Shown here in pieces: positions 1 through 64,000 of a stretch of DNA of 64,000 nt. How positions within the stretch are numbered: the stretch's first letter is position 1; each line of letters starts with the position of its first letter. A program made the position numbers and the translations under genes. This stretch comes from Spirosoma sp. KCTC 42546 (lineage in GTDB: Bacteria > Bacteroidota > Bacteroidia > Cytophagales > Spirosomataceae). The notes beneath the pieces were generated by a model, which had not been told where the DNA came from, searched no databases, and was given only the letters and a program-made list of their open reading frames with translations. Where the stretch lies: assembly GCF_006965485.1 (NCBI RefSeq), contig NZ_CP041360.1:5870501-5934500 (forward strand). Direction: 5' to 3'.

Positions 1-32
1 CGCTCTTTCACTCATTCGCTCTTTCGCTCTTT
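1..32. repeat. Short tandem repeat of CTCATTCGCTCTTTCA type
   Basis: Imperfect tandem units built from CTCTTTC and ACTCATTCG, immediately after the permease stop codon. The same repeat family appears at 890-972 after the upstream gene. Confidence 0.6.
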
Positions 33-882
33 AAATTTCCTGTTCGACGTATCGTTTTTGAATCGCTACCACACCTAAAATCAAGAGTGCAAAAAAGAAC
101 CCCAACGTGGCCGAATAGCCCATGTGGTAGTACTGAAAGGCCTGTTTGTAAATGTACATGACCGCCGAAAGCGTACTGTTGAGCGGCCCACCCTCCGTCA
201 TAATGTAGGGCTCGATGAAAAGAGAAAAACCGCCAATGGTAGACAGCACGACAACCATAAAAATAGTGGGATTGATCATGGGCAGGGTGATGTAGCGAAA
301 CTTCTGCCAGTGCGTTGCGCCTTCCATATCGGCAGCTTCGTAATACTGAACCGGTACCGTTTGGAGTCCCACCAGAAACAGGATCACGTAAAGGCCTACA
401 TTTTTCCAGGTTGCCATCAGCGCAATGGCATACATGGCAATGCCGGGGTCCTCCAACCAGGGCACTTTCGGCAGCGACAACGCCGACAATCCCCGATTCA
501 GAATACCCGCATTAAAGCCTAAAAGCTGCTGCCACAGAATCGTAACCACCACCCCCGACACGATGACCGGCAGGAAAAAAGCGGCCCGAAAAAACGACTT
601 GCCCCGAATACTCTGGTTGAGAAATTCCGCCAATGCCAGCGCCACGACGATCTGCAGCGGGATATGCACGACCAGAAACCGTAGCGTATTGTAAATCGCC
701 TGCCAGAACAGCCGATCCTGAAACAACCGTCGGTAGTTGTCCAGCCCAATAAACTTCATGGGCGAAATAATATTCCAGCTATGAAACGTCAGCACAATGG
801 AGAATACCACCGGAAACGCCACAAACACGCAGAAGTACAGGATATACGGCGAAACCAGCCAATAAGGAATGAGTTTCTTCAT
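31..882 (-). CDS. ABC transporter permease, MalF/UgpA-type sugar importer subunit
   Basis: Inner-membrane permease of a binding-protein-dependent sugar importer (CUT1 family). The 283-residue product has about six hydrophobic segments, the first at residues 10-32. The EAA loop that docks on the ATPase lies at residues 182-201 (EAADMEGATHWQKFRYITLP). Length is normal for the MalF/UgpA subfamily. It lies 63 bp downstream of the solute-binding lipoprotein gene on the same strand, so the two are probably one transcript. The partner permease and ATPase are not in this window and would be expected beyond the left edge. Family call is firm; the sugar cannot be read from sequence. Confidence 0.93.
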   Translation of the reverse strand: MKKLIPYWLVSPYILYFCVFVAFPVVFSIVLTFHSWNIISPMKFIGLDNYRRLFQDRLFWQAIYNTLRFLVVHIPLQIVVALALAEFLNQSIRGKSFFRAAFFLPVIVSGVVVTILWQQLLGFNAGILNRGLSALSLPKVPWLEDPGIAMYAIALMATWKNVGLYVILFLVGLQTVPVQYYEAADMEGATHWQKFRYITLPMINPTIFMVVVLSTIGGFSLFIEPYIMTEGGPLNSTLSAVMYIYKQAFQYYHMGYSATLGFFFALLILGVVAIQKRYVEQEI

Positions 883-889
883 AGGGTTA

Positions 890-972
890 ACGAGTGAAAG
901 AATGAATGAGTGAAAGAGTGATGATCAAGCTGGGACAGCACTCATTCACTCATTCGCTCTTTCACTCAGTAA
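890..972. repeat. Inverted pair of GAGTGAAAGA / TCTTTCACTC repeats
   Basis: Tandem units of GAGTGAAAGAATGAATGAGT type at about 891-923 face the complementary family (CACTCATTCACTCATTCGCT) at about 940-970, giving a long imperfect hairpin between the solute-binding protein and permease genes. The last codons of the solute-binding protein (residues SERANE) and its stop lie inside the repeat. It could act as an mRNA-stabilising hairpin or attenuator between the two cistrons. Confidence 0.6.
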
Positions 973-2241
973 TAACACATCAACCGCTTTGGCCGCGTCG
1001 CGGATGGCTTCTTCGGGCGTTTTTCGGTCGTACACGACGCAGGCTTCGTACTCCTGCGAAATGATATCGAACACTTCGACAATCACCTCGCTATTGTCGA
1101 CGCCCTTGATGTAGCGCGACTGTCGGGCGAAGGGCAGCAGCTTCGGATTCTTTTGCAGAAACGCGCTGAAATACGGGTCGGTATCAACAGCCCGCCGGTG
1201 CGGAAACTGGCCCGTCAACTCCATCAGCCGTAAATCGCCGGGTTTGTCGACCAGCGTTTTAATGAACTCCCAGGCCGCTTTCGGATCGGGGCAGGTATTG
1301 AAAATAACAATGTTTTTCGGGTCGCCGTAGGTGTAGGCCGGACCGGTGTGGTTATCGGGTACGGGCATTGGCCAGGTATCGTAGTGCAGGCTGGGGTCCT
1401 TGTATTTTTCCAGAAAACCCACCTGCCAGGGCCCCGTAAAGGAGGTTGCAATGTGTTGATCCAGAAATGGGTCACGGGTAGCGGAGAGCCGCTCTTTCGA
1501 GAAGTAGCCATCCCGGTACAGTTGCTGCAAAAACCGAAACACCTCCACCGCGTACTTGTTGTTGAAGGCCGCCCGGTTGTTTTTCACCAGCGGAGCCCCG
1601 TTAGACGCAGCCAGATACAGTGGATAAAAGTTAAAAAATCGCTGGTACCAGATCACTTTCACCTCAGTGTACCCCAGCCATTGGTCCGTATAACCGTCGT
1701 GATTCAGGTCCTGCTTCAACCGTTTCCCGGCTTCCATATAGCTGGAATAGGTGTAAGGCGGTCGTTTCAGACCCGGCTCGTTCACCTGCCCGGTATTGCA
1801 GAGCGTCATGATCGGGTTCACTTTCCAGGGAACCTGATAAATATGTCCGTCCGACGAAGTAACTTCCTGGATAACAAGGCTATCGCAGCGTGCACGCAGA
1901 AACTCCAGGAACCCACTAATCGTATCGAGGGGTACCAGCACGCCCGCTTTGGCGTACATCTCAACACTCCCCTGCCACATATTGGCGTAGATATCGGGCG
2001 TGGTTTTGCCGACTACGGATGCCAGAATGATCTCCTCACTCGATTGTCCTTCGGGAATGGGTTGATAGTGCAGGGGCTTCTCGGGATGCTCGCGTTGCCA
2101 GCGGTCGGTAAACTCCCGGGCGAACGTGATCTCCCCGGCATTGTTGGAGCACCAGAATAGCAACGGTCGCTCCGTTTGCGTCTGCCGACAGCCTCCCAGC
2201 ACCAGCCACCCGATAAAAACAACCCACCCGATTTTCTGCAT
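946..2241 (-). CDS. Extracellular solute-binding lipoprotein, family 1 (ABC sugar importer)
   Basis: Substrate-capture protein of the adjacent ABC importer, 431 residues, normal for family 1 sugar-binding proteins. A type II signal peptide ends in the lipobox LGGC with Cys18 as the lipidated residue, so it should be tethered to a membrane in the periplasm. The fold signature includes an early beta strand (residues LLFWCSNN), an EFTDRWQREHPE helix and a late W-x-F-I-K segment typical of MalE-like proteins. The gene is followed after 63 bp by the permease. The C-terminal six residues are encoded by a dispersed simple repeat, so the stop may have moved by repeat expansion. Ligand unknown; a sugar or oligosaccharide is inferred from the SusCD context. 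Confidence 0.92.
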   Translation of the reverse strand: MQKIGWVVFIGWLVLGGCRQTQTERPLLFWCSNNAGEITFAREFTDRWQREHPEKPLHYQPIPEGQSSEEIILASVVGKTTPDIYANMWQGSVEMYAKAGVLVPLDTISGFLEFLRARCDSLVIQEVTSSDGHIYQVPWKVNPIMTLCNTGQVNEPGLKRPPYTYSSYMEAGKRLKQDLNHDGYTDQWLGYTEVKVIWYQRFFNFYPLYLAASNGAPLVKNNRAAFNNKYAVEVFRFLQQLYRDGYFSKERLSATRDPFLDQHIATSFTGPWQVGFLEKYKDPSLHYDTWPMPVPDNHTGPAYTYGDPKNIVIFNTCPDPKAAWEFIKTLVDKPGDLRLMELTGQFPHRRAVDTDPYFSAFLQKNPKLLPFARQSRYIKGVDNSEVIVEVFDIISQEYEACVVYDRKTPEEAIRDAAKAVDVLLLSERANE

Positions 2242-2271
2242 ACACGAAACTTAAGACAAAATGCTTGATTT

Positions 2272-2396
2272 TAAACACAGAGACACAAAGAACACAGGGT
2301 ATTTAATAGAAACTAAAACGGAATCAATTATTACCCAATTGACTAAAATCCCGCATTCGCTTTAATTACTCTGTGACCGCTGTGTCTCTGTGTTTA
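2272..2396. repeat. Inverted repeat with AAACACAGAGACACA arms
   Basis: Left arm from 2272 (TAAACACAGAGACACA) and right arm to 2396 (TGTGTCTCTGTGTTTA) are complementary, with weaker pairing continuing inward (CACAGGG with CTCTGTG). It fills most of the 164-bp gap between the LamG and solute-binding protein genes. It resembles a dispersed repeat rather than a terminator because no T run follows. Confidence 0.6.
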
Positions 2397-2405
2397 TTTC
2401 TTGTA

Positions 2406-3473
2406 TTACTGACTCTTCTCCGCGTTGTATAACGACGTAATCTGCGTACTGGTTAGCACCACATTGTAGATACGAACGTCGTCCATGGAGCCGGTGTAGT
2501 AGCCACCCCAGGGGCCATTGAAGTTGTTGCCATCAGCATCGTCTTTCTCATTGGCGGTGTACAAACTCGTTGGCAAATCCTGTCCGATCGTCATGTTGAT
2601 CGTGCTTTTTACCGGTGCCAGATCGCCCGTTACGTCGGTCCAGCTTTTCACCAGCGTTCCATCGATGTAGAAGTTCATTTCTCCCGATTTATAACTCACG
2701 GCGATATGATACCACTTGTTGTTGGCCAATGTCACCGACTCATCGTCTTTGTCCTTCGCACCAGCGGTTGTTTTCACCGTAAAGAATACTTTATTAGCCT
2801 CCTGCAACTGGACTTTATAGCCATTCCAGCGGTTCAGTGCCAACAGGTAATTACTGGCCCGGGTTGTATCCCGTTTGATCCACATGCTGATCGTGATTTC
2901 TTTGGATGGGTTCAGTACCGAATTATACGGAATCTCGATGTTACCCCCTTTATCGAAATGATACGCTTTGTTGGCCACCCCAAATCGGTCGGCGGTGAGT
3001 GTGGGCGTACCGGCACCCCATAAGGCGCTACCCGCTTTCAGGGTTCCGTTGAAGCCTTTCCCTGATACATCGGTCGCATCGCCATTGAAGAGCATATGCA
3101 GAATGAGTTTATCGGGGGCAATTTCGGCAACCTGCTTGCTCTTGAAGGTCGCTATGGCCTGCCCGAGGTTCACATTAGCATTGTTGACAGCCGTTTGCGT
3201 GGCGGCATTGTCGCTGTTAACGGTCGTAGCTGCATCGATCGCGGTTTTGAAAGTCGCTTTCGAGCCCGTTTCATACCGGCCGATAGCCGTTCCTTCTACG
3301 GCTGCCGTGTATAAAGCATTGGCACTGTCGAGTCGGGCTTTGAGGGCGGTTTTGTCGATGGGCGTAACCGGGGTATCATCATTCTTTTTGCAGGCCTGAA
3401 GCACAACCAGCAATAAGCATAGAGCCATCAGACTCCGTAGTAAGGCAGTAACCGAAACAGGTAAGTTTTTCAT
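2406..3473 (-). CDS. FIVAR-like / LamG-domain surface lipoprotein
   Basis: Probably a surface glycan-binding lipoprotein, 355 residues from the ATG at 3473. That start is chosen because it gives a proper signal peptide (MKNLPVSVTALLRSLM, then a lipobox ending LQAC); the open frame extends 65 codons further upstream without a signal-like sequence. Residues about 40-120 are an Ala/Thr-rich helical segment resembling a FIVAR module. Residues about 140-350 are a concanavalin A-like LamG_3 jelly roll, with an ITISMWIKRD strand and a final DDVRIYN strand. It follows SusD by 43 bp, in the position where Sus loci often encode a SusE/F-like surface glycan-binding protein. A hydrolase role is not supported by visible catalytic residues. 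Confidence 0.85.
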   Translation of the reverse strand: MKNLPVSVTALLRSLMALCLLLVVLQACKKNDDTPVTPIDKTALKARLDSANALYTAAVEGTAIGRYETGSKATFKTAIDAATTVNSDNAATQTAVNNANVNLGQAIATFKSKQVAEIAPDKLILHMLFNGDATDVSGKGFNGTLKAGSALWGAGTPTLTADRFGVANKAYHFDKGGNIEIPYNSVLNPSKEITISMWIKRDTTRASNYLLALNRWNGYKVQLQEANKVFFTVKTTAGAKDKDDESVTLANNKWYHIAVSYKSGEMNFYIDGTLVKSWTDVTGDLAPVKSTINMTIGQDLPTSLYTANEKDDADGNNFNGPWGGYYTGSMDDVRIYNVVLTSTQITSLYNAEKSQ

Positions 3474-3516
3474 GAGCGTACTGGGTTTTGACAAATTGAT
3501 TAGTGAACAAACTGAA

Positions 3517-5025
3517 TTAAAAAACAAGGCCTTTGTTGGTATCCCGTTCGCTCTGCGGAATCGGGAAATAGCGGTTGGTTTCGTACTTGAATGACGGTTT
3601 ATCGCGCAGGGCATTCTGGGCGTAGTCTTTGCCGTAGCGCATGATGTCGAAGTATCGGTGAAATTCAAAGCCCAATTCCACCCGACGCTCGTGCCGGATG
3701 ATATCGCGCAGGCTCGACTGACTCGTATTCGTTACATCGGGCAATAGACCTGCCGGAACCACTGGCGTTGGCGTGGCCATGCTTAAGCTGATGTCGTAGA
3801 GGTAACTCTCGCGCGCCCGCTTCCGAACCAGATTCAGGGGCACCAGCGCATCGGCTGAGCGCCCCAGTTCATTGAGTGCTTCGGCCTGAATCAGCAGCAC
3901 TTCGGCGTAGCGGATGGTTACGTAGTTCAGGTTCCCATCGCCCTTCGTGCTTTTGGGAACTTCTGTGATGGGCTGAACGTGCTTTTTGTTCAGGTAACCC
4001 GTTGGCGACCAGAGTGGATCGTAGGTTGTCCCGTCGATCCAGGGATGGCCCGCCCGCGCTACAGTATAATCCAGACGCGGATCAACAACGCCCGCGCTCG
4101 TCTTCTCAAAGGCATCGACAAAATTCTGCGTTGGCACATTGAAGAAATAGCCGTTTTCGGGGTTTCGCGGAGCAAACCACTGATTCAGCCGATTCCCCGT
4201 AAATGGCACTTGCCCCGTCAGGTGCTGCACCGCAAAGACCGTCTCGCTGCTGTTTTTGAAGGCCTGGTTGAAGTTTTGCGAATACACGGGCAGCAACGAA
4301 TAAACTCCGCTGCTAATGACCTGACCGGCGGCATCGGCGGCCAGTTGCCATTTCCCTTCGTACAGATACGCCTTCGCCAGCAATGCCTGAGCCGCCCCTT
4401 TGGTGGCCCGGCCTACATCGGCACCCGTATACGTGGCGGGTAGACTTTTAATCGCTTCCTGCAAATCAGCCTCAATGGCGTTGGTATACACATCCGCTAC
4501 CGGCGACTGCGGAATTTGTAGCTGATCGGCATTTTTGGGCTCCAGCAGCACGGGCACCGGGCCGTAAATATTAACCAGGTAGAAATAATTCAACGCCCGC
4601 AGAAATCGCGCTTCGCCCAGAATCCGCGCTTTCAGATCGGCGGCTATTGCAATAGTTGGCACCTGCTGAATAACCCGATTGCAACGACTGATGCCTTCGT
4701 ACAGCAACCCCCACTCCGATTCGACCGGCCCGTTGTTAGGGTATACCGTGAAGTCGTCAATCAGACCAATATCGGCCTGATCGCCGGGGTCCCCTCCCTT
4801 GGCGGCATCGTCCGATGCCACATCACCGAACACCCACAAGCGGTTATTATCCGATGAAAACGACAGGGTCTGGTAGGCAGCATTCAGGGCCTGCAACGCC
4901 TGCGCCTGGGTCTTGTAAAACGTGTCTTCCGAATAAGCCGCCCGTACCTCTTCGTTCAGAAAATTAGAGCAGCTACTGACCGAAATCAGCAGCGTGGAGA
5001 GTATGAATGTGTATGTCTTTTTCAT
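3517..5025 (-). CDS. SusD/RagB-family nutrient-binding outer-membrane lipoprotein
   Basis: Surface lid of the SusC transporter; it captures the substrate and hands it to the channel. 502 residues with a lipoprotein signal peptide, lipobox ending SVSSC with Cys19. Conserved SusD features include an ALNYFYLVNIYGPVPVL segment, TPR-like helices through the first half, a YAEVLLIQAEALNELG helix, the late RRVELGFEFHRYFDIMRYG motif, and the terminal FPIPQSERDTN block. It starts 11 bp after the SusC gene, as expected for a translationally linked pair. Confidence 0.97.
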   Translation of the reverse strand: MKKTYTFILSTLLISVSSCSNFLNEEVRAAYSEDTFYKTQAQALQALNAAYQTLSFSSDNNRLWVFGDVASDDAAKGGDPGDQADIGLIDDFTVYPNNGPVESEWGLLYEGISRCNRVIQQVPTIAIAADLKARILGEARFLRALNYFYLVNIYGPVPVLLEPKNADQLQIPQSPVADVYTNAIEADLQEAIKSLPATYTGADVGRATKGAAQALLAKAYLYEGKWQLAADAAGQVISSGVYSLLPVYSQNFNQAFKNSSETVFAVQHLTGQVPFTGNRLNQWFAPRNPENGYFFNVPTQNFVDAFEKTSAGVVDPRLDYTVARAGHPWIDGTTYDPLWSPTGYLNKKHVQPITEVPKSTKGDGNLNYVTIRYAEVLLIQAEALNELGRSADALVPLNLVRKRARESYLYDISLSMATPTPVVPAGLLPDVTNTSQSSLRDIIRHERRVELGFEFHRYFDIMRYGKDYAQNALRDKPSFKYETNRYFPIPQSERDTNKGLVF

Positions 5026-5036
5026 AACGGATTGCG

Positions 5037-8000
5037 CTAAAAGCTTACATTTAATCCAACCGTATAGGTTTTGGCGCTTGGATACGTGCCCCAGTCGATG
5101 CCCACGGCCACATCGCCCTTGAACTGCTCGTTGTTCACGTTGTCGCTGCTTTGCTGTTCGGGGTCCAGGCCGGGGTACTTGGTGAACGTGAGCAGGTTTT
5201 GCCCACTCACATACACCCGGATGGTGGAGGAACCCAGTTTTTTGGTGAGGGTGCTGGGCAGCGTGTAGCCGAGCTGGAGATTTTTCAGGCGGGTGTAAGC
5301 CCCATCTTCCAGAAAACGGGTCGATGGTTGCTTGTTATTGGCCGATCCACTCCACGATACCCGAGGTTGTGTATTGCTGGTTCCTTCGCCATGCCAATGG
5401 TCGTCGACCACCCGTTGGGTTACGTTGAACGCCCGGTAAAATCCTTCAATATCCGTGGCAACCTGGTAATAGATCTTGTTGCCCGAAACACCCTGAAAGA
5501 AGGCCGACAGGTCGAAGTTTTTCCATTGCAGGTTGGCCGTCAGGCCGTAGGTCAGCGTGGGAATCGGGCTCCCCACGTGCGACCGATCCAACTGGTTAAT
5601 GAGCCCATCGCCGTTCATGTCTTTGAAGCGGACGTCGCCGGGTTTGATGTTATTACCCTGAAAGGCACTGGTAAAAATCTGGCCTTCGTTCTGAAAAATT
5701 CCGTCCTGCTGAAGCAGGTAGAACGAGCCAATGGGATAACCCGGCTCGGTCAGTGTACCGAAGACGCCGTTGTCGATCCGCCCGCCGGGAATGGGCCGAC
5801 CTTCGCTGAGCGACAGGACTTTGTTGTGAATGAAGGAGGCATTGGCGCTAATGTCGTACGAAAAAGCGCCCTTTTTATAGCGAAAAATCAGGTCCAACTC
5901 CAGGCCACGGTTCTCCACCTGACCCGCATTGACATAGGGAGCAGCCGCACTACCGCCCGATTTGGGAACCGGGATTGGAACCAGAATATCGGAGGTTCGT
6001 TTGATGAAATAGTCGGCGGTGATCTGGAGTTTATTCTGAAGAAACCCCATTTCCAGGCCCACGTCGGTTTGGGTCGACGACTCCCATTTTACGTTGGAGT
6101 TTCCCCGCGTCACAACGGCATAACCCGCTACAGTTTGTGGACTGGCCCCGAATACATAGTTGTATCCACTACCTACCAGCGAAGCGTAGGGATAGTTACC
6201 GATATCCTGATTCCCCAGTTGACCGATGCTCGCCCGTAGTTTCAACAGGGAAATCGTGCGGGACAGGGGCTGAAAAAACTCCTCCCGGTCGATGTTCCAG
6301 CCTGCCGAACCCGAGAAGAAATTGGCGTATCGGTTCGTAGGCGAGAAGCGCGACGATCCATCGCGACGAACGTTGACCGATGCCAGGTATTTATCCCGAA
6401 ACGCGTAGTTGACGCGTCCAAACAGCGAGAACAGCGACCAGCGGGAATCGCTTTCGAACGACTGCCGCCCGGTAATGTCGGCCCCCTGACCGAGGTAACG
6501 CAGGTTGCTCACCTGATCAATGAAATTCCGGTCGGAACCGCCCACATCGCGACTGACGCTGTGAATGGCTTCGGTACCCGCCAGCGCCGTTATCTGGTGG
6601 TTTTCACCGATCGTGATATCATAATTCAGGGTGTTGTTCCAGGTAATCGTACTAGCCGGACTAAACCGGTTGACGAGTGTGGAGGGGCTATTGATCCGAT
6701 TGTTGGTGCCCCAGTTTTCGTTATAGGTTTTCCGGTTGACGATGTTCAGGTCGAGCCCGGCATCGGTCCGAAACCGTAGCCCTTTCAGGATTTGCCACTC
6801 CCCAAAAATATCCCCGAACACCCGATACTGTTGTTCTTTATTATCCTGTTTCTGCGCCAGCCCAACCGGGTTGTAGCCGTCGCCAAAGAAGGCCGGGAAC
6901 TGGGGCAGATCGGCATAGTCGCCGTTTTGATCGTACACCGGAATGGCGGGCGTCCGGAACAGCGCATACCGAACAATGCTGCCGCCGTTGCCCCCGTACC
7001 CATCGCCCGAACTCCCCACAATACTGCGCTGCGAATAGGTGATATTCAGGTTGGTTCCAATTTTAACCTTTCGGGCAATCTCCGTATCGATGCTGGCCCG
7101 GAGTGCGTAGCGTTTGTAGCTCGAATTGAGAATGATACCCTGCTGATCGAAGTAATTGGCCGACAGGAGGTAATGCGACTTGTCGGTGCCTCCACTAACC
7201 GACAGTTGATAGTTCTGAATGGGAGCCGTACGAAAAATGGCTTTCTGCCAATCGGTATCGGCCACCTGAAGCGTACTCGGAATCAACTGGCGTTGCAGGC
7301 TCGGATTGGTAATTGACGCGTTGTCGTTGGTAGCCGCTTCGTTGTAGATGTTGATGTACTCCTGGGAGTTGGCCATCGGAATCAACCGACCGTGTTGCTG
7401 AATACCGGTATACGCATTAAACGTTACCCGAGGGGCACCACTTTTGCCGCGTTTGGTCGTCACCACAATCACGCCGTTGGCCGCACGTGCGCCATAAATA
7501 GCCGCCGAAGAGGCATCTTTCAGCACCGACATGCTTTCAATATCGGCAGGGTTTAGTACGCTGAAGGCATCTTTGGTTGGTACACCGTCAATGATAAACA
7601 GCGGGCTATTATCGTTGATCGTTCCCACCCCGCGAATCCGGACAGCAACCCCTTCGCCCGGAGCACCCGTTGACTGGGTCACGCGAACGCCCGATGATTT
7701 TCCCTGTAATGCCTGATCGATACCCGCCACAGGCAGGCGACTGATGTCTTTAGCCGTAATCGTCGAAACCGCCCCCGTCAGATCCGATTTTTTTTGCGAT
7801 CCGTAGCCCACCACCACCACTTCCGACAGCGATTTATTATCGTCCTGCAAAGTGACAGTCAGGGTTGTTCGATTACCCACTGCCACCTCCTGCCCCAGAT
7901 ACCCGACGGAAGAGAACAGGATAACGGCCTGATCGTCGGCCACCGTAATCCGAAAATTACCCTGGGCATCGGTGGTGGTACCGGTCTGGGTTCCTTTCAC

Positions 8001-8501
8001 CACCAGGTTGACACCCGGAATGGGCTGACTTTTCTCATCCAAAACGGTTCCCGTAACCACCTTATCGACACTCGCTGGGGTTTCGGGGGCCAGGGAGGCC
8101 CGGAAGTCGGACGAGGGTGGCAGCACGGCCTCACCGGATCTGGGTTTCAGCAGGATCAGTCGTGGACCGGTTACGGAGTAGTCGATCTGGAGAGGTGTTA
8201 GTAACTCGTTCAGCACCTTTTCCAGACGCTCATTTTTGACCGTCAGGCTGGCCTTCCGATCCGCTTTAATAAGCTCGAAGCTGTAGGCAAACTGCACATC
8301 GGCAATCTTCTCCAGCCGTTCCAGAATCGTTTCGACCGACTGGTTTGCTATTGACAGGCTTACGGTTCGTTTCAGTGGATTTTGGCCATGAACGGGTCGG
8401 GCAATCAGGCTGCCCATGACGCTGATGAGCAACAGGAACGGGATAAAAGTTAGTCGCATAAACCAGCGGAGGTACGAACGATGGGGTAGCGTTTTCATCA
8501 T
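5037..8501 (-). CDS. SusC/RagA-family TonB-dependent transporter with STN domain
   Basis: Outer-membrane active transporter, 1154 residues. Signal peptide about residues 1-39, then an STN signalling domain (about 43-120), a carboxypeptidase-like CarbopepD_reg domain (about 147-230), the TonB plug with SusC signature (VVVVGYGSQKKSDLTGAVST, about 226-247) and a 22-strand barrel ending in a terminal aromatic (VGLNVSF). The STN domain normally contacts the periplasmic part of a FecR-type anti-sigma factor, and one is encoded directly upstream, so substrate-triggered autoinduction is likely. Substrate not readable; the LamG lipoprotein and ABC sugar importer downstream argue for an oligosaccharide rather than a siderophore. 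Confidence 0.97.
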   Translation of the reverse strand: MMKTLPHRSYLRWFMRLTFIPFLLLISVMGSLIARPVHGQNPLKRTVSLSIANQSVETILERLEKIADVQFAYSFELIKADRKASLTVKNERLEKVLNELLTPLQIDYSVTGPRLILLKPRSGEAVLPPSSDFRASLAPETPASVDKVVTGTVLDEKSQPIPGVNLVVKGTQTGTTTDAQGNFRITVADDQAVILFSSVGYLGQEVAVGNRTTLTVTLQDDNKSLSEVVVVGYGSQKKSDLTGAVSTITAKDISRLPVAGIDQALQGKSSGVRVTQSTGAPGEGVAVRIRGVGTINDNSPLFIIDGVPTKDAFSVLNPADIESMSVLKDASSAAIYGARAANGVIVVTTKRGKSGAPRVTFNAYTGIQQHGRLIPMANSQEYINIYNEAATNDNASITNPSLQRQLIPSTLQVADTDWQKAIFRTAPIQNYQLSVSGGTDKSHYLLSANYFDQQGIILNSSYKRYALRASIDTEIARKVKIGTNLNITYSQRSIVGSSGDGYGGNGGSIVRYALFRTPAIPVYDQNGDYADLPQFPAFFGDGYNPVGLAQKQDNKEQQYRVFGDIFGEWQILKGLRFRTDAGLDLNIVNRKTYNENWGTNNRINSPSTLVNRFSPASTITWNNTLNYDITIGENHQITALAGTEAIHSVSRDVGGSDRNFIDQVSNLRYLGQGADITGRQSFESDSRWSLFSLFGRVNYAFRDKYLASVNVRRDGSSRFSPTNRYANFFSGSAGWNIDREEFFQPLSRTISLLKLRASIGQLGNQDIGNYPYASLVGSGYNYVFGASPQTVAGYAVVTRGNSNVKWESSTQTDVGLEMGFLQNKLQITADYFIKRTSDILVPIPVPKSGGSAAAPYVNAGQVENRGLELDLIFRYKKGAFSYDISANASFIHNKVLSLSEGRPIPGGRIDNGVFGTLTEPGYPIGSFYLLQQDGIFQNEGQIFTSAFQGNNIKPGDVRFKDMNGDGLINQLDRSHVGSPIPTLTYGLTANLQWKNFDLSAFFQGVSGNKIYYQVATDIEGFYRAFNVTQRVVDDHWHGEGTSNTQPRVSWSGSANNKQPSTRFLEDGAYTRLKNLQLGYTLPSTLTKKLGSSTIRVYVSGQNLLTFTKYPGLDPEQQSSDNVNNEQFKGDVAVGIDWGTYPSAKTYTVGLNVSF

Positions 8502-8541
8502 GATTGTGTTGAGTAAAGGGTACGTTTTCGGGTGGGGCTAA

Positions 8542-9675
8542 CTAGCGACAACCCGATGAATGAATAACCAGTTGGCCATTTTGCAATTCGTAGGTTGAGC
8601 CGGTAATGGCAGCAATCACATCAAGTCGGGCAAAGAGCGACGGATCATCCAGATGCGCGGTGAGTGTGCAGCCCGATAACGCATCGCGATCAAACTGAAT
8701 GTCGATCCCGTACGCCTTTTCGAGGGCATCCAGCACCTGCGGTAAGGGCGTCCGTCGGAACGAAAAGGACTGCGTGGTGGCGGGTAATACCGTAGCTTCG
8801 GCTCGGCTGACCTCGCTTTTAACCAGACGGGCATCTTCCTTCGAAAACGTAGCCTGCTGATTGGGCAAGAGCACAACGGCCATTGGCTGAGACAGGCCAG
8901 CTTTCGATTGATCACTACCTTTCGGATTGGTCGACACGGCGACTTTCCCCGTTTTGACCACTACGTTTACCTTGCCGCCCGTTTCGGGGGCATTGATCAG
9001 GAAGCTGGTTCCCAACACCTCGGTCGTTACGTCGCCGGTAAACACCCGGAACGGCTTCGCTGGATTCCGGACAACTTCAAAGAAGGCTTTCCCCGTTAAG
9101 AATACATCCCGTTTAGCGCCAGCAAATTGCTTTGGAAAACGGATTCGGGCATTTTGTTGCAATACAACCAGGCTCCCATCGGCCAACCGAACCAACCGGG
9201 GAGCGGTTTTCAGATTAGCCACCTCGAGCAGCGCTGCGGGTGATGTTGCCGCTTGTTCTTTAGTCGCAACGACTGGCCCGCGTCGGTTTTGCTGCCAATA
9301 GCGCCAGCCAAACCAGCTCGTCAACAGCAACAGGGCAACGGAAGCCGCCACCCGAAGCGGTTGCCAGTACGACCAGTCCGACAGCGAACGAACCAGGCCA
9401 CGGCGTTCATCCGGAACCGCCAACAAAATACGCTCGACAGCCTCACCGATTTGCTGATCGGGTAGTTCGGGCAGTTCACCTTTTGCGGTGAGCAGGAAAG
9501 TTCGGGCCAGCTCAACACTTTCCCGATCGTCGGGATACTGAGTCAGGTAATTTTCCCAATAAGCCACCTCAATCGGTGTGCTGGCAAATACCCAGCGCCG
9601 AAACGATTCATTCTCAATAAATTGCTGCGGTGTCAAGGCGCGTCGTCTGTTCTGCGCAAGCGGCTTCGATGCCAC
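8542..9675 (-). CDS. FecR-family anti-sigma factor
   Basis: Single-pass inner-membrane regulator, 377 residues. The cytoplasmic N-terminal part (about 1-105) would hold the sigma factor, a transmembrane helix lies at about 110-127 (VAASVALLLLTSWFGW), the FecR domain at about 165-265 and a C-terminal DUF4974 domain at about 305-370, which receives the signal from the STN domain of SusC. It lies 40 bp upstream of SusC and about 440 bp downstream of the ECF sigma gene. The palindrome-rich gap between sigma and FecR is unusually long for this arrangement. Confidence 0.95.
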   Translation of the reverse strand: MASKPLAQNRRRALTPQQFIENESFRRWVFASTPIEVAYWENYLTQYPDDRESVELARTFLLTAKGELPELPDQQIGEAVERILLAVPDERRGLVRSLSDWSYWQPLRVAASVALLLLTSWFGWRYWQQNRRGPVVATKEQAATSPAALLEVANLKTAPRLVRLADGSLVVLQQNARIRFPKQFAGAKRDVFLTGKAFFEVVRNPAKPFRVFTGDVTTEVLGTSFLINAPETGGKVNVVVKTGKVAVSTNPKGSDQSKAGLSQPMAVVLLPNQQATFSKEDARLVKSEVSRAEATVLPATTQSFSFRRTPLPQVLDALEKAYGIDIQFDRDALSGCTLTAHLDDPSLFARLDVIAAITGSTYELQNGQLVIHSSGCR

Positions 9676-9795
9676 TTGTAAGACGAGGAGTGGCGAGGGT
9701 CAAAAAAGTAACCGTCGACTATGAAAATTCTTTTAAAAAATAAAACTTAAGTGGGCAGGCAAGGCGGAGATTCTAGTGACTCTTTGGATTCCTCT

Positions 9796-9923
9796 GTTCT
9801 CGCTTGGCTTCGCCGAGTGAGGGGTATATTTTTAACGGCCTCTGGCCGGTCAATGCAATTGCACTAAAACGGGCCAGAGGCCCTTGAACGAATAAACCTC
9901 ACTCGGCGTAGCCAAGCGAGAAC
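9796..9923. repeat. Nested inverted repeat, REP-like, copy 1
   Basis: Outer arms of 27 bp at 9796-9822 and 9897-9923 (core CTCGCTTGGCTTCGCCGAGT) pair with one mismatch. A second inverted repeat sits inside: GGCCTCTGGCC at 9837-9847 against GGCCAGAGGCC at 9872-9882. Each outer arm is itself partly self-complementary (GGCTTCGCC). Confidence 0.85.
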
Positions 9924-9952
9924 GGGGGATTCTTTTTGGTGTTGTTCTGGTG

Positions 9953-10036
9953 ATGTCAGTTTCTTAAAACTGACATGTGAGGTTTCTCAAAACCTATCGA
10001 GTCAGATTGGCACTAATCGAGGTTTTAAGAAACCTC
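9953..10036. repeat. Two tandem hairpins (ATGTCAGTTT / AAACTGACAT; GAGGTTT / AAACCTC)
   Basis: ATGTCAGTTT at 9953-9962 pairs with AAACTGACAT at 9967-9976. AGGTTT...AAAACCT follows at about 9980-9994, and GAGGTTTTAAGAAACCTC at 10019-10036 is another short hairpin. GAGGTTTCT (9979-9987) can alternatively pair with AGAAACCTC (10028-10036), so two mutually exclusive folds exist. Confidence 0.7.
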
Positions 10037-10043
10037 CCCGTTC

Positions 10044-10080
10044 CCCCGTTCTCACTCGGCGAAGCCAAGTGAGAACGGGG
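10044..10080. repeat. REP-like palindrome, copy 2
   Basis: A 37-bp near-perfect palindrome with arms CCCCGTTCTCACT and AGTGAGAACGGGG around a GGC/GCC inner stem. It shares the CACTCGGCG-AGCCAAG-GAGAACGGGG core with the outer arms of the repeat at 9796-9923, so it belongs to the same family. Confidence 0.85.
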
Positions 10081-10119
10081 AATCGCTAGAATCTAATCCA
10101 ACTCGATTCTGTAGATCAC

Positions 10120-10719
10120 TCAATAAAAAAACGTAATGAAGAATAAAAAATGGGACAGATCCTGCCAGTGATCGCGGAGGTTGTGCAGGGCATGCTGTAG
10201 GTAGTTCGCCACGACCTGTCGATTTACGCCCATCGCCGTAGCAATCTCTTCATAGCTGAGATTTTCGTAGTATTTGAGGTAGATGGCTTCCCGTTGCCGC
10301 TTGGGTAAGCGTTCGAGTGCCTGTTTCAGATACGCCTGCTTGTTCTGTTCGTTTTCGGCCTGTACATAGAGCGATTCGGGGTCGCTTAGCCAATCGGTTA
10401 GTACCTCCGACTGATCGACATCATCATGCTGACTATCCTGTTTTACCTGACGGAGTATATTGTTGCGTAAGGCAACGAAGAGGTATCCTTTTATCGACTG
10501 TAAAACCTGAATCGACTGTCGTTTCTCCCAGACAGTCAGGAACAAATCCTGAATACAATCCTGAATACAGGCATGATTCGTCGTCAGTTTCGTACCATAA
10601 TGAAATAAGGAGCGATAATACCGTTCTGCCAATGAACCCAACGCTTGTTTATCGCCCGCTTGTAGCTTAAGCCACAGTGTATCATCCGTTAAACTAATGT
10701 CAGTCGGTAAAGCAGACAT
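10120..10719 (-). CDS. ECF RNA polymerase sigma factor (FecI-like, Sus-locus type)
   Basis: Sigma-70 family factor of the extracytoplasmic class, 199 residues. Region 2 lies at about 25-95 (LAERYYRSLFHYGTKLT, QDLFLTVWEKRQSI) and region 4 at about 130-185 with the HTH NLSYEEIATAMGVNRQVVANY. Paired with the FecR gene downstream it should direct transcription of the SusC-SusD-ABC run when substrate engages SusC. The C terminus ends in an unusual hydrophobic tail (HFLFFITFFY). Confidence 0.95.
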   Translation of the reverse strand: MSALPTDISLTDDTLWLKLQAGDKQALGSLAERYYRSLFHYGTKLTTNHACIQDCIQDLFLTVWEKRQSIQVLQSIKGYLFVALRNNILRQVKQDSQHDDVDQSEVLTDWLSDPESLYVQAENEQNKQAYLKQALERLPKRQREAIYLKYYENLSYEEIATAMGVNRQVVANYLQHALHNLRDHWQDLSHFLFFITFFY

Positions 10720-10887
10720 AAATAGGTACCTCTCTTACTAATAGATCATAATATTACAATTAATTAACGGGAAAGTTTCAGACTACGCTATACAACTGCC
10801 GGAAAATCCGACGCATTGGTGGCGATCACAAAAACCAATTGGTTATACCCAACGTTACCCAGATGCGTATACGTACTCCCCACTCCG

Positions 10888-11949
10888 ATGCCAGTTCTGA
10901 TTAAGCCGACCCGTTTATTTTCTGATGAGTTATTGCAACACTACCGGCAACAGGGCGACGCACCCGCCGACGACGTCATTGCAGCTATCATTGCCGCAGA
11001 TGGCCCCGCCGGACTACGGGCGTTGATGCGCTGGCTGGCCGATACAGCTGATTTTTCGCTGGTGGAACAACATCCCGCGGTTCAGGTATTTTTTAGCGAA
11101 TACGCAAGTCTGCCCAGTTGGGCTAAACCAGATGCGATGCAGCGGGGCATGAACTTTTTCCAGAAAAACGCCCAACAGATTGGCCTCGTCTTGGGCTTCT
11201 TTTCACTCCCTTACTCCTACCTGGGCGCCCACGGAGCGCAGGTTTTGTGGTTAACCGAGCGCATTAAAAACGACACCGCCCGCCGATTGCAGGAAACCGG
11301 CGAATGGGTGTTTGCGGTCAACAATCCCAAAGAGTGGAAAACCGGCAACGCCATTGCCAGAATCCTGAAAATTCGCCTGATTCATGCCGGAGCCCGCTGG
11401 TTCTCGCTGCATTCGGGCCGATGGACGATGGACTGGGGCTATCCGGTTAATCAGGAAGATATGGCCGGAACGAATATTGCCTTCTCCTACATTGTGATAC
11501 TCGGCCTTCGCAAGCTGGCTGGACGGTCTATGTTCAATGCGGCAACGGAACAGGAAGAAGAAGATTACCTCCACCATATCAGCGTAGTCAACTACCTGAA
11601 TGGCGTTGTAGATGCGTTGCTTCCTCAAAACCTTCGGGAAGCGTTTATGCTTCATCAGGTCATTTCCCGGCGACAATTTGCCCCTTCCGAAGCAGGTGTA
11701 GGCCTTACCCGCTCGTTGCTGAATGCGATGGCCGACGTAGCAAATAACCCCCAGTTAACTAAACAAGAGTCAGCCAAAACCAAACGGAGCAACATCGGAA
11801 CGGATAGTATGCGGAACCTCGCAGCCGGTGAAATGCGTTTCTTCCTAGGCGATGACTATGCCGACTGGCTTGGGATTCCAACCGTATCCGTTGAGAAACG
11901 CCTGATTGGGTTGCTAAATAAGCTCCCCATTTTCCCGAATAAAGTGTAA
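10888..11949 (+). CDS. MpaB-family (DUF2236) oxygenase, latex-clearing-protein-like
   Basis: Member of the ER-bound oxygenase MpaB / rubber oxygenase Lcp family, heme-b proteins in the characterised cases. 353 residues from the ATG at 10888; the frame can extend to a TTG at 10816 but the added residues look non-coding. The family core is visible: GFFSLPYSYLGAHGAQVLWL (about 108-127), then ILKIRLIHAGARWF (about 158-171), with the conserved R..HA..R heme-pocket residues, followed by the GTNIAFSYIVILGLRKL helix. No signal peptide. Divergent from the sigma gene with a 170-bp shared upstream region. Native substrate unknown. Confidence 0.85.
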   Translation: MPVLIKPTRLFSDELLQHYRQQGDAPADDVIAAIIAADGPAGLRALMRWLADTADFSLVEQHPAVQVFFSEYASLPSWAKPDAMQRGMNFFQKNAQQIGLVLGFFSLPYSYLGAHGAQVLWLTERIKNDTARRLQETGEWVFAVNNPKEWKTGNAIARILKIRLIHAGARWFSLHSGRWTMDWGYPVNQEDMAGTNIAFSYIVILGLRKLAGRSMFNAATEQEEEDYLHHISVVNYLNGVVDALLPQNLREAFMLHQVISRRQFAPSEAGVGLTRSLLNAMADVANNPQLTKQESAKTKRSNIGTDSMRNLAAGEMRFFLGDDYADWLGIPTVSVEKRLIGLLNKLPIFPNKV

Positions 11950-11960
11950 GAAGCCGTCTA

Positions 11961-12034
11961 AAAACCCCTAAATCCCCTGAAGGGGACTTTATCTAAGAGT
12001 GAGCAAAGTCCCCTTCAGGGGATTTAGGGGTTTT
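11961..12034. repeat. Perfect 30-bp-arm palindrome between mpaB-like gene and mnmE
   Basis: Arms 11961-11990 and 12005-12034 (AAAACCCCTAAATCCCCTGA onward) are perfectly complementary around a 14-nt loop. It lies just after the oxygenase stop codon and could terminate transcription, although the sequence has the look of a dispersed genome repeat: inner CCCCTGAAGGGG and outer CCCCTAAATCCCC blocks. Confidence 0.85.
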
Positions 12035-12107
12035 AGCCTGATTAGGAATTAATTTTCAGACAGTTTCTAATGTTTATAGTATAAGCTACAAACTACAAAC
12101 TACAAAC

Positions 12108-13499
12108 TTGTTTCAGTTAGAACCCATTGCCGCCCTTGCCACCGCGCCGGGCATTGGTGCCATTGCCGTTATCCGCGTATCGGGCGAGGGTGCCATTGAG
12201 ATCACCAACCGTATTTTCCGGGGTAAAGACCTCACCCAACAGGCTAGCCATACTGCCCATTTCGGCACCTTGAGGAATCGACCTGACGCGTCGGGTACCG
12301 AAAGCATCATCGACGAAGTGCTGGTAACGGTTTTCCGGGCACCTAAGTCCTTCACCAAAGAAGATGTGGTCGAGATTTCGTGTCATGGGTCGGAGTTTAT
12401 CAGTCAGCAGATTCTGCGTCGGCTTACGCAGGAAGGGGCCCGACTGGCTAAACCAGGCGAGTTCACCCAGCGCGCTTTCCTGAACGGCCAGTTCGATCTG
12501 GTTCAGGCCGAAGCCGTAGCCGACCTCATTGCGTCGGACTCCGATGCCAGTCACCGGGCCGCCCTGAACCAGTTGCGGGGGGGATTCTCGAAGCGGTTGA
12601 AAGAACTGCGTCAGCAACTCATTGATTTTGTGGCTTTAGTAGAACTGGAACTGGATTTCGGCGAAGAAGACGTAGAGTTTGCCCACCGCGACCGGCTCCG
12701 GCAATTGATGCTCGATATCCGGCGGGTGCTCCATCCGCTGATCGACTCCTTCTCAACCGGAAACGCCATTAAAAACGGCGTACCTACGGTAATTGTCGGC
12801 AAACCCAATGCGGGCAAATCGACCCTACTGAATGCGCTGTTGAACGAAGAGAAAGCCATCGTTTCTGATATTCCCGGCACTACCCGGGATGTTATTGAAG
12901 ACGAATTATTCATCAACGGCATCCGCTTCCGGCTGATCGACACAGCCGGTTTACGCCAGGCCACCGACAGGATCGAAGCTATCGGTATTGAGCGAACTCA
13001 ACAGAAAATGCGCGATGCGGCTCTGGTCGTTTATTTGTTCGATGGCAAGAATATTGAACCTAATGAACTACAGCTAGCCGTTACGGAAGTACGCGAATCG
13101 GGTAAGCCTTACCTGCTCGTCGGAAATAAACTGGATGCGATTACGGATCAGAAACGCCTGGCCTTAGAAGATATACTGGGAGAAACGGTCGTCTGGATTT
13201 CGGCTGCGAAACAAACGCATTTAGAGGAACTGAAATCTGCCCTTTCGGCCCGTGTACTGACCGATGCCGCCGTCCAAACGGGCAGTGCCGTCGTGACCAA
13301 CGCCCGCCACTACGAACACCTCACCGCCACCGATGAGGCCCTCGCCCGTGCCATTGCCGGGCTGGATTCGAACGTAACCCCCGATTGGTTAGCCATGGAT
13401 CTACGCGTTGCATTACAACATCTGGGTGAGATAACCGGCGAAATTACAACAGACGATTTATTAGAGTCGATTTTTAGTAAGTTCTGTATTGGAAAGTAA
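12108..13499 (+). CDS. mnmE: tRNA modification GTPase MnmE (TrmE)
   Basis: With MnmG this GTPase installs the 5-carboxymethylaminomethyl group on U34 of tRNAs reading split boxes. 463 residues. The N-terminal tetrahydrofolate-binding domain begins IAALATAPGIGAIAVIRVSG; the G domain has G1 GKPNAGKS at 231-238, a G2 GTTR at 257-260, G3 DTAG at 278-281 and G4 NKLD; the C terminus ends with the universal CIGK. The only workable start is TTG at 12108; an ATG at 12070 is out of frame. No strong ribosome-binding site is seen, which is normal in this phylum. Confidence 0.98.
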   Translation: MFQLEPIAALATAPGIGAIAVIRVSGEGAIEITNRIFRGKDLTQQASHTAHFGTLRNRPDASGTESIIDEVLVTVFRAPKSFTKEDVVEISCHGSEFISQQILRRLTQEGARLAKPGEFTQRAFLNGQFDLVQAEAVADLIASDSDASHRAALNQLRGGFSKRLKELRQQLIDFVALVELELDFGEEDVEFAHRDRLRQLMLDIRRVLHPLIDSFSTGNAIKNGVPTVIVGKPNAGKSTLLNALLNEEKAIVSDIPGTTRDVIEDELFINGIRFRLIDTAGLRQATDRIEAIGIERTQQKMRDAALVVYLFDGKNIEPNELQLAVTEVRESGKPYLLVGNKLDAITDQKRLALEDILGETVVWISAAKQTHLEELKSALSARVLTDAAVQTGSAVVTNARHYEHLTATDEALARAIAGLDSNVTPDWLAMDLRVALQHLGEITGEITTDDLLESIFSKFCIGK

Positions 13500-13543
13500 C
13501 CACACTGAACAACCTTTTTGCATCATACCACTAAACAGTACCT

Positions 13544-13570
13544 AAAGCCCTGAAAATGGGCTTTTTCTAT
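13544..13570 (+). terminator. Intrinsic terminator after mnmE
   Basis: Stem AAAGCCC (13544-13550) and GGGCTTT (13558-13564), loop TGAAAAT, followed by TTCTAT. It marks the end of the mnmE transcript and of clearly core chromosome. Confidence 0.8.
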
Positions 13571-13646
13571 GCCTAATACTACTGATTTAGTGAGTGATAG
13601 TGCTAGTTTGTTAAGTAAATATTTGTACCTTCGTTGTACCTCATTA

Positions 13647-13676
13647 GCGGGTTTCCTATAGAATCCCGTTTTTTAG
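13647..13676 (+). terminator. Hairpin with T run, left border of the accessory region
   Basis: GCGGGTTTC pairs with GAATCCCG (one mismatch) and is followed by six T. No gene ends just upstream, so it may terminate a short transcript entering from the left or insulate the mobile region. Confidence 0.5.
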
Positions 13677-13695
13677 GCGAGATAATGGCACAAAC

Positions 13696-13729
13696 TGACA
13701 CACTAGCACACATTGAGTCATTGAGTTAA
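13696..13729. repeat. Degenerate 8-bp-period motif upstream of first accessory gene
   Basis: TGACACAC and TAGCACAC are adjacent (13696-13711), followed after two bases by TGAGTCAT and TGAGTTAA (13714-13729). The TGA-led, 8-bp spacing resembles the iterons at 19392-21751 but the match is loose. It would be in the right place to control the HTH-integrase operon. Confidence 0.35.
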
Positions 13730-13742
13730 CACGGCCTGACAT

Positions 13743-14309
13743 ATGAGTTCAAACATACGCATCATCCGTATCTGTCAGCAATGCGGCAACGAGTTTGAAG
13801 CACGTAAGACAACGTCTAAAACGTGTAGCGATAACTGCGCCAAGAAAGCTTATAAAGCACGTCAGAGGTCAACAAATGTCCAGACGAGTGCTGAGCAGAC
13901 GTTGCAGATAAAACTGAAACCTATCGAAGACATAAAGGCGCAGGAGTTTCTGACAGTTAATGAATCGGCAATGCTTATTCGTATCAGTCGGCGTAGTCTG
14001 TACCGGCTCAATGAACGGGGTGAACTACCCTTTGTCAAACTCAACCGCCGTACCGTTATCCGCCGTTCGGACATTGACCGTCTGTTTGATCGTCCAGCCG
14101 AGCTAATGGAGAAAAGCCGTCCGGAACCGGTTGCATTGGCAGACTGCTACACCATGAAGGAAATACGAGAGAAATACGATATATCTGAAAAAGCACTCTA
14201 CGAGCTTATTCATCGGCATGAGATTCCTAAGCAGTATAGCAGTATCTATGCATATGTGCCTAAATACAGAATCGACCAGTTGCTATCTAATCCTTCAAAC
14301 CTATCATGA
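13743..14309 (+). CDS. Zinc-ribbon and tandem HTH (excisionase-like) DNA-binding protein
   Basis: 188 residues. N-terminal CxxC...CxxxC cluster (Cys11, Cys14, Cys28, Cys32) suggests a small zinc ribbon. Two MerR/excisionase-type HTH_17 motifs follow: about residues 75-117 (FLTVNESAMLIRISRRSLYR) and about 137-186 (YTMKEIREKYDISEKALYEL). It overlaps the integrase gene by 4 bp (ATGA), so the two are translationally coupled and this protein is the likely directionality factor or regulator of that recombinase. The doubled HTH is a little unusual; most Xis proteins have one. Confidence 0.8.
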   Translation: MSSNIRIIRICQQCGNEFEARKTTSKTCSDNCAKKAYKARQRSTNVQTSAEQTLQIKLKPIEDIKAQEFLTVNESAMLIRISRRSLYRLNERGELPFVKLNRRTVIRRSDIDRLFDRPAELMEKSRPEPVALADCYTMKEIREKYDISEKALYELIHRHEIPKQYSSIYAYVPKYRIDQLLSNPSNLS

Positions 14310-15418
14310 TTAAGGTCAAAGTACGAAAGAAGCCAATCAGTAACGGGCGAACCAGTCTGTATTTAGATTACTATCCGGCTATCCCCCACCCTGACACAGG
14401 TAAACCTACCCGGCGAGAATTCTTGGGCGTTTATCTTTTTAACCGGCCAAAAACGCCAGCCGATAAGGAACAGAATGCTGAATCGCTGGCACTAGCTGAA
14501 AACATCCGGGCTAAGCGGCAGATCGAGGTTCAAAGTGGAGCCTATGGGTTTCTATCCAAAAAGAACCTCAATATCTGCTTTGTGGCTTATTGTGAAGGGC
14601 TGGCAGCATCACGAACTGGCAGTAATAAAGACGGTTGGGATAGTGCCTTGAATTACCTACGCGATTTTACAGGCGGAACACTCAAACTATCCGACTTAAC
14701 CCAGAAGAAATGCCGGGACTACCGAGCGTATTTAATGGAAGCTCCAAGCCAGCGAAACGGCGAACCATTAGCCATAAATTCAACGGTTGGGTATTTTAAC
14801 AAATTTAAAGCGGCTTTGAAACAGGCGTTCAAGGACGGATTAATCAGCACCGATTTGAACGCTAAAGTGGAGAGCATCAAGCCTGAAGAAACCCGGCGCG
14901 AATACCTGACTTTAGCTGAATTACAAACCCTTGCCAAAACAGACTTACAGTCGATGCCTGTACTCAAACAAGCGGCATTGTTTTCGGCTCTGACTGGCTT
15001 ACGTTACTCTGACATTGAAGCCCTGACCTGGGATCAGATCCGGTATGATCCTGCAAACGGTTATACAATTGATTTCCGACAGGAGAAAACAGATGGAGTC
15101 GAGTATATGCCCGTTTCCGAACTGGCTGTTTCGTTATTAGGCGAACGATTAGAAGCTAGTCATCCTGTATTACCTGGCTTATCTTATTCGGCTCATTGGA
15201 ACAAGATCTTAAAACAGTGGGTGAAAGATGCTGGAATCACCAAGCCAATTACGTTTCACAGTTTTCGCCATACTTTCGCTACACTTCAATTATCACTTGG
15301 TACGGATATATATACCATATCGAAAATGCTTGGACACCGCGACCTAAAGACTACGCAGGTATATGCAAAAATTGTAGATCAGTCAAAACGGGATGCTGCC
15401 GACCGCATAAAGTTATGA
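14306..15418 (+). CDS. Tyrosine-type site-specific recombinase (integrase) 1
   Basis: 370-residue phage/conjugative-element type integrase. N-terminal arm-binding region (about 1-85), SAM-like core-binding domain (about 88-190), catalytic domain (about 200-368). Catalytic residues are visible: Arg in TGLRYSDIEAL, His-x-x-Arg in TFHSFRHTFA, His in LGHRDLKTTQ and nucleophile Tyr in QVYAKIVD. Intact. It sits about 0.8 kb from mnmE, at the left end of the accessory region, and overlaps both neighbours, so the three genes read as one operon. Confidence 0.95.
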   Translation: MIKVKVRKKPISNGRTSLYLDYYPAIPHPDTGKPTRREFLGVYLFNRPKTPADKEQNAESLALAENIRAKRQIEVQSGAYGFLSKKNLNICFVAYCEGLAASRTGSNKDGWDSALNYLRDFTGGTLKLSDLTQKKCRDYRAYLMEAPSQRNGEPLAINSTVGYFNKFKAALKQAFKDGLISTDLNAKVESIKPEETRREYLTLAELQTLAKTDLQSMPVLKQAALFSALTGLRYSDIEALTWDQIRYDPANGYTIDFRQEKTDGVEYMPVSELAVSLLGERLEASHPVLPGLSYSAHWNKILKQWVKDAGITKPITFHSFRHTFATLQLSLGTDIYTISKMLGHRDLKTTQVYAKIVDQSKRDAADRIKL

Positions 15419-16587
15419 TGCATTTCAACAAGTTCTACGAAGAATTACGAACCATTGATTACGGATTATTATGCGTTGACCTTTACCATCTAGCTGAACT
15501 CCCCCTGATATCTAAACCTCCTCAAGCCGCAGAGTCTAATAAGTGGGCTAGTGGATATAAGGAGGGAAGTTTAGAAGATCAGAATTGGGCTATTGATAAA
15601 CTAAGAGAAATTAGCCAACAGAGCCCTCACCAATTTCAATGGGGTTCATTGGAATTTGACAAATCGAATTTAGAAGAAGTAACCGAGGACTGGTGGAATG
15701 CGGTATGGATAAAGTATTTTGATATGAATTTTGATTTAGCATATTTCCACACTGCGTTTGACAATAAATGGATAGATAGGACACCAGGCCTAATGCAGAT
15801 TGAAGAACCGATGTCTGATCTTTTACCCTTACAGTCGGACAAAATTCAAGTTTACTTAAATCGGCTCGTCAATTTGGCTAGTAAATTAGCTGATAGTTCA
15901 TCGGCACTTTGGTCTAATTTAAGAGAAATTCCCTACTTCCCAGGAGAACCCCTTTGGATATCACTCCGTCATTTCGAGCTATTCCATCGTTATATATCGA
16001 AGAATTTTAACACAATTAACTATCCACCTTTCGGCAAAATAAACAAATTGTATTTTGGCCGAGATTTTCTGGATAGGTACGATATACTGATATTCAGAAA
16101 GGTTGAATTGATTTACTTTTTCATTTCAGAAATAAATACACTAACGGGCGTTTTACCAAGGATTGAAAATAGTGCAAAGGACAGTTCAGAGGAAAAGACT
16201 GACAATAAATTTAATGATATGCCTCTATCAGAGGTCAAACAGTGGTTTATGCAGTTGGCAACGAGGACAAATAAGGATGGTCAACACTTTTTGACAGAAG
16301 ACCAGGTTTGGCAATTTATCAACCGGGCTTTTTTGAAAAATAAGCCTGATTCCAAAAAATTAAAGGTAAATTATGGGCGAGACGGCAAATGGAATTTTGT
16401 CAGATTATTCTTTGACTACTATTGGCATTGCACTACTACTAGAAGAGATAATTTGAATCCATTAGACGAAAGACCCAACATACGTAACGAGTACATAAAA
16501 CTACTTACGGATAATTTTGAGGGTTTCAATTTTGATGAAGTGAAGAAAAATTTCAGTAAGAAAATTGGGCCAGCATGGATAATATAA
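15415..16587 (+). CDS. Orphan hypothetical protein, AT-rich cargo coupled to integrase 1
   Basis: 390 residues from the ATG at 15415, which overlaps the integrase stop as ATGA; a second ATG follows at 15418. The frame remains open back to 15196 inside the integrase, but that part is a shadow. I recognise no family. It is acidic to neutral, rich in Trp, Phe and Tyr, has no signal peptide or clear membrane helix, and carries a charged linker near residues 250-272. Base composition is visibly more AT-rich than mnmE or the Sus locus. Sitting behind an integrase is typical of cargo genes, including defence genes, but no defence domain can be shown. Confidence 0.75.
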   Translation: MMHFNKFYEELRTIDYGLLCVDLYHLAELPLISKPPQAAESNKWASGYKEGSLEDQNWAIDKLREISQQSPHQFQWGSLEFDKSNLEEVTEDWWNAVWIKYFDMNFDLAYFHTAFDNKWIDRTPGLMQIEEPMSDLLPLQSDKIQVYLNRLVNLASKLADSSSALWSNLREIPYFPGEPLWISLRHFELFHRYISKNFNTINYPPFGKINKLYFGRDFLDRYDILIFRKVELIYFFISEINTLTGVLPRIENSAKDSSEEKTDNKFNDMPLSEVKQWFMQLATRTNKDGQHFLTEDQVWQFINRAFLKNKPDSKKLKVNYGRDGKWNFVRLFFDYYWHCTTTRRDNLNPLDERPNIRNEYIKLLTDNFEGFNFDEVKKNFSKKIGPAWII

Positions 16588-16595
16588 CCTAACTC

Positions 16596-16646
16596 TTACT
16601 TCATTTCTTACTTACGTTACTTCATTTCTTACTTGACTTACTTGCC
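16596..16646. repeat. 21-bp direct repeat
   Basis: TTACTTCATTTCTTACTT occurs at 16596-16613 and 16617-16634, separated by ACG and GAC to give a 21-bp period, with a third partial unit TTACTTGCC at 16638-16646. It begins 8 bp after the orphan gene stop and precedes the next HTH gene. Confidence 0.8.
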
Positions 16647-16710
16647 CAAAATATCATACTCAATAAACCAGTAATGTTGTTCAACGCTTCAAAAACGCGT
16701 GTTGAGCAAT

Positions 16711-17103
16711 ATGCAAAGTACTCCTATTACCTTCGATCAACTTCCCACAGCGGTCTATGAGTTAGGACGCAAAGTTGACGACTTGACTGGCTTATTGAAA
16801 GCAATGACCAGCCAGCAAATCCCTTCCCCTGACCGCTGGTTCGCTATTGAGGAACTTAGTGAGTATTTACCGGGGCGCCCAGCCGTAACAACTCTGTACG
16901 GAAAAGTTCAACGGCGAGAAATTCCATTTTCACGAAATGGTAAACGATTAGTATTTCGGCAATCCGAAATTGATGCTTGGCTACAAAAGGATCGCGTCAA
17001 AACAGCTACTGAACTAGATTCATTGGCAGAGCAACACTTACTCAAAAAATCTTCTTCGCACAAACTCAACAAGCAGGATCAGAAAGGAGGGCAGCTATTA
17101 TGA
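16711..17103 (+). CDS. Excisionase-family HTH DNA-binding protein
   Basis: 130 residues from the ATG at 16711; a GTG at 16699 would add four residues. After a short helical N terminus (TAVYELGRKVDDLTGLL) comes an HTH_17 domain at about 43-97 (WFAIEELSEYLPGRPAVTTL, then RREIPFSRNGKRLVFRQSEI), the usual layout of Bacteroidota mobile-element Xis-like proteins. Its stop overlaps the next start by 4 bp. It probably helps recombination or controls the replication genes downstream. Confidence 0.8.
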   Translation: MQSTPITFDQLPTAVYELGRKVDDLTGLLKAMTSQQIPSPDRWFAIEELSEYLPGRPAVTTLYGKVQRREIPFSRNGKRLVFRQSEIDAWLQKDRVKTATELDSLAEQHLLKKSSSHKLNKQDQKGGQLL

Positions 17104-17351
17104 CCCTCTTCGATATAGCCTCTACTATCCGGAAGTTCGGCGGTGAAGTCTGGTTTGTTCAACATGGCCCATCCGGGATTATCCTTCGTTCTTCACTTGC
17201 AGGTCGACAACTGCGCATCGGCGTTCCACGACCTGGAGATACACCTGCTCCTTTTCCTGAGGAGAAGAATTCAGAACTGCTAACACCCAAAGATTTATCA
17301 GTCCTGACGCAATGGCTCACCGGATTCATTCAGTCACAAAAAAAAGGGTAG
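17100..17351 (+). CDS. Small hypothetical protein, mobile-element accessory
   Basis: 83 residues, start overlapping the preceding HTH gene (ATGA), so a real co-translated cistron. No recognised domain. The sequence alternates short beta-like stretches (EVWFVQHGPSGIILRSS) and ends with a helix rich in Gln and Lys. It precedes the primase-like gene by 36 bp, separated by a hairpin that includes its stop codon. Confidence 0.65.
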   Translation: MTLFDIASTIRKFGGEVWFVQHGPSGIILRSSLAGRQLRIGVPRPGDTPAPFPEEKNSELLTPKDLSVLTQWLTGFIQSQKKG

Positions 17352-17373
17352 CCCCTCGACCGGCTACCCTCTC
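17346..17373 (+). terminator. Hairpin overlapping stop of small gene
   Basis: GGGTAGCC (17346-17353) pairs with GGCTACCC (17362-17369), loop CCTCGACC, then TCTCTT. It may attenuate read-through into the primase-like gene that starts 15 bp later. Confidence 0.6.
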
Positions 17374-17387
17374 TTAATCATGCGTTT

Positions 17388-19394
17388 ATGCTACTCAAAG
17401 ATACAACAGTTCTGGAAAATCAGGAGCAAATTTTTGAATTGTTTCCATGCATCAAAGCTCCTCAGTCAGAGGGAGGTGTAATGCTAAGTCAGCTTCTACA
17501 GCGTATAGATAAGGGCGAGTACAAGGAGAAACACATTGCTTATAGGCTAACGCCTGATGACCAAAAGCTAGCTTACAGAAATAATTCTCTACCCTGCTTT
17601 AGGGTGGGCGGGCTTAACAGCCCTCAAGCAAAGATATCATTGACCCTTCAACATTATAATAAAGTAATAGCGTTCAAGTTGACAGGTATCATTGGAGAGC
17701 CTCTGGAAAGTTTGCATCATGACAAGCACACGTTTGCACTGATTCATACCCTCTCTATAAATGAGTTTGTATTATTGGTTCTAACGGGTATAAACGATCC
17801 TAGCGATCAGGCTCAAAGAGATCAATATGCAATGAAACTCACCTTATATCTACAAGAATACCACGGTTTATTGCCCGAAGCGATTAAACCGTTAAGTCCA
17901 TCATCCTTTTGCTGGCCAGGCGAGAAGCAACACTTTATGAACCCTGCAGCACAGCCCTGGTTTATAGATGGCACTCCGGTGCAGACTGATAAAGCATTTA
18001 GCCAGACGGCTACACTCCGAGATAAAATCGATCGATTGCTGATTCAACAGGTGGAGACTGAAATGGAACACCTGAGTGAACAGAAACTGGAATTCGTCCC
18101 GACTATTCAAGGACAACAAGTCGGTCCCTTTCCCATTGAAGCATTTCCGGATCTCTTTCAACCAATTATCCAGCAGACTAGCTTACATATGAATTTTAGA
18201 CCTGACTGGATAGGATCAGCTATTCTGTATGCAGCGAGTGTGGCTGTTGGTAACTGCTACGCGACTCGTTATAAGGATTACTCCCAAAAAGCGCTGCTGT
18301 ATTTGGCTATTGTTGGCATGCCTGGAACAAATAAAAGTGGTCCCCTCGAGTATGCAATTAAGCCGTTACGGCATGTCGATAAAATTGCTTATCGTAAATA
18401 TATCCAGCAGAAAGCCGAAAAATTAGCGGCTAATCTACCTTCTCCTATTTACCAGACGACTTTAGTTTCCGACGTAACACAGGAGTTTTTAGTACAAACA
18501 ATGGAGAATAACCCTATAGGGCTGGGTCTGTTAATGGATGAGCTAGCCGGTTGGTTTAAAAACTTTACGCGCTATAATAAAGGGAGTGAAGAACAATTTT
18601 GGCTATCCGTTTGGTCTTTTTCACCTGTTAAATCTGGGCGAAAAGCGTCAGGAGTTCAGCATATAGATAACCCTTATTTATCGGTGGCCGGAACTATTCA
18701 GCCTGGCGTATTAAGCGAATTAGCCAAAGATGGACGTAGTCAGAATGGATTTATTGACCGAATCTTATTTGCCTACCCTGATGATCAGCAGAAAAACAAA
18801 GACTCGGATACGGAGCTGGATCCTTCTATTACCAAAGAGTATTATAGATTGATTGATAAGCTTTTAACGCTCCGACAGGGCGCTGTCATTGATGAATATG
18901 GATCAGTCGAAACCAATTGGATACCTTTTGCCCCTGATGCTTTTGATCGAATGCGCCAATGGCGTGACGATAACACGGACCGATCCAACCAGACTCCAAC
19001 TCAAGCCCTTAAAGGAATCTACGCTAAATTCGATGCGTATTGTATTCGATTTGCTTTGCTGATCGAATTAATGAAATGGGCCTGTGATCAATCTGATCTG
19101 ACCCGAATCCGTCTTGACAGCGTTGAACGCGCTATTGTATTGGCTGATTACTTTCGGCAAAACGCGGAGAAAGTTTATAATGAGCTTCGCCAACAGTCTC
19201 CTATTGGTCCATTATCTCCTGATCGACAACGCTTATTCAACGCCCTTTCCAATCAGATTACAACGGCGGAGGCCATCGATATCGGGAAGGATCTTACTCC
19301 ACCTGTCTCCGAGTCGACTGTGAAACGGCTTCTTTCCGAGGACAAATTTTTTAAACAAGTCAAACATGGCGTCTATTCTAAATTGGCTTTCTGA
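17388..19394 (+). CDS. BT4734-like / DUF3987 primase-helicase-type protein
   Basis: 668 residues. The first part (about 1-200) resembles the BT4734/VirE N-terminal module that accompanies primase-like proteins in Bacteroidota mobile elements. The second part (about 235-600) is DUF3987, with FPDLFQPIIQ, the segment LYLAIVGMPGTNKSG and a VAGTIQPGVL block. The loop GMPGTNKS near residue 310 is a degenerate Walker A. A winged-helix-like tail follows (about 610-665). Known family members sit in plasmids and integrative elements and are assigned to replication; the biochemistry is not settled. Its TGA stop is the first three bases of the first iteron at 19392. Confidence 0.85.
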   Translation: MLLKDTTVLENQEQIFELFPCIKAPQSEGGVMLSQLLQRIDKGEYKEKHIAYRLTPDDQKLAYRNNSLPCFRVGGLNSPQAKISLTLQHYNKVIAFKLTGIIGEPLESLHHDKHTFALIHTLSINEFVLLVLTGINDPSDQAQRDQYAMKLTLYLQEYHGLLPEAIKPLSPSSFCWPGEKQHFMNPAAQPWFIDGTPVQTDKAFSQTATLRDKIDRLLIQQVETEMEHLSEQKLEFVPTIQGQQVGPFPIEAFPDLFQPIIQQTSLHMNFRPDWIGSAILYAASVAVGNCYATRYKDYSQKALLYLAIVGMPGTNKSGPLEYAIKPLRHVDKIAYRKYIQQKAEKLAANLPSPIYQTTLVSDVTQEFLVQTMENNPIGLGLLMDELAGWFKNFTRYNKGSEEQFWLSVWSFSPVKSGRKASGVQHIDNPYLSVAGTIQPGVLSELAKDGRSQNGFIDRILFAYPDDQQKNKDSDTELDPSITKEYYRLIDKLLTLRQGAVIDEYGSVETNWIPFAPDAFDRMRQWRDDNTDRSNQTPTQALKGIYAKFDAYCIRFALLIELMKWACDQSDLTRIRLDSVERAIVLADYFRQNAEKVYNELRQQSPIGPLSPDRQRLFNALSNQITTAEAIDIGKDLTPPVSESTVKRLLSEDKFFKQVKHGVYSKLAF

Positions 19395-19591
19395 CACATT
19401 GACATTTTGACATTTTAGATGTGCCCTGTTTACTGTTCTCTCCTTAAGTAGAACCTGAAGGTGTAGAGGATGATCATTCGTATAAGTCAAAATACATTCA
19501 AATAGGATTGATATTCTGACACCTTGACATTTTGGGAAGGCTCAACAGTGAAAGAAGCCAATTTGTAAAGTATCAAAATATCAAAAGTTCA
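19392..19591. repeat. Iteron clusters upstream of the Toprim gene (three clusters)
   Basis: Strictly 8-bp-phased units. Cluster a, plus orientation: TGACACAT, TGACATTT, TGACATTT (19392-19415). Cluster b, plus orientation: TGACACCT, TGACATTT (19517-19532). Cluster c, minus orientation: TGAACTTT, TGATATTT, TGATACTT (read from 19591 down to 19568). They fill the spacer between the DUF3987 gene and the Toprim gene; cluster c ends 15 bp before the Toprim start. Confidence 0.85.
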
Positions 19592-19605
19592 TAGGTATAA
19601 TTTTT

Positions 19606-20769
19606 ATGAGCGATTTATCAGATCAACTAGAAATTGAATTTGGTGCCGAAATTTTATCTGAGTTAACAGGGTGCCGCCTTACGCGGAACCAACAGAATGT
19701 ACGGTTATTCGATCAAACCAGGCACACGGCCGAGTGCTATTACAGAGCTGATGAAAAAGGGAAACCTTACATTCAGGATCATGCCATAAATAAGCGCTAC
19801 TATCCTGTTACAGCTTACTGCCAGTTTCATGAGATTGAATTCCTAACAGCCATAGATGAATTGTCTCGGAAATACGGCCTGGCTAGTTCATATTCTACAA
19901 AAAAAGACCTGAAGCTACCCATTCGATCTAGGCCAAATCAACAACGTCTAGTTACTGAAATACCGATTGATTATCTATCCATGGAGATATATCGGCGCAG
20001 TCAAAGTCATTTTGAGCGAAATGGATTCTATCAGTACTTAAGCCGCTTTTTTAATAAGCCAACTGCCGATTTACTCTTTGCTGAGTACCAGTTAGGAACT
20101 TCCCGTCGGTGGACATTTGAAAATACCCTTGCAACCTGTCTGCCTCAAATCGATCACATTGGGAACCTACGGCAAGTGAAAGTAATCCCTTTTCACCCCA
20201 TGACAGGTCACCGGGCCCAAGATCATCAGAATGCTCGTCGATTAAACACGAATACAGGTCAATACGAGACAGATATGAATGGGAAGGTCTGGTTCGCTGG
20301 TAAGACCCTAGCGGGTAATTATACAATCAATTTGAAACAGTGTTTTTTTGGAGAGCATTTACTAGCTCTGTATCCTGACAAACCTGCTGCCTTGGTTGAG
20401 GGGGAATCTACGGCTATGGTATGCTCGATCTATTTACCTAACCGCATCTGGTTAGCAACGGGTGGGAGTAATGGGTGTAGGTGGTACGATCCAGAAGTAT
20501 TTGACGTGTTTAAAAAGCGCAAAGTCATATTATATCCCGATACGGGAAAGTATGAAGACTGGTGCAATCGAGCTTCTCTTTTGCAGCGGTTGGGCTATAA
20601 ATTAGAAGTTAGTTCGTTCGTTCAGAAAAAGACGCCAGCTGGAGTTACTAATGCTGATTTACGCGATTTATTCACCGGACCACGTTGGCTCCAGAAGGAA
20701 AACAACATTATCTTCGGAGAAAAACTAAAAGTCGATCCATGCGACATTTATCCACCTAGTTGGGATTAG
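19606..20769 (+). CDS. DUF6371-like Toprim protein (primase-type)
   Basis: 387 residues. N-terminal part (about 30-95) has a CHC2-like primase zinc-finger layout with few cysteines (ECYYRADEKGKPYIQDHAIN). The C-terminal half is a Toprim fold: the catalytic Glu lies in LVEGESTAMV near residue 264, and the acidic Asp pair is represented by YPDTGKYEDW near residue 311. This is the arrangement of the DUF6371 family that travels with DUF3987 in Bacteroidota elements, so the two are probably a split primase/helicase replication module. The gene is bracketed by iteron clusters. Confidence 0.75.
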   Translation: MSDLSDQLEIEFGAEILSELTGCRLTRNQQNVRLFDQTRHTAECYYRADEKGKPYIQDHAINKRYYPVTAYCQFHEIEFLTAIDELSRKYGLASSYSTKKDLKLPIRSRPNQQRLVTEIPIDYLSMEIYRRSQSHFERNGFYQYLSRFFNKPTADLLFAEYQLGTSRRWTFENTLATCLPQIDHIGNLRQVKVIPFHPMTGHRAQDHQNARRLNTNTGQYETDMNGKVWFAGKTLAGNYTINLKQCFFGEHLLALYPDKPAALVEGESTAMVCSIYLPNRIWLATGGSNGCRWYDPEVFDVFKKRKVILYPDTGKYEDWCNRASLLQRLGYKLEVSSFVQKKTPAGVTNADLRDLFTGPRWLQKENNIIFGEKLKVDPCDIYPPSWD

Positions 20770-21022
20770 TAGTCAGCATTGATTCCGCTGCTAAAAGTGA
20801 TTCATCTAGCCTAAAGCAGGCCATCAAATACCTTTACCATGTCCAATGCACGTATATACATAACCGTATGTGCATGGTTGCTAGAGCCTAAAGGAAAAAT
20901 TCAGCTATAATTCTTGGAATGAATAAGAAATCAGAACGGGAGGTAGATGCCAATGCGGTATTTATATCACCTCAACGGTTGCAGGCGTAGTCTTGTCGGT
21001 TCTACTTCTAAATTTTACTAAG

Positions 21023-21751
21023 TGAACTTTTGACACGTTGACATTTTCAAGATGACCTTAATTATAGGAACTCTTGACATTTTGACACTTTAGGCAATTC
21101 CTAGTATTTACCGATCCAGACGAAAATGTCAAAATATCAACGGTCAATTCACTCTAAATTAAAAATTCGTAAAACGGTCCCTGCCTGATATGAACACGCA
21201 AAACGGAATAAGATAAGCGATACGTACGACTATCGATTAAAAGCATTAGAGTATAGTTTGGGATTTTAAATTATCACCGGGCTACATCAATCTATTGCCA
21301 AGGCTCATCCAGTCATATTTTAGGGTGAACTTTTGACACGATGACACTTTTAAACATCCTTATCATCCTAAAATCAACATTATCTGAATGAACTCTTGAC
21401 ACGTTGACATTTTTGGATTCCTTAGTCAACCCCAGCCCCAATAGAACACTAATGACATTTTGATATTTTGACATTTTTGCCCAGTATCAATGCTCAATAG
21501 ATTTTTCCTAAAGTGTCAAAAGGTCAAAATATCAATAGATTAAATTTTATCCTCTCTTGAAAGCCAGATCTTAATACCCATTTGGAAGCATGAAGAAATA
21601 TTAGTAGACCCGAGCGATGAATAGGACTACTGCTTTAAAGAGGCCGGGGGTAACCATGCGTTTAGAAGTACCCCCCGCTCCAAATAGATTTCCGGCCGAA
21701 TGGGTCCCATATCATCGCGTTAATACGAGACATTTTGAGATTTTGACATTT
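21023..21751. repeat. Iteron clusters in the candidate origin (eight clusters)
   Basis: Plus orientation: 21023-21046 (TGAACTTT, TGACACGT, TGACATTT); 21067-21090 (GGAACTCT, TGACATTT, TGACACTT); 21326-21349 (TGAACTTT, TGACACGA, TGACACTT); 21389-21412 (TGAACTCT, TGACACGT, TGACATTT); 21453-21476 (TGACATTT, TGATATTT, TGACATTT); 21728-21751 (AGACATTT, TGAGATTT, TGACATTT). Minus orientation: 21124-21147 (TTGACCGT, TGATATTT, TGACATTT) and 21511-21534 (TGATATTT, TGACCTTT, TGACACTT). Three abutting 8-mers per cluster is the rule, and four plus-strand clusters begin with a GAAC-type lead unit. Confidence 0.9.
21612..21640. repeat. Direct repeat GAGCGATG-GGACTAC, copy 1
   Basis: GAGCGATGAATAGGACTACT followed by GCTTTAAAG; the second copy is at 22205-22232. 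Both copies are followed by a run of G or C (here GGCCGGGGGT). They flank the small winged-helix gene. Confidence 0.7.
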
Positions 21752-21776
21752 CACGCTTCTCAACTGGTAAACCGGC

Positions 21777-22109
21777 CTAGCTTATCTGTATTGATATGGG
21801 CTTAGCGACCCCTGGATTTAGCCAAAAGACCGATCGGGTTCGATAAGCCATCAGCTTAAAATGGACGAGCTCACGGATGCCTTTTCCAATATAGCTACTA
21901 TCCGTCATGAACTTTGACGCCATTTTGACTGGGGATAACTCCACCGAACCGTCGGCTTCCAAATGGGCTAGCGCGTAGAACAGCACACGTAACGAGATAG
22001 GTCGTAAGGTGACCATTATCAGATTGAGCTTATAGTCTTCAGGCTGAAAAAATGTTCCTTGCACCAGATCATCGTGCCGAGGATAGGGATTAACTTTTTG
22101 ATAACTCAT
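21777..22109 (-). CDS. Small winged-helix protein, possible RepL-like replication initiator
   Basis: 110 residues. The middle (about 35-80) reads as a helix-turn-helix: ISLRVLFYALAHLEADGSVE, then KMASKFMTDSSYIGKGIREL. A wing ends in the strand VFWLNPGVAKP, matching the xxYWLNPxxx ending of RepL-type plasmid initiators and related phage proteins. The call rests on this resemblance alone. It is encoded on the opposite strand to the primase module and lies directly next to the iteron array, the expected place for an initiator or array-binding protein. Confidence 0.5.
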   Translation of the reverse strand: MSYQKVNPYPRHDDLVQGTFFQPEDYKLNLIMVTLRPISLRVLFYALAHLEADGSVELSPVKMASKFMTDSSYIGKGIRELVHFKLMAYRTRSVFWLNPGVAKPISIQIS

Positions 22110-22204
22110 GGTCAGAAATTTAAATGAAGGGAATCGTTTACGAATAGGTAAAAGAAGATAAAACTAACCGCTGCTTGCCACATGCCTAAACGGATTCAGA
22201 CGCG

Positions 22205-22266
22205 AGCGATGTGTGGGACTACCGGTTAAAGCCCCCCCGGGGTCCGGCTCGTTTTTAAACCGGCCC
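22205..22266. repeat. Direct repeat GAGCGATG-GGACTAC, copy 2, with GC-rich tail
   Basis: GAGCGATGTGTGGGACTACC then GGTTAAAG (22205-22232) matches the copy at 21612. It is followed by an exceptionally GC-rich block (CCCCCCCGGGG, CCGGCTCG, CCGGCCCCCGCCC) where GGTCCGGC and AACCGGCC segments can form a stem. It may be a nick or mobilisation site, or a strong termination structure. Confidence 0.5.
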
Positions 22267-22403
22267 CCGCCCAACTAAGACCTATCCTGCCAAGGGGACC
22301 CAGTGATTTATTGGCCAATTAAAAGCTTAGGCTTAAAAATTCTGCTCACAACAGGCTCAATCATTCCAGAAGTCAGGACCTGGTTGTGGTTACTGGAGTG
22401 AAG

Positions 22404-23999
22404 CTAGTCGTCATCATCCAGACCAAGTGCGTACGGGTTCGCATACTCGTTGGTCACTTTCTGGCCGGCATCCTGATTGGAGAAGTACCGGTTCAAGGCT
22501 GCATTCTTATACAGCGCACCAACCGGAGCATACAGCGTGATTTCACGCGTATCCTTGTTGTAGGTTCCTGCCCCAATCCGCGTCGACGAATTGAACATAC
22601 CTTCCAGCAAGCCCGCTTGCTTGGCATCGCTGTTGGAATCCATGCGCAGGGTAACTTTCACAAATCCCATGGGTCCATTAGGACTCAGGGGCTGACCCGA
22701 CTGCCCGAACTCACGGGGGTTGGTGTAGATTTTATTGTCGATATGCACGATCTGGTGAGATGTCCCCGACAGATCAATCGCATTAAACCCATTTTGGGGA
22801 ACAATACCTTCCAGAATCTTACCACCCCGCCAGCCGGTTGGATTCTCTTTTGAAACCGGCACTTTCTCCGCTCCTACCAGACTTCCCAGCGCCCCCGCCG
22901 ATTCCTTGTCATAAACATCAAGTGCCTTAAAACCAACTTTACCCGTACTACCACCCCCAAAACTGCCCAGATCATAACCCGAATGCCGCAACACCTTATG
23001 ACCTTTCAACTCATCATCCTGCACGTACGCCACGCCAGGCTGATCTGTCGACTGGGGGATCATGTGACGCAGATACGCTCCCGGATCAGTACCGTCGGCT
23101 CCTGCATTTTGCAGGCCTGCCAACTTGGTTTGTTTGATCTGATTGCTTAACTGTAATCCCTGAGCCCGCAGGTTATCGAGTGCCCCTTTCCGGTTATGGT
23201 CGGCAACTTTCATCTGATGATCCTGCTGCTTTAGTTTGAAGTCAACAAGCTCATCGAGTGGTTTAGTCTTGTAATAGATCTGCGCACCCCGATATTTTCG
23301 ATGGTATTTATCCTCTGCCACTTCGCGGGGATTAGCGGCTAATAGATATTCCTGGATAGCCTTATCATCGACTGCTGTTTGCTCGTAGGGAAGTTTGTTA
23401 GGAGCGTACTGTTCGCTAAAATGCTTGAGTAAATTATCATCGTCTTTATAGCTCCCTTGAAAATCAAACTTGGGTAGCTTTCCGGCATAGTAGTCAGCTA
23501 TGCGTTTATCCGCCGATATATACTGCTTGGTACCATTGACATCCCGAACCTCACCAATCAGGTTTTCGCCTTTCCGCATAGCTTCCTTAGCCAGCGTGAT
23601 CTGCTCCAGATTGTGGAGTCCTGTTTGATACTCATTACTTTGCTCCAGCGCTCCCAGTGTGTGATCCATCCAGGCTGCTCCCTCAACTGCCATGAATTTT
23701 TTTAAACTTCCTTGATACGAGTTCTCCAGCCGATCAGCAATGGATTTCTCTTGTCCCAGTAGCCATTTGGACACCCGCACTTTATCCGGCCGCTCTAGCG
23801 GTAAAGTGCGAATCTTTTGTTGAAAATTGGCGATCTGAGCCGCGGCTTGCTGTTCCTGCAATAACTCCTGCTCGGACTGTTGGGTAAGATAAGTTTGCTG
23901 CTGTAACTGGTTGTCTTTGGCAGCCATCACTTGCCCCCAGTTCGTAGTGGGAGCCATTAGCCCGGCGATCAGGGCATCTGAACCAATTGGACGGGTCAT
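22404..23999 (-). CDS. Large hypothetical protein, possibly virion-associated
   Basis: 531 residues, no family recognised with certainty. The N terminus (about 25-75) is a Gln-rich coiled coil (QLQQQTYLTQQSEQELLQEQ), the middle (about 75-310) is helical and charged, and a Gly-rich stretch (SFGGGSTGKVG) leads to a C-terminal part with many short beta strands and an acidic end (LGLDDDD). There is no signal peptide and no catalytic motif. The layout resembles structural or internal virion proteins of Bacteroidota phages, but no capsid, portal or terminase gene is present. The gene is monocistronic and more GC-rich than its neighbours. Confidence 0.55.
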   Translation of the reverse strand: MTRPIGSDALIAGLMAPTTNWGQVMAAKDNQLQQQTYLTQQSEQELLQEQQAAAQIANFQQKIRTLPLERPDKVRVSKWLLGQEKSIADRLENSYQGSLKKFMAVEGAAWMDHTLGALEQSNEYQTGLHNLEQITLAKEAMRKGENLIGEVRDVNGTKQYISADKRIADYYAGKLPKFDFQGSYKDDDNLLKHFSEQYAPNKLPYEQTAVDDKAIQEYLLAANPREVAEDKYHRKYRGAQIYYKTKPLDELVDFKLKQQDHQMKVADHNRKGALDNLRAQGLQLSNQIKQTKLAGLQNAGADGTDPGAYLRHMIPQSTDQPGVAYVQDDELKGHKVLRHSGYDLGSFGGGSTGKVGFKALDVYDKESAGALGSLVGAEKVPVSKENPTGWRGGKILEGIVPQNGFNAIDLSGTSHQIVHIDNKIYTNPREFGQSGQPLSPNGPMGFVKVTLRMDSNSDAKQAGLLEGMFNSSTRIGAGTYNKDTREITLYAPVGALYKNAALNRYFSNQDAGQKVTNEYANPYALGLDDDD

Positions 24000-24155
24000 A
24001 TATGAACGATGTTATATGTTCATATAAATATAGTAAATGTTTTTGAATTTGAACGATAGTGTATATACGCATATTGGCCTATTAGGAATTATGCCAGTTG
24101 CTAATAGGCTTGAAAGGCCAGAATTAACAATACTGATTAGCCCCCGCAGTTAGTT

Positions 24156-24554
24156 TTATTGACAAGAATCAGGGCTAATTATCATTTTTGAGCGACGTTT
24201 TCTCCTAGGATAGCTCGATTGTTTAGGTAATTTCACTCCAACTATATTATACTCGTCAACAAAGATCATTAAACTGCTAGCCGAAAAAAGTACCCGACTG
24301 GTGAACCGGGTTCCTGTTAGCTTACCTGAGGCTTCATAGCGTTCTACCTGCTTGGTTGAACAATGCAGCATATTGGCCACTTGCTCTTTATTGTAAAAAA
24401 TAAGACCTGCTTTCAGCGCTATATTTTCACGGTTGATCGTTTCGGCTAATTCAAGTATTCGCCTTTCACGTGTGATTGCATCTTGTCGATCCGTCATCAT
24501 CGCTTGAAATTGTTCTTCAGTTAAGACTCTAAGTTCCATGGCCGGTGTTTTCAT
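24156..24554 (-). CDS. HTH (excisionase/MerR-like) DNA-binding protein
   Basis: 132 residues. A helical N-terminal half (about 15-50, MTDRQDAITRERRILELAET) is followed by an HTH_17-like motif at about 53-95 (FYNKEQVANMLHCSTKQVER, then SGKLTGTRF). The C-terminal end is basic (YPRRKRRSK). It is divergent from the XRE regulator gene, with an 89-bp shared control region carrying the CTTGTGCTATAT motif. It could be a regulator or recombination directionality factor for integrase 2. Confidence 0.7.
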   Translation of the reverse strand: MKTPAMELRVLTEEQFQAMMTDRQDAITRERRILELAETINRENIALKAGLIFYNKEQVANMLHCSTKQVERYEASGKLTGTRFTSRVLFSASSLMIFVDEYNIVGVKLPKQSSYPRRKRRSKMIISPDSCQ

Positions 24555-24572
24555 TTTATAAAAGTTGTTTGT

Positions 24573-24584
24573 CTTGTGCTATAT
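24573..24584. promoter_or_regulatory. Operator-like motif CTTGTGCTATAT, site 1
   Basis: Lies in the divergent spacer between the HTH gene (minus) and the XRE gene (plus). The exact reverse complement occurs at 24899-24910 just after the XRE gene. A 12-bp match on both sides of an XRE regulator suggests its own binding sites. Confidence 0.45.
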
Positions 24585-24643
24585 TGATCCTTGTTCAACT
24601 ATGTTAAAAACTTTAAAATTACAGTGTAACTATTTATATACAC

Positions 24644-24868
24644 ATGAGTGCAAAAAGCATGAATACGCCTAAAGAATTAGGAAAAATGATTCGAATCCTG
24701 CGCAAGAAGCAAGGAATTACTCAAGAGGAACTAGCGAAGCGATTAGGCCTTGCCAGGGCAACTATTGGCTATTACGAAGTAGGTAGAAATAACTTTACTG
24801 TTGAGACACTCGAACGGGTTATCGACGCACTTGGCCACAAACTCAACATACAAATTGAAGTAAAATAG
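24644..24868 (+). CDS. XRE-family transcriptional regulator
   Basis: 74-residue Cro/CI-type protein, essentially only the HTH domain: MIRILRKKQGITQEELAKRL, then ARATIGYYEVGRNNFTVETL. An alternative ATG at 24659 (MNTPKELG) would give 69 residues. The length is typical of HigA/HipB-like or phage repressor minimal regulators. No toxin partner is recognisable next door, so a genetic-switch role in the element is more likely than toxin-antitoxin. Confidence 0.9.
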   Translation: MSAKSMNTPKELGKMIRILRKKQGITQEELAKRLGLARATIGYYEVGRNNFTVETLERVIDALGHKLNIQIEVK

Positions 24869-24890
24869 TAGGTAAAAAAACACAATAATT

Positions 24891-24910
24891 TGCGCTATAT
24901 ATAGCACAAG
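24891..24910. promoter_or_regulatory. Operator-like palindrome with ATATAGCACAAG, site 2
   Basis: TGCGCTATATATAGCACA at 24891-24908 is a near-perfect palindrome (GCGCTATA / TATAGCAC), and its right half extends to ATATAGCACAAG, the reverse complement of the site at 24573. It lies between the XRE gene and the next plus-strand gene (25013), so it could control that gene. Confidence 0.45.
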
Positions 24911-24946
24911 GCGTTATATTTACTACTAGTTTTTAATTCAAAGAAA

Positions 24947-24984
24947 ACCCCGTCGCTTAAGTTTCTGAGGCCTCGGCGCGGGGT
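24947..24984 (+). terminator. GC hairpin upstream of small hypothetical gene
   Basis: ACCCCG (24947-24952) pairs with CGGGGT (24979-24984), with extra GC pairing just inside. No T run follows, so it may be a 5-prime leader structure of the gene at 25013 rather than a true terminator. Confidence 0.35.
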
Positions 24985-25012
24985 AAGTGTCAACATTTAA
25001 ACCTTCATTCAA

Positions 25013-25381
25013 ATGAACACGGAGCAAAATTACTCCCCACGGAATCCCCATGCAAACACGACTGAGCAAACGGTCAACTCAGATCAAAATGCAACAAGTG
25101 CTGGTAGCCAGTCAGAATCCATTAATGCAGATTGGTTTGTAGAAACCGATTCAATGTATCGAACCGTATCCGCTCAGGCCAGCACTACCATCATCCAAGA
25201 AGTAGCGGGATTATTCGAAAAATTCAGCTCAAAGCAAATTACGGCTACTCTCCAGGAGGTGATTGTATTCTATCAAGAAAACCGTGAATTAGAGCCGGAT
25301 GAATTCAGCGCACTAGTAGCGCTACTGCAGACTATCCCTCAACTTGAGTTGCCTCTTCTGCTCGGTCGAAAGCAAAACTGA
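25013..25381 (+). CDS. Small hypothetical protein
   Basis: 122 residues. The first 45 residues are disordered and rich in Asn, Thr, Ser and Gln; the rest is helical (IIQEVAGLFEKFSSKQITAT). No signal peptide, no recognised family. It lies between the XRE regulator and the palindrome that precedes integrase 2. Similar short proteins occur as accessory genes in Bacteroidota mobile elements, but no role can be given. Confidence 0.6.
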   Translation: MNTEQNYSPRNPHANTTEQTVNSDQNATSAGSQSESINADWFVETDSMYRTVSAQASTTIIQEVAGLFEKFSSKQITATLQEVIVFYQENRELEPDEFSALVALLQTIPQLELPLLLGRKQN

Positions 25382-25412
25382 ATATCTTATTAGGAAGTGG
25401 TTCTGATTTCGT

Positions 25413-25469
25413 AAAAGGTGAGTTTACATTCGTAGCGGTTTCTGGCCATCGAATGTAAACTCACCTTTT
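25413..25469. repeat. Perfect 20-bp-arm inverted repeat before integrase 2
   Basis: AAAAGGTGAGTTTACATTCG (25413-25432) and its exact complement (25450-25469) surround a 17-nt loop. It lies 82 bp before the integrase 2 start. It ends in TTTT on both strands, so it would work as a bidirectional terminator, but it is also placed like a recombinase-binding site. Confidence 0.85.
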
Positions 25470-25550
25470 CTTGATTCATTAGGTGGCTGTCTATTCTGTT
25501 TTGATAAATAGGGGTCTAAATTTTGTTCGTAAAAAACGGTAGCAAATCTG

Positions 25551-26888
25551 ATGACTACAATAGCGATAGTAAAAGGAAAAGCGGCTCGTAAGGATGGCAA
25601 ATATCCAGTGATGATTCGAGTCGGTAAGAACCGCAAGTATGCTTATGAAACACTTTTCCACATCAAGGAAAACCATTGGAATGACTCGGCTAAACAAGTT
25701 CTGGCCTATGACTCCCAGAGCAAGCAGTTAAATGCTATTCTGCGAGAACGGTATAAGCAAGTCTTTGAGCTTGTTGACTTTTATGATCAGAAAAGCTGGC
25801 CCTACACCACTCAGGATATTCTACGGATAGATTATCCGACCTGGAAAATAAATAAGCAAAAAGCCATCCCGGCACTACCCTTAGGCCTGCTTCATTTCGG
25901 CCGTACGGTTGTAATTCCCTTTTGGAAGCACAGAAATAATCTAGCTAATGCGGGTAAATATACCTTAGAGATAGATATTTTCGAAGATTTCTTAAAAACC
26001 CTTCAGCCGCCACGGACTGATATTTCTATGATTGATATCGACACAGAGTTTGTTGAGTCTTATCTCAATTACCTCCGTACTAAACCGGTGCCTTGCCGCA
26101 AAGACAGCACATTAAGACGACACTTGGCCCAATTAAAAGCAATTTTAAATATGGCCTTACGTCGGGGAATTATTCCCATCTTACCTTATTGGGAAATTGA
26201 TCTGGACGTACTCAAGTCAAAAAAACAGAAGCTTACCAAAGAGCAGATTGAACAGCTTGAAATCTTCGCCATGGATTTTTCGCCACTCCCAGATCAAAAG
26301 ATACTTAGGCATCGAGAGTCCATGCGTTTGTCTGTCCATACATTTCTGATACAGTATTATCTATTTGGAGCTCGGGTAGGGGATGTACTGTTACTTCGAA
26401 ATTCGAATGTGATCTTGGTAGGAGGAAATCCCGCCCGGATCGAGTATTACCAACAGAAAGGACGCAAGAAAGGAGGGAAACAGATGTTAAGCATTTATAT
26501 TAACCCGCGATTATTACCCCTAATTCGGATCTATTGGAACCCCGTTAACCCTGACGGTTTCCTTTTACCCTGGTTAACTTCTCGCTGGAAGGAGCGTCTA
26601 ACCTTATCACCACCGGAGAATGCTTATGCCTTAAAGCTAGCTGTCAATCAGGCCACAGCATCCGTTAACCATAACTTAAGACGGGTTGGCGTATTTCTAG
26701 AGATGGATTATACTTTTTCGTCCCATTCTGCTCGTCACTCCTATGCCCAACGAGCCAAGCAGAAAGGGAAGCCAATGGAATGGATTAAAGATTCACTGGG
26801 TCATAGTAGCTATGATATCACGGCGAATTATCTACAAGATCTGGACACTGACGAATTGAACCGGGGAATGGCAGATGTCTATGACTAG
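25551..26888 (+). CDS. Tyrosine-type site-specific recombinase (integrase) 2
   Basis: 445 residues, longer than integrase 1 and not closely similar to it. N-terminal arm-binding domain (about 1-95, with KGKAARKDGKYPVMIRVGKN typical of Bacteroidota arm domains), SAM-like domain (about 115-220), catalytic domain (about 235-440). Catalytic residues are Arg in FGARVGDVLLL, His-x-x-Arg in SHSARHSYAQ, His in LGHSSYDITA and Tyr in NYLQDLDTDE. It is intact and marks the right end of the accessory region; a bidirectional terminator follows about 130 bp downstream. Confidence 0.95.
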   Translation: MTTIAIVKGKAARKDGKYPVMIRVGKNRKYAYETLFHIKENHWNDSAKQVLAYDSQSKQLNAILRERYKQVFELVDFYDQKSWPYTTQDILRIDYPTWKINKQKAIPALPLGLLHFGRTVVIPFWKHRNNLANAGKYTLEIDIFEDFLKTLQPPRTDISMIDIDTEFVESYLNYLRTKPVPCRKDSTLRRHLAQLKAILNMALRRGIIPILPYWEIDLDVLKSKKQKLTKEQIEQLEIFAMDFSPLPDQKILRHRESMRLSVHTFLIQYYLFGARVGDVLLLRNSNVILVGGNPARIEYYQQKGRKKGGKQMLSIYINPRLLPLIRIYWNPVNPDGFLLPWLTSRWKERLTLSPPENAYALKLAVNQATASVNHNLRRVGVFLEMDYTFSSHSARHSYAQRAKQKGKPMEWIKDSLGHSSYDITANYLQDLDTDELNRGMADVYD

Positions 26889-27017
26889 TGAAGTAAATCA
26901 ATACAAAGCGCAATTATCTGACTAACAATTACTTCTTGATGGACTTAAAGAGCCAACTCGAGCGACTTCGAACGGAAACTATTTAAATGATTAAGCAAGC
27001 TGTCTATAATCGGGTAA

Positions 27018-27044
27018 GGCCAGCTAGCTTGTGACTAGCTGGCC
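27018..27044. terminator. Bidirectional terminator between integrase 2 and cysteine synthase-like gene
   Basis: GGCCAGCTAG (27018-27027) and CTAGCTGGCC (27035-27044) form a perfect 10-bp stem with loop CTTGTGA. It lies between two convergent genes and is followed by an AT-rich stretch. Confidence 0.8.
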
Positions 27045-27113
27045 TCTATATATTTCGCCAATCACTCTTCTCTTTTCACCCGCATCTGTTCACTTTTGAT
27101 TGACGACATACAG

Positions 27114-28049
27114 TTAATAGTCAAATAAACCACCTGCTAAATACTTCATGCCTGAATCACAGGCAACGGTCACAACGGTATAACCAGGGCCCAACTGGCA
27201 ACCAAGATATAGGGCAGCCGCTACGTTAAGCCCCGTAGAGGTCCCGGCAAAGATGCCTTCCCGAGCAGCTAACAGCCTCGCTGTTTCTCGAGCCTGAGCT
27301 TCTGGTACAGCACGTACTTCATCGTAGGTTTCAGCCGATAACAGCGGTGGAATAAAACCTACTCCCACCCCATCAATACTATGGTTGCCTTTCACTCCCT
27401 GCGTCAATAGGGGTGATTCGGCCGGTTCAAGAGCAATTACTTGCGTGCCCGGACTGACCTGTTTCAGTTCCAGTGAGACCCCGCTCAACATACCCGCGGT
27501 GCCCACTGCTGCCAGGAAAACGTTTACCCCAGCAGGACACTGTTGCAGAATTTCCCGTCCCATTTTACGATAGCCTTCAATAGCATCCCGGTTTTCGAAC
27601 TGGTGTGTCCAATAGTTTTCCGGGTGTTGGGCTAATTCCGAAGCTACCCCAATCATTCGAGGAATTAAGTCGGGCGTAATGCGTCCTCCCTCACTAGGGA
27701 CAAGCTGAATATCCGCGCCCAGAGCACGCATAGACTGAAGTTTTTCTTTGGCAAAAGCATCCGACGAAATCACCCGGAAGCGATATCCTTTCACCGCGCA
27801 AACAAAGGCTAAGGCGGTTCCTGTACTACCCGCCGTACACTCTACTACGGTCATTCCGGGCCGGAGTGTACCGCGTTGTTCGGCTTCTTCGATAATGGCC
27901 TGCGCCATGCGATCTTTATATGAGCCCGTTGGATTGAGGTACTCCAACTTCAGGAAAATATCAGCACACTGTGGAGGAACGATGTTGCGTAACTGCACGA
28001 AGGGTGTATTGCCAATGGCCGAGAGTGCACTATATGCTGGTGAATACAT
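27114..28049 (-). CDS. Cysteine synthase family PLP-dependent enzyme
   Basis: Fold-type II pyridoxal-phosphate enzyme, 311 residues, like O-acetylserine sulfhydrylase. Opening motif SAIGNTPFVQL, Schiff-base lysine in NPTGSYKDRMA (Lys45), the PLP phosphate loop as GTAGMLSGV, and the late VTVACDSGMKYL block with the Ser that contacts the PLP ring. The canonical GTGGT loop is changed to GTAGM, so it may be a cystathionine-beta-synthase-like or specialised paralogue rather than the housekeeping CysK. The substrate motif reads TAGSTGTA instead of TSGNTG. It lies 21 bp downstream of a DinB gene on the same strand. Confidence 0.88.
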   Translation of the reverse strand: MYSPAYSALSAIGNTPFVQLRNIVPPQCADIFLKLEYLNPTGSYKDRMAQAIIEEAEQRGTLRPGMTVVECTAGSTGTALAFVCAVKGYRFRVISSDAFAKEKLQSMRALGADIQLVPSEGGRITPDLIPRMIGVASELAQHPENYWTHQFENRDAIEGYRKMGREILQQCPAGVNVFLAAVGTAGMLSGVSLELKQVSPGTQVIALEPAESPLLTQGVKGNHSIDGVGVGFIPPLLSAETYDEVRAVPEAQARETARLLAAREGIFAGTSTGLNVAAALYLGCQLGPGYTVVTVACDSGMKYLAGGLFDY

Positions 28050-28070
28050 GGGATGTGAGCGATAGAGGTG

Positions 28071-28673
28071 TCACCAGGGATCAAAATCGGCTTTGTTGGT
28101 ATGAAAGACTCGGCTGTAGGTACCCCGAATGTAGCGTACCTGATACCGGTGACCGGACATATGTAAGGTGTGGGTTTGTAGCAGGCTATGAATGGTTACC
28201 GGAAACCGGCCAACATAGATAATTTCTTTTTTAAATGAATCAACGGTCAGTGACTCGATGAGTCTTGCTGAGCAAACTCGGGCAGCGTCAAACCGTTCTT
28301 TGAGTTTCGGCATGGAAGATTCTTGTACGATCGTTGGTTTTTTATCGGTTAAATAGCGCCCTGTATTCTCTAAGGCGTCGGCTACATACTCCTCAAACCA
28401 GCAAAGATGCCCGACCACCCAGCGCACTGAATTGGATTCAGGATTTGGCTGCCAATCGGCTTCCTTCTCGGTAATACCGGTTAAGTTTTTCCACAGATTG
28501 GCGTACGTGTCAGCCGCCATTTCCCGAAGGAGGCTGACCTTGTTTATTAATAGCTGATCATTTTCAGGGGTATCAGTCCCTGCCAGTATAGGTATCATAC
28601 CGGACGAAGCGGTGAAAGCAGTAAAGCCCTGTTTCACAAAAGATCGTCGGGAAGGCAACTGTGAATCAGCCAT
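28071..28673 (-). CDS. DinB-family protein with Tat signal peptide
   Basis: 200 residues. The N terminus has a twin-arginine motif (SRRSFVKQGF) and a weakly hydrophobic stretch, so it is probably exported folded. The rest is a four-helix DinB bundle with VRWVVGHLCWFEEYVADAL and a C-terminal HTLHMSGHRYQVRYIRGTY supplying the expected metal-binding histidines. DinB-like proteins include thiol-dependent transferases, but the activity here is unknown. A Tat-exported DinB protein is uncommon. Probably co-transcribed with the cysteine-synthase-like gene. Confidence 0.82.
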   Translation of the reverse strand: MADSQLPSRRSFVKQGFTAFTASSGMIPILAGTDTPENDQLLINKVSLLREMAADTYANLWKNLTGITEKEADWQPNPESNSVRWVVGHLCWFEEYVADALENTGRYLTDKKPTIVQESSMPKLKERFDAARVCSARLIESLTVDSFKKEIIYVGRFPVTIHSLLQTHTLHMSGHRYQVRYIRGTYSRVFHTNKADFDPW

Positions 28674-28963
28674 AGGACACGGGAATAGTAGTTATAAACA
28701 TGTGACTTTTTTTGAAAAAGAAGAGTTAATGTAAAACTAATGATGGAGCGAATCGCCCAGTCAAAGTAGTTGGCGTTAAATCAAGTCCTTAGCCCACATA
28801 GCTTGTCCTATTTAGAAAACGTCCCAGTTATAAAGGGCTAATCTTGATGTGAATAGTAAGCGCAACTGTAAATTATTTCCTAATTCAAAATCTCACTAGC
28901 CAAATTTAGAAACGCATTTATGAGAACTACTTTACGTCAGTAATCACTTAATCAAAACACGGG

Positions 28964-29503
28964 TTAGGAGCCGTGAATAAGTATACATTGGCGGAAGATG
29001 CCTGGAGCCGACCACCGAATTTGTAGTTCTTCCTTGAGCATGAATTTTTCATCGGTGTAGGGCAGGAGAACCCACTTACCGTCGATGCCTACTATGGGTG
29101 AATAATGACCCACATCCCCTTCGGCATTATAAAGAATGATGGGAATGCAACAGGAGTTAACTTTGGCTAATATGCTATCTAATGCGGGCGGCTCATTCCT
29201 ATAAATACCTATTTCTGCTGCGCGCCCATAACACTCTACCTCAATGAAGTGCATGTCTGGATCAGCTTCGGAATAAAACTCTACCCCTAGCCCATGCCCT
29301 TGCTCATGAATGGCAACTGCCAGAGCGATTGCGAATGTGCCATGTTGATGGGTATGTCTACAAGCTTTGAGGAGACTGGTAGCAGACGTTCGTTTGCGAA
29401 AATGTTGTAGCACCCCCCATGCCGCGAGAGGTCCGCAGGGGCCGTCCACTGCATGAAGTGCAATTGGTGCTTCAGAAAGTTTAGGCAACTCGAAAGGTGA
29501 CAT
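28964..29503 (-). CDS. C39-like papain-fold peptidase domain protein
   Basis: 179 residues. The early motif DGPCGPLAAWGVLQHF places a Cys at the start of a helix as in peptidase C39, and GHYSPIVGIDGKWVLL supplies the catalytic His followed by the beta strand usual in this fold. No signal peptide and no transporter domain, so it is not a bacteriocin exporter of the fused type. A cytosolic peptidase or a C39_2-like binding domain are both possible. Monocistronic. Confidence 0.6.
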   Translation of the reverse strand: MSPFELPKLSEAPIALHAVDGPCGPLAAWGVLQHFRKRTSATSLLKACRHTHQHGTFAIALAVAIHEQGHGLGVEFYSEADPDMHFIEVECYGRAAEIGIYRNEPPALDSILAKVNSCCIPIILYNAEGDVGHYSPIVGIDGKWVLLPYTDEKFMLKEELQIRWSAPGIFRQCILIHGS

Positions 29504-29624
29504 CTCAGATCTTTAATACTAACAAACTATTTGTAAGAATACGGAGAACCAGTAAAGTCGCAATGATTTGGATAGACTAAAGCTTTCATTTTCTAGGCTA
29601 ATTGCTACTCATTAATATACTAGT

Positions 29625-30440
29625 TCAAAACCGCATCCGAACGGCCAGTCCAGCAGTTTGCTGATAGGGAGTATAGTAGGGAGATAAGGTTATTTGTTTT
29701 TTCGTGCTATTAGTTTCCAATCGTTCAAGTTCTTGCCGATAAAACTTGTTTGTTCGACGTAAATTTTTCGCATTAGAAAATGAACTGATCGAACACATTA
29801 TTAGTACTCCCGTTCCCACACCAGCAATAACTGGAAGGGATGCGTCAGAATCTTTATTACTGTCTTTATTTGAGATTTCCTGAGCTATAAAACCACCAAA
29901 AAGCCCAATACTTGCTAACATCGTCAGCCACCCTTTAGCTTTTTTACCAGTAATCCTACGCTGGTTTTCAGGAATAATTACACGGAGATTTCGCATCCTT
30001 TCAAAACTTGCCAAACGTTGCTGTTGCAATGCAGCCAATGAATCATCACTCCTTTTCTTAGTTTGAACGGCTTCGCGTTCTTGGCTTTCTTTCCTCATCC
30101 TTTCTACGAAAACTACATTCTTCACCATCTCATCATAACGAGCATCACGAGCTATTTCAGGCGTTACGGCAAAATAGGTTTTCAGTTCTGCGTCGGCAGC
30201 CGGGTATTCTTTGGCGTTGAGCAGCACTTTCACGAGCAGATACTGGATCTTGCTATTGGTCTTGCCCAACAGGTCGCGAGCTTGTTTGAGATAGCTGAGA
30301 GCCTCGGTGTAGTTTCCTTTTTCATAAGCATCATTGGCCGTTAGATAAGCAGATTGAGCTTTTTCATCGGTCGTTTGAGCCCATACTGGTTTGCTCCAAA
30401 GTAACAGGCAGAGAAAGCAGACATGTAATAATGATTTCAT
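29625..30440 (-). CDS. Secreted TPR-containing hypothetical protein
   Basis: 271 residues. Signal peptide ends near residue 21 (SKPVWAQ). Two or so TPR-like helix pairs (about 28-110: AYLTANDAYEKGNYTEALSY) are followed by a charged coiled coil (about 115-155), then two hydrophobic segments (about 168-185 and 200-217) and a short tail. It starts 12 bp after the gene at 30453 ends, so the two are probably one operon. Function unknown; envelope localisation is inferred from the signal peptide. Confidence 0.75.
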   Translation of the reverse strand: MKSLLHVCFLCLLLWSKPVWAQTTDEKAQSAYLTANDAYEKGNYTEALSYLKQARDLLGKTNSKIQYLLVKVLLNAKEYPAADAELKTYFAVTPEIARDARYDEMVKNVVFVERMRKESQEREAVQTKKRSDDSLAALQQQRLASFERMRNLRVIIPENQRRITGKKAKGWLTMLASIGLFGGFIAQEISNKDSNKDSDASLPVIAGVGTGVLIMCSISSFSNAKNLRRTNKFYRQELERLETNSTKKQITLSPYYTPYQQTAGLAVRMRF

Positions 30441-30452
30441 AGATGGTTGGGA

Positions 30453-31724
30453 TTAATTGTTCCAGAAAGAAGTTTTTGATTTCTGCTTTTCAGCTGATTT
30501 TGACTGACCGGATGTGTCTTTCTTTTCCCCCCAGAAATCGGTTGATACGTTGTCCTGCCCTTCGGCATTTGGAGAGCCAAACGAAAACGGATACACCATA
30601 AAGCCAGTCTGTTTAAGACTGCGGATTGTTATTTCTGTGCGAGCCTGTTGTGCTTCCTCCATACGGATGTAGTAGCCACATAGGACGGGTAAAACGTCAG
30701 CTAAACCATAGTCTTTTTGAAGTTTGCCTTGAATTTGTGCTTCCACGTCTCTCAGTAACGGCCAGCTACCATCAGCGTACCGGGTAATGGCAAACGGCTC
30801 GTCGGCCAGCCAAATTTGTGTTTCGTTCAAAACGACGTAGGGGAGGTAATAAATCGACCGCGTCTGGCTATTAATAGAGGCCGATGGCAATTGTTTCGCT
30901 TTCGCTGGCGACAGAATGTAGTCGCGTTGCTGACGGATTAGCGCCAGCCGCTGCCGTTCGGCTTCGGCGCGGGCTTCTTCAGCTTCCCGGGCCTCTTCGC
31001 GTTTTTCAGCCAGCCGTTCCTCATAAGCGGCCCGTTTCTGTGCTGCTGCTTCAGCCTTTTCGCGTCTCTGCCGTCCCGCATCGAGAAGGCCAGCAATTAA
31101 ACCCCCTACGGCTTCTACACTCTGATTGACTGCCGCCTGCTGAGACTGGTACTGATTGATGGTATTGAGGTAATCGCGCCGTTGCGTTGGGTCTTTTATG
31201 GTCTCCCCAAGCTGCTGTTGCTGTTCGTATAAGGCTTGGTTGGTAGCATTGGTACTACTGGCAGCCCGTTGGCGAATCTGCTGATCTACGGCATACGAAT
31301 CTCTTTCCAAAGACTCACTACTGGCAAGAGATTGCTCATTATCATCGGCGCAATAAATCAGTTGCTGAGTTGGCTTAGTGCAAGTAGCTATCGAACCAAT
31401 TCGCAACTGATCAGCTAAACAACTATGATAGGTTGCCTGGGCCGAATAAAAAATCCGATTGGCTTCGCACTTTGTTTTACGAGCGGCCTCCCCATATAAC
31501 TGAGCCGCTTTTAGATACTGCTCCGCCATTTTCGATTCACCACCATCTCCTTCAACAACCGGATAACCCGTATATCCAGGGCTGCTGCTAGGGTTTAGGG
31601 GCTTGGGGGGCGAGGAAACTGGTTTTGTGGTAGTATGAATAGTGCCTGCCCATGACCCCTGGCTGAAAGCTTCGTACTGGATAAACAGGTAAACAGTTAT
31701 AATACCGCAGAAGATCTTTTTCAT
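30453..31724 (-). CDS. Secreted coiled-coil hypothetical protein
   Basis: 423 residues. Signal peptide at about 1-21, then a Pro/Ser-rich stretch, a TPR-like segment (about 65-95, AEQYLKAAQLYGEAARKTKC), Gln-rich helices and a long charged coiled coil (about 215-265, with AEAAAQKRAAYEERLAEKRE). The last part (about 300-395) looks like a small globular domain. The end is Lys/Ser-rich. Upstream member of a two-gene transcript with the TPR protein; both could form one periplasmic complex. Not recognised further. Confidence 0.75.
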   Translation of the reverse strand: MKKIFCGIITVYLFIQYEAFSQGSWAGTIHTTTKPVSSPPKPLNPSSSPGYTGYPVVEGDGGESKMAEQYLKAAQLYGEAARKTKCEANRIFYSAQATYHSCLADQLRIGSIATCTKPTQQLIYCADDNEQSLASSESLERDSYAVDQQIRQRAASSTNATNQALYEQQQQLGETIKDPTQRRDYLNTINQYQSQQAAVNQSVEAVGGLIAGLLDAGRQRREKAEAAAQKRAAYEERLAEKREEAREAEEARAEAERQRLALIRQQRDYILSPAKAKQLPSASINSQTRSIYYLPYVVLNETQIWLADEPFAITRYADGSWPLLRDVEAQIQGKLQKDYGLADVLPVLCGYYIRMEEAQQARTEITIRSLKQTGFMVYPFSFGSPNAEGQDNVSTDFWGEKKDTSGQSKSAEKQKSKTSFWNN

Positions 31725-31955
31725 AAGTGAAAATGGCGTGAATAGCCTGATAAATTCGTAGATGATGATACTTAGGCTAAATAAGAATGCTCATTAACAG
31801 TTTCTTAATCAGGAATCCATTGCTTTGACAACCCATTTGAGTTGACGATTTGGTATCGTTGTACACCCACCATAGACGAATAAACTGGCGGTACCTACCC
31901 GTCACTTCTCTGCTAAGTCAAGCGTACGGTCCTGTCGAAAAGCACTATTTTTAGG

Positions 31956-32132
31956 TCAATCCGCTTCATCCCGGATAAGCCCTTTCATTTGGTCAACCAG
32001 CACGGGTGTAAGGGTTACCTGATGGACCAGCTCAGCATGCTGAGTGGCCAGTTCGAGCACTTCGCTTTCGGTGGATGCCCGAATAATGCCCGCGCAATTG
32101 AATCCGGCATCGTGACAGTGTAATACTTTCAT
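31956..32132 (-). CDS. DUF1059 family small protein
   Basis: A 58-residue reading frame. It starts MKVLHCHDAGFNCAGIIRAS and continues with TESEVLELATQHAELVH, matching the DUF1059 pattern of a beta strand with a conserved Asp and Cys (here DAGFNCAG), then a helix with HA..VH. Intact with its own ATG at 32132 and TGA at 31956. Function unknown; members are often stress-associated. It is divergent from the propeller kinase 140 bp away. Confidence 0.8.
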   Translation of the reverse strand: MKVLHCHDAGFNCAGIIRASTESEVLELATQHAELVHQVTLTPVLVDQMKGLIRDEAD

Positions 32133-32272
32133 AGTAGCTTTGAGTAGCTTGACTAAACTTTTTCTACTGGCAAAGGTCGAATCGAGCTAGCTGCTGGACT
32201 ATACCACGAAAGGGGTATTTTTACTCAAAAGTATGATACCTTACTTTGGGTGGTTCTTTCTATCGGTCAATC

Positions 32273-35200
32273 ATGAATCGTATATCCCTGCACATCCGTG
32301 AGTTCATTAGCTCAGGAGTATCTCGTTTGATTTTCATCATCGGATGGGTAGTGGTTCTTTCACTGGGTAAGGGACGGGGACAAGCGCACTTAATTTATCC
32401 CATTGTTCCGCCCGAGAACATTAACTGGGTACGATTGACCACCATTGCCCAGGATCAGCAGGGCTATATCTGGCTGGGCGGTATGGGGCTGTACCGATTT
32501 GATGGCCACCGCTTTACCGCTTACCTGCACGATCCGACCAATTCCAATTCACTGGCAGGCGATAAGGCGGAGGTCGTCTACTGCGACCGCCAGGGCTATA
32601 TCTGGATCGGGCTAATGGGGGAAGGACTCGACCGATTGGATCCGGCGACGGGAATCTTTACCCACTATCGGCACGATCCGCGTAACCCAAGTAGTCTGAG
32701 CCATGACGAAGTAACCACCCTTCTCGAAGATAAAAGCGGCAATCTGTGGATCGGTACCCACGGAGGGCTGAACCGTCTCAATCGCCGTACGGGTCAGTTT
32801 ACCCGCTTTCTCCATGATCAGGCCAACCCAACTTCACTGAGCAATGATCAGATCCGGGTCTTGTATGAAGACCGCCATAACGTTCTTTGGATTGGTACTG
32901 GCAGTGAGTGGGGCCAGACAGCGCTCAACGCGGGTGGACTTAATCGGTTCAACTCTGCTTCCCAGACGTTTACCCGCTTCTTACATCAGAAAGGTAACCC
33001 GCGTAGCCTGGTCGACAACAAGGTACGCGCCCTGTATGAAGATAGCCGTGGCACATTTTGGGTAGGAACCTATGGCGATGGTCTGCATTCCATGGACCGC
33101 AAGAGCGGTCAGTTTACCCGCTATCCATACGATGAGAAACAACCAAACCGACTCAGTCGGCCGCTTCTAAAAAACAAAGCCTCCCGCGAGCCCGATGGTA
33201 TTTCCTTTATTCGGGAAGATTCAACCGGAGCCCTCTGGATAGGGGCCTACAAGAACGGCCTGAATCGGTACGATCCCGTCCTGAGTAAAGTGCAGCATTG
33301 GGAAGCACAGCCCGGTCAACCCAATTCGTTTCAGGAAAACGGTCCCTGGGCATTTTTCACCTCAGCCGATGGCGTCCACTGGGTCAGCACCTTTGATGGC
33401 GGACTATACCGAATCGTTCCAACGCAGACGACGATCGGCTTTACTCGCCTGGGCACAACGGCTCATGCGTTCTGGCAGGATCGATCGGGTAAACTATGGA
33501 TTGGTACGGCTTCGGGCCTACACTATCAGGATCCTTCCTCAGGGAAGGTGGGGTGGTTTACCCATAACCCGGACCAGGTAACTAGTTTAGGGGCAGATGA
33601 TATTAGAGAAGTCTATCAGGATCGGAAGGGGACCCTATGGATTGGCACCAAAGGGGCTGGGCTGAACCGGTTTGACCCAACATCCCAAACCTTCTACCAG
33701 ATTCCGTATAGCGGGAAAAACAACACCTCACTCATCACCGATAACGTGCATGTGATTCGGGAAGATCGGTTCGGTAAGCTGTGGCTGGGTACTACCCAGG
33801 GGCTGGATGAATTTGACCCAGCGACGGGCCGTTTTATCCACCATCAACATAATCCACTTGATTCAACGACGTTGAGCGATAATGGCATTCCTATTTTGCT
33901 CGAAGATCATCTGGGTACCCTTTGGGCGGGGGGCTACTTTAAAGGGGGCGTTAATCGCTACAATCACTTAACCCATTCCTTTCGGCGTTATCTGCCTGGG
34001 TTACGGGTAACAGGGATGGTGGAAGATCGTCAGGGTGTGCTCTGGGTAAGTGGTGTGGGGGGGCTGTTTCGCTATAATCGGGCCACTGATCAGTTTGGCT
34101 TAGCCTTTCCGACCGATCCCGACCGACCCACGAATATAACCAGTGTTCAACTCGATAAGGCGAATGGCTTATGGATCAGTGATCTGTCTGGCATCAAAAA
34201 CTATGTGCCTCATCAAGGGCGATTCAACCGCTATGGCCCTCTACAGGGCGTTAATGGCCGGACGATGTGGGAGTTTTCAGGCTATCAGGCACCTGATGGG
34301 CAATTGTTCTTTGGGGATCGCATGGGCTACTACGCCTTCTACCCAAGCCGTATTGAGCACCGTGTTCGACTAGCAAAAACGGTAATCACGGCTCTGCTGG
34401 TCAATGGCCATTCGTTCCAACCCTCTGCTACCGACGGACCAACGGATCGACCGTCTAATCCACTACAACTAGCCTATCATCAGAATGACCTATCCTTTTC
34501 GTTTGCTTATATGGATTATCAGAGCCCGGAAACGAATCGTCATCAATTTAAGCTGGAGGGTTTCGATCCAGCATGGCACCTCGCTGGTCCAGACCGTACG
34601 GCCTCGTATCTGCAAGTCCCCCCGGGGACCTATACATTTCGGGTTCGGGGGACCAATACTGATGGGGTCTGGGTTGAGCAGCGACTCCGCATGGTTATCC
34701 ATTCGCCCTGGTGGGAAACCCTGTGGTTTCGGCTGGCCGTTATAGTGGGCTTATTGCTACTGACAGCCTTGTTAATCCGGCACTATACCCGCGCTAAATT
34801 AAGTCGGCAACGGGCCGATCTCAAACGGGTACTGCACGTCCAGGAGGAAGAACGGCAGCGATTGGCAGCGGATCTACATGATGATCTGGGTGGTACACTG
34901 GCCACTATTAAAGGGCAGTTGGAACTAATGGCTCAGTCCAGTACTGGATGGCGTAATCCCATTGAGTTACTGGAAAAAGCGATTCGTGATTTACGGTTGA
35001 TCTCCCATAACCTAATGCCGCCTGAATTTCGCAAACTTGGCTTAACTGAAATCCTTAGGGAGGCCATCCAACGGTTGGATGCCACTAGTCCTACCCGCTT
35101 TTTATTCGTTACGTTTGGAGCGGTTCGCCGACTCGAACCGGAAACCGAACTGATGATCTATCGCATCGCGATTGAGCTGGTTACCAATGCTTTAAAACAC

Positions 35201-35443
35201 GCTCAGGCATCGACCATTACGGTTCAATTGCTTTTCCACCCTACCTTTCTATCGTTAATGGTGGAAGACAATGGAATAGGAAGTGGGGCGACGGTAACTC
35301 CCTCGGATGGGCTTGGGTTACGAACGATTCGATCTCGAGCGAATTATCTCGAAGCAGCCCTACTGGTTGACACAAACCAAAACGGAACAACCATTACGCT
35401 CACGGTTCCTACTGAGCAACAGACCGTAACTTATGGAAAATAA
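32273..35443 (+). CDS. Two-component propeller sensor histidine kinase (Reg_prop, Y_Y_Y, HisKA_3)
   Basis: 1056 residues from the ATG at 32273; a TTG at 32246 would add nine. Signal/anchor near residues 12-40, then about 14 beta-propeller Reg_prop blades (about 45-690, repeats such as GYIWLGG, GNLWIGTHGGLNR), a Y_Y_Y domain (about 735-800), a transmembrane helix (about 816-834, LAVIVGLLLLTALLI), a HisKA_3 dimerisation domain with the phosphorylated His869 in LAADLHDDLGGTLAT, and a HATPase (about 955-1050). The kinase senses a periplasmic ligand, in related proteins often a glycan. It overlaps its cognate LuxR-type regulator by 11 bp. Confidence 0.95.
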   Translation: MNRISLHIREFISSGVSRLIFIIGWVVVLSLGKGRGQAHLIYPIVPPENINWVRLTTIAQDQQGYIWLGGMGLYRFDGHRFTAYLHDPTNSNSLAGDKAEVVYCDRQGYIWIGLMGEGLDRLDPATGIFTHYRHDPRNPSSLSHDEVTTLLEDKSGNLWIGTHGGLNRLNRRTGQFTRFLHDQANPTSLSNDQIRVLYEDRHNVLWIGTGSEWGQTALNAGGLNRFNSASQTFTRFLHQKGNPRSLVDNKVRALYEDSRGTFWVGTYGDGLHSMDRKSGQFTRYPYDEKQPNRLSRPLLKNKASREPDGISFIREDSTGALWIGAYKNGLNRYDPVLSKVQHWEAQPGQPNSFQENGPWAFFTSADGVHWVSTFDGGLYRIVPTQTTIGFTRLGTTAHAFWQDRSGKLWIGTASGLHYQDPSSGKVGWFTHNPDQVTSLGADDIREVYQDRKGTLWIGTKGAGLNRFDPTSQTFYQIPYSGKNNTSLITDNVHVIREDRFGKLWLGTTQGLDEFDPATGRFIHHQHNPLDSTTLSDNGIPILLEDHLGTLWAGGYFKGGVNRYNHLTHSFRRYLPGLRVTGMVEDRQGVLWVSGVGGLFRYNRATDQFGLAFPTDPDRPTNITSVQLDKANGLWISDLSGIKNYVPHQGRFNRYGPLQGVNGRTMWEFSGYQAPDGQLFFGDRMGYYAFYPSRIEHRVRLAKTVITALLVNGHSFQPSATDGPTDRPSNPLQLAYHQNDLSFSFAYMDYQSPETNRHQFKLEGFDPAWHLAGPDRTASYLQVPPGTYTFRVRGTNTDGVWVEQRLRMVIHSPWWETLWFRLAVIVGLLLLTALLIRHYTRAKLSRQRADLKRVLHVQEEERQRLAADLHDDLGGTLATIKGQLELMAQSSTGWRNPIELLEKAIRDLRLISHNLMPPEFRKLGLTEILREAIQRLDATSPTRFLFVTFGAVRRLEPETELMIYRIAIELVTNALKHAQASTITVQLLFHPTFLSLMVEDNGIGSGATVTPSDGLGLRTIRSRANYLEAALLVDTNQNGTTITLTVPTEQQTVTYGK

Positions 35444-36077
35444 AACCAGTTCGACCACTGTTCTTATTGCTGATGATCATCAGCTGTTCAGTGATGGTTT
35501 GCGTACCTTACTGACCTCCGTCAGCCCATCCTACACTGTAATCGGGCAGGTGTACGATGGGCGTGATGTGATTCCGGTCGTCCATACCCTTCAGCCCGAG
35601 CTGGTGCTGCTGGACATTAATCTACCCCATCGCAACGGGATCGATATTGCCCGGCAACTTCAGCAGGAATTTCCCCGGGTCCGGGTGGTGATTATTACCA
35701 TGTATACTTACAAAACGCTTATTGAGGAGTTACGGGGAGCCGGGGTGGCGGGTTACCTACTCAAAAGTGCTTCTCCCGATCGGCTGCATACCTGTTTGGT
35801 AAACGTAATGAAGGGCCAATCGGATTATGATCTGCCCGTACCGGGGTTTAGCCCAGACTTACATCGTGGCGATTTGTTCATCAAACAATTCAGTTTAACC
35901 CCCCGGGAAACTGAACTCATCAGCCTGATGCGCCAGGGCTTGTCAACGCCCGAAATGGCAGATCGATTGTTTTTATCTGAAGAAACCATAAAAACGCATC
36001 GCAAAAATATTTACTTTAAATTAGGCATCAGCAAGTTGTCCGAGCTGATCCAGTTTGCTCATGGTCATGGGCTTTGA
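35433..36077 (+). CDS. NarL/LuxR-family response regulator
   Basis: 214 residues. Receiver domain (about 8-125) with phospho-acceptor Asp61 in LVLLDINLPHRNG, Thr in ITMYT and Lys in YLLKSAS. LuxR-type HTH at about 148-205 (LTPRETELISLMRQGLSTPE). It overlaps the propeller kinase gene, so it is the partner that receives phosphate from His869. Targets unknown; no adjacent Sus locus exists downstream. Confidence 0.96.
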   Translation: MENKTSSTTVLIADDHQLFSDGLRTLLTSVSPSYTVIGQVYDGRDVIPVVHTLQPELVLLDINLPHRNGIDIARQLQQEFPRVRVVIITMYTYKTLIEELRGAGVAGYLLKSASPDRLHTCLVNVMKGQSDYDLPVPGFSPDLHRGDLFIKQFSLTPRETELISLMRQGLSTPEMADRLFLSEETIKTHRKNIYFKLGISKLSELIQFAHGHGL

Positions 36078-36458
36078 GTAAGTCAAATCTGCGTCAACCA
36101 CTAGTTTTTTAGCTAGTCAACCTACTGTTTTGTCAAACAACGGGCCAAGTGTATCCATTGATAAATAGGTGTGTAGTGCTACTAAAGGCCATAATTTAAA
36201 TAACTGTCAACCACAATCCGTAGCATATACCATTGCCTGGAAGAAAAAGTAGACCTATTCGAGTAGAAAGCGGCCTTGCTCTCGGAGCGTATCGCTCAGT
36301 ACGAGATTGCCTTTTTGGCTCAGGCAATCAATGATGTCAGGCGACTGAATTGAAGCTGGGCCTTACACATCTGTGACTTTCTCTGTTCGATAGAATCAAA
36401 TAAGTTTGACGCCTACTTTAAAGCCCGGAACCCAATTTGCGGCCGGGCTTTTTTATGT
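36078..36458. other. Gene-free spacer after the response regulator
   Basis: No supported gene. On the minus strand at about 36257-36361 there is a 35-codon open stretch ending RFLLE-stop with protein-like composition but no start codon; it may be a gene remnant. The spacer ends with the terminator at 36421. Confidence 0.5.
36421..36456 (+). terminator. Intrinsic terminator
   Basis: AAGCCCGG (36421-36428) pairs with CCGGGCTT (36443-36450) and is followed by TTTT. It lies between a plus-strand transcript and the convergent minus-strand gene whose stop is at 36459. Confidence 0.75.
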
Positions 36459-36782
36459 TCATACTAGCAGCGAGATGGCTAAGTCAAGTTGCTCCATAAA
36501 ATGGGTAAATGCCATCTCATACGTTTCTATGGCCTGAGCAGAGAACTCAACCCGTTGTGAATTGGCAAACGATTCTTGAAGTGTCTTCAGATCAGATGGA
36601 GCATAATAAGTGACTAGATTCCAGGCTAGCAAATAGCGAGGATTGTGCTCGTTGGTCTGCCGGAGCCGGTCCAGCAACTCTTGGAGTTGAGAAAAGGCTT
36701 TTTCCAGGCTGGCGATTCCTTTAGCAGGGGTCATTTGCTGAATGGCCGTATTGAGGTGGAGAATCTCTCTAGTTAGCGGCAT
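36459..36782 (-). CDS. Small hypothetical helical protein
   Basis: 107 residues, wholly helical in appearance (ASLEKAFSQLQELLDRLRQT). No signal peptide or recognised domain. It ends in a hydrophobic LAISLLV tail. Composition is protein-like and a terminator lies at its 3-prime end, which supports it as a gene. Nothing about function can be said. Confidence 0.55.
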   Translation of the reverse strand: MPLTREILHLNTAIQQMTPAKGIASLEKAFSQLQELLDRLRQTNEHNPRYLLAWNLVTYYAPSDLKTLQESFANSQRVEFSAQAIETYEMAFTHFMEQLDLAISLLV

Positions 36783-37640
36783 AGATCGGTGTGGTAACGT
36801 TGAGATGAAGTGACCCTATAAACTACGTTCAGGAACAAGACCTGGATTCTCATTCCCTAATGAAAGCTTGAAAAGAGGCCAGTTAAAAGACTAGTTAACG
36901 TTCTATTGCTTTAACAGGCGTAGTGGGGCTCAGCTACCATATAATTGATTTTGATGAGTTTTTGGGTGTTAAAACTAGGCCAATTGGAAGCCTTTTTGCA
37001 TATTGTGACTACATATATGGGTAAATAAACGCTGGTTCTCCTGGGGCCAGCATTTTTTTTGTGAGGTGAGGTAACGATCTATAACTAATTGAGTCTTAAG
37101 TGGTAATTACCCATATATGTAAAGGAGCGCCTGATAAACCAGCGAATGCCTTTGCCGCCTGGCAAAGGCAAACACCTTAACGGGTTCGTTGACAAGTCAG
37201 GTGCTTCCTTCCTCATTGCTAAATGAAGAACTAGAAGTTCCAAATGAGGCTTCACTATGCTCGCTAAGCGGCAGAGCATCGAGCCCTACAACAATCGGCT
37301 GGCTGGCCTAAAGATGTGAAAGCAAAGGAGACTAGGCAGAACGTTGACCACCAGGTAGTAATTGGTCCGGCGACAATGAAGCCGGTCGAGTAACTGATTT
37401 ATAGAAAAACGCCCCACTCAATTGAGTCAGGCGTTTGGGTAATTTCCGTAACTTAAATAAGTTATTGGCAAATATCACGTAAAAAACTTGATTCAACACG
37501 GACGCGTGTTTCCATTCCTTCCTCTTTTAATTAACTACTCAATTATTTAGGCCGCTTTCTGAATTGTAGCGTTTGCACCCTTGCTCCAAAATTGGAAACA
37601 CCAACCCTTTAGCTTATTGGCGTCAAACCCATGCAAGTCA
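36783..37640. other. 858-bp gene-free region with an inverted repeat
   Basis: No supported gene. ACATATATGGGTAA at 37011-37024 is exactly complementary to TTACCCATATATGT at 37107-37120. Inside this pair lies the terminator-like hairpin at 37031. The layout could be an RNA or a small mobile remnant. Confidence 0.5.
37031..37060 (+). terminator. Terminator-like hairpin with eight T
   Basis: GCTGG (37031-37035) pairs with CCAGC (37047-37051), then ATTTTTTTT. No coding gene ends upstream on this strand within 900 bp, so it may end a small RNA. Confidence 0.55.
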
Positions 37641-37910
37641 TTAACGACCCGTCGAGGAGTAAGACTTAGCCTTGCTGGTTTTGCTTGTACTCTTCATTTT
37701 TCGACTACTGCTTTTCGATCCACCCCGGCTCATGGTGCCTGAGCCGGTCTTGGTACCCGAAACGGTAGCGCCTGTCGAGCCATTTTGGGCAGGGGTGGAT
37801 CCTGTTGTTGGCGTTCCGGTATTACTACTGCCGGAAGCTGTTGATTGTGCCTGAGCGCTAAAGCTGGCCAGGCTCACTAGTAAAGCGCCTAGTATGATTC
37901 CCTTTTTCAT
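37641..37910 (-). CDS. Small secreted Ser/Thr/Gly-rich protein
   Basis: 89 residues. A clear signal peptide (MKKGIILGALLVSLASFSAQ, cleavage after AQA) is followed by a low-complexity Ser, Thr and Gly region with basic residues increasing to the end (KSSSRKMKSTSKTSKAKSYS). Likely a secreted or periplasmic basic, disordered protein. Similar short proteins are common in Cytophagales. Function unknown. Confidence 0.65.
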   Translation of the reverse strand: MKKGIILGALLVSLASFSAQAQSTASGSSNTGTPTTGSTPAQNGSTGATVSGTKTGSGTMSRGGSKSSSRKMKSTSKTSKAKSYSSTGR

Positions 37911-37993
37911 AATCTTGAGTCAATTTAAAACCACTGCATACCCTAACCACCTTGATTAAGGCATTGATTAATTAGTAGGCACTAATTGAGTGA

Positions 37994-38296
37994 ATGGCTA
38001 TTGTATTGTTGCTGGGAAACGAACGTGGTCAGGGAGCATACCGGCTGACGGGTCTTTGCTGTGAATACATTATCCTTCCAGAAATCAAGCTGGACAATAA
38101 TCGCGCGTTTTCTACGCAAGGAACCTATTTTACCTTCACTGGGGCCGGTTTCGCTAGCATCCCAATCACCATCAGCGGTCAAGTATCACTCAATGGCAAC
38201 CTATTGACGATCCGTTATTCCGTCAACTCTACATTAGCGACCTATTCACTTAGACCAGGAAAAGCGACGATGGCTTATTTATGTGGTTGTGATTAA
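37994..38296 (+). CDS. Hypothetical protein, possibly a 5-prime-truncated secreted protein
   Basis: 100 residues with a beta-rich pattern (YFTFTGAGFASIPITISGQV, then YSLRPGKATM) and a Cys-rich end (YLCGCD). This looks like the C-terminal part of a secreted lipoprotein domain, but no signal peptide is present and no in-frame upstream start exists. It may be a decayed gene. Low confidence as a functional protein. Confidence 0.4.
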   Translation: MAIVLLLGNERGQGAYRLTGLCCEYIILPEIKLDNNRAFSTQGTYFTFTGAGFASIPITISGQVSLNGNLLTIRYSVNSTLATYSLRPGKATMAYLCGCD

Positions 38297-38635
38297 TCCC
38301 AATTCGGGTTTTACGTCGGTGTAATTGTCAGGCCGCTTTATAAATTTTTGGTTGGCGGGCCTACTTTAAGCGGAGCAACTTTCAGTGGTTAATTGGCAGT
38401 TTATTTGTTCAACAATAAAGCATATAGAAATTCCGGCAGCTTCCGAGAAGACAGGGAGGGTAGCAACCGTTCAATCTAACATCTAATGATGGTTTGGCTA
38501 TAGCTTTGGTTGCTGAACGATGTAGAAACTGACGTAGACACTTATCCGAAAGAAAAACCACATTAACAGCTGGGGAACACTAAGCAACTTATGGGTAAAC
38601 AAGTATATTTGCGCATGACTCCCTGACTTGGTTCA
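38297..38635. other. Gene-free spacer
   Basis: No gene, strong hairpin or repeat seen. It presumably holds the promoter of the receiver gene at 38636. Confidence 0.5.
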
Positions 38636-39067
38636 ATGCCTACTACCTTCACCATTCTTCTTGTCGATGATGATCCTGAAATAGCTGACATTTTAACGCG
38701 GGTATCCATCAAATCATTTCCAGAAGCCAGGTTCATCCATGTTAGGCACTTCGCCGATGCAGTAAAATACCTTGATAATTTGAATGGCCTTGGGCCAAAT
38801 GTTGTCCTGTTGGATATCCACCTACAGACTGAACCCAGCGGTTTCGAATTTTTAACCTTAATGCGCAATCATCCCATTGGTTGTCTAGTCCCCATTATTA
38901 TCCTGACGGCTACTTCAACCAAAACCTTAGCGTTAGAAGCCTATAATCGCGGAGCTACCGCTTTCACCGTCAAGCCTTTTACCTATCATGATTGGAAAAC
39001 GTACGTCGATCAGCTTCGGCTGTACTGGTTTGAAACAGCTACGATTCCCAGACTCTATTTCAGGTAA
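38636..39067 (+). CDS. Single-domain response regulator (CheY-like)
   Basis: 143 residues, only a receiver domain: acidic cluster VDDDPEIAD (about 9-17), phospho-acceptor Asp60 in VVLLDIHLQTE, Thr in IILTATST, Lys in FTVKPFTYHD. It ends with a short tail (YWFETATIPRLYF). The next receiver, 135 bp downstream, has the same tail pattern, so the two are probably paralogues from tandem duplication. No output domain; it probably relays phosphate or contacts a kinase. Confidence 0.93.
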   Translation: MPTTFTILLVDDDPEIADILTRVSIKSFPEARFIHVRHFADAVKYLDNLNGLGPNVVLLDIHLQTEPSGFEFLTLMRNHPIGCLVPIIILTATSTKTLALEAYNRGATAFTVKPFTYHDWKTYVDQLRLYWFETATIPRLYFR

Positions 39068-39201
39068 TACGCTCATCAACGTTGCCAAATCAATTGCCCA
39101 AAAGAAACAGAGTTGACTTCACATCCTTTACCAGCCTCACGCCAAAAACAAGTTAGTTAATTCGCCTGTTAAGTCCTACCTTGTTTCAATAGTCATCTAG
39201 T

Positions 39202-39636
39202 ATGCCAGACGTAAAGCCCTTTACAATCTTAGTAGTGGATGATGAGCCACCCATCTGCGAGTTATTAGCCAGACTAGCTAATCAGCTTTTTCCTGAAGCC
39301 TCGTTTGTCAATGCGCGGTCGGCCCAGGAAACGCTTTCTTATTTAGATAAGCATTATGAAGAACCTCCTCAATTGATTTTGTTAGATATTGACCTTGGCC
39401 ACTCGATTAATGGGCTAGACTTGATCCCTCAACTGAATGATCACTTAAAAGGACGGGTCCCTATTGTCATGTTAACCTCCACGCTTGAGCAACCTGTCGT
39501 AAAGCAGGCGTATGAAAAAGGAGCAGTAGCCTATACCCGCAAGCCTGACCAATTACAGCAATGGAAGAATTATGTGTCAAGTCTACGATCCTACTGGCAT
39601 GATACCACCCTGTTACCGACAACTGCCCAACCTTAG
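39202..39636 (+). CDS. Single-domain response regulator (CheY-like)
   Basis: 144 residues. Receiver with VVDDEPPICE acidic pocket, phospho-acceptor Asp62 in LILLDIDLGHS, Thr in VMLTSTLE and Lys in YTRKPDQLQQ. The tail WKNYVSSLRSYWHDTTLLP matches that of the upstream receiver (WKTYVDQLRLYWFETATIP), supporting tandem duplication. No DNA-binding domain. Confidence 0.93.
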   Translation: MPDVKPFTILVVDDEPPICELLARLANQLFPEASFVNARSAQETLSYLDKHYEEPPQLILLDIDLGHSINGLDLIPQLNDHLKGRVPIVMLTSTLEQPVVKQAYEKGAVAYTRKPDQLQQWKNYVSSLRSYWHDTTLLPTTAQP

Positions 39637-39700
39637 TTAATAACCTGTCCACCCTGATGTTAAGATCGATACGAGGGTTTTCATATACCTCGCCATACGC

Positions 39701-40311
39701 TCAAAACGAATAGCCCAGACTAACCCCTGCCCGCAAATCCAGGCGATGATAATCGAAGCCATTGGTGGAAATGACGGTACTGTAGCGCATGGTATGCTGG
39801 TAGGTGCTTAATCCGGCAGGCATAGACCCAAGTCCAAAGAATAGATCGCCCGTAAAGCCGCTTCGGCCTACCCACTGATAGCCGACCGTTCCCCAAACCC
39901 AATGGACTGAATAATCACCTCGTCCAGATCACCAACTTTGTTAAAACCCCAACCAATTTCATTGATATACTTCAGCGAGCGGGCTTTTAGATAAGGGCTT
40001 ACATATAAACCAGCCGGATGCGCTTGTTTGGCCAGCCAATGGGCATCGTTCAAATAAAATCGGGCTTCCAGGGCAACATTGACAAAGTGTACAGGATGCC
40101 GTTCGGTATAGCTCAACCAACGGATACTTCCCTGAAGGGCAAACCGCTCGGTGAGCGCCCGCTCAAAAAAGAGGGACACAGGTGCCAGCAAATTCGTTTT
40201 TATGCCGTTTGGTCTGTGCCAGTGGCGAGTCGAATCCTGGGCAGACAAGTCGCTATTGGTTGCAGCACTAACGAAAATAATATAGACTGTTAATCGTAGT
40301 AGGACAGCCAT
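39701..40311 (-). pseudogene. DUF3575-like outer-membrane beta-barrel protein, frameshifted
   Basis: The frame from 40311 has a signal peptide and then the DUF3575 pattern (NGIKTNLLAPVSLFFERALT), but it stops at 39868 after 147 residues. The next frame, entered by a one-base change near 39900-39905, continues as HWVWGTVGYQWVG and runs to a proper barrel ending, DLRAGVSLGYSF, with a stop at 39701. The joined product would be about 202 residues, normal for the family. Either the gene is recently broken or the base is a sequencing error. Function: envelope barrel of unknown role. Confidence 0.8.
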
Positions 40312-40971
40312 GGGATAGGTACTGAAGTCGTGTTAAGTATGGATAGATTGGGAGCGTACATCAGATGATAAATTACTGTCGATTGTTGAGGGGTAACCTG
40401 CCTTCTGTGCGCCTACAATACTATCCGATTAATTCGATTAGATCAATCAGATAAATATATGATTGGACTTTGGAGATCCTGCTTCGGCAGCAGTTAGACT
40501 ATGGGGCCTTATTAAATGGGATAGTAAGGCCAAAATATGTGTCTTCAAACCTCTTTTCGCAACCAAAGGTCCCAACTCTAAAAGGGCTAGATTTTCAAAA
40601 CCCACTCTATGAAGGCTACTCTTATAGTTGTAATTCGTGTTTTCTGCTTTCTTATAAATATGCGCACTGGGAATTGCACCACTAGTAACAGGAGTCTCCT
40701 AACAGCATAGAGGGGTTCTATCCACTTCAAATACATGGCATTCAGTTCTTCGTTACTGGGAGAGAATCTTGCGAATAGTTAGTAGTCTATGTCGTTAAAT
40801 CTAACCAACTTGTAAATTTTCGAACACCTCGGCAGCCTCATGTTTAATCTGAATCAGCAGCTATACTTTTCTTGCTTATAAGTCGATTCATTAGCTTAGC
40901 CTGAGCTAACTGTAGTGCTCAGTTCTAGCAAGACTACTACGTAAAAATCAGAGATATAGGATACCAAGGCC
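40312..40971. other. 660-bp gene-free region
   Basis: AT-rich, no supported gene. A 71-codon frame at 40470-40685 lacks protein-like features. No strong hairpin was seen. Confidence 0.5.
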
Positions 40972-42081
40972 CTATTTCTTGTGGGCAACCAGCCACCGAT
41001 CTACTTCGGCGCTCACCGTGAAGCGGATGCCTTTAAATCGTTCGGGAGGTGGGGTGTTCAGGGCCTGCTGTAGTCTGAGTACACCCGGATAATAATCAAC
41101 GCCCTGTTGCTGAAACTGATCGTCAATGGCTCTTAGTAGATGACCGATTCCATACGAGTCAAATGTCCAGTCCTGGAGGTTGTTGCTGTCGTCAATACCT
41201 GTTTGTATGCTGACCGATAGCCTATCAATGCTCAAATTTAGTGGCTGGGCAAACATTGCGGGATGATCGACCCGATTACTACCTAAAAAGGAATACACTT
41301 CCTGGTAGTAGTACTGATTAGCCAACAAGGCCAGGAGTTTGGCTTCCCAGTCAGGATGAGCTTTGATTTTGGCTAGAGCAGCCTGACGCACATCCTCCTC
41401 ATGGTAACGAGTCGTAAACACTAATAGTCCGACTAGGGAGTCCTGGGGTTTGTAAGCAGCTATCTCGTTTAAATTTAGTTGGTGCTGCTGGGTCTGCTGG
41501 TCGATTTGGCGGGCCACTTCGGCCTGTGCCCTCTGGTCAGCCTCCCGCACATAACCGACTAATAACCCACTACTAAAAACGGCACTCATACTCAATCCAA
41601 CCCAAAAGGGAATGGTAATCAGGGGCAGCGAAAGGGTTGTTTGCCAGCCTGGGTTCAGAGAGAGTAAACACGCTATCAGCCAGGGTAAGGGTATCCATAG
41701 CTGGCCCTGGGTGAGGGCTATCCAGTGCAAAAAGGGCGGATACAGGGATTCGGCTCGCCATTCCCATTTGAAAATCGTACAAAAAAAGATCGTTAGGGCT
41801 ATCATCAGCCAAGCCAGCAATACCACTGCCGTACGAGTGGCTGCTTCTTGGGCTACCCAATCAAAACTACCTTTAGAGCGAATCAGGATCGTGAGCAGCA
41901 AGCTGGAGATGGCAAAGCCAATCGTTAAAAACAGCAATGCCAAGCCATATCCCATAGCATCATTGCCATTCAGGGTGGGCTTGGACATATTCAGTATAGC
42001 CAGACCTACGTAGAAGATGGCCGTGAGGATAAAGAAAATGAATCCAAGTAGTTGCATAGTATTTTTCTTCGATAGACACAC
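40972..42081 (-). CDS. Polytopic membrane hypothetical protein
   Basis: 369 residues (or 361 from the second Met, MQLLGF). About five transmembrane helices in the first half (about 10-30, 45-68, 84-106, 128-145, 155-178) and a soluble second half beginning with a coiled segment (about 185-210, QAEVARQIDQQTQQHQLNLN). The soluble half is mostly helical. No family recognised. Monocistronic, isolated by long spacers on both sides. Confidence 0.72.
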   Translation of the reverse strand: MCLSKKNTMQLLGFIFFILTAIFYVGLAILNMSKPTLNGNDAMGYGLALLFLTIGFAISSLLLTILIRSKGSFDWVAQEAATRTAVVLLAWLMIALTIFFCTIFKWEWRAESLYPPFLHWIALTQGQLWIPLPWLIACLLSLNPGWQTTLSLPLITIPFWVGLSMSAVFSSGLLVGYVREADQRAQAEVARQIDQQTQQHQLNLNEIAAYKPQDSLVGLLVFTTRYHEEDVRQAALAKIKAHPDWEAKLLALLANQYYYQEVYSFLGSNRVDHPAMFAQPLNLSIDRLSVSIQTGIDDSNNLQDWTFDSYGIGHLLRAIDDQFQQQGVDYYPGVLRLQQALNTPPPERFKGIRFTVSAEVDRWLVAHKK

Positions 42082-42515
42082 TCTTCACCGTTTTAAGCTG
42101 TTCCTATCTAGTTGACAAAGCAACTTCTTTCGCAGCTACCCTTAAGCCAGTAGTGAATAGAAGGCGGAAATGAATCGATAAGTCGCGGGTTTGAGCCAAT
42201 TTCAGGCAACCTGGCCTTAGCCCCAAGCTGGCTAGACAACTCAATCCTAGGGGGATTATTAGCCCTACCGTCTAATAAATTTCACGTAGGCTCTCCAAGC
42301 ACTTGAAATAAAGCGCTATTAATTAAATAGGGTATATACTTTACTTACCACTACAAATAGGCCAATTTATTATTCGGTAGGTTATATTTTAGATTAACCA
42401 CAAGTATAGACACTAATTGTATAAACACTATTTGGTATAACATCTAGTAAACTATTTATACATCCAGCCTGGTTATGTAACCATTATCAGTATCTAACCC
42501 ATAAAATAGCTCTTC
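42082..42515. other. Divergent spacer, 434 bp
   Basis: Between the membrane protein gene (minus) and an ECF sigma gene (plus). AT-rich near the sigma start, so promoters are likely here, but no consensus TTTG/TAnnTTTG pair could be fixed. Confidence 0.4.
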
Positions 42516-43073
42516 ATGAAACGCACTTCCTTAACAGCTGACCAGCTGCTGAGTCGGCATGGCTTTAGCTCACCACCTAACACCTTTGAATCCCTCTACA
42601 CTCAATACGCCAGTAAAGTCTATCGAAAATGCCTGAGTATGACTAAGGATGCGGACATGGCCCAGGATTATACCCAGGACATTTTTATCAAAGCCTTTGA
42701 AAAGTTTGCTTCCTTTCAAAATCGCTCCTCCTTGTCCACCTGGCTTTACTCGATTACATACAACTATTGCGCTGACCAGATTCGATTAGCCAAACGATTA
42801 CCCACCACGAATTGGTTACCAGAAAACCCTACCCATGACCGGGCGGATACATCAGAAACTGATCTGCATGAAGAAACGCTTCAGGTAGTCCGACAGGCGT
42901 TGGGACGGCTTTCGGTTGAGGAGCGAACTTTGCTTCGTTTAAAATATAATGAGGGTTTGACCATTAGTGAGCTTACCACTTTATACGCCCTCAAGCCCAG
43001 TGCGGTCAAGATGCGACTGAGGCGAAGTCGAAAGCGAATACAGCTGCTGTATGCTAAGCTTACTAGCGACTGA
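42516..43073 (+). CDS. ECF-type RNA polymerase sigma factor, paralogue A
   Basis: 185 residues. Region 2 at about 25-95 (CLSMTKDADMAQDYTQDIFI, STWLYSITYNYCADQIRLAK) and region 4 at about 125-180 (LSVEERTLLRLKYNEGLTIS). The sequence is very close to the sigma factor at 44722 on the opposite strand, with shared blocks such as CLSMTKDA and LKPSAVKMRL. No anti-sigma gene with a membrane helix lies next to it; the two small minus-strand genes downstream are candidate regulators only by position. Confidence 0.93.
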   Translation: MKRTSLTADQLLSRHGFSSPPNTFESLYTQYASKVYRKCLSMTKDADMAQDYTQDIFIKAFEKFASFQNRSSLSTWLYSITYNYCADQIRLAKRLPTTNWLPENPTHDRADTSETDLHEETLQVVRQALGRLSVEERTLLRLKYNEGLTISELTTLYALKPSAVKMRLRRSRKRIQLLYAKLTSD

Positions 43074-43106
43074 TGCTGAACAGGTAAAAAGTGAGTACTC
43101 GACGGC

Positions 43107-43346
43107 CTACTTCTCAGGACTGATTCTTATATAGCTCGCCCTAATCAAATCATCAATAAAATGATCCGGGGTATCAGTTCGGATCAATTCGCCCCGCTTA
43201 TTCATCAACTGAGTGGCAAAGTGGATCATAAATGCCGATAAAGACAGGTTTTTTGGGGGGTGACTCATGGCTTGCAACTGTTCAACCAGTTGGGTCGAGG
43301 AACTAGCCTGAAGCTGGATGGAGCCTTTACGGGGTGAGTGAGCCAT
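43107..43346 (-). CDS. Small hypothetical protein
   Basis: 79 residues, basic N terminus, no signal peptide or recognised domain. It starts 5 bp after the gene at 43352 ends, so the two are probably one operon. It is convergent with the sigma factor gene at 42516. Confidence 0.55.
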   Translation of the reverse strand: MAHSPRKGSIQLQASSSTQLVEQLQAMSHPPKNLSLSAFMIHFATQLMNKRGELIRTDTPDHFIDDLIRASYIRISPEK

Positions 43347-43351
43347 GAGTT

Positions 43352-43678
43352 TTAGGCATCGGCTCGCAGGAGGCTTTCGATTTCCGTTGCCCTGATCTGC
43401 AATCGTTCTAAGATTATCTTCCGTTCATCAATAGATGAGTTGCTACTCGTCTCAGCAGGCGAGAAATAAAGTAAGTCCGCTTCACTTTGCCCGTGTGCCA
43501 AATTGTAAGCTTCTACCTCAGGCTGTGTCTGCGGGGCAGGATAAACCGGTAATTCATCGGCAAAGACCTTTATGGTTGTAAATAAAGTGGTGATGGTTTC
43601 ATTATCGGCCGTTGGTTCCAGCTGAACAAATTCATGGATGGCTTGGTATAAATCCTGCTTAACGGTTTGATTATCCAT
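43352..43678 (-). CDS. Small acidic hypothetical protein
   Basis: 108 residues, acidic, helical at both ends (KQDLYQAIHEFVQLEPTADN and IDERKIILERLQIRATEIES), with a Pro-rich middle. No recognised family. First gene of a two-gene unit between the two paralogous sigma factors. Confidence 0.55.
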   Translation of the reverse strand: MDNQTVKQDLYQAIHEFVQLEPTADNETITTLFTTIKVFADELPVYPAPQTQPEVEAYNLAHGQSEADLLYFSPAETSSNSSIDERKIILERLQIRATEIESLLRADA

Positions 43679-43891
43679 AGGCTTGACTGGAAATAGAAAA
43701 ATGGAGAAGCTACTTTTCTATGTGGATTGCAGAAGATTAGATATCTTAGGAGTCTTGGGTTTAAGCTGAATTAGACCTGCCCGTTTTTCATCATGACTGA
43801 CTTATTCATTAAGTTAGAGCAGGCTTAACTTAATACCCAGTTAAAGGAATAAGTACTAAGTGTGTAACTGAAATCCAGGGCTTACTTCTTA

Positions 43892-44392
43892 TTAATGTAG
43901 TCTATAATAGATGATACAAGTATGTAAATTATGGCAAGCTAAAAAAATAATAGAGAGCCCAATGAAATACCAGCGGTGATACAGCAAGTTAACGTAGAAT
44001 GGATCGCCGATTAGGCCAATTCCAGTTAGCCACACCAATGGCGTGTAAGCTGGAGCCACAAATCCTGGCAAGCTAGTACTCCAGACGCTATGAGGGAAAA
44101 AAATCAGAACTAGCCAGGACATGAAGTAGATCAAGGTTCCTGAAAGATATACCCAAAGGCCTTGTTTCTGTGCAGGCCTTTCGATGCCCAAAGGCATCAG
44201 TATCGCCATAATAAACACACCCATCCTTGATGTATTTTCAGCGTACACTAAAACCAAAGGGATGTTGTGCCAAAACACTTCCGCTTGAAAAGCTTCCGGT
44301 AATTTGTTGGCTAAGATGATATTCCAGATCAGAATTGGCAGGGTCAACAGGGAGCAATTATAGAGGTATCTTTTGGAGCTGCTTAAGGTCAT
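43892..44392 (-). CDS. Small polytopic membrane protein
   Basis: 166 residues, about five hydrophobic helices spread over the length (for example LLTLPILIWNIILANKL, VYLSGTLIYFMSWLVLIFF, FIGLSIIFLACH). No recognised family, no neighbours in an operon. Membrane location is clear; role unknown. Confidence 0.68.
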   Translation of the reverse strand: MTLSSSKRYLYNCSLLTLPILIWNIILANKLPEAFQAEVFWHNIPLVLVYAENTSRMGVFIMAILMPLGIERPAQKQGLWVYLSGTLIYFMSWLVLIFFPHSVWSTSLPGFVAPAYTPLVWLTGIGLIGDPFYVNLLYHRWYFIGLSIIFLACHNLHTCIIYYRLH

Positions 44393-44721
44393 ATACAGTT
44401 CATTTACCCGTTACCAAGAGTGTATATTGTCGAGGAAGGTCTTTAGAATCAATAGTATCCCAATGGCACAGGAGTCCTTATCCATGCCAAGCCGATCAAT
44501 ATTTCACCCATCATTTTCTCAACCCGTTAGGCTCGCAAAGAAGACCGGATAAGTTTGACAAAGTTAATTTGGCCAACAGGTGAATCAACTGACTTTTCTG
44601 ACCACCCAAACTGATAGATATCAGCAACTTTTTTACTAAGTTGAAGAAGCTAGCTCACCTCTAATAGCCATTATGGGCTAATAAGCCACTCTTACTCGCT
44701 GGGAATGAGACTAGTAAGCGG
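44393..44721. other. Gene-free spacer, 329 bp
   Basis: No supported gene, hairpin or repeat seen. It lies downstream of the sigma gene at 44722 and upstream of the membrane protein gene. Confidence 0.45.
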
Positions 44722-45276
44722 TCAACTTACACACTGTTGAACACATAAACTTTTTACCTTTTCCCGGCTCCTCTTGAGCCGCATCTTGACCGCACTAGGC
44801 TTGAGATCATACAACTGAGCAAGTTCGTCAATACTCATGCCGTCCTCGTACTTCAGGCGCAGGAACGTTCTCTCCTCGACCGAAAGAGTAGTCATGGCTT
44901 GCTGAACGACTTGGAGGGTTTCCTCATGCAACTGAGTTTCCTCCTCATCAGCAGTATTGTGGTCAATGCCGGCTTCTTCCCAGGTAGTGGTGGGCAATCG
45001 CTTGGCCATACGGAGTTGATCAGCACAGTAATTATACGAAATTGAATAGAGCCAGGTCGAAAAACTAGACCGTTCTTGAAAGGCATCCAGTTTGTTGAAT
45101 ACTTTCAGGAAAATATCCTGTGTAAAATCCTCCGCCTGTTCAGCATCTTTGGTCATTGATAGGCACCGCTGATAGACCTTTTTCACGTATCGGGAATAGA
45201 GGGCTTCGAAGCATTGATTGGGTTGACTAGGCAATAATTGACGAATAGTTTCTTCGTCGGATAAGGAAGCGTACAT
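44722..45276 (-). CDS. ECF-type RNA polymerase sigma factor, paralogue B
   Basis: 184 residues. Region 2 (CLSMTKDAEQAEDFTQDIFL; STWLYSISYNYCADQLRMAK) and region 4 (LSVEERTFLRLKYEDGMSID; LKPSAVKMRLKRSREKVKSL). Close paralogue of the plus-strand sigma factor at 42516, 1.65 kb away and pointing towards it. A TAACTTTG element on the minus strand at 45395-45402 fits the Bacteroidota -7 motif about 120 bp upstream, without a clear -33 partner. Confidence 0.93.
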   Translation of the reverse strand: MYASLSDEETIRQLLPSQPNQCFEALYSRYVKKVYQRCLSMTKDAEQAEDFTQDIFLKVFNKLDAFQERSSFSTWLYSISYNYCADQLRMAKRLPTTTWEEAGIDHNTADEEETQLHEETLQVVQQAMTTLSVEERTFLRLKYEDGMSIDELAQLYDLKPSAVKMRLKRSREKVKSLCVQQCVS

Positions 45277-45825
45277 GAATAAAAGAAACGTTATAAGTTT
45301 AAGCTTTCATGTATGATTAAATAGAGAGGCGTTTATAATATACTTTAGACAATAATCGAGTACTTAAGACACAATTAATCTACTAGGCGGTATACAAAGT
45401 TAGGCTTACGAGTCAGGGCGAGTTTTAGCTCGATCCGTAGAATTACTTAATCACAAGAAGCCCTGGCCAATCCAGTCCACTTAAGGTGCGCACCGGGCAT
45501 ATAACCCCTGCTTATCGTTACTTTTTGAGATTCTTACCGTCTAAGGAATATGAGTATTCATACTTCCATTTCCACTATACTTTTGGTTAATAGCGGTCAA
45601 CCTCAGCTACTATTTATTGAAGGGCCTTTAGTACAATCATCCTTTAACTAGCTAATCTTCTGGTCGATAGTTGCTGTCAGTGACTCCCTTGTTCTTCGAC
45701 GCAACCTTTCTGCTAATACTTCCGTATCCAGGGATAGGCTTGAAAAGCTCCTATTGGTAGCAAACGTCAAGCCCCATTTTACCAGTTGAGGGCTACCCTA
45801 TACTAATTTTTACCCTTTACCATCT
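45277..45825. other. Divergent spacer, 549 bp
   Basis: No supported gene. It contains a -7-like TAACTTTG on the minus strand (45395-45402) that could serve the sigma gene. Confidence 0.4.
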
Positions 45826-46191
45826 ATGGATACTAACTCCTTCCAGAGCCACCGACTCCACGCCAAGCCAGTAAAAAGCCAAACACTGATCGCCCATTGG
45901 GCCGAATCGCTAGCCACATTTACTAGCAACTATCATAAAGTGTTAGCCTGTCTGCACCACCAGCCCAGCGTCGGAGAGTGCCCCTCGAAATACTCCCAAG
46001 AGACATTTGAGGCGTTGCTGATGAAAATGCAGACAGAGGTACAACTACTCAATCAAGACATAGATAATTTTGACCCCTTTACAGCTGAGCCTAATCAGTG
46101 CTTTCACAAAAAGCTAGCCACTCACACTAGATACCTAACTCGATTGAATCAGCGTGCTTTTCTGCTACTGGTTGATCAGTCCCCCAATTAG
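45826..46191 (+). CDS. Hypothetical helical protein
   Basis: 121 residues, helical, with no signal peptide (LIAHWAESLATFTSNYHKVL; LLMKMQTEVQLLNQDIDNFD). No recognised domain. It is convergent with the large PAS kinase gene. A role linked to that kinase is possible only by position. Confidence 0.55.
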   Translation: MDTNSFQSHRLHAKPVKSQTLIAHWAESLATFTSNYHKVLACLHHQPSVGECPSKYSQETFEALLMKMQTEVQLLNQDIDNFDPFTAEPNQCFHKKLATHTRYLTRLNQRAFLLLVDQSPN

Positions 46192-46444
46192 GTGTTTTAC
46201 GCTTGCTCAGCTGCTCAAGCTTCGACCGTGACATTCGCAATCGGCATCCCAATGGCGACCCGGCCGCATTACCCTGCGTCTATGCCACTACAGCATATCG
46301 GGTTATTCAGGTTACATTATCCGTTCCTACTGGCAATACCACCATCATCTTACCCAGCTTGGCAGGAACTCTAAGCTTTCTATATACAAGCCTGTGGCTC
46401 AGCTTATTTTCTCACTACTGCTTCCAGAAGGTTGCAAAAATAGG

Positions 46445-49291
46445 CTATATCGGCAAGTAGACACTGAAGGTAGCCCCTTGTCCTGGCTTACTGGTGGCCG
46501 TGATAGCTCCGCCATGATTTGTTACCACTTTTTGACAAATGGCTAGCCCAATTCCCGTCCCGGCAAATTCATTCTTGCCATGTAGCCGCTGGAACACTTG
46601 AAAAATGCGATCCCTGTATTTCTCGTCAAAACCGATGCCGTTATCCATAACCTCAATACACTGGTAAATTCGGGCCAATCTTGTCGGCTTCAGTAAAGCC
46701 GGTAAGTCCGAAGCCAATACCTGATGAGTCCGCACGATGATGCGAGGAGGCTGGTTACGGTCCAAGTTATCGGTACGACTAAATTTGAGCGCATTACTGA
46801 TCAGATTTTGAAACAATTGCTCTAGTTGTAGAGCATCACCCGGCACCATCGGTAATTCGGCCACTATAATTTCCGCCTTAGCTTCCTTGATGGCTACCGC
46901 TAAATTATCGAGTGCGTTAAGAATAACCTGACTAAGAGCGACCGGATCGGTAGGGGCGGGTTGGGTTGAAATACGGGAAAAGGCCAACAGATCTTTGATT
47001 AAGCGGGACATCCGGCTGGCCGCCACCTGCATCCGTTCCAGATGAGATCGCCCCTCTCCTAACTCACTACCGTACCGGTTGATTAACAAATCACCAAACT
47101 GTTGAACCTTGCGTAAGGGTTCCTGTAAATCATGGGAAGCAATGTAGGCAAACTGTTCGAGGTTTTGATTGGAACGGATCAACAGGTGATTGGCTTCTTC
47201 AAGCCGTTGATTGGCCCGCATGACGTCTTCACTGGCAGCGATAAGTTCCTCATTATTGGCGGCCAGTTCTTCATTGATCGCTTCCAGTTCCTCCGTGCGT
47301 TGTTGCACCTGCTGCTCTAAGGCTAATTGGACATTGCGTTGCTCGGTAATATCCTGTACGGTCCCACTGAGTCGATAGGCAATGCCTTCGGCAGTAAAGT
47401 AGGCTTTGCCCTTGGCCCGTAAGATCCGCTCCTGGCCTGTCAGATCAGCGTCCACCGTATATTCGATATCATAGAGGCCTGAAGAACCCGGTATCATGGC
47501 TTTGGAAAGTGCTTGTTGAATCCGAGGTAAGTCCGTTGGGCGAATAGCTGCTACTGATTTCGGTTGGGTTAACGGTTCATCCGAATCCAACCCATACCAG
47601 GCCCTGAGCCGGGGGGAATACTCAATGGAACCCGTTGCCAGCTCAATTTGCCAAGTCCCTAACTGAGCCAGTTCAATGGCTTCCTGTAGGGCCGCTTCGG
47701 TTTCTTCCACTTTTTGGCGGGCCAGTACTTGCCCCGTTACTTCGGAGGCCGTCACAATTACCCCATAGGTTTCACCGGCCGTATTGCGTAACGCTTTGTA
47801 AATGCAATCATAATACCCCCATTCCGCTTGGGCTGACCCGCCCAGCTGGATTCTAACTTCGGGTTGGTAATTAGTTTCTCCGGTGGTAAATACTTGATCT
47901 AGTGGCTGGGCAAAAGAACTAGCCAGTAAGGTAGGCATCGCTTCCTTGAAAGGCTTTCCAATGATCGAGGTAGCTGTTCCCAGCAAAGTCAGCATCTTTT
48001 CATTGACGGTGCGGACGACCATCTCCTCCCCTACAAAAACCACCTTAGCCACTGGTGAATGATGAAACACATTCCGGGAGAACAACTCACTTTCTTCCAG
48101 CGCCCGTTGAGCAAGCAGTTCCGGCCTTCTATCCCGCATGACAGCACCTACGGCTATGGGCTGTCCATCATGGGGATCGTCGATGCGAATGGTATTATTA
48201 AACACGGGGAAGATCTCGCCCGTTTTTAGATGGCGAACCAGCATTTCCCCCGACCAGCGCCCAGTATTCATTACCGACGGCAGCACCTGTCGTTCAACCA
48301 GGTCAAAATGTTCAGGCGCATGAAGCTGGGATATAGGAGTTTGTTGAACTTGCTGGGCATTATCAAAACCCAGCATGGCTATTCCTGCCTTGTTGATATA
48401 GGAATTTTTGCCATCCATTTCCAAAATAGACATCAGCTCAATGCTGTTATCGACCAGCGTCAGCAATTTTCGTTGCATTTCCTGGGCCGCTAGCTCGGCG
48501 CGTAAGTCCCGTAGGGTGAACCCTCTTCCGATTGGCTTTCCCGAATGAGGATCATCGATCCGAATAGCGCTTGCCTGACAGGGAATTGTTTCGCCGGTTA
48601 TAAAATGCCTTACCTCTACCCGGCCTGTCCAGTGTCCCTGACTCAGCAGGGTTGGCAGGGCCAGTTCCTGGATCTGGCGGTAGTGTTCGGGAGTATAGAA
48701 ATCCGCTATCTTTTTATCAACCAGCCTAGCGTTATCCAAGCCGACCAGCCTCCGACCAGCCTCATTCATATAGGTGACCCGTCCCTCCCAATCAGCGATG
48801 GTCATAAAGTCGAGTCCATTGTCAACCAGCGCTACTAATTTTTGCTGTTCATCTCGTTGGGTTACCTCTTGGGTAACTTCCTCAACGATCGAAAATAGGC
48901 TTTGGATTTGGTCTGTTTCGGGCTCAAGGATCGTTGTATGAAGTTTGACCCATATCTGATGGCCTTGTTTATGGAGGCAACGTAGGTGGATAACTGGTGA
49001 ACCCGGTCTACTCCTTATTAATTCACTCAGGTGATGCTCATAGTACCTCTGATCATCCGGGTGAATCACGAACTCAAACCGGTTGTTGATCAGCTCATTT
49101 AGTGAGTAACCCGTTAGATGCCCGTATGCGTTGTTAACGTGGATAACTGTTCCGTTTATCTGAGAAATTACCAGGCCTAGGGGTGCCTGGCTAAAGGCTG
49201 TAGCGAGGTGTTTTTCTATTGGCCGCAGCTTACGCTTCCCGACTCTTCCTAAAGTAGTTTGTTTCTTAACCAGGTTCTTGTCGTTTGCCAC
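46445..49291 (-). CDS. Multi-PAS sensor histidine kinase
   Basis: 948 residues, soluble, no membrane helix. Five PAS domains in order (about 28-140, 150-262, 275-390, 405-515, 535-645), a coiled coil (about 650-705, EELEAINEELAANNEELIAA), HisKA with His720 in YIASHDLQEPLRK, and HATPase (about 820-947) with N box NLISNALKF, G1 DNGIGF and G2 GTGIGLA. PAS domains 2 and 3 share blocks (VDN..., HFxTGE, RIDDPH) and are an internal duplication. It is followed in the region by single-domain receivers, so it likely feeds a phosphorelay. Probably cytosolic, with redox or small-molecule sensing as the usual PAS roles. Confidence 0.95.
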   Translation of the reverse strand: MANDKNLVKKQTTLGRVGKRKLRPIEKHLATAFSQAPLGLVISQINGTVIHVNNAYGHLTGYSLNELINNRFEFVIHPDDQRYYEHHLSELIRSRPGSPVIHLRCLHKQGHQIWVKLHTTILEPETDQIQSLFSIVEEVTQEVTQRDEQQKLVALVDNGLDFMTIADWEGRVTYMNEAGRRLVGLDNARLVDKKIADFYTPEHYRQIQELALPTLLSQGHWTGRVEVRHFITGETIPCQASAIRIDDPHSGKPIGRGFTLRDLRAELAAQEMQRKLLTLVDNSIELMSILEMDGKNSYINKAGIAMLGFDNAQQVQQTPISQLHAPEHFDLVERQVLPSVMNTGRWSGEMLVRHLKTGEIFPVFNNTIRIDDPHDGQPIAVGAVMRDRRPELLAQRALEESELFSRNVFHHSPVAKVVFVGEEMVVRTVNEKMLTLLGTATSIIGKPFKEAMPTLLASSFAQPLDQVFTTGETNYQPEVRIQLGGSAQAEWGYYDCIYKALRNTAGETYGVIVTASEVTGQVLARQKVEETEAALQEAIELAQLGTWQIELATGSIEYSPRLRAWYGLDSDEPLTQPKSVAAIRPTDLPRIQQALSKAMIPGSSGLYDIEYTVDADLTGQERILRAKGKAYFTAEGIAYRLSGTVQDITEQRNVQLALEQQVQQRTEELEAINEELAANNEELIAASEDVMRANQRLEEANHLLIRSNQNLEQFAYIASHDLQEPLRKVQQFGDLLINRYGSELGEGRSHLERMQVAASRMSRLIKDLLAFSRISTQPAPTDPVALSQVILNALDNLAVAIKEAKAEIIVAELPMVPGDALQLEQLFQNLISNALKFSRTDNLDRNQPPRIIVRTHQVLASDLPALLKPTRLARIYQCIEVMDNGIGFDEKYRDRIFQVFQRLHGKNEFAGTGIGLAICQKVVTNHGGAITATSKPGQGATFSVYLPI

Positions 49292-49669
49292 ACGTCTTTA
49301 CGTCAAGGGAGAAGTACTAATTGATAGTTTGTCTGGATACTAACGGATTATACAGGTAAATCTACTCGGTCGCCAAATAACTCAGTACTACTTCAACGTA
49401 ATAATAAGACCCGGTTGATTCTGGGCTTTATTTGTTGATGAAAATACCGTGGATTAGGCAGTTATGCGGAGGTTTGGGATTGAGGACTACGGTTTGGCGG
49501 ATAGTGAGAGAGTAGAATAAGAGGAAAATTTTAACTGGATAAAAACCAATCAAGCCTTTCCTGCGTATACTGCTATGACGCCAATGCTTTCTTAACCAAC
49601 CTAATCAAAATAGCATATCCTTGTGATTAGAGCCTATTTTTAGAGTAACAAACAGCCGTAAAAGGAGGA
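49292..49669. other. Gene-free spacer, 378 bp
   Basis: No gene, repeat or clear terminator seen. It separates the receiver gene at 49670 from the PAS kinase on the same strand. Confidence 0.45.
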
Positions 49670-50089
49670 TTATTCGTGTATATTATCTTGCCAGATAAGT
49701 TGGGGGAGCTGAACTAGTTTTAACCAATAGGTACAGAAAGCATCTATATCCTCTAAAGCCGTTTGTTTTAAAAGTAGCGAATTAACCCCCGCCCGATAAT
49801 ATCGCGTCACTTCACGCTCTGAGATTTCACCGGTCCAGATCACAATCGGTATATGCCTCCAGGAGGCAGAATCCATTAACCAAACGACTAGTTCATACCC
49901 ATCCATTAAAGGCATCTGTACATCAACTAGAATTAAGTTAGGGTGTAAGCCATTTATCAGCTTTTGGGTTGCCTCCAGTCCATTCTGAGCATAGTGTAGG
50001 GTTACATCTTGATGGCACTGCTTGATTAAACTGGATAATAGCATAAAGTCATCGTCGTCATCATCGACTACTAAAATAGTATACTGCAT
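49670..50089 (-). CDS. Single-domain response regulator (Rcp1-like)
   Basis: 139 residues, receiver only. Acidic pocket VVDDDDDDF, phospho-acceptor Asp56 in LILVDVQMPLMDG, then IVIWTGE and LLLKQTAL, where Lys replaces the usual KP with KQ. The DDDDDD cluster is typical of cyanobacterial Rcp1-type receivers that pair with PAS or phytochrome kinases. The PAS kinase 380 bp downstream on the same strand is the likely partner. Confidence 0.93.
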   Translation of the reverse strand: MQYTILVVDDDDDDFMLLSSLIKQCHQDVTLHYAQNGLEATQKLINGLHPNLILVDVQMPLMDGYELVVWLMDSASWRHIPIVIWTGEISEREVTRYYRAGVNSLLLKQTALEDIDAFCTYWLKLVQLPQLIWQDNIHE

Positions 50090-50301
50090 AAGTAGTTGAG
50101 TAGGAAACTGACAAAAGATAGGACTCGCCCAAAAGCCAAACTCGTAAAAACATTAGTTAGACATGAACTTATTAACAGCTATTATTAAGAATAGTTTTAA
50201 ACTGATTATAATGGAGTTAAACACTAACTTACCCCTATGTCAGTGCTTGTTTATTGATTGTCAATCCGGTAACATTGTATCTATCCGTAGCTTATCACAT
50301 C

Positions 50302-50706
50302 ATGGCCTTATCAATACCACCCACCGTTTGGATTATTGACGACGACGAAGATGATCAACTTTTCATTCGCTATGCTTTCCTGGATGGGGAGCCTTCGATT
50401 AGTGTCCTGTCGTTAAGTGATGGGGTCGATCTGCTACCTAGGCTGGCTGAATGTGTTGAGTTACCCCGCTTACTGCTACTAGACATTAATATGCCGCTGA
50501 AAAACGGTTTTGAAACGCTGAAGGAATTGAGGAGTATACCTGCTTATGCCCAACTACCTGTGGTCATGTTAACAACTTCATCCGATGAAGATGATCGTCA
50601 GCGTTGTTTATCCCTGGGGGCAAATCAGTTTTTGACTAAGCCTCTTACGTATGAGCAGTTACGTGAAATGGCGCAGGAATTGAGCAGCAACTGGGAGTTA
50701 ATCTAA
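50302..50706 (+). CDS. Single-domain response regulator (Rcp1-like)
   Basis: 134 residues from the ATG at 50302; a TTG start at 50254 would add 16 residues without support. Acidic pocket IIDDDEDDQ, Asp61 in LLLLDINMPLKNG, Thr in VMLTTSSDEDD and Lys in FLTKPLTYEQ. Divergent from the receiver at 49670, so the two share a control region of about 210 bp and may be co-regulated. Confidence 0.94.
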   Translation: MALSIPPTVWIIDDDEDDQLFIRYAFLDGEPSISVLSLSDGVDLLPRLAECVELPRLLLLDINMPLKNGFETLKELRSIPAYAQLPVVMLTTSSDEDDRQRCLSLGANQFLTKPLTYEQLREMAQELSSNWELI

Positions 50707-50998
50707 CTCGGCTTTGTCGTTTGCGATTGCTTAAAGTTTTGATCTAACCGCTCCAGCGGCCTGGCGCAACAGCTTGTACGCTGGAGCGGGACTGTAAACT
50801 ATAATACAAGTGATAAATTCTCCGGTCGGCTGCTACCGTTTGAAACAGCAAAGCGACCTAAATGCCTAACTTCTATTACTTTATACTGTTTTTAAGGGCA
50901 AATAAATAATTCTCTTTGCTTGATGATTCAAAATACAGTAGGTTAATTTGTAAAGCTCAGGATTTTCAAGGAATACATAAGCTCAATCCCAATCCTTT

Positions 50999-51448
50999 AT
51001 GATCCTTAAATACACGATTCTATCCGCTACACTCGCTTTAGGCCTACCTCTTTTGTCCTGTCAGGATCACCGAGATCTATCCGTTACCCTGAAAGCTACG
51101 CTCGATGGCAAATCGGTAAAGCCATTACCGACCACTTCGACGGCGACTGGTTTATTTACGGCTAACCTTGATTTGACAACCAGGGAGTTAGCCTACACCC
51201 TTTCCTATTCAGATTTGTCTACGCCATCCGTAGTGGCTCACCTGCATAAAGCTACGGGGGTAACCGGTACGGGTCTGGTTGATATTATTATTCCAACGCC
51301 GAATAACACATCGGGTAGTGTCAATAGAACCACATTTCCGCTGAGTCAGAATCAGGTTGACAGTCTGGTAGCAGGCTTTTACTATGTTGATGTGCACACG
51401 CTATCTTATCCAGCTGGCGAAATTCGCGGAGAGGTCATAAAGCAATAG
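50999..51448 (+). CDS. CHRD-domain lipoprotein
   Basis: 149 residues. Signal peptide with a lipobox ending LPLLSC (Cys21). The rest is a CHRD domain: LSVTLKATLDGKSV, FTANLDLTTRELAYTLSYSD, VVAHLHKA, and the closing YYVDVHTLSYPAGEIRGEV, the family signature. Envelope-anchored; CHRD is known from chordin and many bacterial secreted proteins, but its role in bacteria is not established. Confidence 0.92.
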   Translation: MILKYTILSATLALGLPLLSCQDHRDLSVTLKATLDGKSVKPLPTTSTATGLFTANLDLTTRELAYTLSYSDLSTPSVVAHLHKATGVTGTGLVDIIIPTPNNTSGSVNRTTFPLSQNQVDSLVAGFYYVDVHTLSYPAGEIRGEVIKQ

Positions 51449-52025
51449 GGTGTTATTGGTGTCAAGAAGACTTGTTATTTATCATCTGTACTACTTAATG
51501 GCTTAGCTATATCCTTTTTAGGTTGCTTTTAGGCCATTATTTATCCTTCCCACGAGCTGTACCGACTTAGTAAAAAAGCGGGAAAGTGAGAAAGGATGAA
51601 TTTGGTATCTCAAAGTATTGCCTGTATAAACCATCAGGGTAGCAACCGAATTGCTTCTCTTACTTTATTCTGAAAAGCCTGCTGTCATTACCTTGCTGAA
51701 AATCCAGAAGGTCGACCTTTGCGTAGAGGTTGATCAGGTTTCAGGTTTGGGTAAAGGGATCAGGATCAGGAGACACTTCAATTACAGTCCAGAGTAATTC
51801 ACGGAACTCTTCGAACTGCTGGGTAATCACTTCGGCTCCTGATCCAGGGGGCAAGCGTATTTATTTATCTGCTGCCAGCATCAGTTGCGCAATAGGCGAA
51901 TCGGCTGGCGGCTTAGGCTTACACATGAACAGGGTTTGTTGTATAGTCTACAAAATTAGTTTGATTGGATGAAGTTGCTCCTTTACATAAGAGATGACTG
52001 GAAACCTATCTGATCAGTTTCTACA
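51449..52025. other. 577-bp gene-free region
   Basis: No supported gene. Short minus-strand frames around 51750-51920 have protein-like composition (including a 21-codon frame from an ATG near 51930) but are too short to call. They may be remnants. Confidence 0.4.
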
Positions 52026-52232
52026 TCAGCTATTAAGTTTTCTGCTCGTAAAACGAAGGCCAAGAACGGTATAAACAACCAGGGCTGAGGTTTCACAACA
52101 GGCTTCAAAAGGCTCCCGATGATAAACTCCTGTTCGATAATCCTGCACCCAATCAATCAGGGCATAGCAGTAGCCAGCGAAGCCAAGCAAAGCGCCTAAC
52201 CCTAACAGAAATAGAACGAATGAATATTTCAT
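52026..52232 (-). CDS. Small membrane protein, paralogue of 54286-54636
   Basis: 68 residues. One hydrophobic segment (about 5-27), then DWVQDYRTGVYHREPFEACC, and a second hydrophobic stretch ending with a Ser-Arg pair (RFTSRKLN). The D-W-x-x-D-x-x-T-G-x-Y-x-x-x-P-x-E-A-x-C pattern is shared with the protein encoded at 54286-54636, so the two are paralogues. No known family named. Confidence 0.65.
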   Translation of the reverse strand: MKYSFVLFLLGLGALLGFAGYCYALIDWVQDYRTGVYHREPFEACCETSALVVYTVLGLRFTSRKLNS

Positions 52233-52598
52233 AGTGCCCCTAGTGGGTGAGGTTTTATGTGAATTATTAACATTATGGTGTGACTGCGATATAGACCGTC
52301 AATCCAGTAGAAAGTTAAAGGGGGCTTTGCCAAGCCGTGCGTTAATCCAGGTAGCTATTGGTAGGTTGATCAACGTTTTCTTATTTTGTCTTATTCAATA
52401 TGGAAACTTGACCTAAGGCCACCGGCCAGTTTGGTTGCTTATCCACCATTGAGTAAAATAGTTATTTGATTCAGAAAGGCTATCCGCATTGTGGGTAGCC
52501 TTTTTTAGTGTTTTAGCACACCTAAAAACCAGGCAAAAACCTAAGCCGTAGGGAGTATCTTGCCTGGCTTTGCAAGGACTGTTTCAAGGACTAGGAGG
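52233..52598. other. Gene-free spacer, 366 bp
   Basis: No supported gene; it contains the terminator at 52475. Confidence 0.45.
52475..52508 (+). terminator. Intrinsic terminator
   Basis: AAAGGCTA (52475-52482) pairs with TAGCCTTT (52496-52503), giving a stem with six T in total at its 3-prime end (52501-52506). No plus-strand gene ends just upstream, so it may end a short transcript or act on the Wzi gene from the other side. Confidence 0.65.
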
Positions 52599-54083
52599 TC
52601 AAAACAGGCCTTCTTTGCGAAAGCCCACATAAAAGCCCATTCGATTCTCGTACAGCTCACCCTGGTCGGTCGCTAGAGAAGCCGTGGCCGTGGTTCCTTT
52701 TAAGTGTCGGACTGGTGAGGAGATCGATAGTAGACCAGAAAATTGATAAACAGGATTTAAAAACGGCACTTCATAGGTACCTATATTCTCACTATAGGAA
52801 GCCTTCAGATAGAACCGAAAATAATCCATGATCAGCCCCGATAGCCCCAGATGCATTACCGCCACCCGGTTGTTGTTAGTAAAACCGTACCGGGGTAATT
52901 CAGCACGGCTGTCAGTGGTTGGGCTAATAAACGGGGTGCCAAGCGTTAAGCCGTAGCGCGACCAGCCGTCCTGATATTGCGAATGATTGAAGTAATTATC
53001 CCGGCCCCGCTGTGCGTCATTTTCCAGAAATAAGCTGCCGCCCTGGCTTTGGGTATATACATATTCCAGCAGAACATCCTGAATCTGTAAGCCGTTGGGA
53101 TTGCGGGGGCGACGGTTGCGAATCCGCAGCCCATTTAGTCCATCCGCCAGATTGGTCAGGTGAAATAGAGAGCCATCTTCGTATATATTTTGCCGGTAGG
53201 CAAACACCGAAAACGAGCGGGCTGTGTATTCAAGCGCCAGATCAACGGTTCCCAGATGATTGCCAATCCGATTCTCATGATCAAACGTACTGATCCGACT
53301 GGTGTCCAGATCCGTCCGGTCGCCCAATGGCCGGGCCAATACGACATTGATATAGTCACTGAATTGGTTGGGCAATTGATCATTCTTGATCACCGACTTA
53401 CCCGCTAACTGGTTCGTCGTACCGCTCCACATGACTTCATGATTCATGCCGGTGTAGAGCTTAAACCGCCAGTTTGGCTTTCCCAATCGGCCATAGAGCG
53501 CTTTTTGATGGAGCAGTACATGATTGACTAATCGATCATTTTCAAACCAGCCATGGGCATAGAATCCTTTAATGCCAAACAGGGCATTTCCGGGTACGTA
53601 GTCTGGCAAGCCAATCTGGAGCTTAGTCATGGGCAAGGCGTTGCCCGACCAGGCGTAGGAGCCCGACGAAAGGGTTGAGTCCACCAATCCAATGATTTCC
53701 CGTCGTCGGCCCGCCCACACTTCCAGGTTTTTGCCAAACTTGACCTTTACGTAGGCAACGGGAAGGAGTAGTTTATAGCTAGCGCCCGCATTCAAAACGC
53801 CTTCCACTCCCCAGCCCCAGTCAATCCGTCGCTTGTGGGCTGGAAGACTGTCGTTGTTTCTGGTTACACTACGATATGCCCTACTGAAGCCTTGACGCAA
53901 GGTCACGGAGGGTCCCTGGCTGGGTACAATACCATACTGATTGGCGCGTAGCCAGAACGGAATGCTCGTTCCGTAAAAGCCCACTTCGGTTTGATATTGG
54001 ACTGGGTGGGTAGGCTGTGCAAGGGCCGAATAAACCGCCAACAGGCTACTCGCGAACGGAATACAAAGCTTAACGTTGGTCAT
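52599..54083 (-). CDS. Capsule assembly Wzi-family protein
   Basis: 494 residues. Signal peptide ending near residue 22 (ALAQPTHPVQ). The family patterns follow: EVGFYGTSIPFWLRANQYG near the N terminus, LEVWAGRRREIIG, a HGWFEND block and barrel strands to the end (RMGFYVGFRKEGLF). Wzi is an outer-membrane beta barrel of 18 strands that helps anchor capsular polysaccharide. No other capsule gene is adjacent, so its partner polysaccharide locus must lie elsewhere. In Bacteroidota the family is widespread and the role less certain than in Escherichia. Confidence 0.9.
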   Translation of the reverse strand: MTNVKLCIPFASSLLAVYSALAQPTHPVQYQTEVGFYGTSIPFWLRANQYGIVPSQGPSVTLRQGFSRAYRSVTRNNDSLPAHKRRIDWGWGVEGVLNAGASYKLLLPVAYVKVKFGKNLEVWAGRRREIIGLVDSTLSSGSYAWSGNALPMTKLQIGLPDYVPGNALFGIKGFYAHGWFENDRLVNHVLLHQKALYGRLGKPNWRFKLYTGMNHEVMWSGTTNQLAGKSVIKNDQLPNQFSDYINVVLARPLGDRTDLDTSRISTFDHENRIGNHLGTVDLALEYTARSFSVFAYRQNIYEDGSLFHLTNLADGLNGLRIRNRRPRNPNGLQIQDVLLEYVYTQSQGGSLFLENDAQRGRDNYFNHSQYQDGWSRYGLTLGTPFISPTTDSRAELPRYGFTNNNRVAVMHLGLSGLIMDYFRFYLKASYSENIGTYEVPFLNPVYQFSGLLSISSPVRHLKGTTATASLATDQGELYENRMGFYVGFRKEGLF

Positions 54084-54285
54084 ACTATCGGCTATCGCCG
54101 GGATACAAATAAGTTCGTGTGCGCTTTATTGTTGAGGAAGGAAAGTGCCTGAATAGAGGCCCGCCATAGGAGGATGTGGAAAACCTCATTCGGGGAATCC
54201 CATACGGTTGATATAGACAACATCAATGCCCCGAGCTGATCGCTACCCATCCCGGTATAGGGAAGCGACCAGCTTCAATATGTTT

Positions 54286-54636
54286 TTAGGCCTTGCGGGG
54301 CTGTACAGGGGCTGGATTACCCGTTGGCCACTGGGATACAGTCGATCCAGTTGCCTCCTTTTTGGTCCAATGAATAGGAAAGGATTTACCCTTCGCCTTG
54401 GCGACACCTGGTTGGTTCAGTAAGGGGATACTTCGCTTTAACCGGCTCGTAATAAACTGATAAGCCAGATAGCAGTAGGCCACAACAACAACTATCTGAC
54501 AAACGGCCTCTAACGGATCGCTATCATAGCGGCCGGTTTTCATATCCCAAAACCAGTCCAGTACTACCCAGCCATAGGCCGCCCCACCTACCAGGGCCAC
54601 CAGAATCAGGCTTCGCTTTACGATGGGCTGTCTCAT
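54286..54636 (-). CDS. Small membrane protein, paralogue of 52026-52232
   Basis: 116 residues. Two hydrophobic segments (about 9-27 and 47-64), between them DWFWDMKTGRYDSDPLEAVC, and a basic, Pro-rich tail that the paralogue lacks. It overlaps the LytTR gene by 4 bp (TCAT on the plus strand), so the two are co-translated; the protein may anchor or modulate that regulator. Confidence 0.75.
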   Translation of the reverse strand: MRQPIVKRSLILVALVGGAAYGWVVLDWFWDMKTGRYDSDPLEAVCQIVVVVAYCYLAYQFITSRLKRSIPLLNQPGVAKAKGKSFPIHWTKKEATGSTVSQWPTGNPAPVQPRKA

Positions 54637-55046
54637 ACTAATTCGGGAATAAGAGTTGATTTAGGAAGCGTGTAAGCTGGCCCCTTCCTCTTGGGGCTAG
54701 CGAGCCGATTGAGTTTAGCCACCACTTGTTCCAGGCGTCTACGGGACACCTTTGCTTTATACTCGCCGAGCAGACAAACGGTTGATTGCAGGGCATCATC
54801 AAATACCAGAGCCCGAATGAAAGCAGGATTAATTAGCTCGGATTTATGCACCCGCACAAAGCCGGGCAGTTGAGCCTCAAACCATTTAAGGGTCAGCGCG
54901 ACCAGCATGGGCCTGGGTTGTGTACTAAGGTATACCCAGGTATAATTACCAAACCCTTGCAGGCGAACAATGGCTTTTAGGGCTAGAGGTCGGTCCTGGC
55001 CAGGGAGCTTGATGGAGCCCGCTGATGAATTGACAGACTGATTCAT
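54633..55046 (-). CDS. LytTR-family DNA-binding protein
   Basis: 137 residues from the ATG at 55046; the frame reaches 55208 but the added part looks non-coding. LytTR domain at about 20-115: IVRLQGFGNYTWVYLSTQPR, then LKWFEAQLPGFVRVHKSELI, the family core. There is no receiver domain, so it is a stand-alone LytTR, often controlled by a membrane partner. The 4-bp overlap with a small membrane protein gene fits such a pair. Confidence 0.9.
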   Translation of the reverse strand: MNQSVNSSAGSIKLPGQDRPLALKAIVRLQGFGNYTWVYLSTQPRPMLVALTLKWFEAQLPGFVRVHKSELINPAFIRALVFDDALQSTVCLLGEYKAKVSRRRLEQVVAKLNRLASPKRKGPAYTLPKSTLIPELV

Positions 55047-55267
55047 GAACTTATTATTAGGTAGTGATCTTGGAATTGGAAAAGCCGCACATATAGCCCT
55101 AGCTAGCCTCAAACGAGTCGATTGACTACCGTTGGGGCAAGAAAGGGAAGGTAACCTATCGGCCGGAAAAACCAGTTGACCGAGATTGACGCACGGAGAG
55201 ACGATCAACGCGTCGGTTGACGGATGATTTTTCCTGGTAACAGGTTATAAACGAAAAGGAGTAATCC

Positions 55268-55564
55268 CTACGACGAGGTGGGGTAATCGATCAAGCGTTT
55301 AAGCCGACGTGGAGAATAGAGAGTCAGACTAGTAGAAGCCTGAGAAAACGAGCCGCTATGCGCGTGCTGGGGAGAGGAATGCGCCTGGGCGCGTGGCAGG
55401 TTGCCAATTGAGTTTAGTGCGAGGGTAGGCTGTCCGGAGAAAGCCAATGGCTGAGCGCTTTTCTGTCGATCCTGGATCGAGGGAGAGGTCTGTCCTAAAG
55501 CCAGGGCGGACCTTCTGAAAACACCACGAAAACGATTCATTGGAGTTGAGTTTAAATTTGACAA
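55268..55564 (-). CDS. Small hypothetical protein, low complexity
   Basis: 98 residues (or 90 from the second Met), Ser-, Gln- and Pro-rich, basic, without signal peptide or known domain. It is upstream of the LytTR gene on the same strand. Coding status is uncertain. Confidence 0.35.
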   Translation of the reverse strand: MSNLNSTPMNRFRGVFRRSALALGQTSPSIQDRQKSAQPLAFSGQPTLALNSIGNLPRAQAHSSPQHAHSGSFSQASTSLTLYSPRRLKRLIDYPTSS

Positions 55565-56119
55565 TTATACCTAGTTTACACGTGGTGAAGGATTGAAGCC
55601 AGGGAAGGACTAAAAGCCATTTCTGGTTGATAGGATGTTAAACGGGCTAGTCTAAAAAATGTTTAAAGTATACAATATGCAGAAAGAATCTAGTGCAATT
55701 ACATAATATAAATACCTACCTCAATCACTCGTTGCGCACGCTGTAGCACATTCGATAATATTTATACTTCGTCTGATTCTTTACAGTAACTATCGACTTC
55801 TTTACAGTAACTATCGACCGTTCTAGGGGAGCTAATCCGTTCGTTTGTTCATGGAGATTTCACGGACATAGATCACCTGATTTTGTCACCAATTGACCAG
55901 TGTATCTAGTTCATCAAGCAGAGGCTAACGTGCTAAAGAGAAATAGGGTGGTGAATCATCTGCGAAATCGACTGATCTGACGTTGACGGAATGGGATGGC
56001 CAATTTGCCCGTAATTACCAGTCAACAACTAGGTCTTTTACAGTAAGAAGTTAGGCCAAAAGAGCAAACCCATTTTAAAAACAAATTTCCTCTTTTGGCG
56101 TAAAAATTAGGGGAACTAA
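55565..56119. other. 555-bp gene-free region
   Basis: No supported gene. A short direct repeat, TTTACAGTAACTATCGAC, occurs at about 55780-55797 and 55801-55818 (21-bp period). Confidence 0.5.
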
Positions 56120-56287
56120 TTAGACACTTCGGCCTTGAATCAATCGAAAGATAATGGCAATTACGGCAATCACTAATAGAATGTGAATAAGGCCACTAGC
56201 TGCAATGCCTGCGCCCAAAACCCCTAAAAAACCTAAGAGCCAGATGATGATCAATACCACGGCGATTGTATACAGAAGATTGCCCAT
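56120..56287 (-). CDS. Lmo0937-family small membrane protein
   Basis: 55 residues, starting MGNLLYTIAVVLIIIWLLGF and ending LIHILLVIAVIAIIFRLIQG with a short basic end. Two hydrophobic helices and the IHILLVIA...RLIQGR ending match the lmo0937 family. It is divergent from the YflT-like stress gene. Likely induced by envelope or osmotic stress in related species; role not known. Confidence 0.82.
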   Translation of the reverse strand: MGNLLYTIAVVLIIIWLLGFLGVLGAGIAASGLIHILLVIAVIAIIFRLIQGRSV

Positions 56288-56520
56288 TCGTTTAGCGTTT
56301 AGGGGTGAAACTTAATTGATTTTCAAGTAAAACTTTTTAGTTATGAGTATGTTACGAAATCTAATCCAACGGTAAAAGCTCATAGTCTCCGAAAATAGCT
56401 CCCCATTTTCCTAGCCCTTACCGTTACCTCAGATTGTTTGAACATAGCGATCTAGCTTAGGTTTGTTTGTAACCGGCTAGGCTTTTTTAGCGGGTTTACA
56501 CAACAAAACCAAGAAATCTC

Positions 56521-57063
56521 ATGATCAGTCAACCAGACAACACCAGCCTAAACAGCACATCGACTACCGGATCATCAACCCTGATGACGGCTATTTTCAC
56601 CAATCGTGAAGCGGCCGAAACGGCTTATGACTCGCTTTTGTCACATGGTTTTTCGACAGATGATGTCAATATTGTCATGACGGATGAAACCCGAAAACAG
56701 CATTTTGATGCAAGCGATTCGGACGATTCAGCTTTAACCGATAAAGCGCTGGAAGGGGTCGGCAAAGGGTCGGCGATTGGGGGGACAGTGGGTGCCGTGG
56801 CAGCCGCCATTGCCGCCATCGGGACGACATTGGCTTTGCCAGGCTTGGGTTTACTGATTGCGGGGCCGCTGGCAGCTGGGCTGGCGGGTGCAGGTGCAGG
56901 TGGTTTAGCGGGTGGCTTAATCGGGGCTTTAGTCAATTCAGGTATTCCAGAAGAAACGGCCAAAGCGTATGAATCGGGCCTAAAAAGTGGGGGTATTGTT
57001 GTTGGGGTGCATCCTCGGGATGAAGCGGATAGAGTATATTTAACCCAGCAGGGTTTTCATTGA
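56521..57063 (+). CDS. General stress protein with YflT/17M-like domain
   Basis: 180 residues. The N-terminal part (about 22-75, TAIFTNREAAETAYDSLLSH) is the general-stress-protein 17M-like (YflT) module. The middle is a Gly/Ala-rich double membrane-inserting stretch (about 80-145, VGKGSAIGGTVGAVAAAIAA), and the end has a small alpha/beta tail (VVGVHPRDEADRVYLTQQGF). Probably membrane-associated and stress-induced. A strong terminator follows. Confidence 0.85.
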   Translation: MISQPDNTSLNSTSTTGSSTLMTAIFTNREAAETAYDSLLSHGFSTDDVNIVMTDETRKQHFDASDSDDSALTDKALEGVGKGSAIGGTVGAVAAAIAAIGTTLALPGLGLLIAGPLAAGLAGAGAGGLAGGLIGALVNSGIPEETAKAYESGLKSGGIVVGVHPRDEADRVYLTQQGFH

Positions 57064-57125
57064 TCCCAAGCTTGAAAATGAGTAGAGGTTCGACTTCATT
57101 GTAAGCTAAATAAATGGTTTTTCAA

Positions 57126-57167
57126 CAGAGTCAAAGCAACTTTAAGTAGGTTGCTTTGACTCTGTTT
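57126..57167 (+). terminator. Intrinsic terminator after the stress gene
   Basis: CAGAGTCAAAGCAAC (57126-57140) pairs perfectly with GTTGCTTTGACTCTG (57150-57164), loop TTTAAGTAG, then TTT. It lies 62 bp after the stress-gene stop. Confidence 0.85.
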
Positions 57168-57439
57168 GCTATTCCTGGGCAAGCCTTTTTTATAACATCC
57201 AAAAGACTGGTTTGCATCTTGTAGGCCTATTGCTCCACTGCCCGTGTTGGGTATTATCTTGCTTTGCAATAATGTGCGTCCTGGTTTGGTTTCCAGTAAA
57301 GTTAGACTCTCAGAACGTACTTGTCCTATCAATAACAACCGGTAAGTAATGTGACTTGTATATTCTTCCTTAAAAGGCTAGGTTGCTTCTTCATTAACAT
57401 ATGCTCTAGGGTATATGTATGGTGTGGATAGAATGCTTT

Positions 57440-57470
57440 AACGCTGACCCCATCAGAATCAGCGTTTTTT
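57440..57470 (+). terminator. Terminator-like hairpin AACGCTGA, copy 1
   Basis: AACGCTGA (57440-57447) pairs with TCAGCGTT (57459-57466), then TTTT. No coding gene ends upstream on this strand within 370 bp, so it may end a small RNA. Confidence 0.6.
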
Positions 57471-57543
57471 GTGATGTATTCCCTGAGTTGTCGTCTAAGT
57501 TGTGCGATTGCACAATATATATGCAATCCTTACGGTAGATCTT

Positions 57544-57576
57544 AACGCTGACTTCTCTTGAGGTCAGTGTTTTTTT
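57544..57576 (+). terminator. Terminator-like hairpin AACGCTGA, copy 2
   Basis: AACGCTGAC (57544-57552) pairs with GTCAGTGTT (57563-57571), followed by a T run. Same stem family as 57440 and 59051. Confidence 0.6.
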
Positions 57577-57722
57577 ATAGCAATTTCCCTAAAGACTTTT
57601 GGCATGAGTTCAGTTATTTTTTCTGGTTATCGGGTAAATGACGAGAAGATAATGAGATGAGAAGATAATGAAGAGTATATCTAATGCAATAGCATAGGCC
57701 GCTTTGGAAAAATACAACGTTG

Positions 57723-57797
57723 GTATGCCTTTCTCGTAAAAATTAATACGTACTTTAATTAGTAAAGTACGTATTAATTTTTACGAGAAAGGCATAC
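57723..57797. repeat. Perfect 35-bp inverted repeat with 5-nt loop
   Basis: Arms 57723-57757 and 57763-57797 are exact complements (beginning GTATGCCTTTCTCGTAAAAA), with loop ATTAG. No coding gene is near. It is far longer and more perfect than a terminator. Confidence 0.9.
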
Positions 57798-58020
57798 ATC
57801 AGGATCGAATTGTGGGTAATTGACGACCTACTAGACTTGACTTGCAACAAATAAGATATTGTATAGTTGGTTAGATAGGCTTACCACTTCCTGAAAGCGT
57901 TCAGCTTATTCGCCCAGTTGCTCAAGGTGGGACTACAACTCGTTGACGAAGCCGTGACAACCGGTTGTTGTTATCCGATCAGTGAGCTTTACACTCAATT
58001 GATTGGGCAAGTGTGGGTTT

Positions 58021-58458
58021 ATGAATAAAAAAGGACCGATTCTGGTCATCGAAGATGATGACGATGACCAGATGTTGATAGACTTAGTTTTCCAAAAATT
58101 GGCCTATCCTAATAAAGTCATTTACTTCCCAGACGGCCAGCAAGCCTTAGATTTTTTAGAAACGAGCCTTGAGACGCCCTTTCTAATCTTGTCTGACATC
58201 AACATGCCCAAGTTGGATGGGTTTGCTTTACGGCAAAAAATCCATGTCGATGCGCAACTCCAACTCCGATGCATCCCGTATCTGTTTTTTTCCACGGCAG
58301 CCACCCAACAAATGGTCATTGAGGCCTACAGTTTATCGGTCCAAGGCTTTTTTATTAAACAGACTAGCATGCAGGAACTGGAAAAAACCATCACCGTCAT
58401 CATGGAGTATTGGCTTCGATGCGCAGCCCCTAACAGTTTTGATAACCCCATTTCTTGA
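58021..58458 (+). CDS. Single-domain response regulator (Rcp1-like)
   Basis: 145 residues from the ATG at 58021; a TTG at 58003 would add six. Acidic pocket VIEDDDDDQM, Asp59 in LILSDINMPKLDG, then LFFSTAATQQ and FFIKQTSMQEL, again with KQ in place of the usual KP. Similar in type to the receivers at 49670 and 50302, and probably partners of the PAS kinases in this region. Confidence 0.93.
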   Translation: MNKKGPILVIEDDDDDQMLIDLVFQKLAYPNKVIYFPDGQQALDFLETSLETPFLILSDINMPKLDGFALRQKIHVDAQLQLRCIPYLFFSTAATQQMVIEAYSLSVQGFFIKQTSMQELEKTITVIMEYWLRCAAPNSFDNPIS

Positions 58459-59096
58459 TCGTCAGCCTACTTTCTGGGTACTTGACTTTCAAACGTGCAA
58501 ATACCAGCAATAGAGGTTTAAAGGTTTTTGTTCATTAAATGAGGGCTTTCACATATTGGATTTGGGTATTCAGCTACCTTTAATGGCCCTATATAAAGGC
58601 GAAGAGGCATGTTTGTCACCGAGACCCTTAGGTCATCGAGGGTTAATTCTTAGGGTATTACCTAAAAGACTGCTTACTTTGACAGTCTTCTTTTGTATCA
58701 GGTTGCACCTGAGCTTTCGCGAACTGGTGACTTATTTATTGTTTCGACACCTGCCTGTCCCACCGTTTGTTAATTCCCCCGGGCGCGTACCTCCAACCTG
58801 CTCAACTGTGTGAAGCTGGCCGTGGCCACTGCTCAGGATAGCAACAACTCAAGCATTCGGCGGCTACAACTGATCCGCCACCGATTGTAAGTCAACAGGC
58901 AGTAAGTGTAAAGTATTCAACCCTGCCGTTACTTTTTTGAAACTCCACGTCAAAAAGGTACTTTCTCCAAAAAGTTACCCGTAAGTGCTAAAAGTCTGAC
59001 CGATAGGGGTCATTTGTAATACTTCACTCGTAGGGAGGGTGAACATTAGAAACGTTGATTCATTTGGGGTCAGCGTTTTTTTGTGGCATATTGATA
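58459..59096. other. 638-bp gene-free region
   Basis: No supported gene. Around 58790-58890 a plus-strand frame (about 33 codons, ending RRLQLIRHRL-stop) looks like the 3-prime end of a lost gene, without a start. It ends with the hairpin at 59051. Confidence 0.45.
59051..59082 (+). terminator. Terminator-like hairpin AACGTTGA, copy 3
   Basis: AACGTTGA (59051-59058) pairs with TCAGCGTT (59070-59077) with one G-T pair, then TTTTT. Convergent with the gene ending at 59097. Confidence 0.6.
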
Positions 59097-59423
59097 TTAA
59101 TTATTATTGGCTAGATAGCTTTCACCCAAGGAAGGATAAAGCTTTAAGAGGATGGCCAGTTCACGCCAGTAGTCGCTAAGAAACCAATGCAAGTCAAGCG
59201 ATTCTGTTTCCTGGATTTGATCGTAAGCTAAAATCATTGACCGATCCTGAAGAGGATGGGCTTTATCGAGGATAAATTTTAGCCCAAAATGGATGGCACT
59301 CAACTCCGATTGACTAAAGGGTGTCCCCCATTGGCGAGGCAGAATACCGGGGAAGACGACTTGGGTTGCAAAAAATGTCTTGATGTACTCCTGAAGGAGA
59401 TGGATGTTTTTGGTTAAGTACAT
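59097..59423 (-). CDS. Hypothetical protein
   Basis: 108 residues, helical, no signal peptide (LSAIHFGLKFILDKAHPLQD; DYWRELAILLKLYPSLGESY). No recognised domain. Composition is protein-like and a terminator-like hairpin lies at its 3-prime side. Isolated between long spacers. Confidence 0.55.
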   Translation of the reverse strand: MYLTKNIHLLQEYIKTFFATQVVFPGILPRQWGTPFSQSELSAIHFGLKFILDKAHPLQDRSMILAYDQIQETESLDLHWFLSDYWRELAILLKLYPSLGESYLANNN

Positions 59424-60228
59424 GGTATGGTGGTTTTTTACCTAAAAAAGGAGCTAAAACCTTGCCAATGGATGGTATGTGAATGCCCCTCCCCAGAGAA
59501 AATGGCATAAATTTTTTAAACGGTAAGGCACTGTTTGTCTGTTATTTACACCTTTGGATCAGCGGTAAACTAAGGAGATCAAAGTAACGCTGATTCATAC
59601 ACGCTACCACTATTTATGCCAGTTTCGTTCTGAATATAAAACGCTGGCTTTGTGACTGGCGTTTTAAGTAAGTCATAAGCCGCTAAAGTTTTAGGTATAT
59701 AAAATCAACTGCTCGTTATGACAGCTTTGGCTTCAATCATCGTCTGCACATTCTGCGACACATTCGACCGCTAATCATACCCCGACAGTTTCTCCACGGC
59801 AACGGCCGACCGTCTCATCCACGTTTACCTAATAATCCAGTCAGGCCTCTTTGTAGCCACATGCGTATTAAATTAAACAGATCGGTGGCGGTCCTTCCTA
59901 GCGAGAGGATAAGGCTTGCTTTCAATCTACTCTAAACCTTACTATTCAGCTAGAACAAATCAGCACCACCTCGATTCGAAGTGGCTTGAATACAAAACAC
60001 ACCGTATCGTAAACTTGCTTCCATAACTCTTTGGAGTTAGGCAACAAGCAAAATCAAAGCCACCCCGAACTTGAAGCGGCCTGAATAGAAAACCTTTCAA
60101 TAGCTGAATACTTGCCTGTAACCCCAACAATGAGGCCCGTGGCTTGGAGAGTCAGGTAATGGTAAGCCTGGTATCTGAGTGGGCATTGATCACAGGCATG
60201 CTACATATCCAACCCGTTTAGATATTAA
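59424..60228. other. 805-bp gene-free region with imperfect direct repeat
   Basis: No supported gene. CCACCTCGATTCGAAGTGGC (from 59966) is repeated as CCACCCCGAACTTGAAGCGG (from 60060), each continuing into CTTGAATACAAAAC or CCTGAATAGAAAAC, a period of about 94 bp. Confidence 0.5.
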
Positions 60229-61320
60229 TTACAACAATTCGCGCCGAAAAATGACCAGTATGGACGTTTCGCCAGTTGGCTGACTTTCTATTACCATTGA
60301 GCCCTTTGTTAAAGTCAACAGTTTTTGGACGATTGCCAAGCCCAGACCCAATCCTTGCTGTTCATAAATGTCACGGTCGAATTGCCTATAAGGAGCAATC
60401 CGGATAATATCCTCGGGTTTAAATACCCGCCCATGGTTCGAAATCGTCAACTGATAGTTTATTTCTCCCCGGCGACCACTTAGCTTAACCGGATGAGATC
60501 CATCTGAAAACTTGAAGGCATTGTCAAGAAGCTCTTCAAGGATGACTCCCAGGCTAGTCTCCGAAAGGCTAATCTGAGCGCTTTCCAGATCAAGATGACA
60601 AGTTACGTCTAGCTCCTGTCGATCGTTTATACGGCCTATGGCTTTGTTTACCAGCTCTTTATCAAACATAGTACTACCAGTCGTATAAGAAGAGGGTACC
60701 CTATCTATTTGTTGCAACTCCTCCAGTAACCGAGGGTTATCTATTGATCGCTTTAAGCGTAGGCTGGACGCTTTGATCATGGTCAGCATCTCAAGGCTAT
60801 CTTCCCGACTAAATTCGTCGTAACTATCTAGCAATAAGGTAGTAAATCCAATAATGCAGCTTAGGGGCGTGTTGTATTCATGACTTGACAAACTATTGAT
60901 CGAACGGCGAAGTTCAGCTAGGCGTCCTTGCAAATCGGTTTCCCGCAGAGCCTCCCGCTGAAGGCGGCCGGCGATGGCCGTTAACAGCCCACTCAGGGTG
61001 AATGGTTTGGTCAGATAATCATCTGCCCCTAGAACCATTCCTCGGCGAATATCTGATTCTTCTGCTTTGGCCGTTAGAAAAATAAAGGGAACTGTTTTTA
61101 AGGATCGGTAATCGCGAACGGCTTCTAGCACTTGATACCCATCCATCTCTGGCATTCGGATGTCACACAAGATCAGATCAGGGCGGTGCAGCATTGCCTG
61201 AATGAGGCCTTCCCGGCCTGTAGAAGCGGTTACAACGTGGTAACCATTCAACCTTACTAACTCGGCTACATTTTCCCGGATCAGGGTTTCATCTTCAATA
61301 ATTAATATTTTCGTAGCCAT
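60229..61320 (-). CDS. Receiver-histidine kinase fusion (hybrid regulator)
   Basis: 363 residues. Receiver first (about 4-120) with IIEDETLIRE, Asp53 in LILCDIRMPEMDG, Thr in FLTAKAEE and Lys in YLTKPFTLSG. A HisKA-like segment follows (about 138-205) where the phospho-acceptor motif reads SSHEYNTPLSC with His147, then a HATPase (about 255-360) with ELLDNAFKF and LGLGLAIVQ. Receiver-first fusions of this kind act as phosphorelay intermediates. It starts 45 bp after the PAS kinase stop, so the two are probably one operon and the kinase its phosphodonor. Confidence 0.92.
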   Translation of the reverse strand: MATKILIIEDETLIRENVAELVRLNGYHVVTASTGREGLIQAMLHRPDLILCDIRMPEMDGYQVLEAVRDYRSLKTVPFIFLTAKAEESDIRRGMVLGADDYLTKPFTLSGLLTAIAGRLQREALRETDLQGRLAELRRSINSLSSHEYNTPLSCIIGFTTLLLDSYDEFSREDSLEMLTMIKASSLRLKRSIDNPRLLEELQQIDRVPSSYTTGSTMFDKELVNKAIGRINDRQELDVTCHLDLESAQISLSETSLGVILEELLDNAFKFSDGSHPVKLSGRRGEINYQLTISNHGRVFKPEDIIRIAPYRQFDRDIYEQQGLGLGLAIVQKLLTLTKGSMVIESQPTGETSILVIFRRELL

Positions 61321-61365
61321 AGGCGTTGATTCATTAGATAGAAATGGTGCAGACTATTAATACGC

Positions 61366-64000
61366 CTAAATAAGTGCTTGAGGGCCTGGTTCAGTGGGTA
61401 GTATGATGGTAAACGTGGTGCCTTTGTTCTCTTCACTCTGAACCAAAAGTTTACCGCCGTGGAGCTCCACATACTGCCGGGCAATAACCAGCCCTAACCC
61501 CGTTCCGGGAATAGTGGCGGAGTTACGGGCCCGAAAAAACGTCTGAAACAAAGCGGGCAAATCGCTAACCGGTATGCCTATTCCCGTATCGATGACGTTA
61601 ATAATCAACTCCTTCTTCAGAAAACGAATCGTTAAGCTGGGATCATCTTTCGAGAATTTAAAGGCGTTTGATAGCAAATTGATCAATACATAACTAAGTA
61701 GTTTTTTATCAAAATAAGTACGGTAAGGTGTTTCCTCCACCGAAATATGAACTCTTCGTTGATCGGGTTGGTGACTAAAATGACTGGCAACAACCTGTTG
61801 ACAAAGGGTCAGAACGTCGCCCCAGTCAGGATGAAATATAATTTTCCCGGCTTCAATCTTTTCGATGCTGAGTATGTCCGAGAGCAGTCCATTCATAGTC
61901 TGGATTTGACTGGCAATTATCCCCAGGTATTTTTGAATGAAGGGGGTAGCAACCGCTGGCGGTTGTTCCAGGTACATCCCAATCAAATCAGCGCTGGTTT
62001 GGATGGTCGTTAGGGGGGTTCTGAACTCGTGGGAGGCCGTGGAGACAAATTGTGATTTGAGGAGATTTAACTCCTGTTCCCGCTCTAGTGACTGCTGTAA
62101 AACCAATTCTTTTTCTTTCTGGCTGGTAATATCATTGGCAATGCCGATATAGCGAAGTGGAACTCCGTGTAAATCATTCATGATGAAGGTGCGAATTTGC
62201 AGCCACCGGATTGTTTGGTGAGCCCCCTGCACCCGACATTGCACTCTCACCTCTTGTCCTTGTCGGTATTTGTCAAACTCGACCATCACCCGATGGCGAT
62301 CTTCCTCCAGTATGGTATCCAGAAACGAGTTGGAACCGTTGGTATCTCCACCCGGCACAATACCAAATACCCGTTCATAGGCCGGATTGATGTATAATAG
62401 CTGGAATGAGTCCGCTGAGTGAATCCAAAAGACCTCATCCACATTTTCGGCAATTTCGCGAAACCGTTGTTCACTTTCCCGCAATGCTTCCTGAGCCTTC
62501 TCGTACTCGGTAATATCACGGGCTGACGAATAAACGATCTCCTCATATCGATACGCGCGCCATTGGAGTAGTCGATACTGACCATCTTTGTGTCGATACC
62601 TGTTCACGTATCCATCAATAACCGGTTGCTGGAAGACTTGCCAGGACGCAACCTGATCGTCTGGGTGGACCCACTCGATAAACCGATGCCCTTCCAATTC
62701 GTCTATTCGATAACCCAATGTCTGAGTCCAGGCCTGGTTTACCTTCGTTAAAGTGCCCTCCATGGTGGTAATACAATACATATCGAGAGCTCCTTCAAAG
62801 AAGATCGTTAGCTCCCGACTTTTTTGCTGCAAGGCCTGTTCAGCTGCTTTTAATAAGGAAATATCGGTGGCCATTCCTACGAAGCCCGTAACTGCGCCGG
62901 CTTCATCTTGTAGTGTACTAGTTGTCAATAAGACAGGCACCCGTTGTCCCTGTTTGCCTTCAATCAGGCATTCGGATTGAAAATAGCCTTGCTTGAGCAA
63001 GATCGGCTCCAATAAAAACGAAGGCCTAAAATCTGTTTCCTTAGCCTGGTAAGTCAGGATTGGCAGCGATGTTTCAGAAGGCTCAAACCGAGCCGAAGGA
63101 TGCCTGCCGATCAATTCATCCGCCTGATACCCTAATACCTGCTCAACGGCAGGATTAGCGGATATGACAACGCCATTGGTATCGGTTGAGATAATGGCCT
63201 GACCCGCGTATTTAAGAATGGCATTTTGGAGGGCCGACAGTTGCTGGATCTCCTGAGTGCGCTCTAAAACACGTAATTCAAGTTGTTCTGTATACTGCTG
63301 GAGCTGTTGATTGAGTTGCTGCTGGCGTAAAACAATGGCTAACTGGCTCCCCACTTCCTGAGCAATCTCCAAATGATCAGCTGTAAAAAAATGAGAGGAA
63401 TAGGCCATCAGCACAAAAGCCCCGATATACTGTTGCTGGCTGAATAGGGGAATAATGATCATTGATCGAAACCCACGTTCATATAGAGCCAGTTCAGGTG
63501 GGATACCAGCCGTCGTGGACTGTAGCTGATCGATGACAAGAGGTTGTCCACTTAGGAGTGGCTCAATCTCAAAGAGATGGATAGGCAGTTGGGATCCCGC
63601 CCGGACGATCCTTTCTCCATTAACTAACCAACTTTTAGCCTGAGCCATACCGGTTGTCAGGTCAAACTGATAAACGACCAGCCGTTCACATGGAATGAGT
63701 TGTCGGGCGTGTATCAAAGCAGTTGCCTGGGGTGCTTGCTCGGTCAGACTCTGATTGAGTAGTGTCCGCTCAATGGCCTGTAGTCCTTGAAGCCGCTGAT
63801 TAGTTCGCTCCAAAGCCCTATTGGCCTGATGCAGCTGCTCATTTTTGTATTGCAACAGGTCGGCCTGCTCCAGTAAGACTTGTTGCTGTTGTTTAAGGGA
63901 CGAATGGTCCGTATAGATCAACAATACTCCGTCATCAACCCGAACCATATGGCTATCCAGCCACAAATCCACCCCATCCGCCTGATAGTGAGTCTGGTAA
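61366..64000 (-). CDS. GAF/PAS sensor histidine kinase, 5-prime end outside window
   Basis: The frame is open from the stop at 61366 to the right edge; a GTG at 63972 gives 868 residues but upstream codons continue in frame (ending a PAS-like domain), so the gene is partial here. In order: end of a PAS domain, coiled coil, GAF (about 70-215 from the GTG), coiled coil, three PAS domains (about 250-370, 380-495, 510-625), HisKA with STASHEFRTPLTT, and HATPase with NLLSNAFKF, DTGIGI and GTGLGLV. No membrane helix, so cytosolic. It is followed by the receiver-kinase fusion, forming a relay. Confidence 0.93.
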   Translation of the reverse strand, partial: YQTHYQADGVDLWLDSHMVRVDDGVLLIYTDHSSLKQQQQVLLEQADLLQYKNEQLHQANRALERTNQRLQGLQAIERTLLNQSLTEQAPQATALIHARQLIPCERLVVYQFDLTTGMAQAKSWLVNGERIVRAGSQLPIHLFEIEPLLSGQPLVIDQLQSTTAGIPPELALYERGFRSMIIIPLFSQQQYIGAFVLMAYSSHFFTADHLEIAQEVGSQLAIVLRQQQLNQQLQQYTEQLELRVLERTQEIQQLSALQNAILKYAGQAIISTDTNGVVISANPAVEQVLGYQADELIGRHPSARFEPSETSLPILTYQAKETDFRPSFLLEPILLKQGYFQSECLIEGKQGQRVPVLLTTSTLQDEAGAVTGFVGMATDISLLKAAEQALQQKSRELTIFFEGALDMYCITTMEGTLTKVNQAWTQTLGYRIDELEGHRFIEWVHPDDQVASWQVFQQPVIDGYVNRYRHKDGQYRLLQWRAYRYEEIVYSSARDITEYEKAQEALRESEQRFREIAENVDEVFWIHSADSFQLLYINPAYERVFGIVPGGDTNGSNSFLDTILEEDRHRVMVEFDKYRQGQEVRVQCRVQGAHQTIRWLQIRTFIMNDLHGVPLRYIGIANDITSQKEKELVLQQSLEREQELNLLKSQFVSTASHEFRTPLTTIQTSADLIGMYLEQPPAVATPFIQKYLGIIASQIQTMNGLLSDILSIEKIEAGKIIFHPDWGDVLTLCQQVVASHFSHQPDQRRVHISVEETPYRTYFDKKLLSYVLINLLSNAFKFSKDDPSLTIRFLKKELIINVIDTGIGIPVSDLPALFQTFFRARNSATIPGTGLGLVIARQYVELHGGKLLVQSEENKGTTFTIILPTEPGPQALI

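Follow-up and report, generated by a model that had tools for sequence, protein, structure and literature searches.

In the Rep-ori systems of SaPI and PICI elements, the iterons lie immediately 3' of the initiator-helicase gene in two sets and are read by the C-terminal domain of the helicase, as described in passages on these origins (PMC7581432, PMC6092414). The two sets flank an AT-rich region, and in such passages the primases of SaPIbov1 and SaPI5 are stated to be AEPs. For the putative SCCmec origin, a passage of the first source reports that the C-terminal domain of Cch2 binds, immediately past the 3' end of its gene, a 23-bp region that holds three AAGTG iterons (PMC7581432). The SCCmec helicases are there assigned to the DUF927 (Cch) and D5 (Cch2) families, with priming by CCPol-MP. 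In satellite P4, as treated in the section concerned, an initiator protein (alpha) is paired with its cognate ori (PMC6092414).

The window (the whole stretch of 64,000 bases that was analysed) contains a DUF3987 helicase gene that is followed by clusters of 8-bp iterons and by a DUF6371 gene. The genes of the element that are referred to below are the following.

12108..13499, plus strand: mnmE (trmE); three further genomes of the genus also have a related HTH and integrase pair after mnmE
13743..14309, plus strand: helix-turn-helix (excisionase-like) protein, 188 aa
14306..15418, plus strand: tyrosine integrase, 370 aa, of which G003, G007 and G033 have copies of 80-85% identity after mnmE
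16699..17103, plus strand: HTH_17 protein, 134 aa
17388..19394, plus strand: DUF3987 helicase, 668 aa, with an AAA+ core predicted to be MCM-like (residues about 254-598)
19218..19382, plus strand: predicted C-terminal winged helix of the helicase (codons 611-665), the proposed iteron-reading domain
19606..20769, plus strand: DUF6371 protein, 387 aa, a predicted DnaG-type primase
21777..22109, minus strand: 110-aa protein without family match, the candidate binder of the first-pass annotation, here judged an unlikely reader

As in SaPI and PICI elements, the iterons lie directly downstream of the helicase gene, and many relatives of the locus have arrays in this place. The opposed sets of the window enclose spacers of 57-65% AT (against 53% in the window), and the recognition by a helicase C-terminal domain may have its parallel in the covariation of unit and tail and in the predicted winged helix. 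The differences concern the helicase family, the 8-bp pitch, the three module copies, an AT-rich centre that is not evident, and the primase partner, which by its predicted fold is DnaG-type and not an AEP. Phage-induced excision and packaging are a further trait of the SaPI/PICI type. The likeness to Cch of SCCmec is that of an MCM-like AAA+ helicase, drawn for DUF3987 from the fold of the predicted model alone, whereas by family the helicase is neither DUF927 nor D5-type. Like P4, the locus would pair an initiator protein with its cognate ori. The P4 alpha protein is a single fused primase-helicase, whereas in the window primase and helicase are separate genes; P4 repeats are present in both ori and crr. 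The first-pass annotation, with its "split primase module", is supported in so far as the iterons adjoin a separate pair of genes for a helicase and a predicted primase.

The gene order HTH - integrase - HTH - DUF3987 - gap - DUF6371, with other genes interspersed, is also found in IME-like stretches on pBUN2 and pFunn3_1, and the window has the corresponding order. In those elements a relaxase gene, also a mark of NBU-type integrative mobilizable elements, comes next, whereas none was seen among the window ORFs scanned (13.7-26.9 kb). The right end of the element did not emerge when the DNA after mnmE was compared with that of G008 and G032, and 13.76-45 kb contains no directly repeated copy of the 3' end of mnmE. 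Repeated initiator sites are shared with Rep_3 iteron plasmids, but no Rep_3 initiator gene is present among the ORFs scanned (13.7-26.9 kb), and the iterons of Rep_3-type plasmids are longer.

The clusters were located by a scan of both strands of the whole window for three consecutive copies of TGACATTT with at least 17 of 24 matches.

19392..19415, plus strand: module 1, forward cluster; the TGA of its first unit is the stop codon of DUF3987
19509..19532, plus strand: module 1, forward cluster
19568..19591, minus strand: module 1, inverted cluster, 35 bp past the forward one
21023..21046, plus strand: module 2, forward cluster
21067..21090, plus strand: module 2, forward cluster
21124..21147, minus strand: module 2, inverted cluster, 33 bp past the forward one; one outer unit degenerate
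21326..21349, plus strand: module 3, forward cluster
21389..21412, plus strand: module 3, forward cluster
21453..21476, plus strand: module 3, forward cluster
21511..21534, minus strand: module 3, inverted cluster, 34 bp past the forward one
21728..21751, plus strand: lone forward cluster

All 11 clusters (8 forward, 3 inverted) fall inside 19350-21780 and none in the rest of the 64,000 bases. The scan consensus was derived from the clusters that it then counts; in 500 Markov shuffles of that stretch it yielded a mean of 0.05 and a maximum of 2 clusters. The eleven 8-bp-phased clusters that had been described around the Toprim gene are therefore real, including the three inverted ones at 19568, 21124 and 21511. 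Their description stands with three refinements: the cluster placed at 19517 begins one unit earlier, at 19509 (TGATATTC), the inverted 21124 cluster has one degenerate outer unit (TTGACCGT), and the 21728 cluster begins with AGACATTT. The first unit at 19392 does hold the stop of the gene 17388-19394, as had been noticed. A leading unit of TGAAC type is seen again in the 21023, 21326 and 21389 clusters and in the inverted one at 19568, with GGAAC at 21067. Over the 33 units, the composition is T (31), G (32), A (32), C (20), A (26), T (23), T (25) and T (31), and the last unit of a triplet, in the cluster's own direction, is the most conserved of the three. The layout is that of three modules, each with one or more forward clusters, a spacer of 33-35 bp and a single inverted cluster. 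The AT fraction of the spacers (0.57, 0.58 and 0.65; window 0.53) is only mildly raised, so that no clear melting region stands out.

In its exact form the unit is all but confined to the element of the window. In the genome (8.66 Mb), all 6 places with at most one mismatch to TGACATTTTGACATTT and 13 of the 15 with at most two lie inside the element. With up to three mismatches there are 74 matches, fewer than the 92 of a reversed control pattern, and these places are therefore background. Among 222 genomes of the family, the triplet pattern (at most two mismatches) gave 4 matches in the window's element plus a single one in another genome; for the reversed control there were 6 matches in 6 genomes, which makes the lone outside match background as well. 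That match (G586) was considered as a second TGACATTT element and taken as chance: it lies across the 5' end of an ORF of 234 aa, and no helicase was seen in the surrounding 3-kb stretch. In the first 20 DUF6371 loci examined, TGACATTT-type triplets are almost absent, the best other match being TGACATGC-TGACCTTC-TGACATTT within the helicase ORF of L046. Used as a test of conservation, the exact motif thus gave an apparent refutation, which was overturned by motif-free repeat searches: related loci carry element-specific arrays in the corresponding place. The architecture is not private. The enrichment at the matching place that had been anticipated for related DUF3987/DUF6371 elements is found in a modified form, with arrays of their own sequence and not the unit of the window.

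Of 55 dereplicated DUF3987 loci, 36 have an array phased at 9 bp after the stop codon, compared with 6 of 408 control stretches. In 13 of the 55 no 8- or 9-bp array reaches a score of at least 8. By eye, several DUF3987 loci without a scored array show looser repeats. In the gap before DUF6371, arrays also occur beside D5, AAA_25 and VapE-like helicases, the upstream ORFs of this set (at least 330 aa) having been taken collectively as putative helicases. When the gap set is divided into tail groups (A-H, sorted by eye), groups C (0/11), E (0/9) and H (0/5) lack 9-bp arrays.

Arrays with an 8-bp period are present in 4 of 62 gaps versus 4 of 328 controls, an excess that is weak when taken alone. 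Such arrays follow the DUF3987 gene of G003, and a short one is present in L203 (= L118). The 8-bp period is thus real in the window but forms no class of its own: most relatives have 9 bp, and on these sequences a pitch of 8 bp is the less common version of a 9-bp rule. A tie between this pitch and a 2-residue insertion in tails P0001-P0012 was considered and is not claimed, since DNA was at hand for two members only (the window and L179/L339) and L203 has its 8-bp array with a tail that lacks the insertion.

Across the relatives, the unit sequence covaries with the C-terminal tail of the helicase and not with its core or with the primase, the correlations being modest (0.18-0.25). In the predicted model, the winged-helix block of the tail has a pLDDT of 84-96. 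DUF3987 is the sole Pfam match of the helicase, and a PDB sequence search with the DUF3987 profile returned nothing useful. The Foldseek list for the model includes Cch (5dgk), and the core is predicted to be MCM-like at the level of the fold, with a low TM-score to MCM (about 0.3). The predicted model of the DUF6371 protein has a zinc-domain-like N-terminus and a Toprim polymerase core, which points to a DnaG-type primase; here too the TM-score (to DnaG) is low, about 0.3.

From the arrays and modules, their reappearance at the corresponding position of related loci, the matching of unit and tail, and the predicted folds, it is likely that the clusters are replication-origin iterons read by the DUF3987 helicase's own tail, with a DnaG-type primase as partner. 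The origin part of the earlier proposal (an origin, incompatibility or partition locus of a plasmid- or phage-like element) is thereby supported. Each 8-bp unit would be bound by one C-terminal winged helix, a domain of the DUF3987 helicase that the element itself encodes, and the three in-phase units would dock several subunits. The inverted cluster, about 34 bp away, would dock a second set in the opposite orientation. In this way the ring helicase could be loaded directly 3' of its own gene, the opened DNA being primed by the DUF6371 protein. Modules 2 and 3, downstream of DUF6371, may be extra copies, comparable to a second cis-region. We infer binding, helicase loading and priming, and with them replication of the excised element.

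The arrays could also autoregulate the operon, in addition to the origin role or instead of it. That they are operators only, through which the helicase tail or an HTH protein represses or switches DUF6371 and the downstream genes, is unlikely. Module 1 does sit just upstream of the DUF6371 start, HTH_17 proteins are at hand between 13.7 and 24.6 kb (two above Pfam's cut-off, a third weak), and a second, regulatory role is compatible with the published origins. However, modules 2 and 3 come after the DUF6371 gene, with no ORF of at least 80 aa listed between 20770 and 21776, the unit sequence follows the helicase tail, and published cases of such placement are, in the passages on them, regarded as origins.

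That the clusters form a partition (centromere) or incompatibility locus, with the 110-aa protein or another small DNA-binding protein as its binder, is improbable, even though many clustered sites adjoin a small gene and the HTH protein at 24156-24554 has a weak match to a ParB-like PHROG (E 0.013). No other partition family was found among the ORFs scanned. P0122 (74%), the nearest relative of the 110-aa protein, and P0124 (64%), that of the DUF6371 protein, probably belong to one genome, because both are on a contig of 7,123,799 bases; this favours the 110-aa protein as reader and raises the estimate for a partition locus very slightly. Against it, no iteron-like array lies within about 1.5 kb at the seven loci of its relatives that were inspected (of 14 non-window matches), and G003, with 8-bp arrays after its DUF3987 gene, has no match to the protein. 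One of the seven loci has a low-complexity CT run. The 110-aa protein is accordingly an unlikely reader of the units, and the C-terminal winged helix of DUF3987 appears, from the sequences and predicted models, the better candidate.

Arm-type integrase or excisionase sites are more improbable still: two tyrosine integrases with arm-binding domains do stand on either side of the locus, but the arrays are 4-6 kb from the mnmE-junction integrase and almost 4 kb from the second, and L046/L382 combines an integrase of 80% identity at this site with a different helicase and a different unit. Chance or low-complexity repeats, or RNA hairpin terminators, can practically be dismissed, for although some group C relatives carry near-perfect palindromes with a central TATATA, the shuffle and control counts oppose them, and the inverted arms of the window are 33-35 bp apart with units that are direct repeats.

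On the reading as replication-origin iterons, the origin would work in the way of those of SaPI, PICI and SCCmec, but with a DnaG-type primase. A broader reading, whose parts are proposed jointly, is tentative. Integrated elements of the Bacteroidota would share an origin grammar, with opposed pairs of 9-bp (here 8-bp) iteron triplets between the genes of the helicase and of the DnaG-type DUF6371 primase. An exchangeable DNA-binding tail would be carried by at least four helicase families (MCM-like DUF3987, D5, AAA_25 and VapE-like). Tail and iteron would vary in step and serve as an address by which the coexistence of elements is decided. Many Bacteroidota mobilizable elements held to be non-replicating would have a replicative phase. 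Under the heading "An Unexplored World", a 2017 review treats how mobilizable elements are maintained after excision (PMC5704250).

For two families of unknown function, roles are thereby suggested: DUF3987 as an MCM-like, self-addressing initiator helicase and DUF6371 as its DnaG-type primase partner. The location of origins would be predicted in many Bacteroidota elements. The natural pairs of tail and unit may offer a DNA-recognition code of helicase tails that binding assays of a simple kind could test, and the difference between pitches of 8 and 9 bp poses the question of how a ring helicase tolerates differing spacing. If the reading is true, the DUF3987 branch joins an archaeal/eukaryotic-style MCM-like helicase to a bacterial-style primase.

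A both-strand scan with the pattern (TGACATTT)x3, at a cut-off of at least 17/24 matches, recovered the 11 iteron clusters described in the first-pass annotation, eight forward and three inverted, all inside 19350-21780. Along the DNA their orientation reads + + -, + + -, + + + -, +, and the gap from the last forward to the inverted cluster is 35, 33 and 34 bp in turn. We read the clusters as three copies of one module, the first lying between the DUF3987 and DUF6371 genes and the other two downstream of DUF6371. When each triplet is read in its own orientation, regularity is highest in the third unit (TGACATTT or TGACACTT in 10/11) and lowest in the first (TGAAC-type in 4/11, GGAAC in one). 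Further 8-bp tandem repeats (CGCTCTTT, GAGTGAAA and CACTCATT) occur near the window start at 1-32, 892-921 and 939-968, far from the element. The source genome is a single contig of 8.66 Mb.

The gene order is mnmE, HTH, integrase, HTH_17, DUF3987 (668 aa), gap, DUF6371 (387 aa), array region, 110-aa ORF and then other genes, one of them a second integrase. Two 21-bp direct repeats (TTACTTCATTTCTTACTTACG / ..TGAC) lie upstream of the HTH_17 gene (16594-16643), and a 531-aa ORF without family match (22404-23999) and the second tyrosine integrase (25551-26888) are found beyond the arrays. Related HTH and integrase pairs follow mnmE in three other genomes of the genus (G003, G007 and G033; integrase identity 80-85%); the contigs of G003 and G007 end before any replication module is reached. 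At the same mnmE site, the G033 element (loci L046/L382) carries a helicase ORF whose tail looks D5-like by eye, and the repeats ACTTTTACC/ACTTTCACC instead. The replication module thus changes while the integration module stays. Downstream of the G033 replication module, a 2693-aa ORF was noted (L382, 8099-16180). For the 110-aa protein and DUF6371, the nearest relatives (P0122, 74%, and P0124, 64%, respectively) appear to share a genome (contig of 7,123,799 bases), which perhaps holds a sister element.

The TGACATTT unit hardly occurs in relatives whose DUF6371 is 38-55% identical, and motif-free searches revealed short tandem repeats in their gap before this gene. From 81 loci with 67 close gaps, 62 gaps were tested at an array score of at least 10. 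Arrays with a 9-bp lag were found in 19/62, compared to 5/328 intergenic gaps elsewhere in these loci and 3/1240 shuffles; for 8-bp arrays the counts were 4/62, 4/328 and 2/1240. Another class of gaps contains almost perfect palindromes centered on TATAT(A), often with TTGCCA-like arms (L039, L040, L042-L044, L047, L097, L117, L119, L120), and probably represents a different origin layout; the helicase of L039 is near AAA_25.

The DUF3987 side was approached by an alignment scan that kept 80 loci, most of them assigned to Bacteroidota (genomes and MAGs) and a few carrying other labels; 55 were left after dereplication and removal of loci with <230 bp downstream. A 9-bp array (score at least 9, within 200 bp of the stop codon) follows DUF3987 in 36/55 loci, compared to 6/408 control post-stop stretches (p 1.9e-33) and 7/1100 shuffles. 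Among the remaining periods between 5 and 15, none was seen in more than 2/55, and 13/55 had no 8- or 9-bp array at score 8. Period 8 exceeds period 9 (score at least 8) only in L179 (Spirosoma arboris) and L203 (an Arcicella MAG), so the 8-bp pitch of the window belongs to a small minority. In the gap of S. arboris, from the same genus as the window, 8-bp units can be seen by eye to form two opposed modules; L339 (G003, same genus) has the same tail and gap sequence. Where the main array spans at least 18 bp (n=41), a reverse-complement partner (at least 14/18, within 205 bp) is present in 23/41 loci vs 5/410 shuffles. Extra arrays of like units were detected elsewhere in the fetched stretch of 9/59 loci, for instance at -2.5 and +2.1 kb in L225 (opposed pairs) and at -4.2 kb in L187; one of the nine (L186) is apparently a weak chance match.

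The ORFs upstream of DUF6371 belong to several helicase families (overlapping counts from 55 of 64 ORFs scanned: AAA_25 23, DUF5906 21, D5_N 18, Pox_D5 10, DUF3987 8, VapE-like 4). Their C-terminal tails differ and were grouped by eye into A-H.

Families of tail-group representatives (single scans)
Group A (L045, L054): D5/DUF5906
Group B (L118) and group E (L050): DUF3987, with different tails
Group C (L039): near AAA_25
Group D (L103, L052) and group F (L115, L091): AAA_25
Group G (L124): VapE-like

The 9-bp arrays (score at least 9) occur in groups A (12/17), B (1/3), D (4/5), F (4/5) and G (1/2), and were not found in C (0/11), E (0/9) and H (0/5). Group E is informative here, as its DUF3987 core is joined to a different tail and accompanied by a GTTTCC-type repeat. 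Among the D5-like tails of group A, those with KLNF-type segments (L046, L054, L132, L142) are paired with AAGTG-type units, those with NRNF or SRNF (L048, L140, L100) with CTACA units, a by-eye lead to a possible recognition code. Over 49 loci, unit similarity tracks the identity of the tails after controlling for that of the cores (partial r 0.24, permutation p 0.001); core identity, given the tail, shows no association with it (p 0.77). In the mixed-helicase set (42 loci) unit similarity likewise tracks the tail when the primase is controlled for (0.18, p 0.001), and shows no association with the primase once the tail is accounted for (p 0.66).

The clusters are best explained as origin-type iterons that would be bound by the helicase's own tail, a reading we consider probable. 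A unit of 8 or 9 bp does not complete a turn of the helix, so each would be offset from the one before by about 86 or 51 degrees around the axis; this would fit neighboring ring subunits rather than stacked dimers on one face. That the 110-aa protein reads the clusters, or that they serve partition, as the first-pass annotation had proposed, is very improbable. Chance is a highly improbable explanation, as 500 shuffles of the cluster stretch gave a mean of 0.05 clusters and a maximum of 2.

Published studies describe comparable systems. In SCCmec, the Cch2 C-terminal domain on its own binds a direct-repeat region of 23 bp that lies downstream of cch2 and contains three AAGTG iterons (PMC7581432); assuming even spacing, the pitch would be 9 bp. 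PICI origins comprise an AT-rich region flanked by two iteron sets, and P4 alpha has a cognate ori (PMC6092414). A Vibrio satellite primase, modelled with DUF3987 and DUF5906, is required for the satellite's normal copy number (PMC10803314). The window locus appears to work in the manner of SaPI/SCC origins, but primase type and helicase family, the features compared, place it outside these families. At title level and with partial coverage, searches on DUF3987, DUF6371 and combinations gave no title about such Bacteroidota origins. New are the Bacteroidota-wide setting with a predicted DnaG-type partner, a repeat grammar common to several helicase families, and the fact that tail and unit are exchanged as a matched pair.

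NBU stands for non-replicative Bacteroides unit (PMC6764341). According to PMC5704250, replication of mobilizable elements after their excision had yet to be investigated, and NBU1 excision requires a large region with two further genes. IME-like stretches were seen on the Bacteroides plasmids pBUN2 (L383, 5546-9835) and pFunn3_1 (L386, 4562-9689), in the order HTH, integrase, HTH, DUF3987, gap, DUF6371 and mobilization gene or relaxase, with gap repeats visible by eye. The term 'non-replicative' as applied to NBU elements may merit re-examination.
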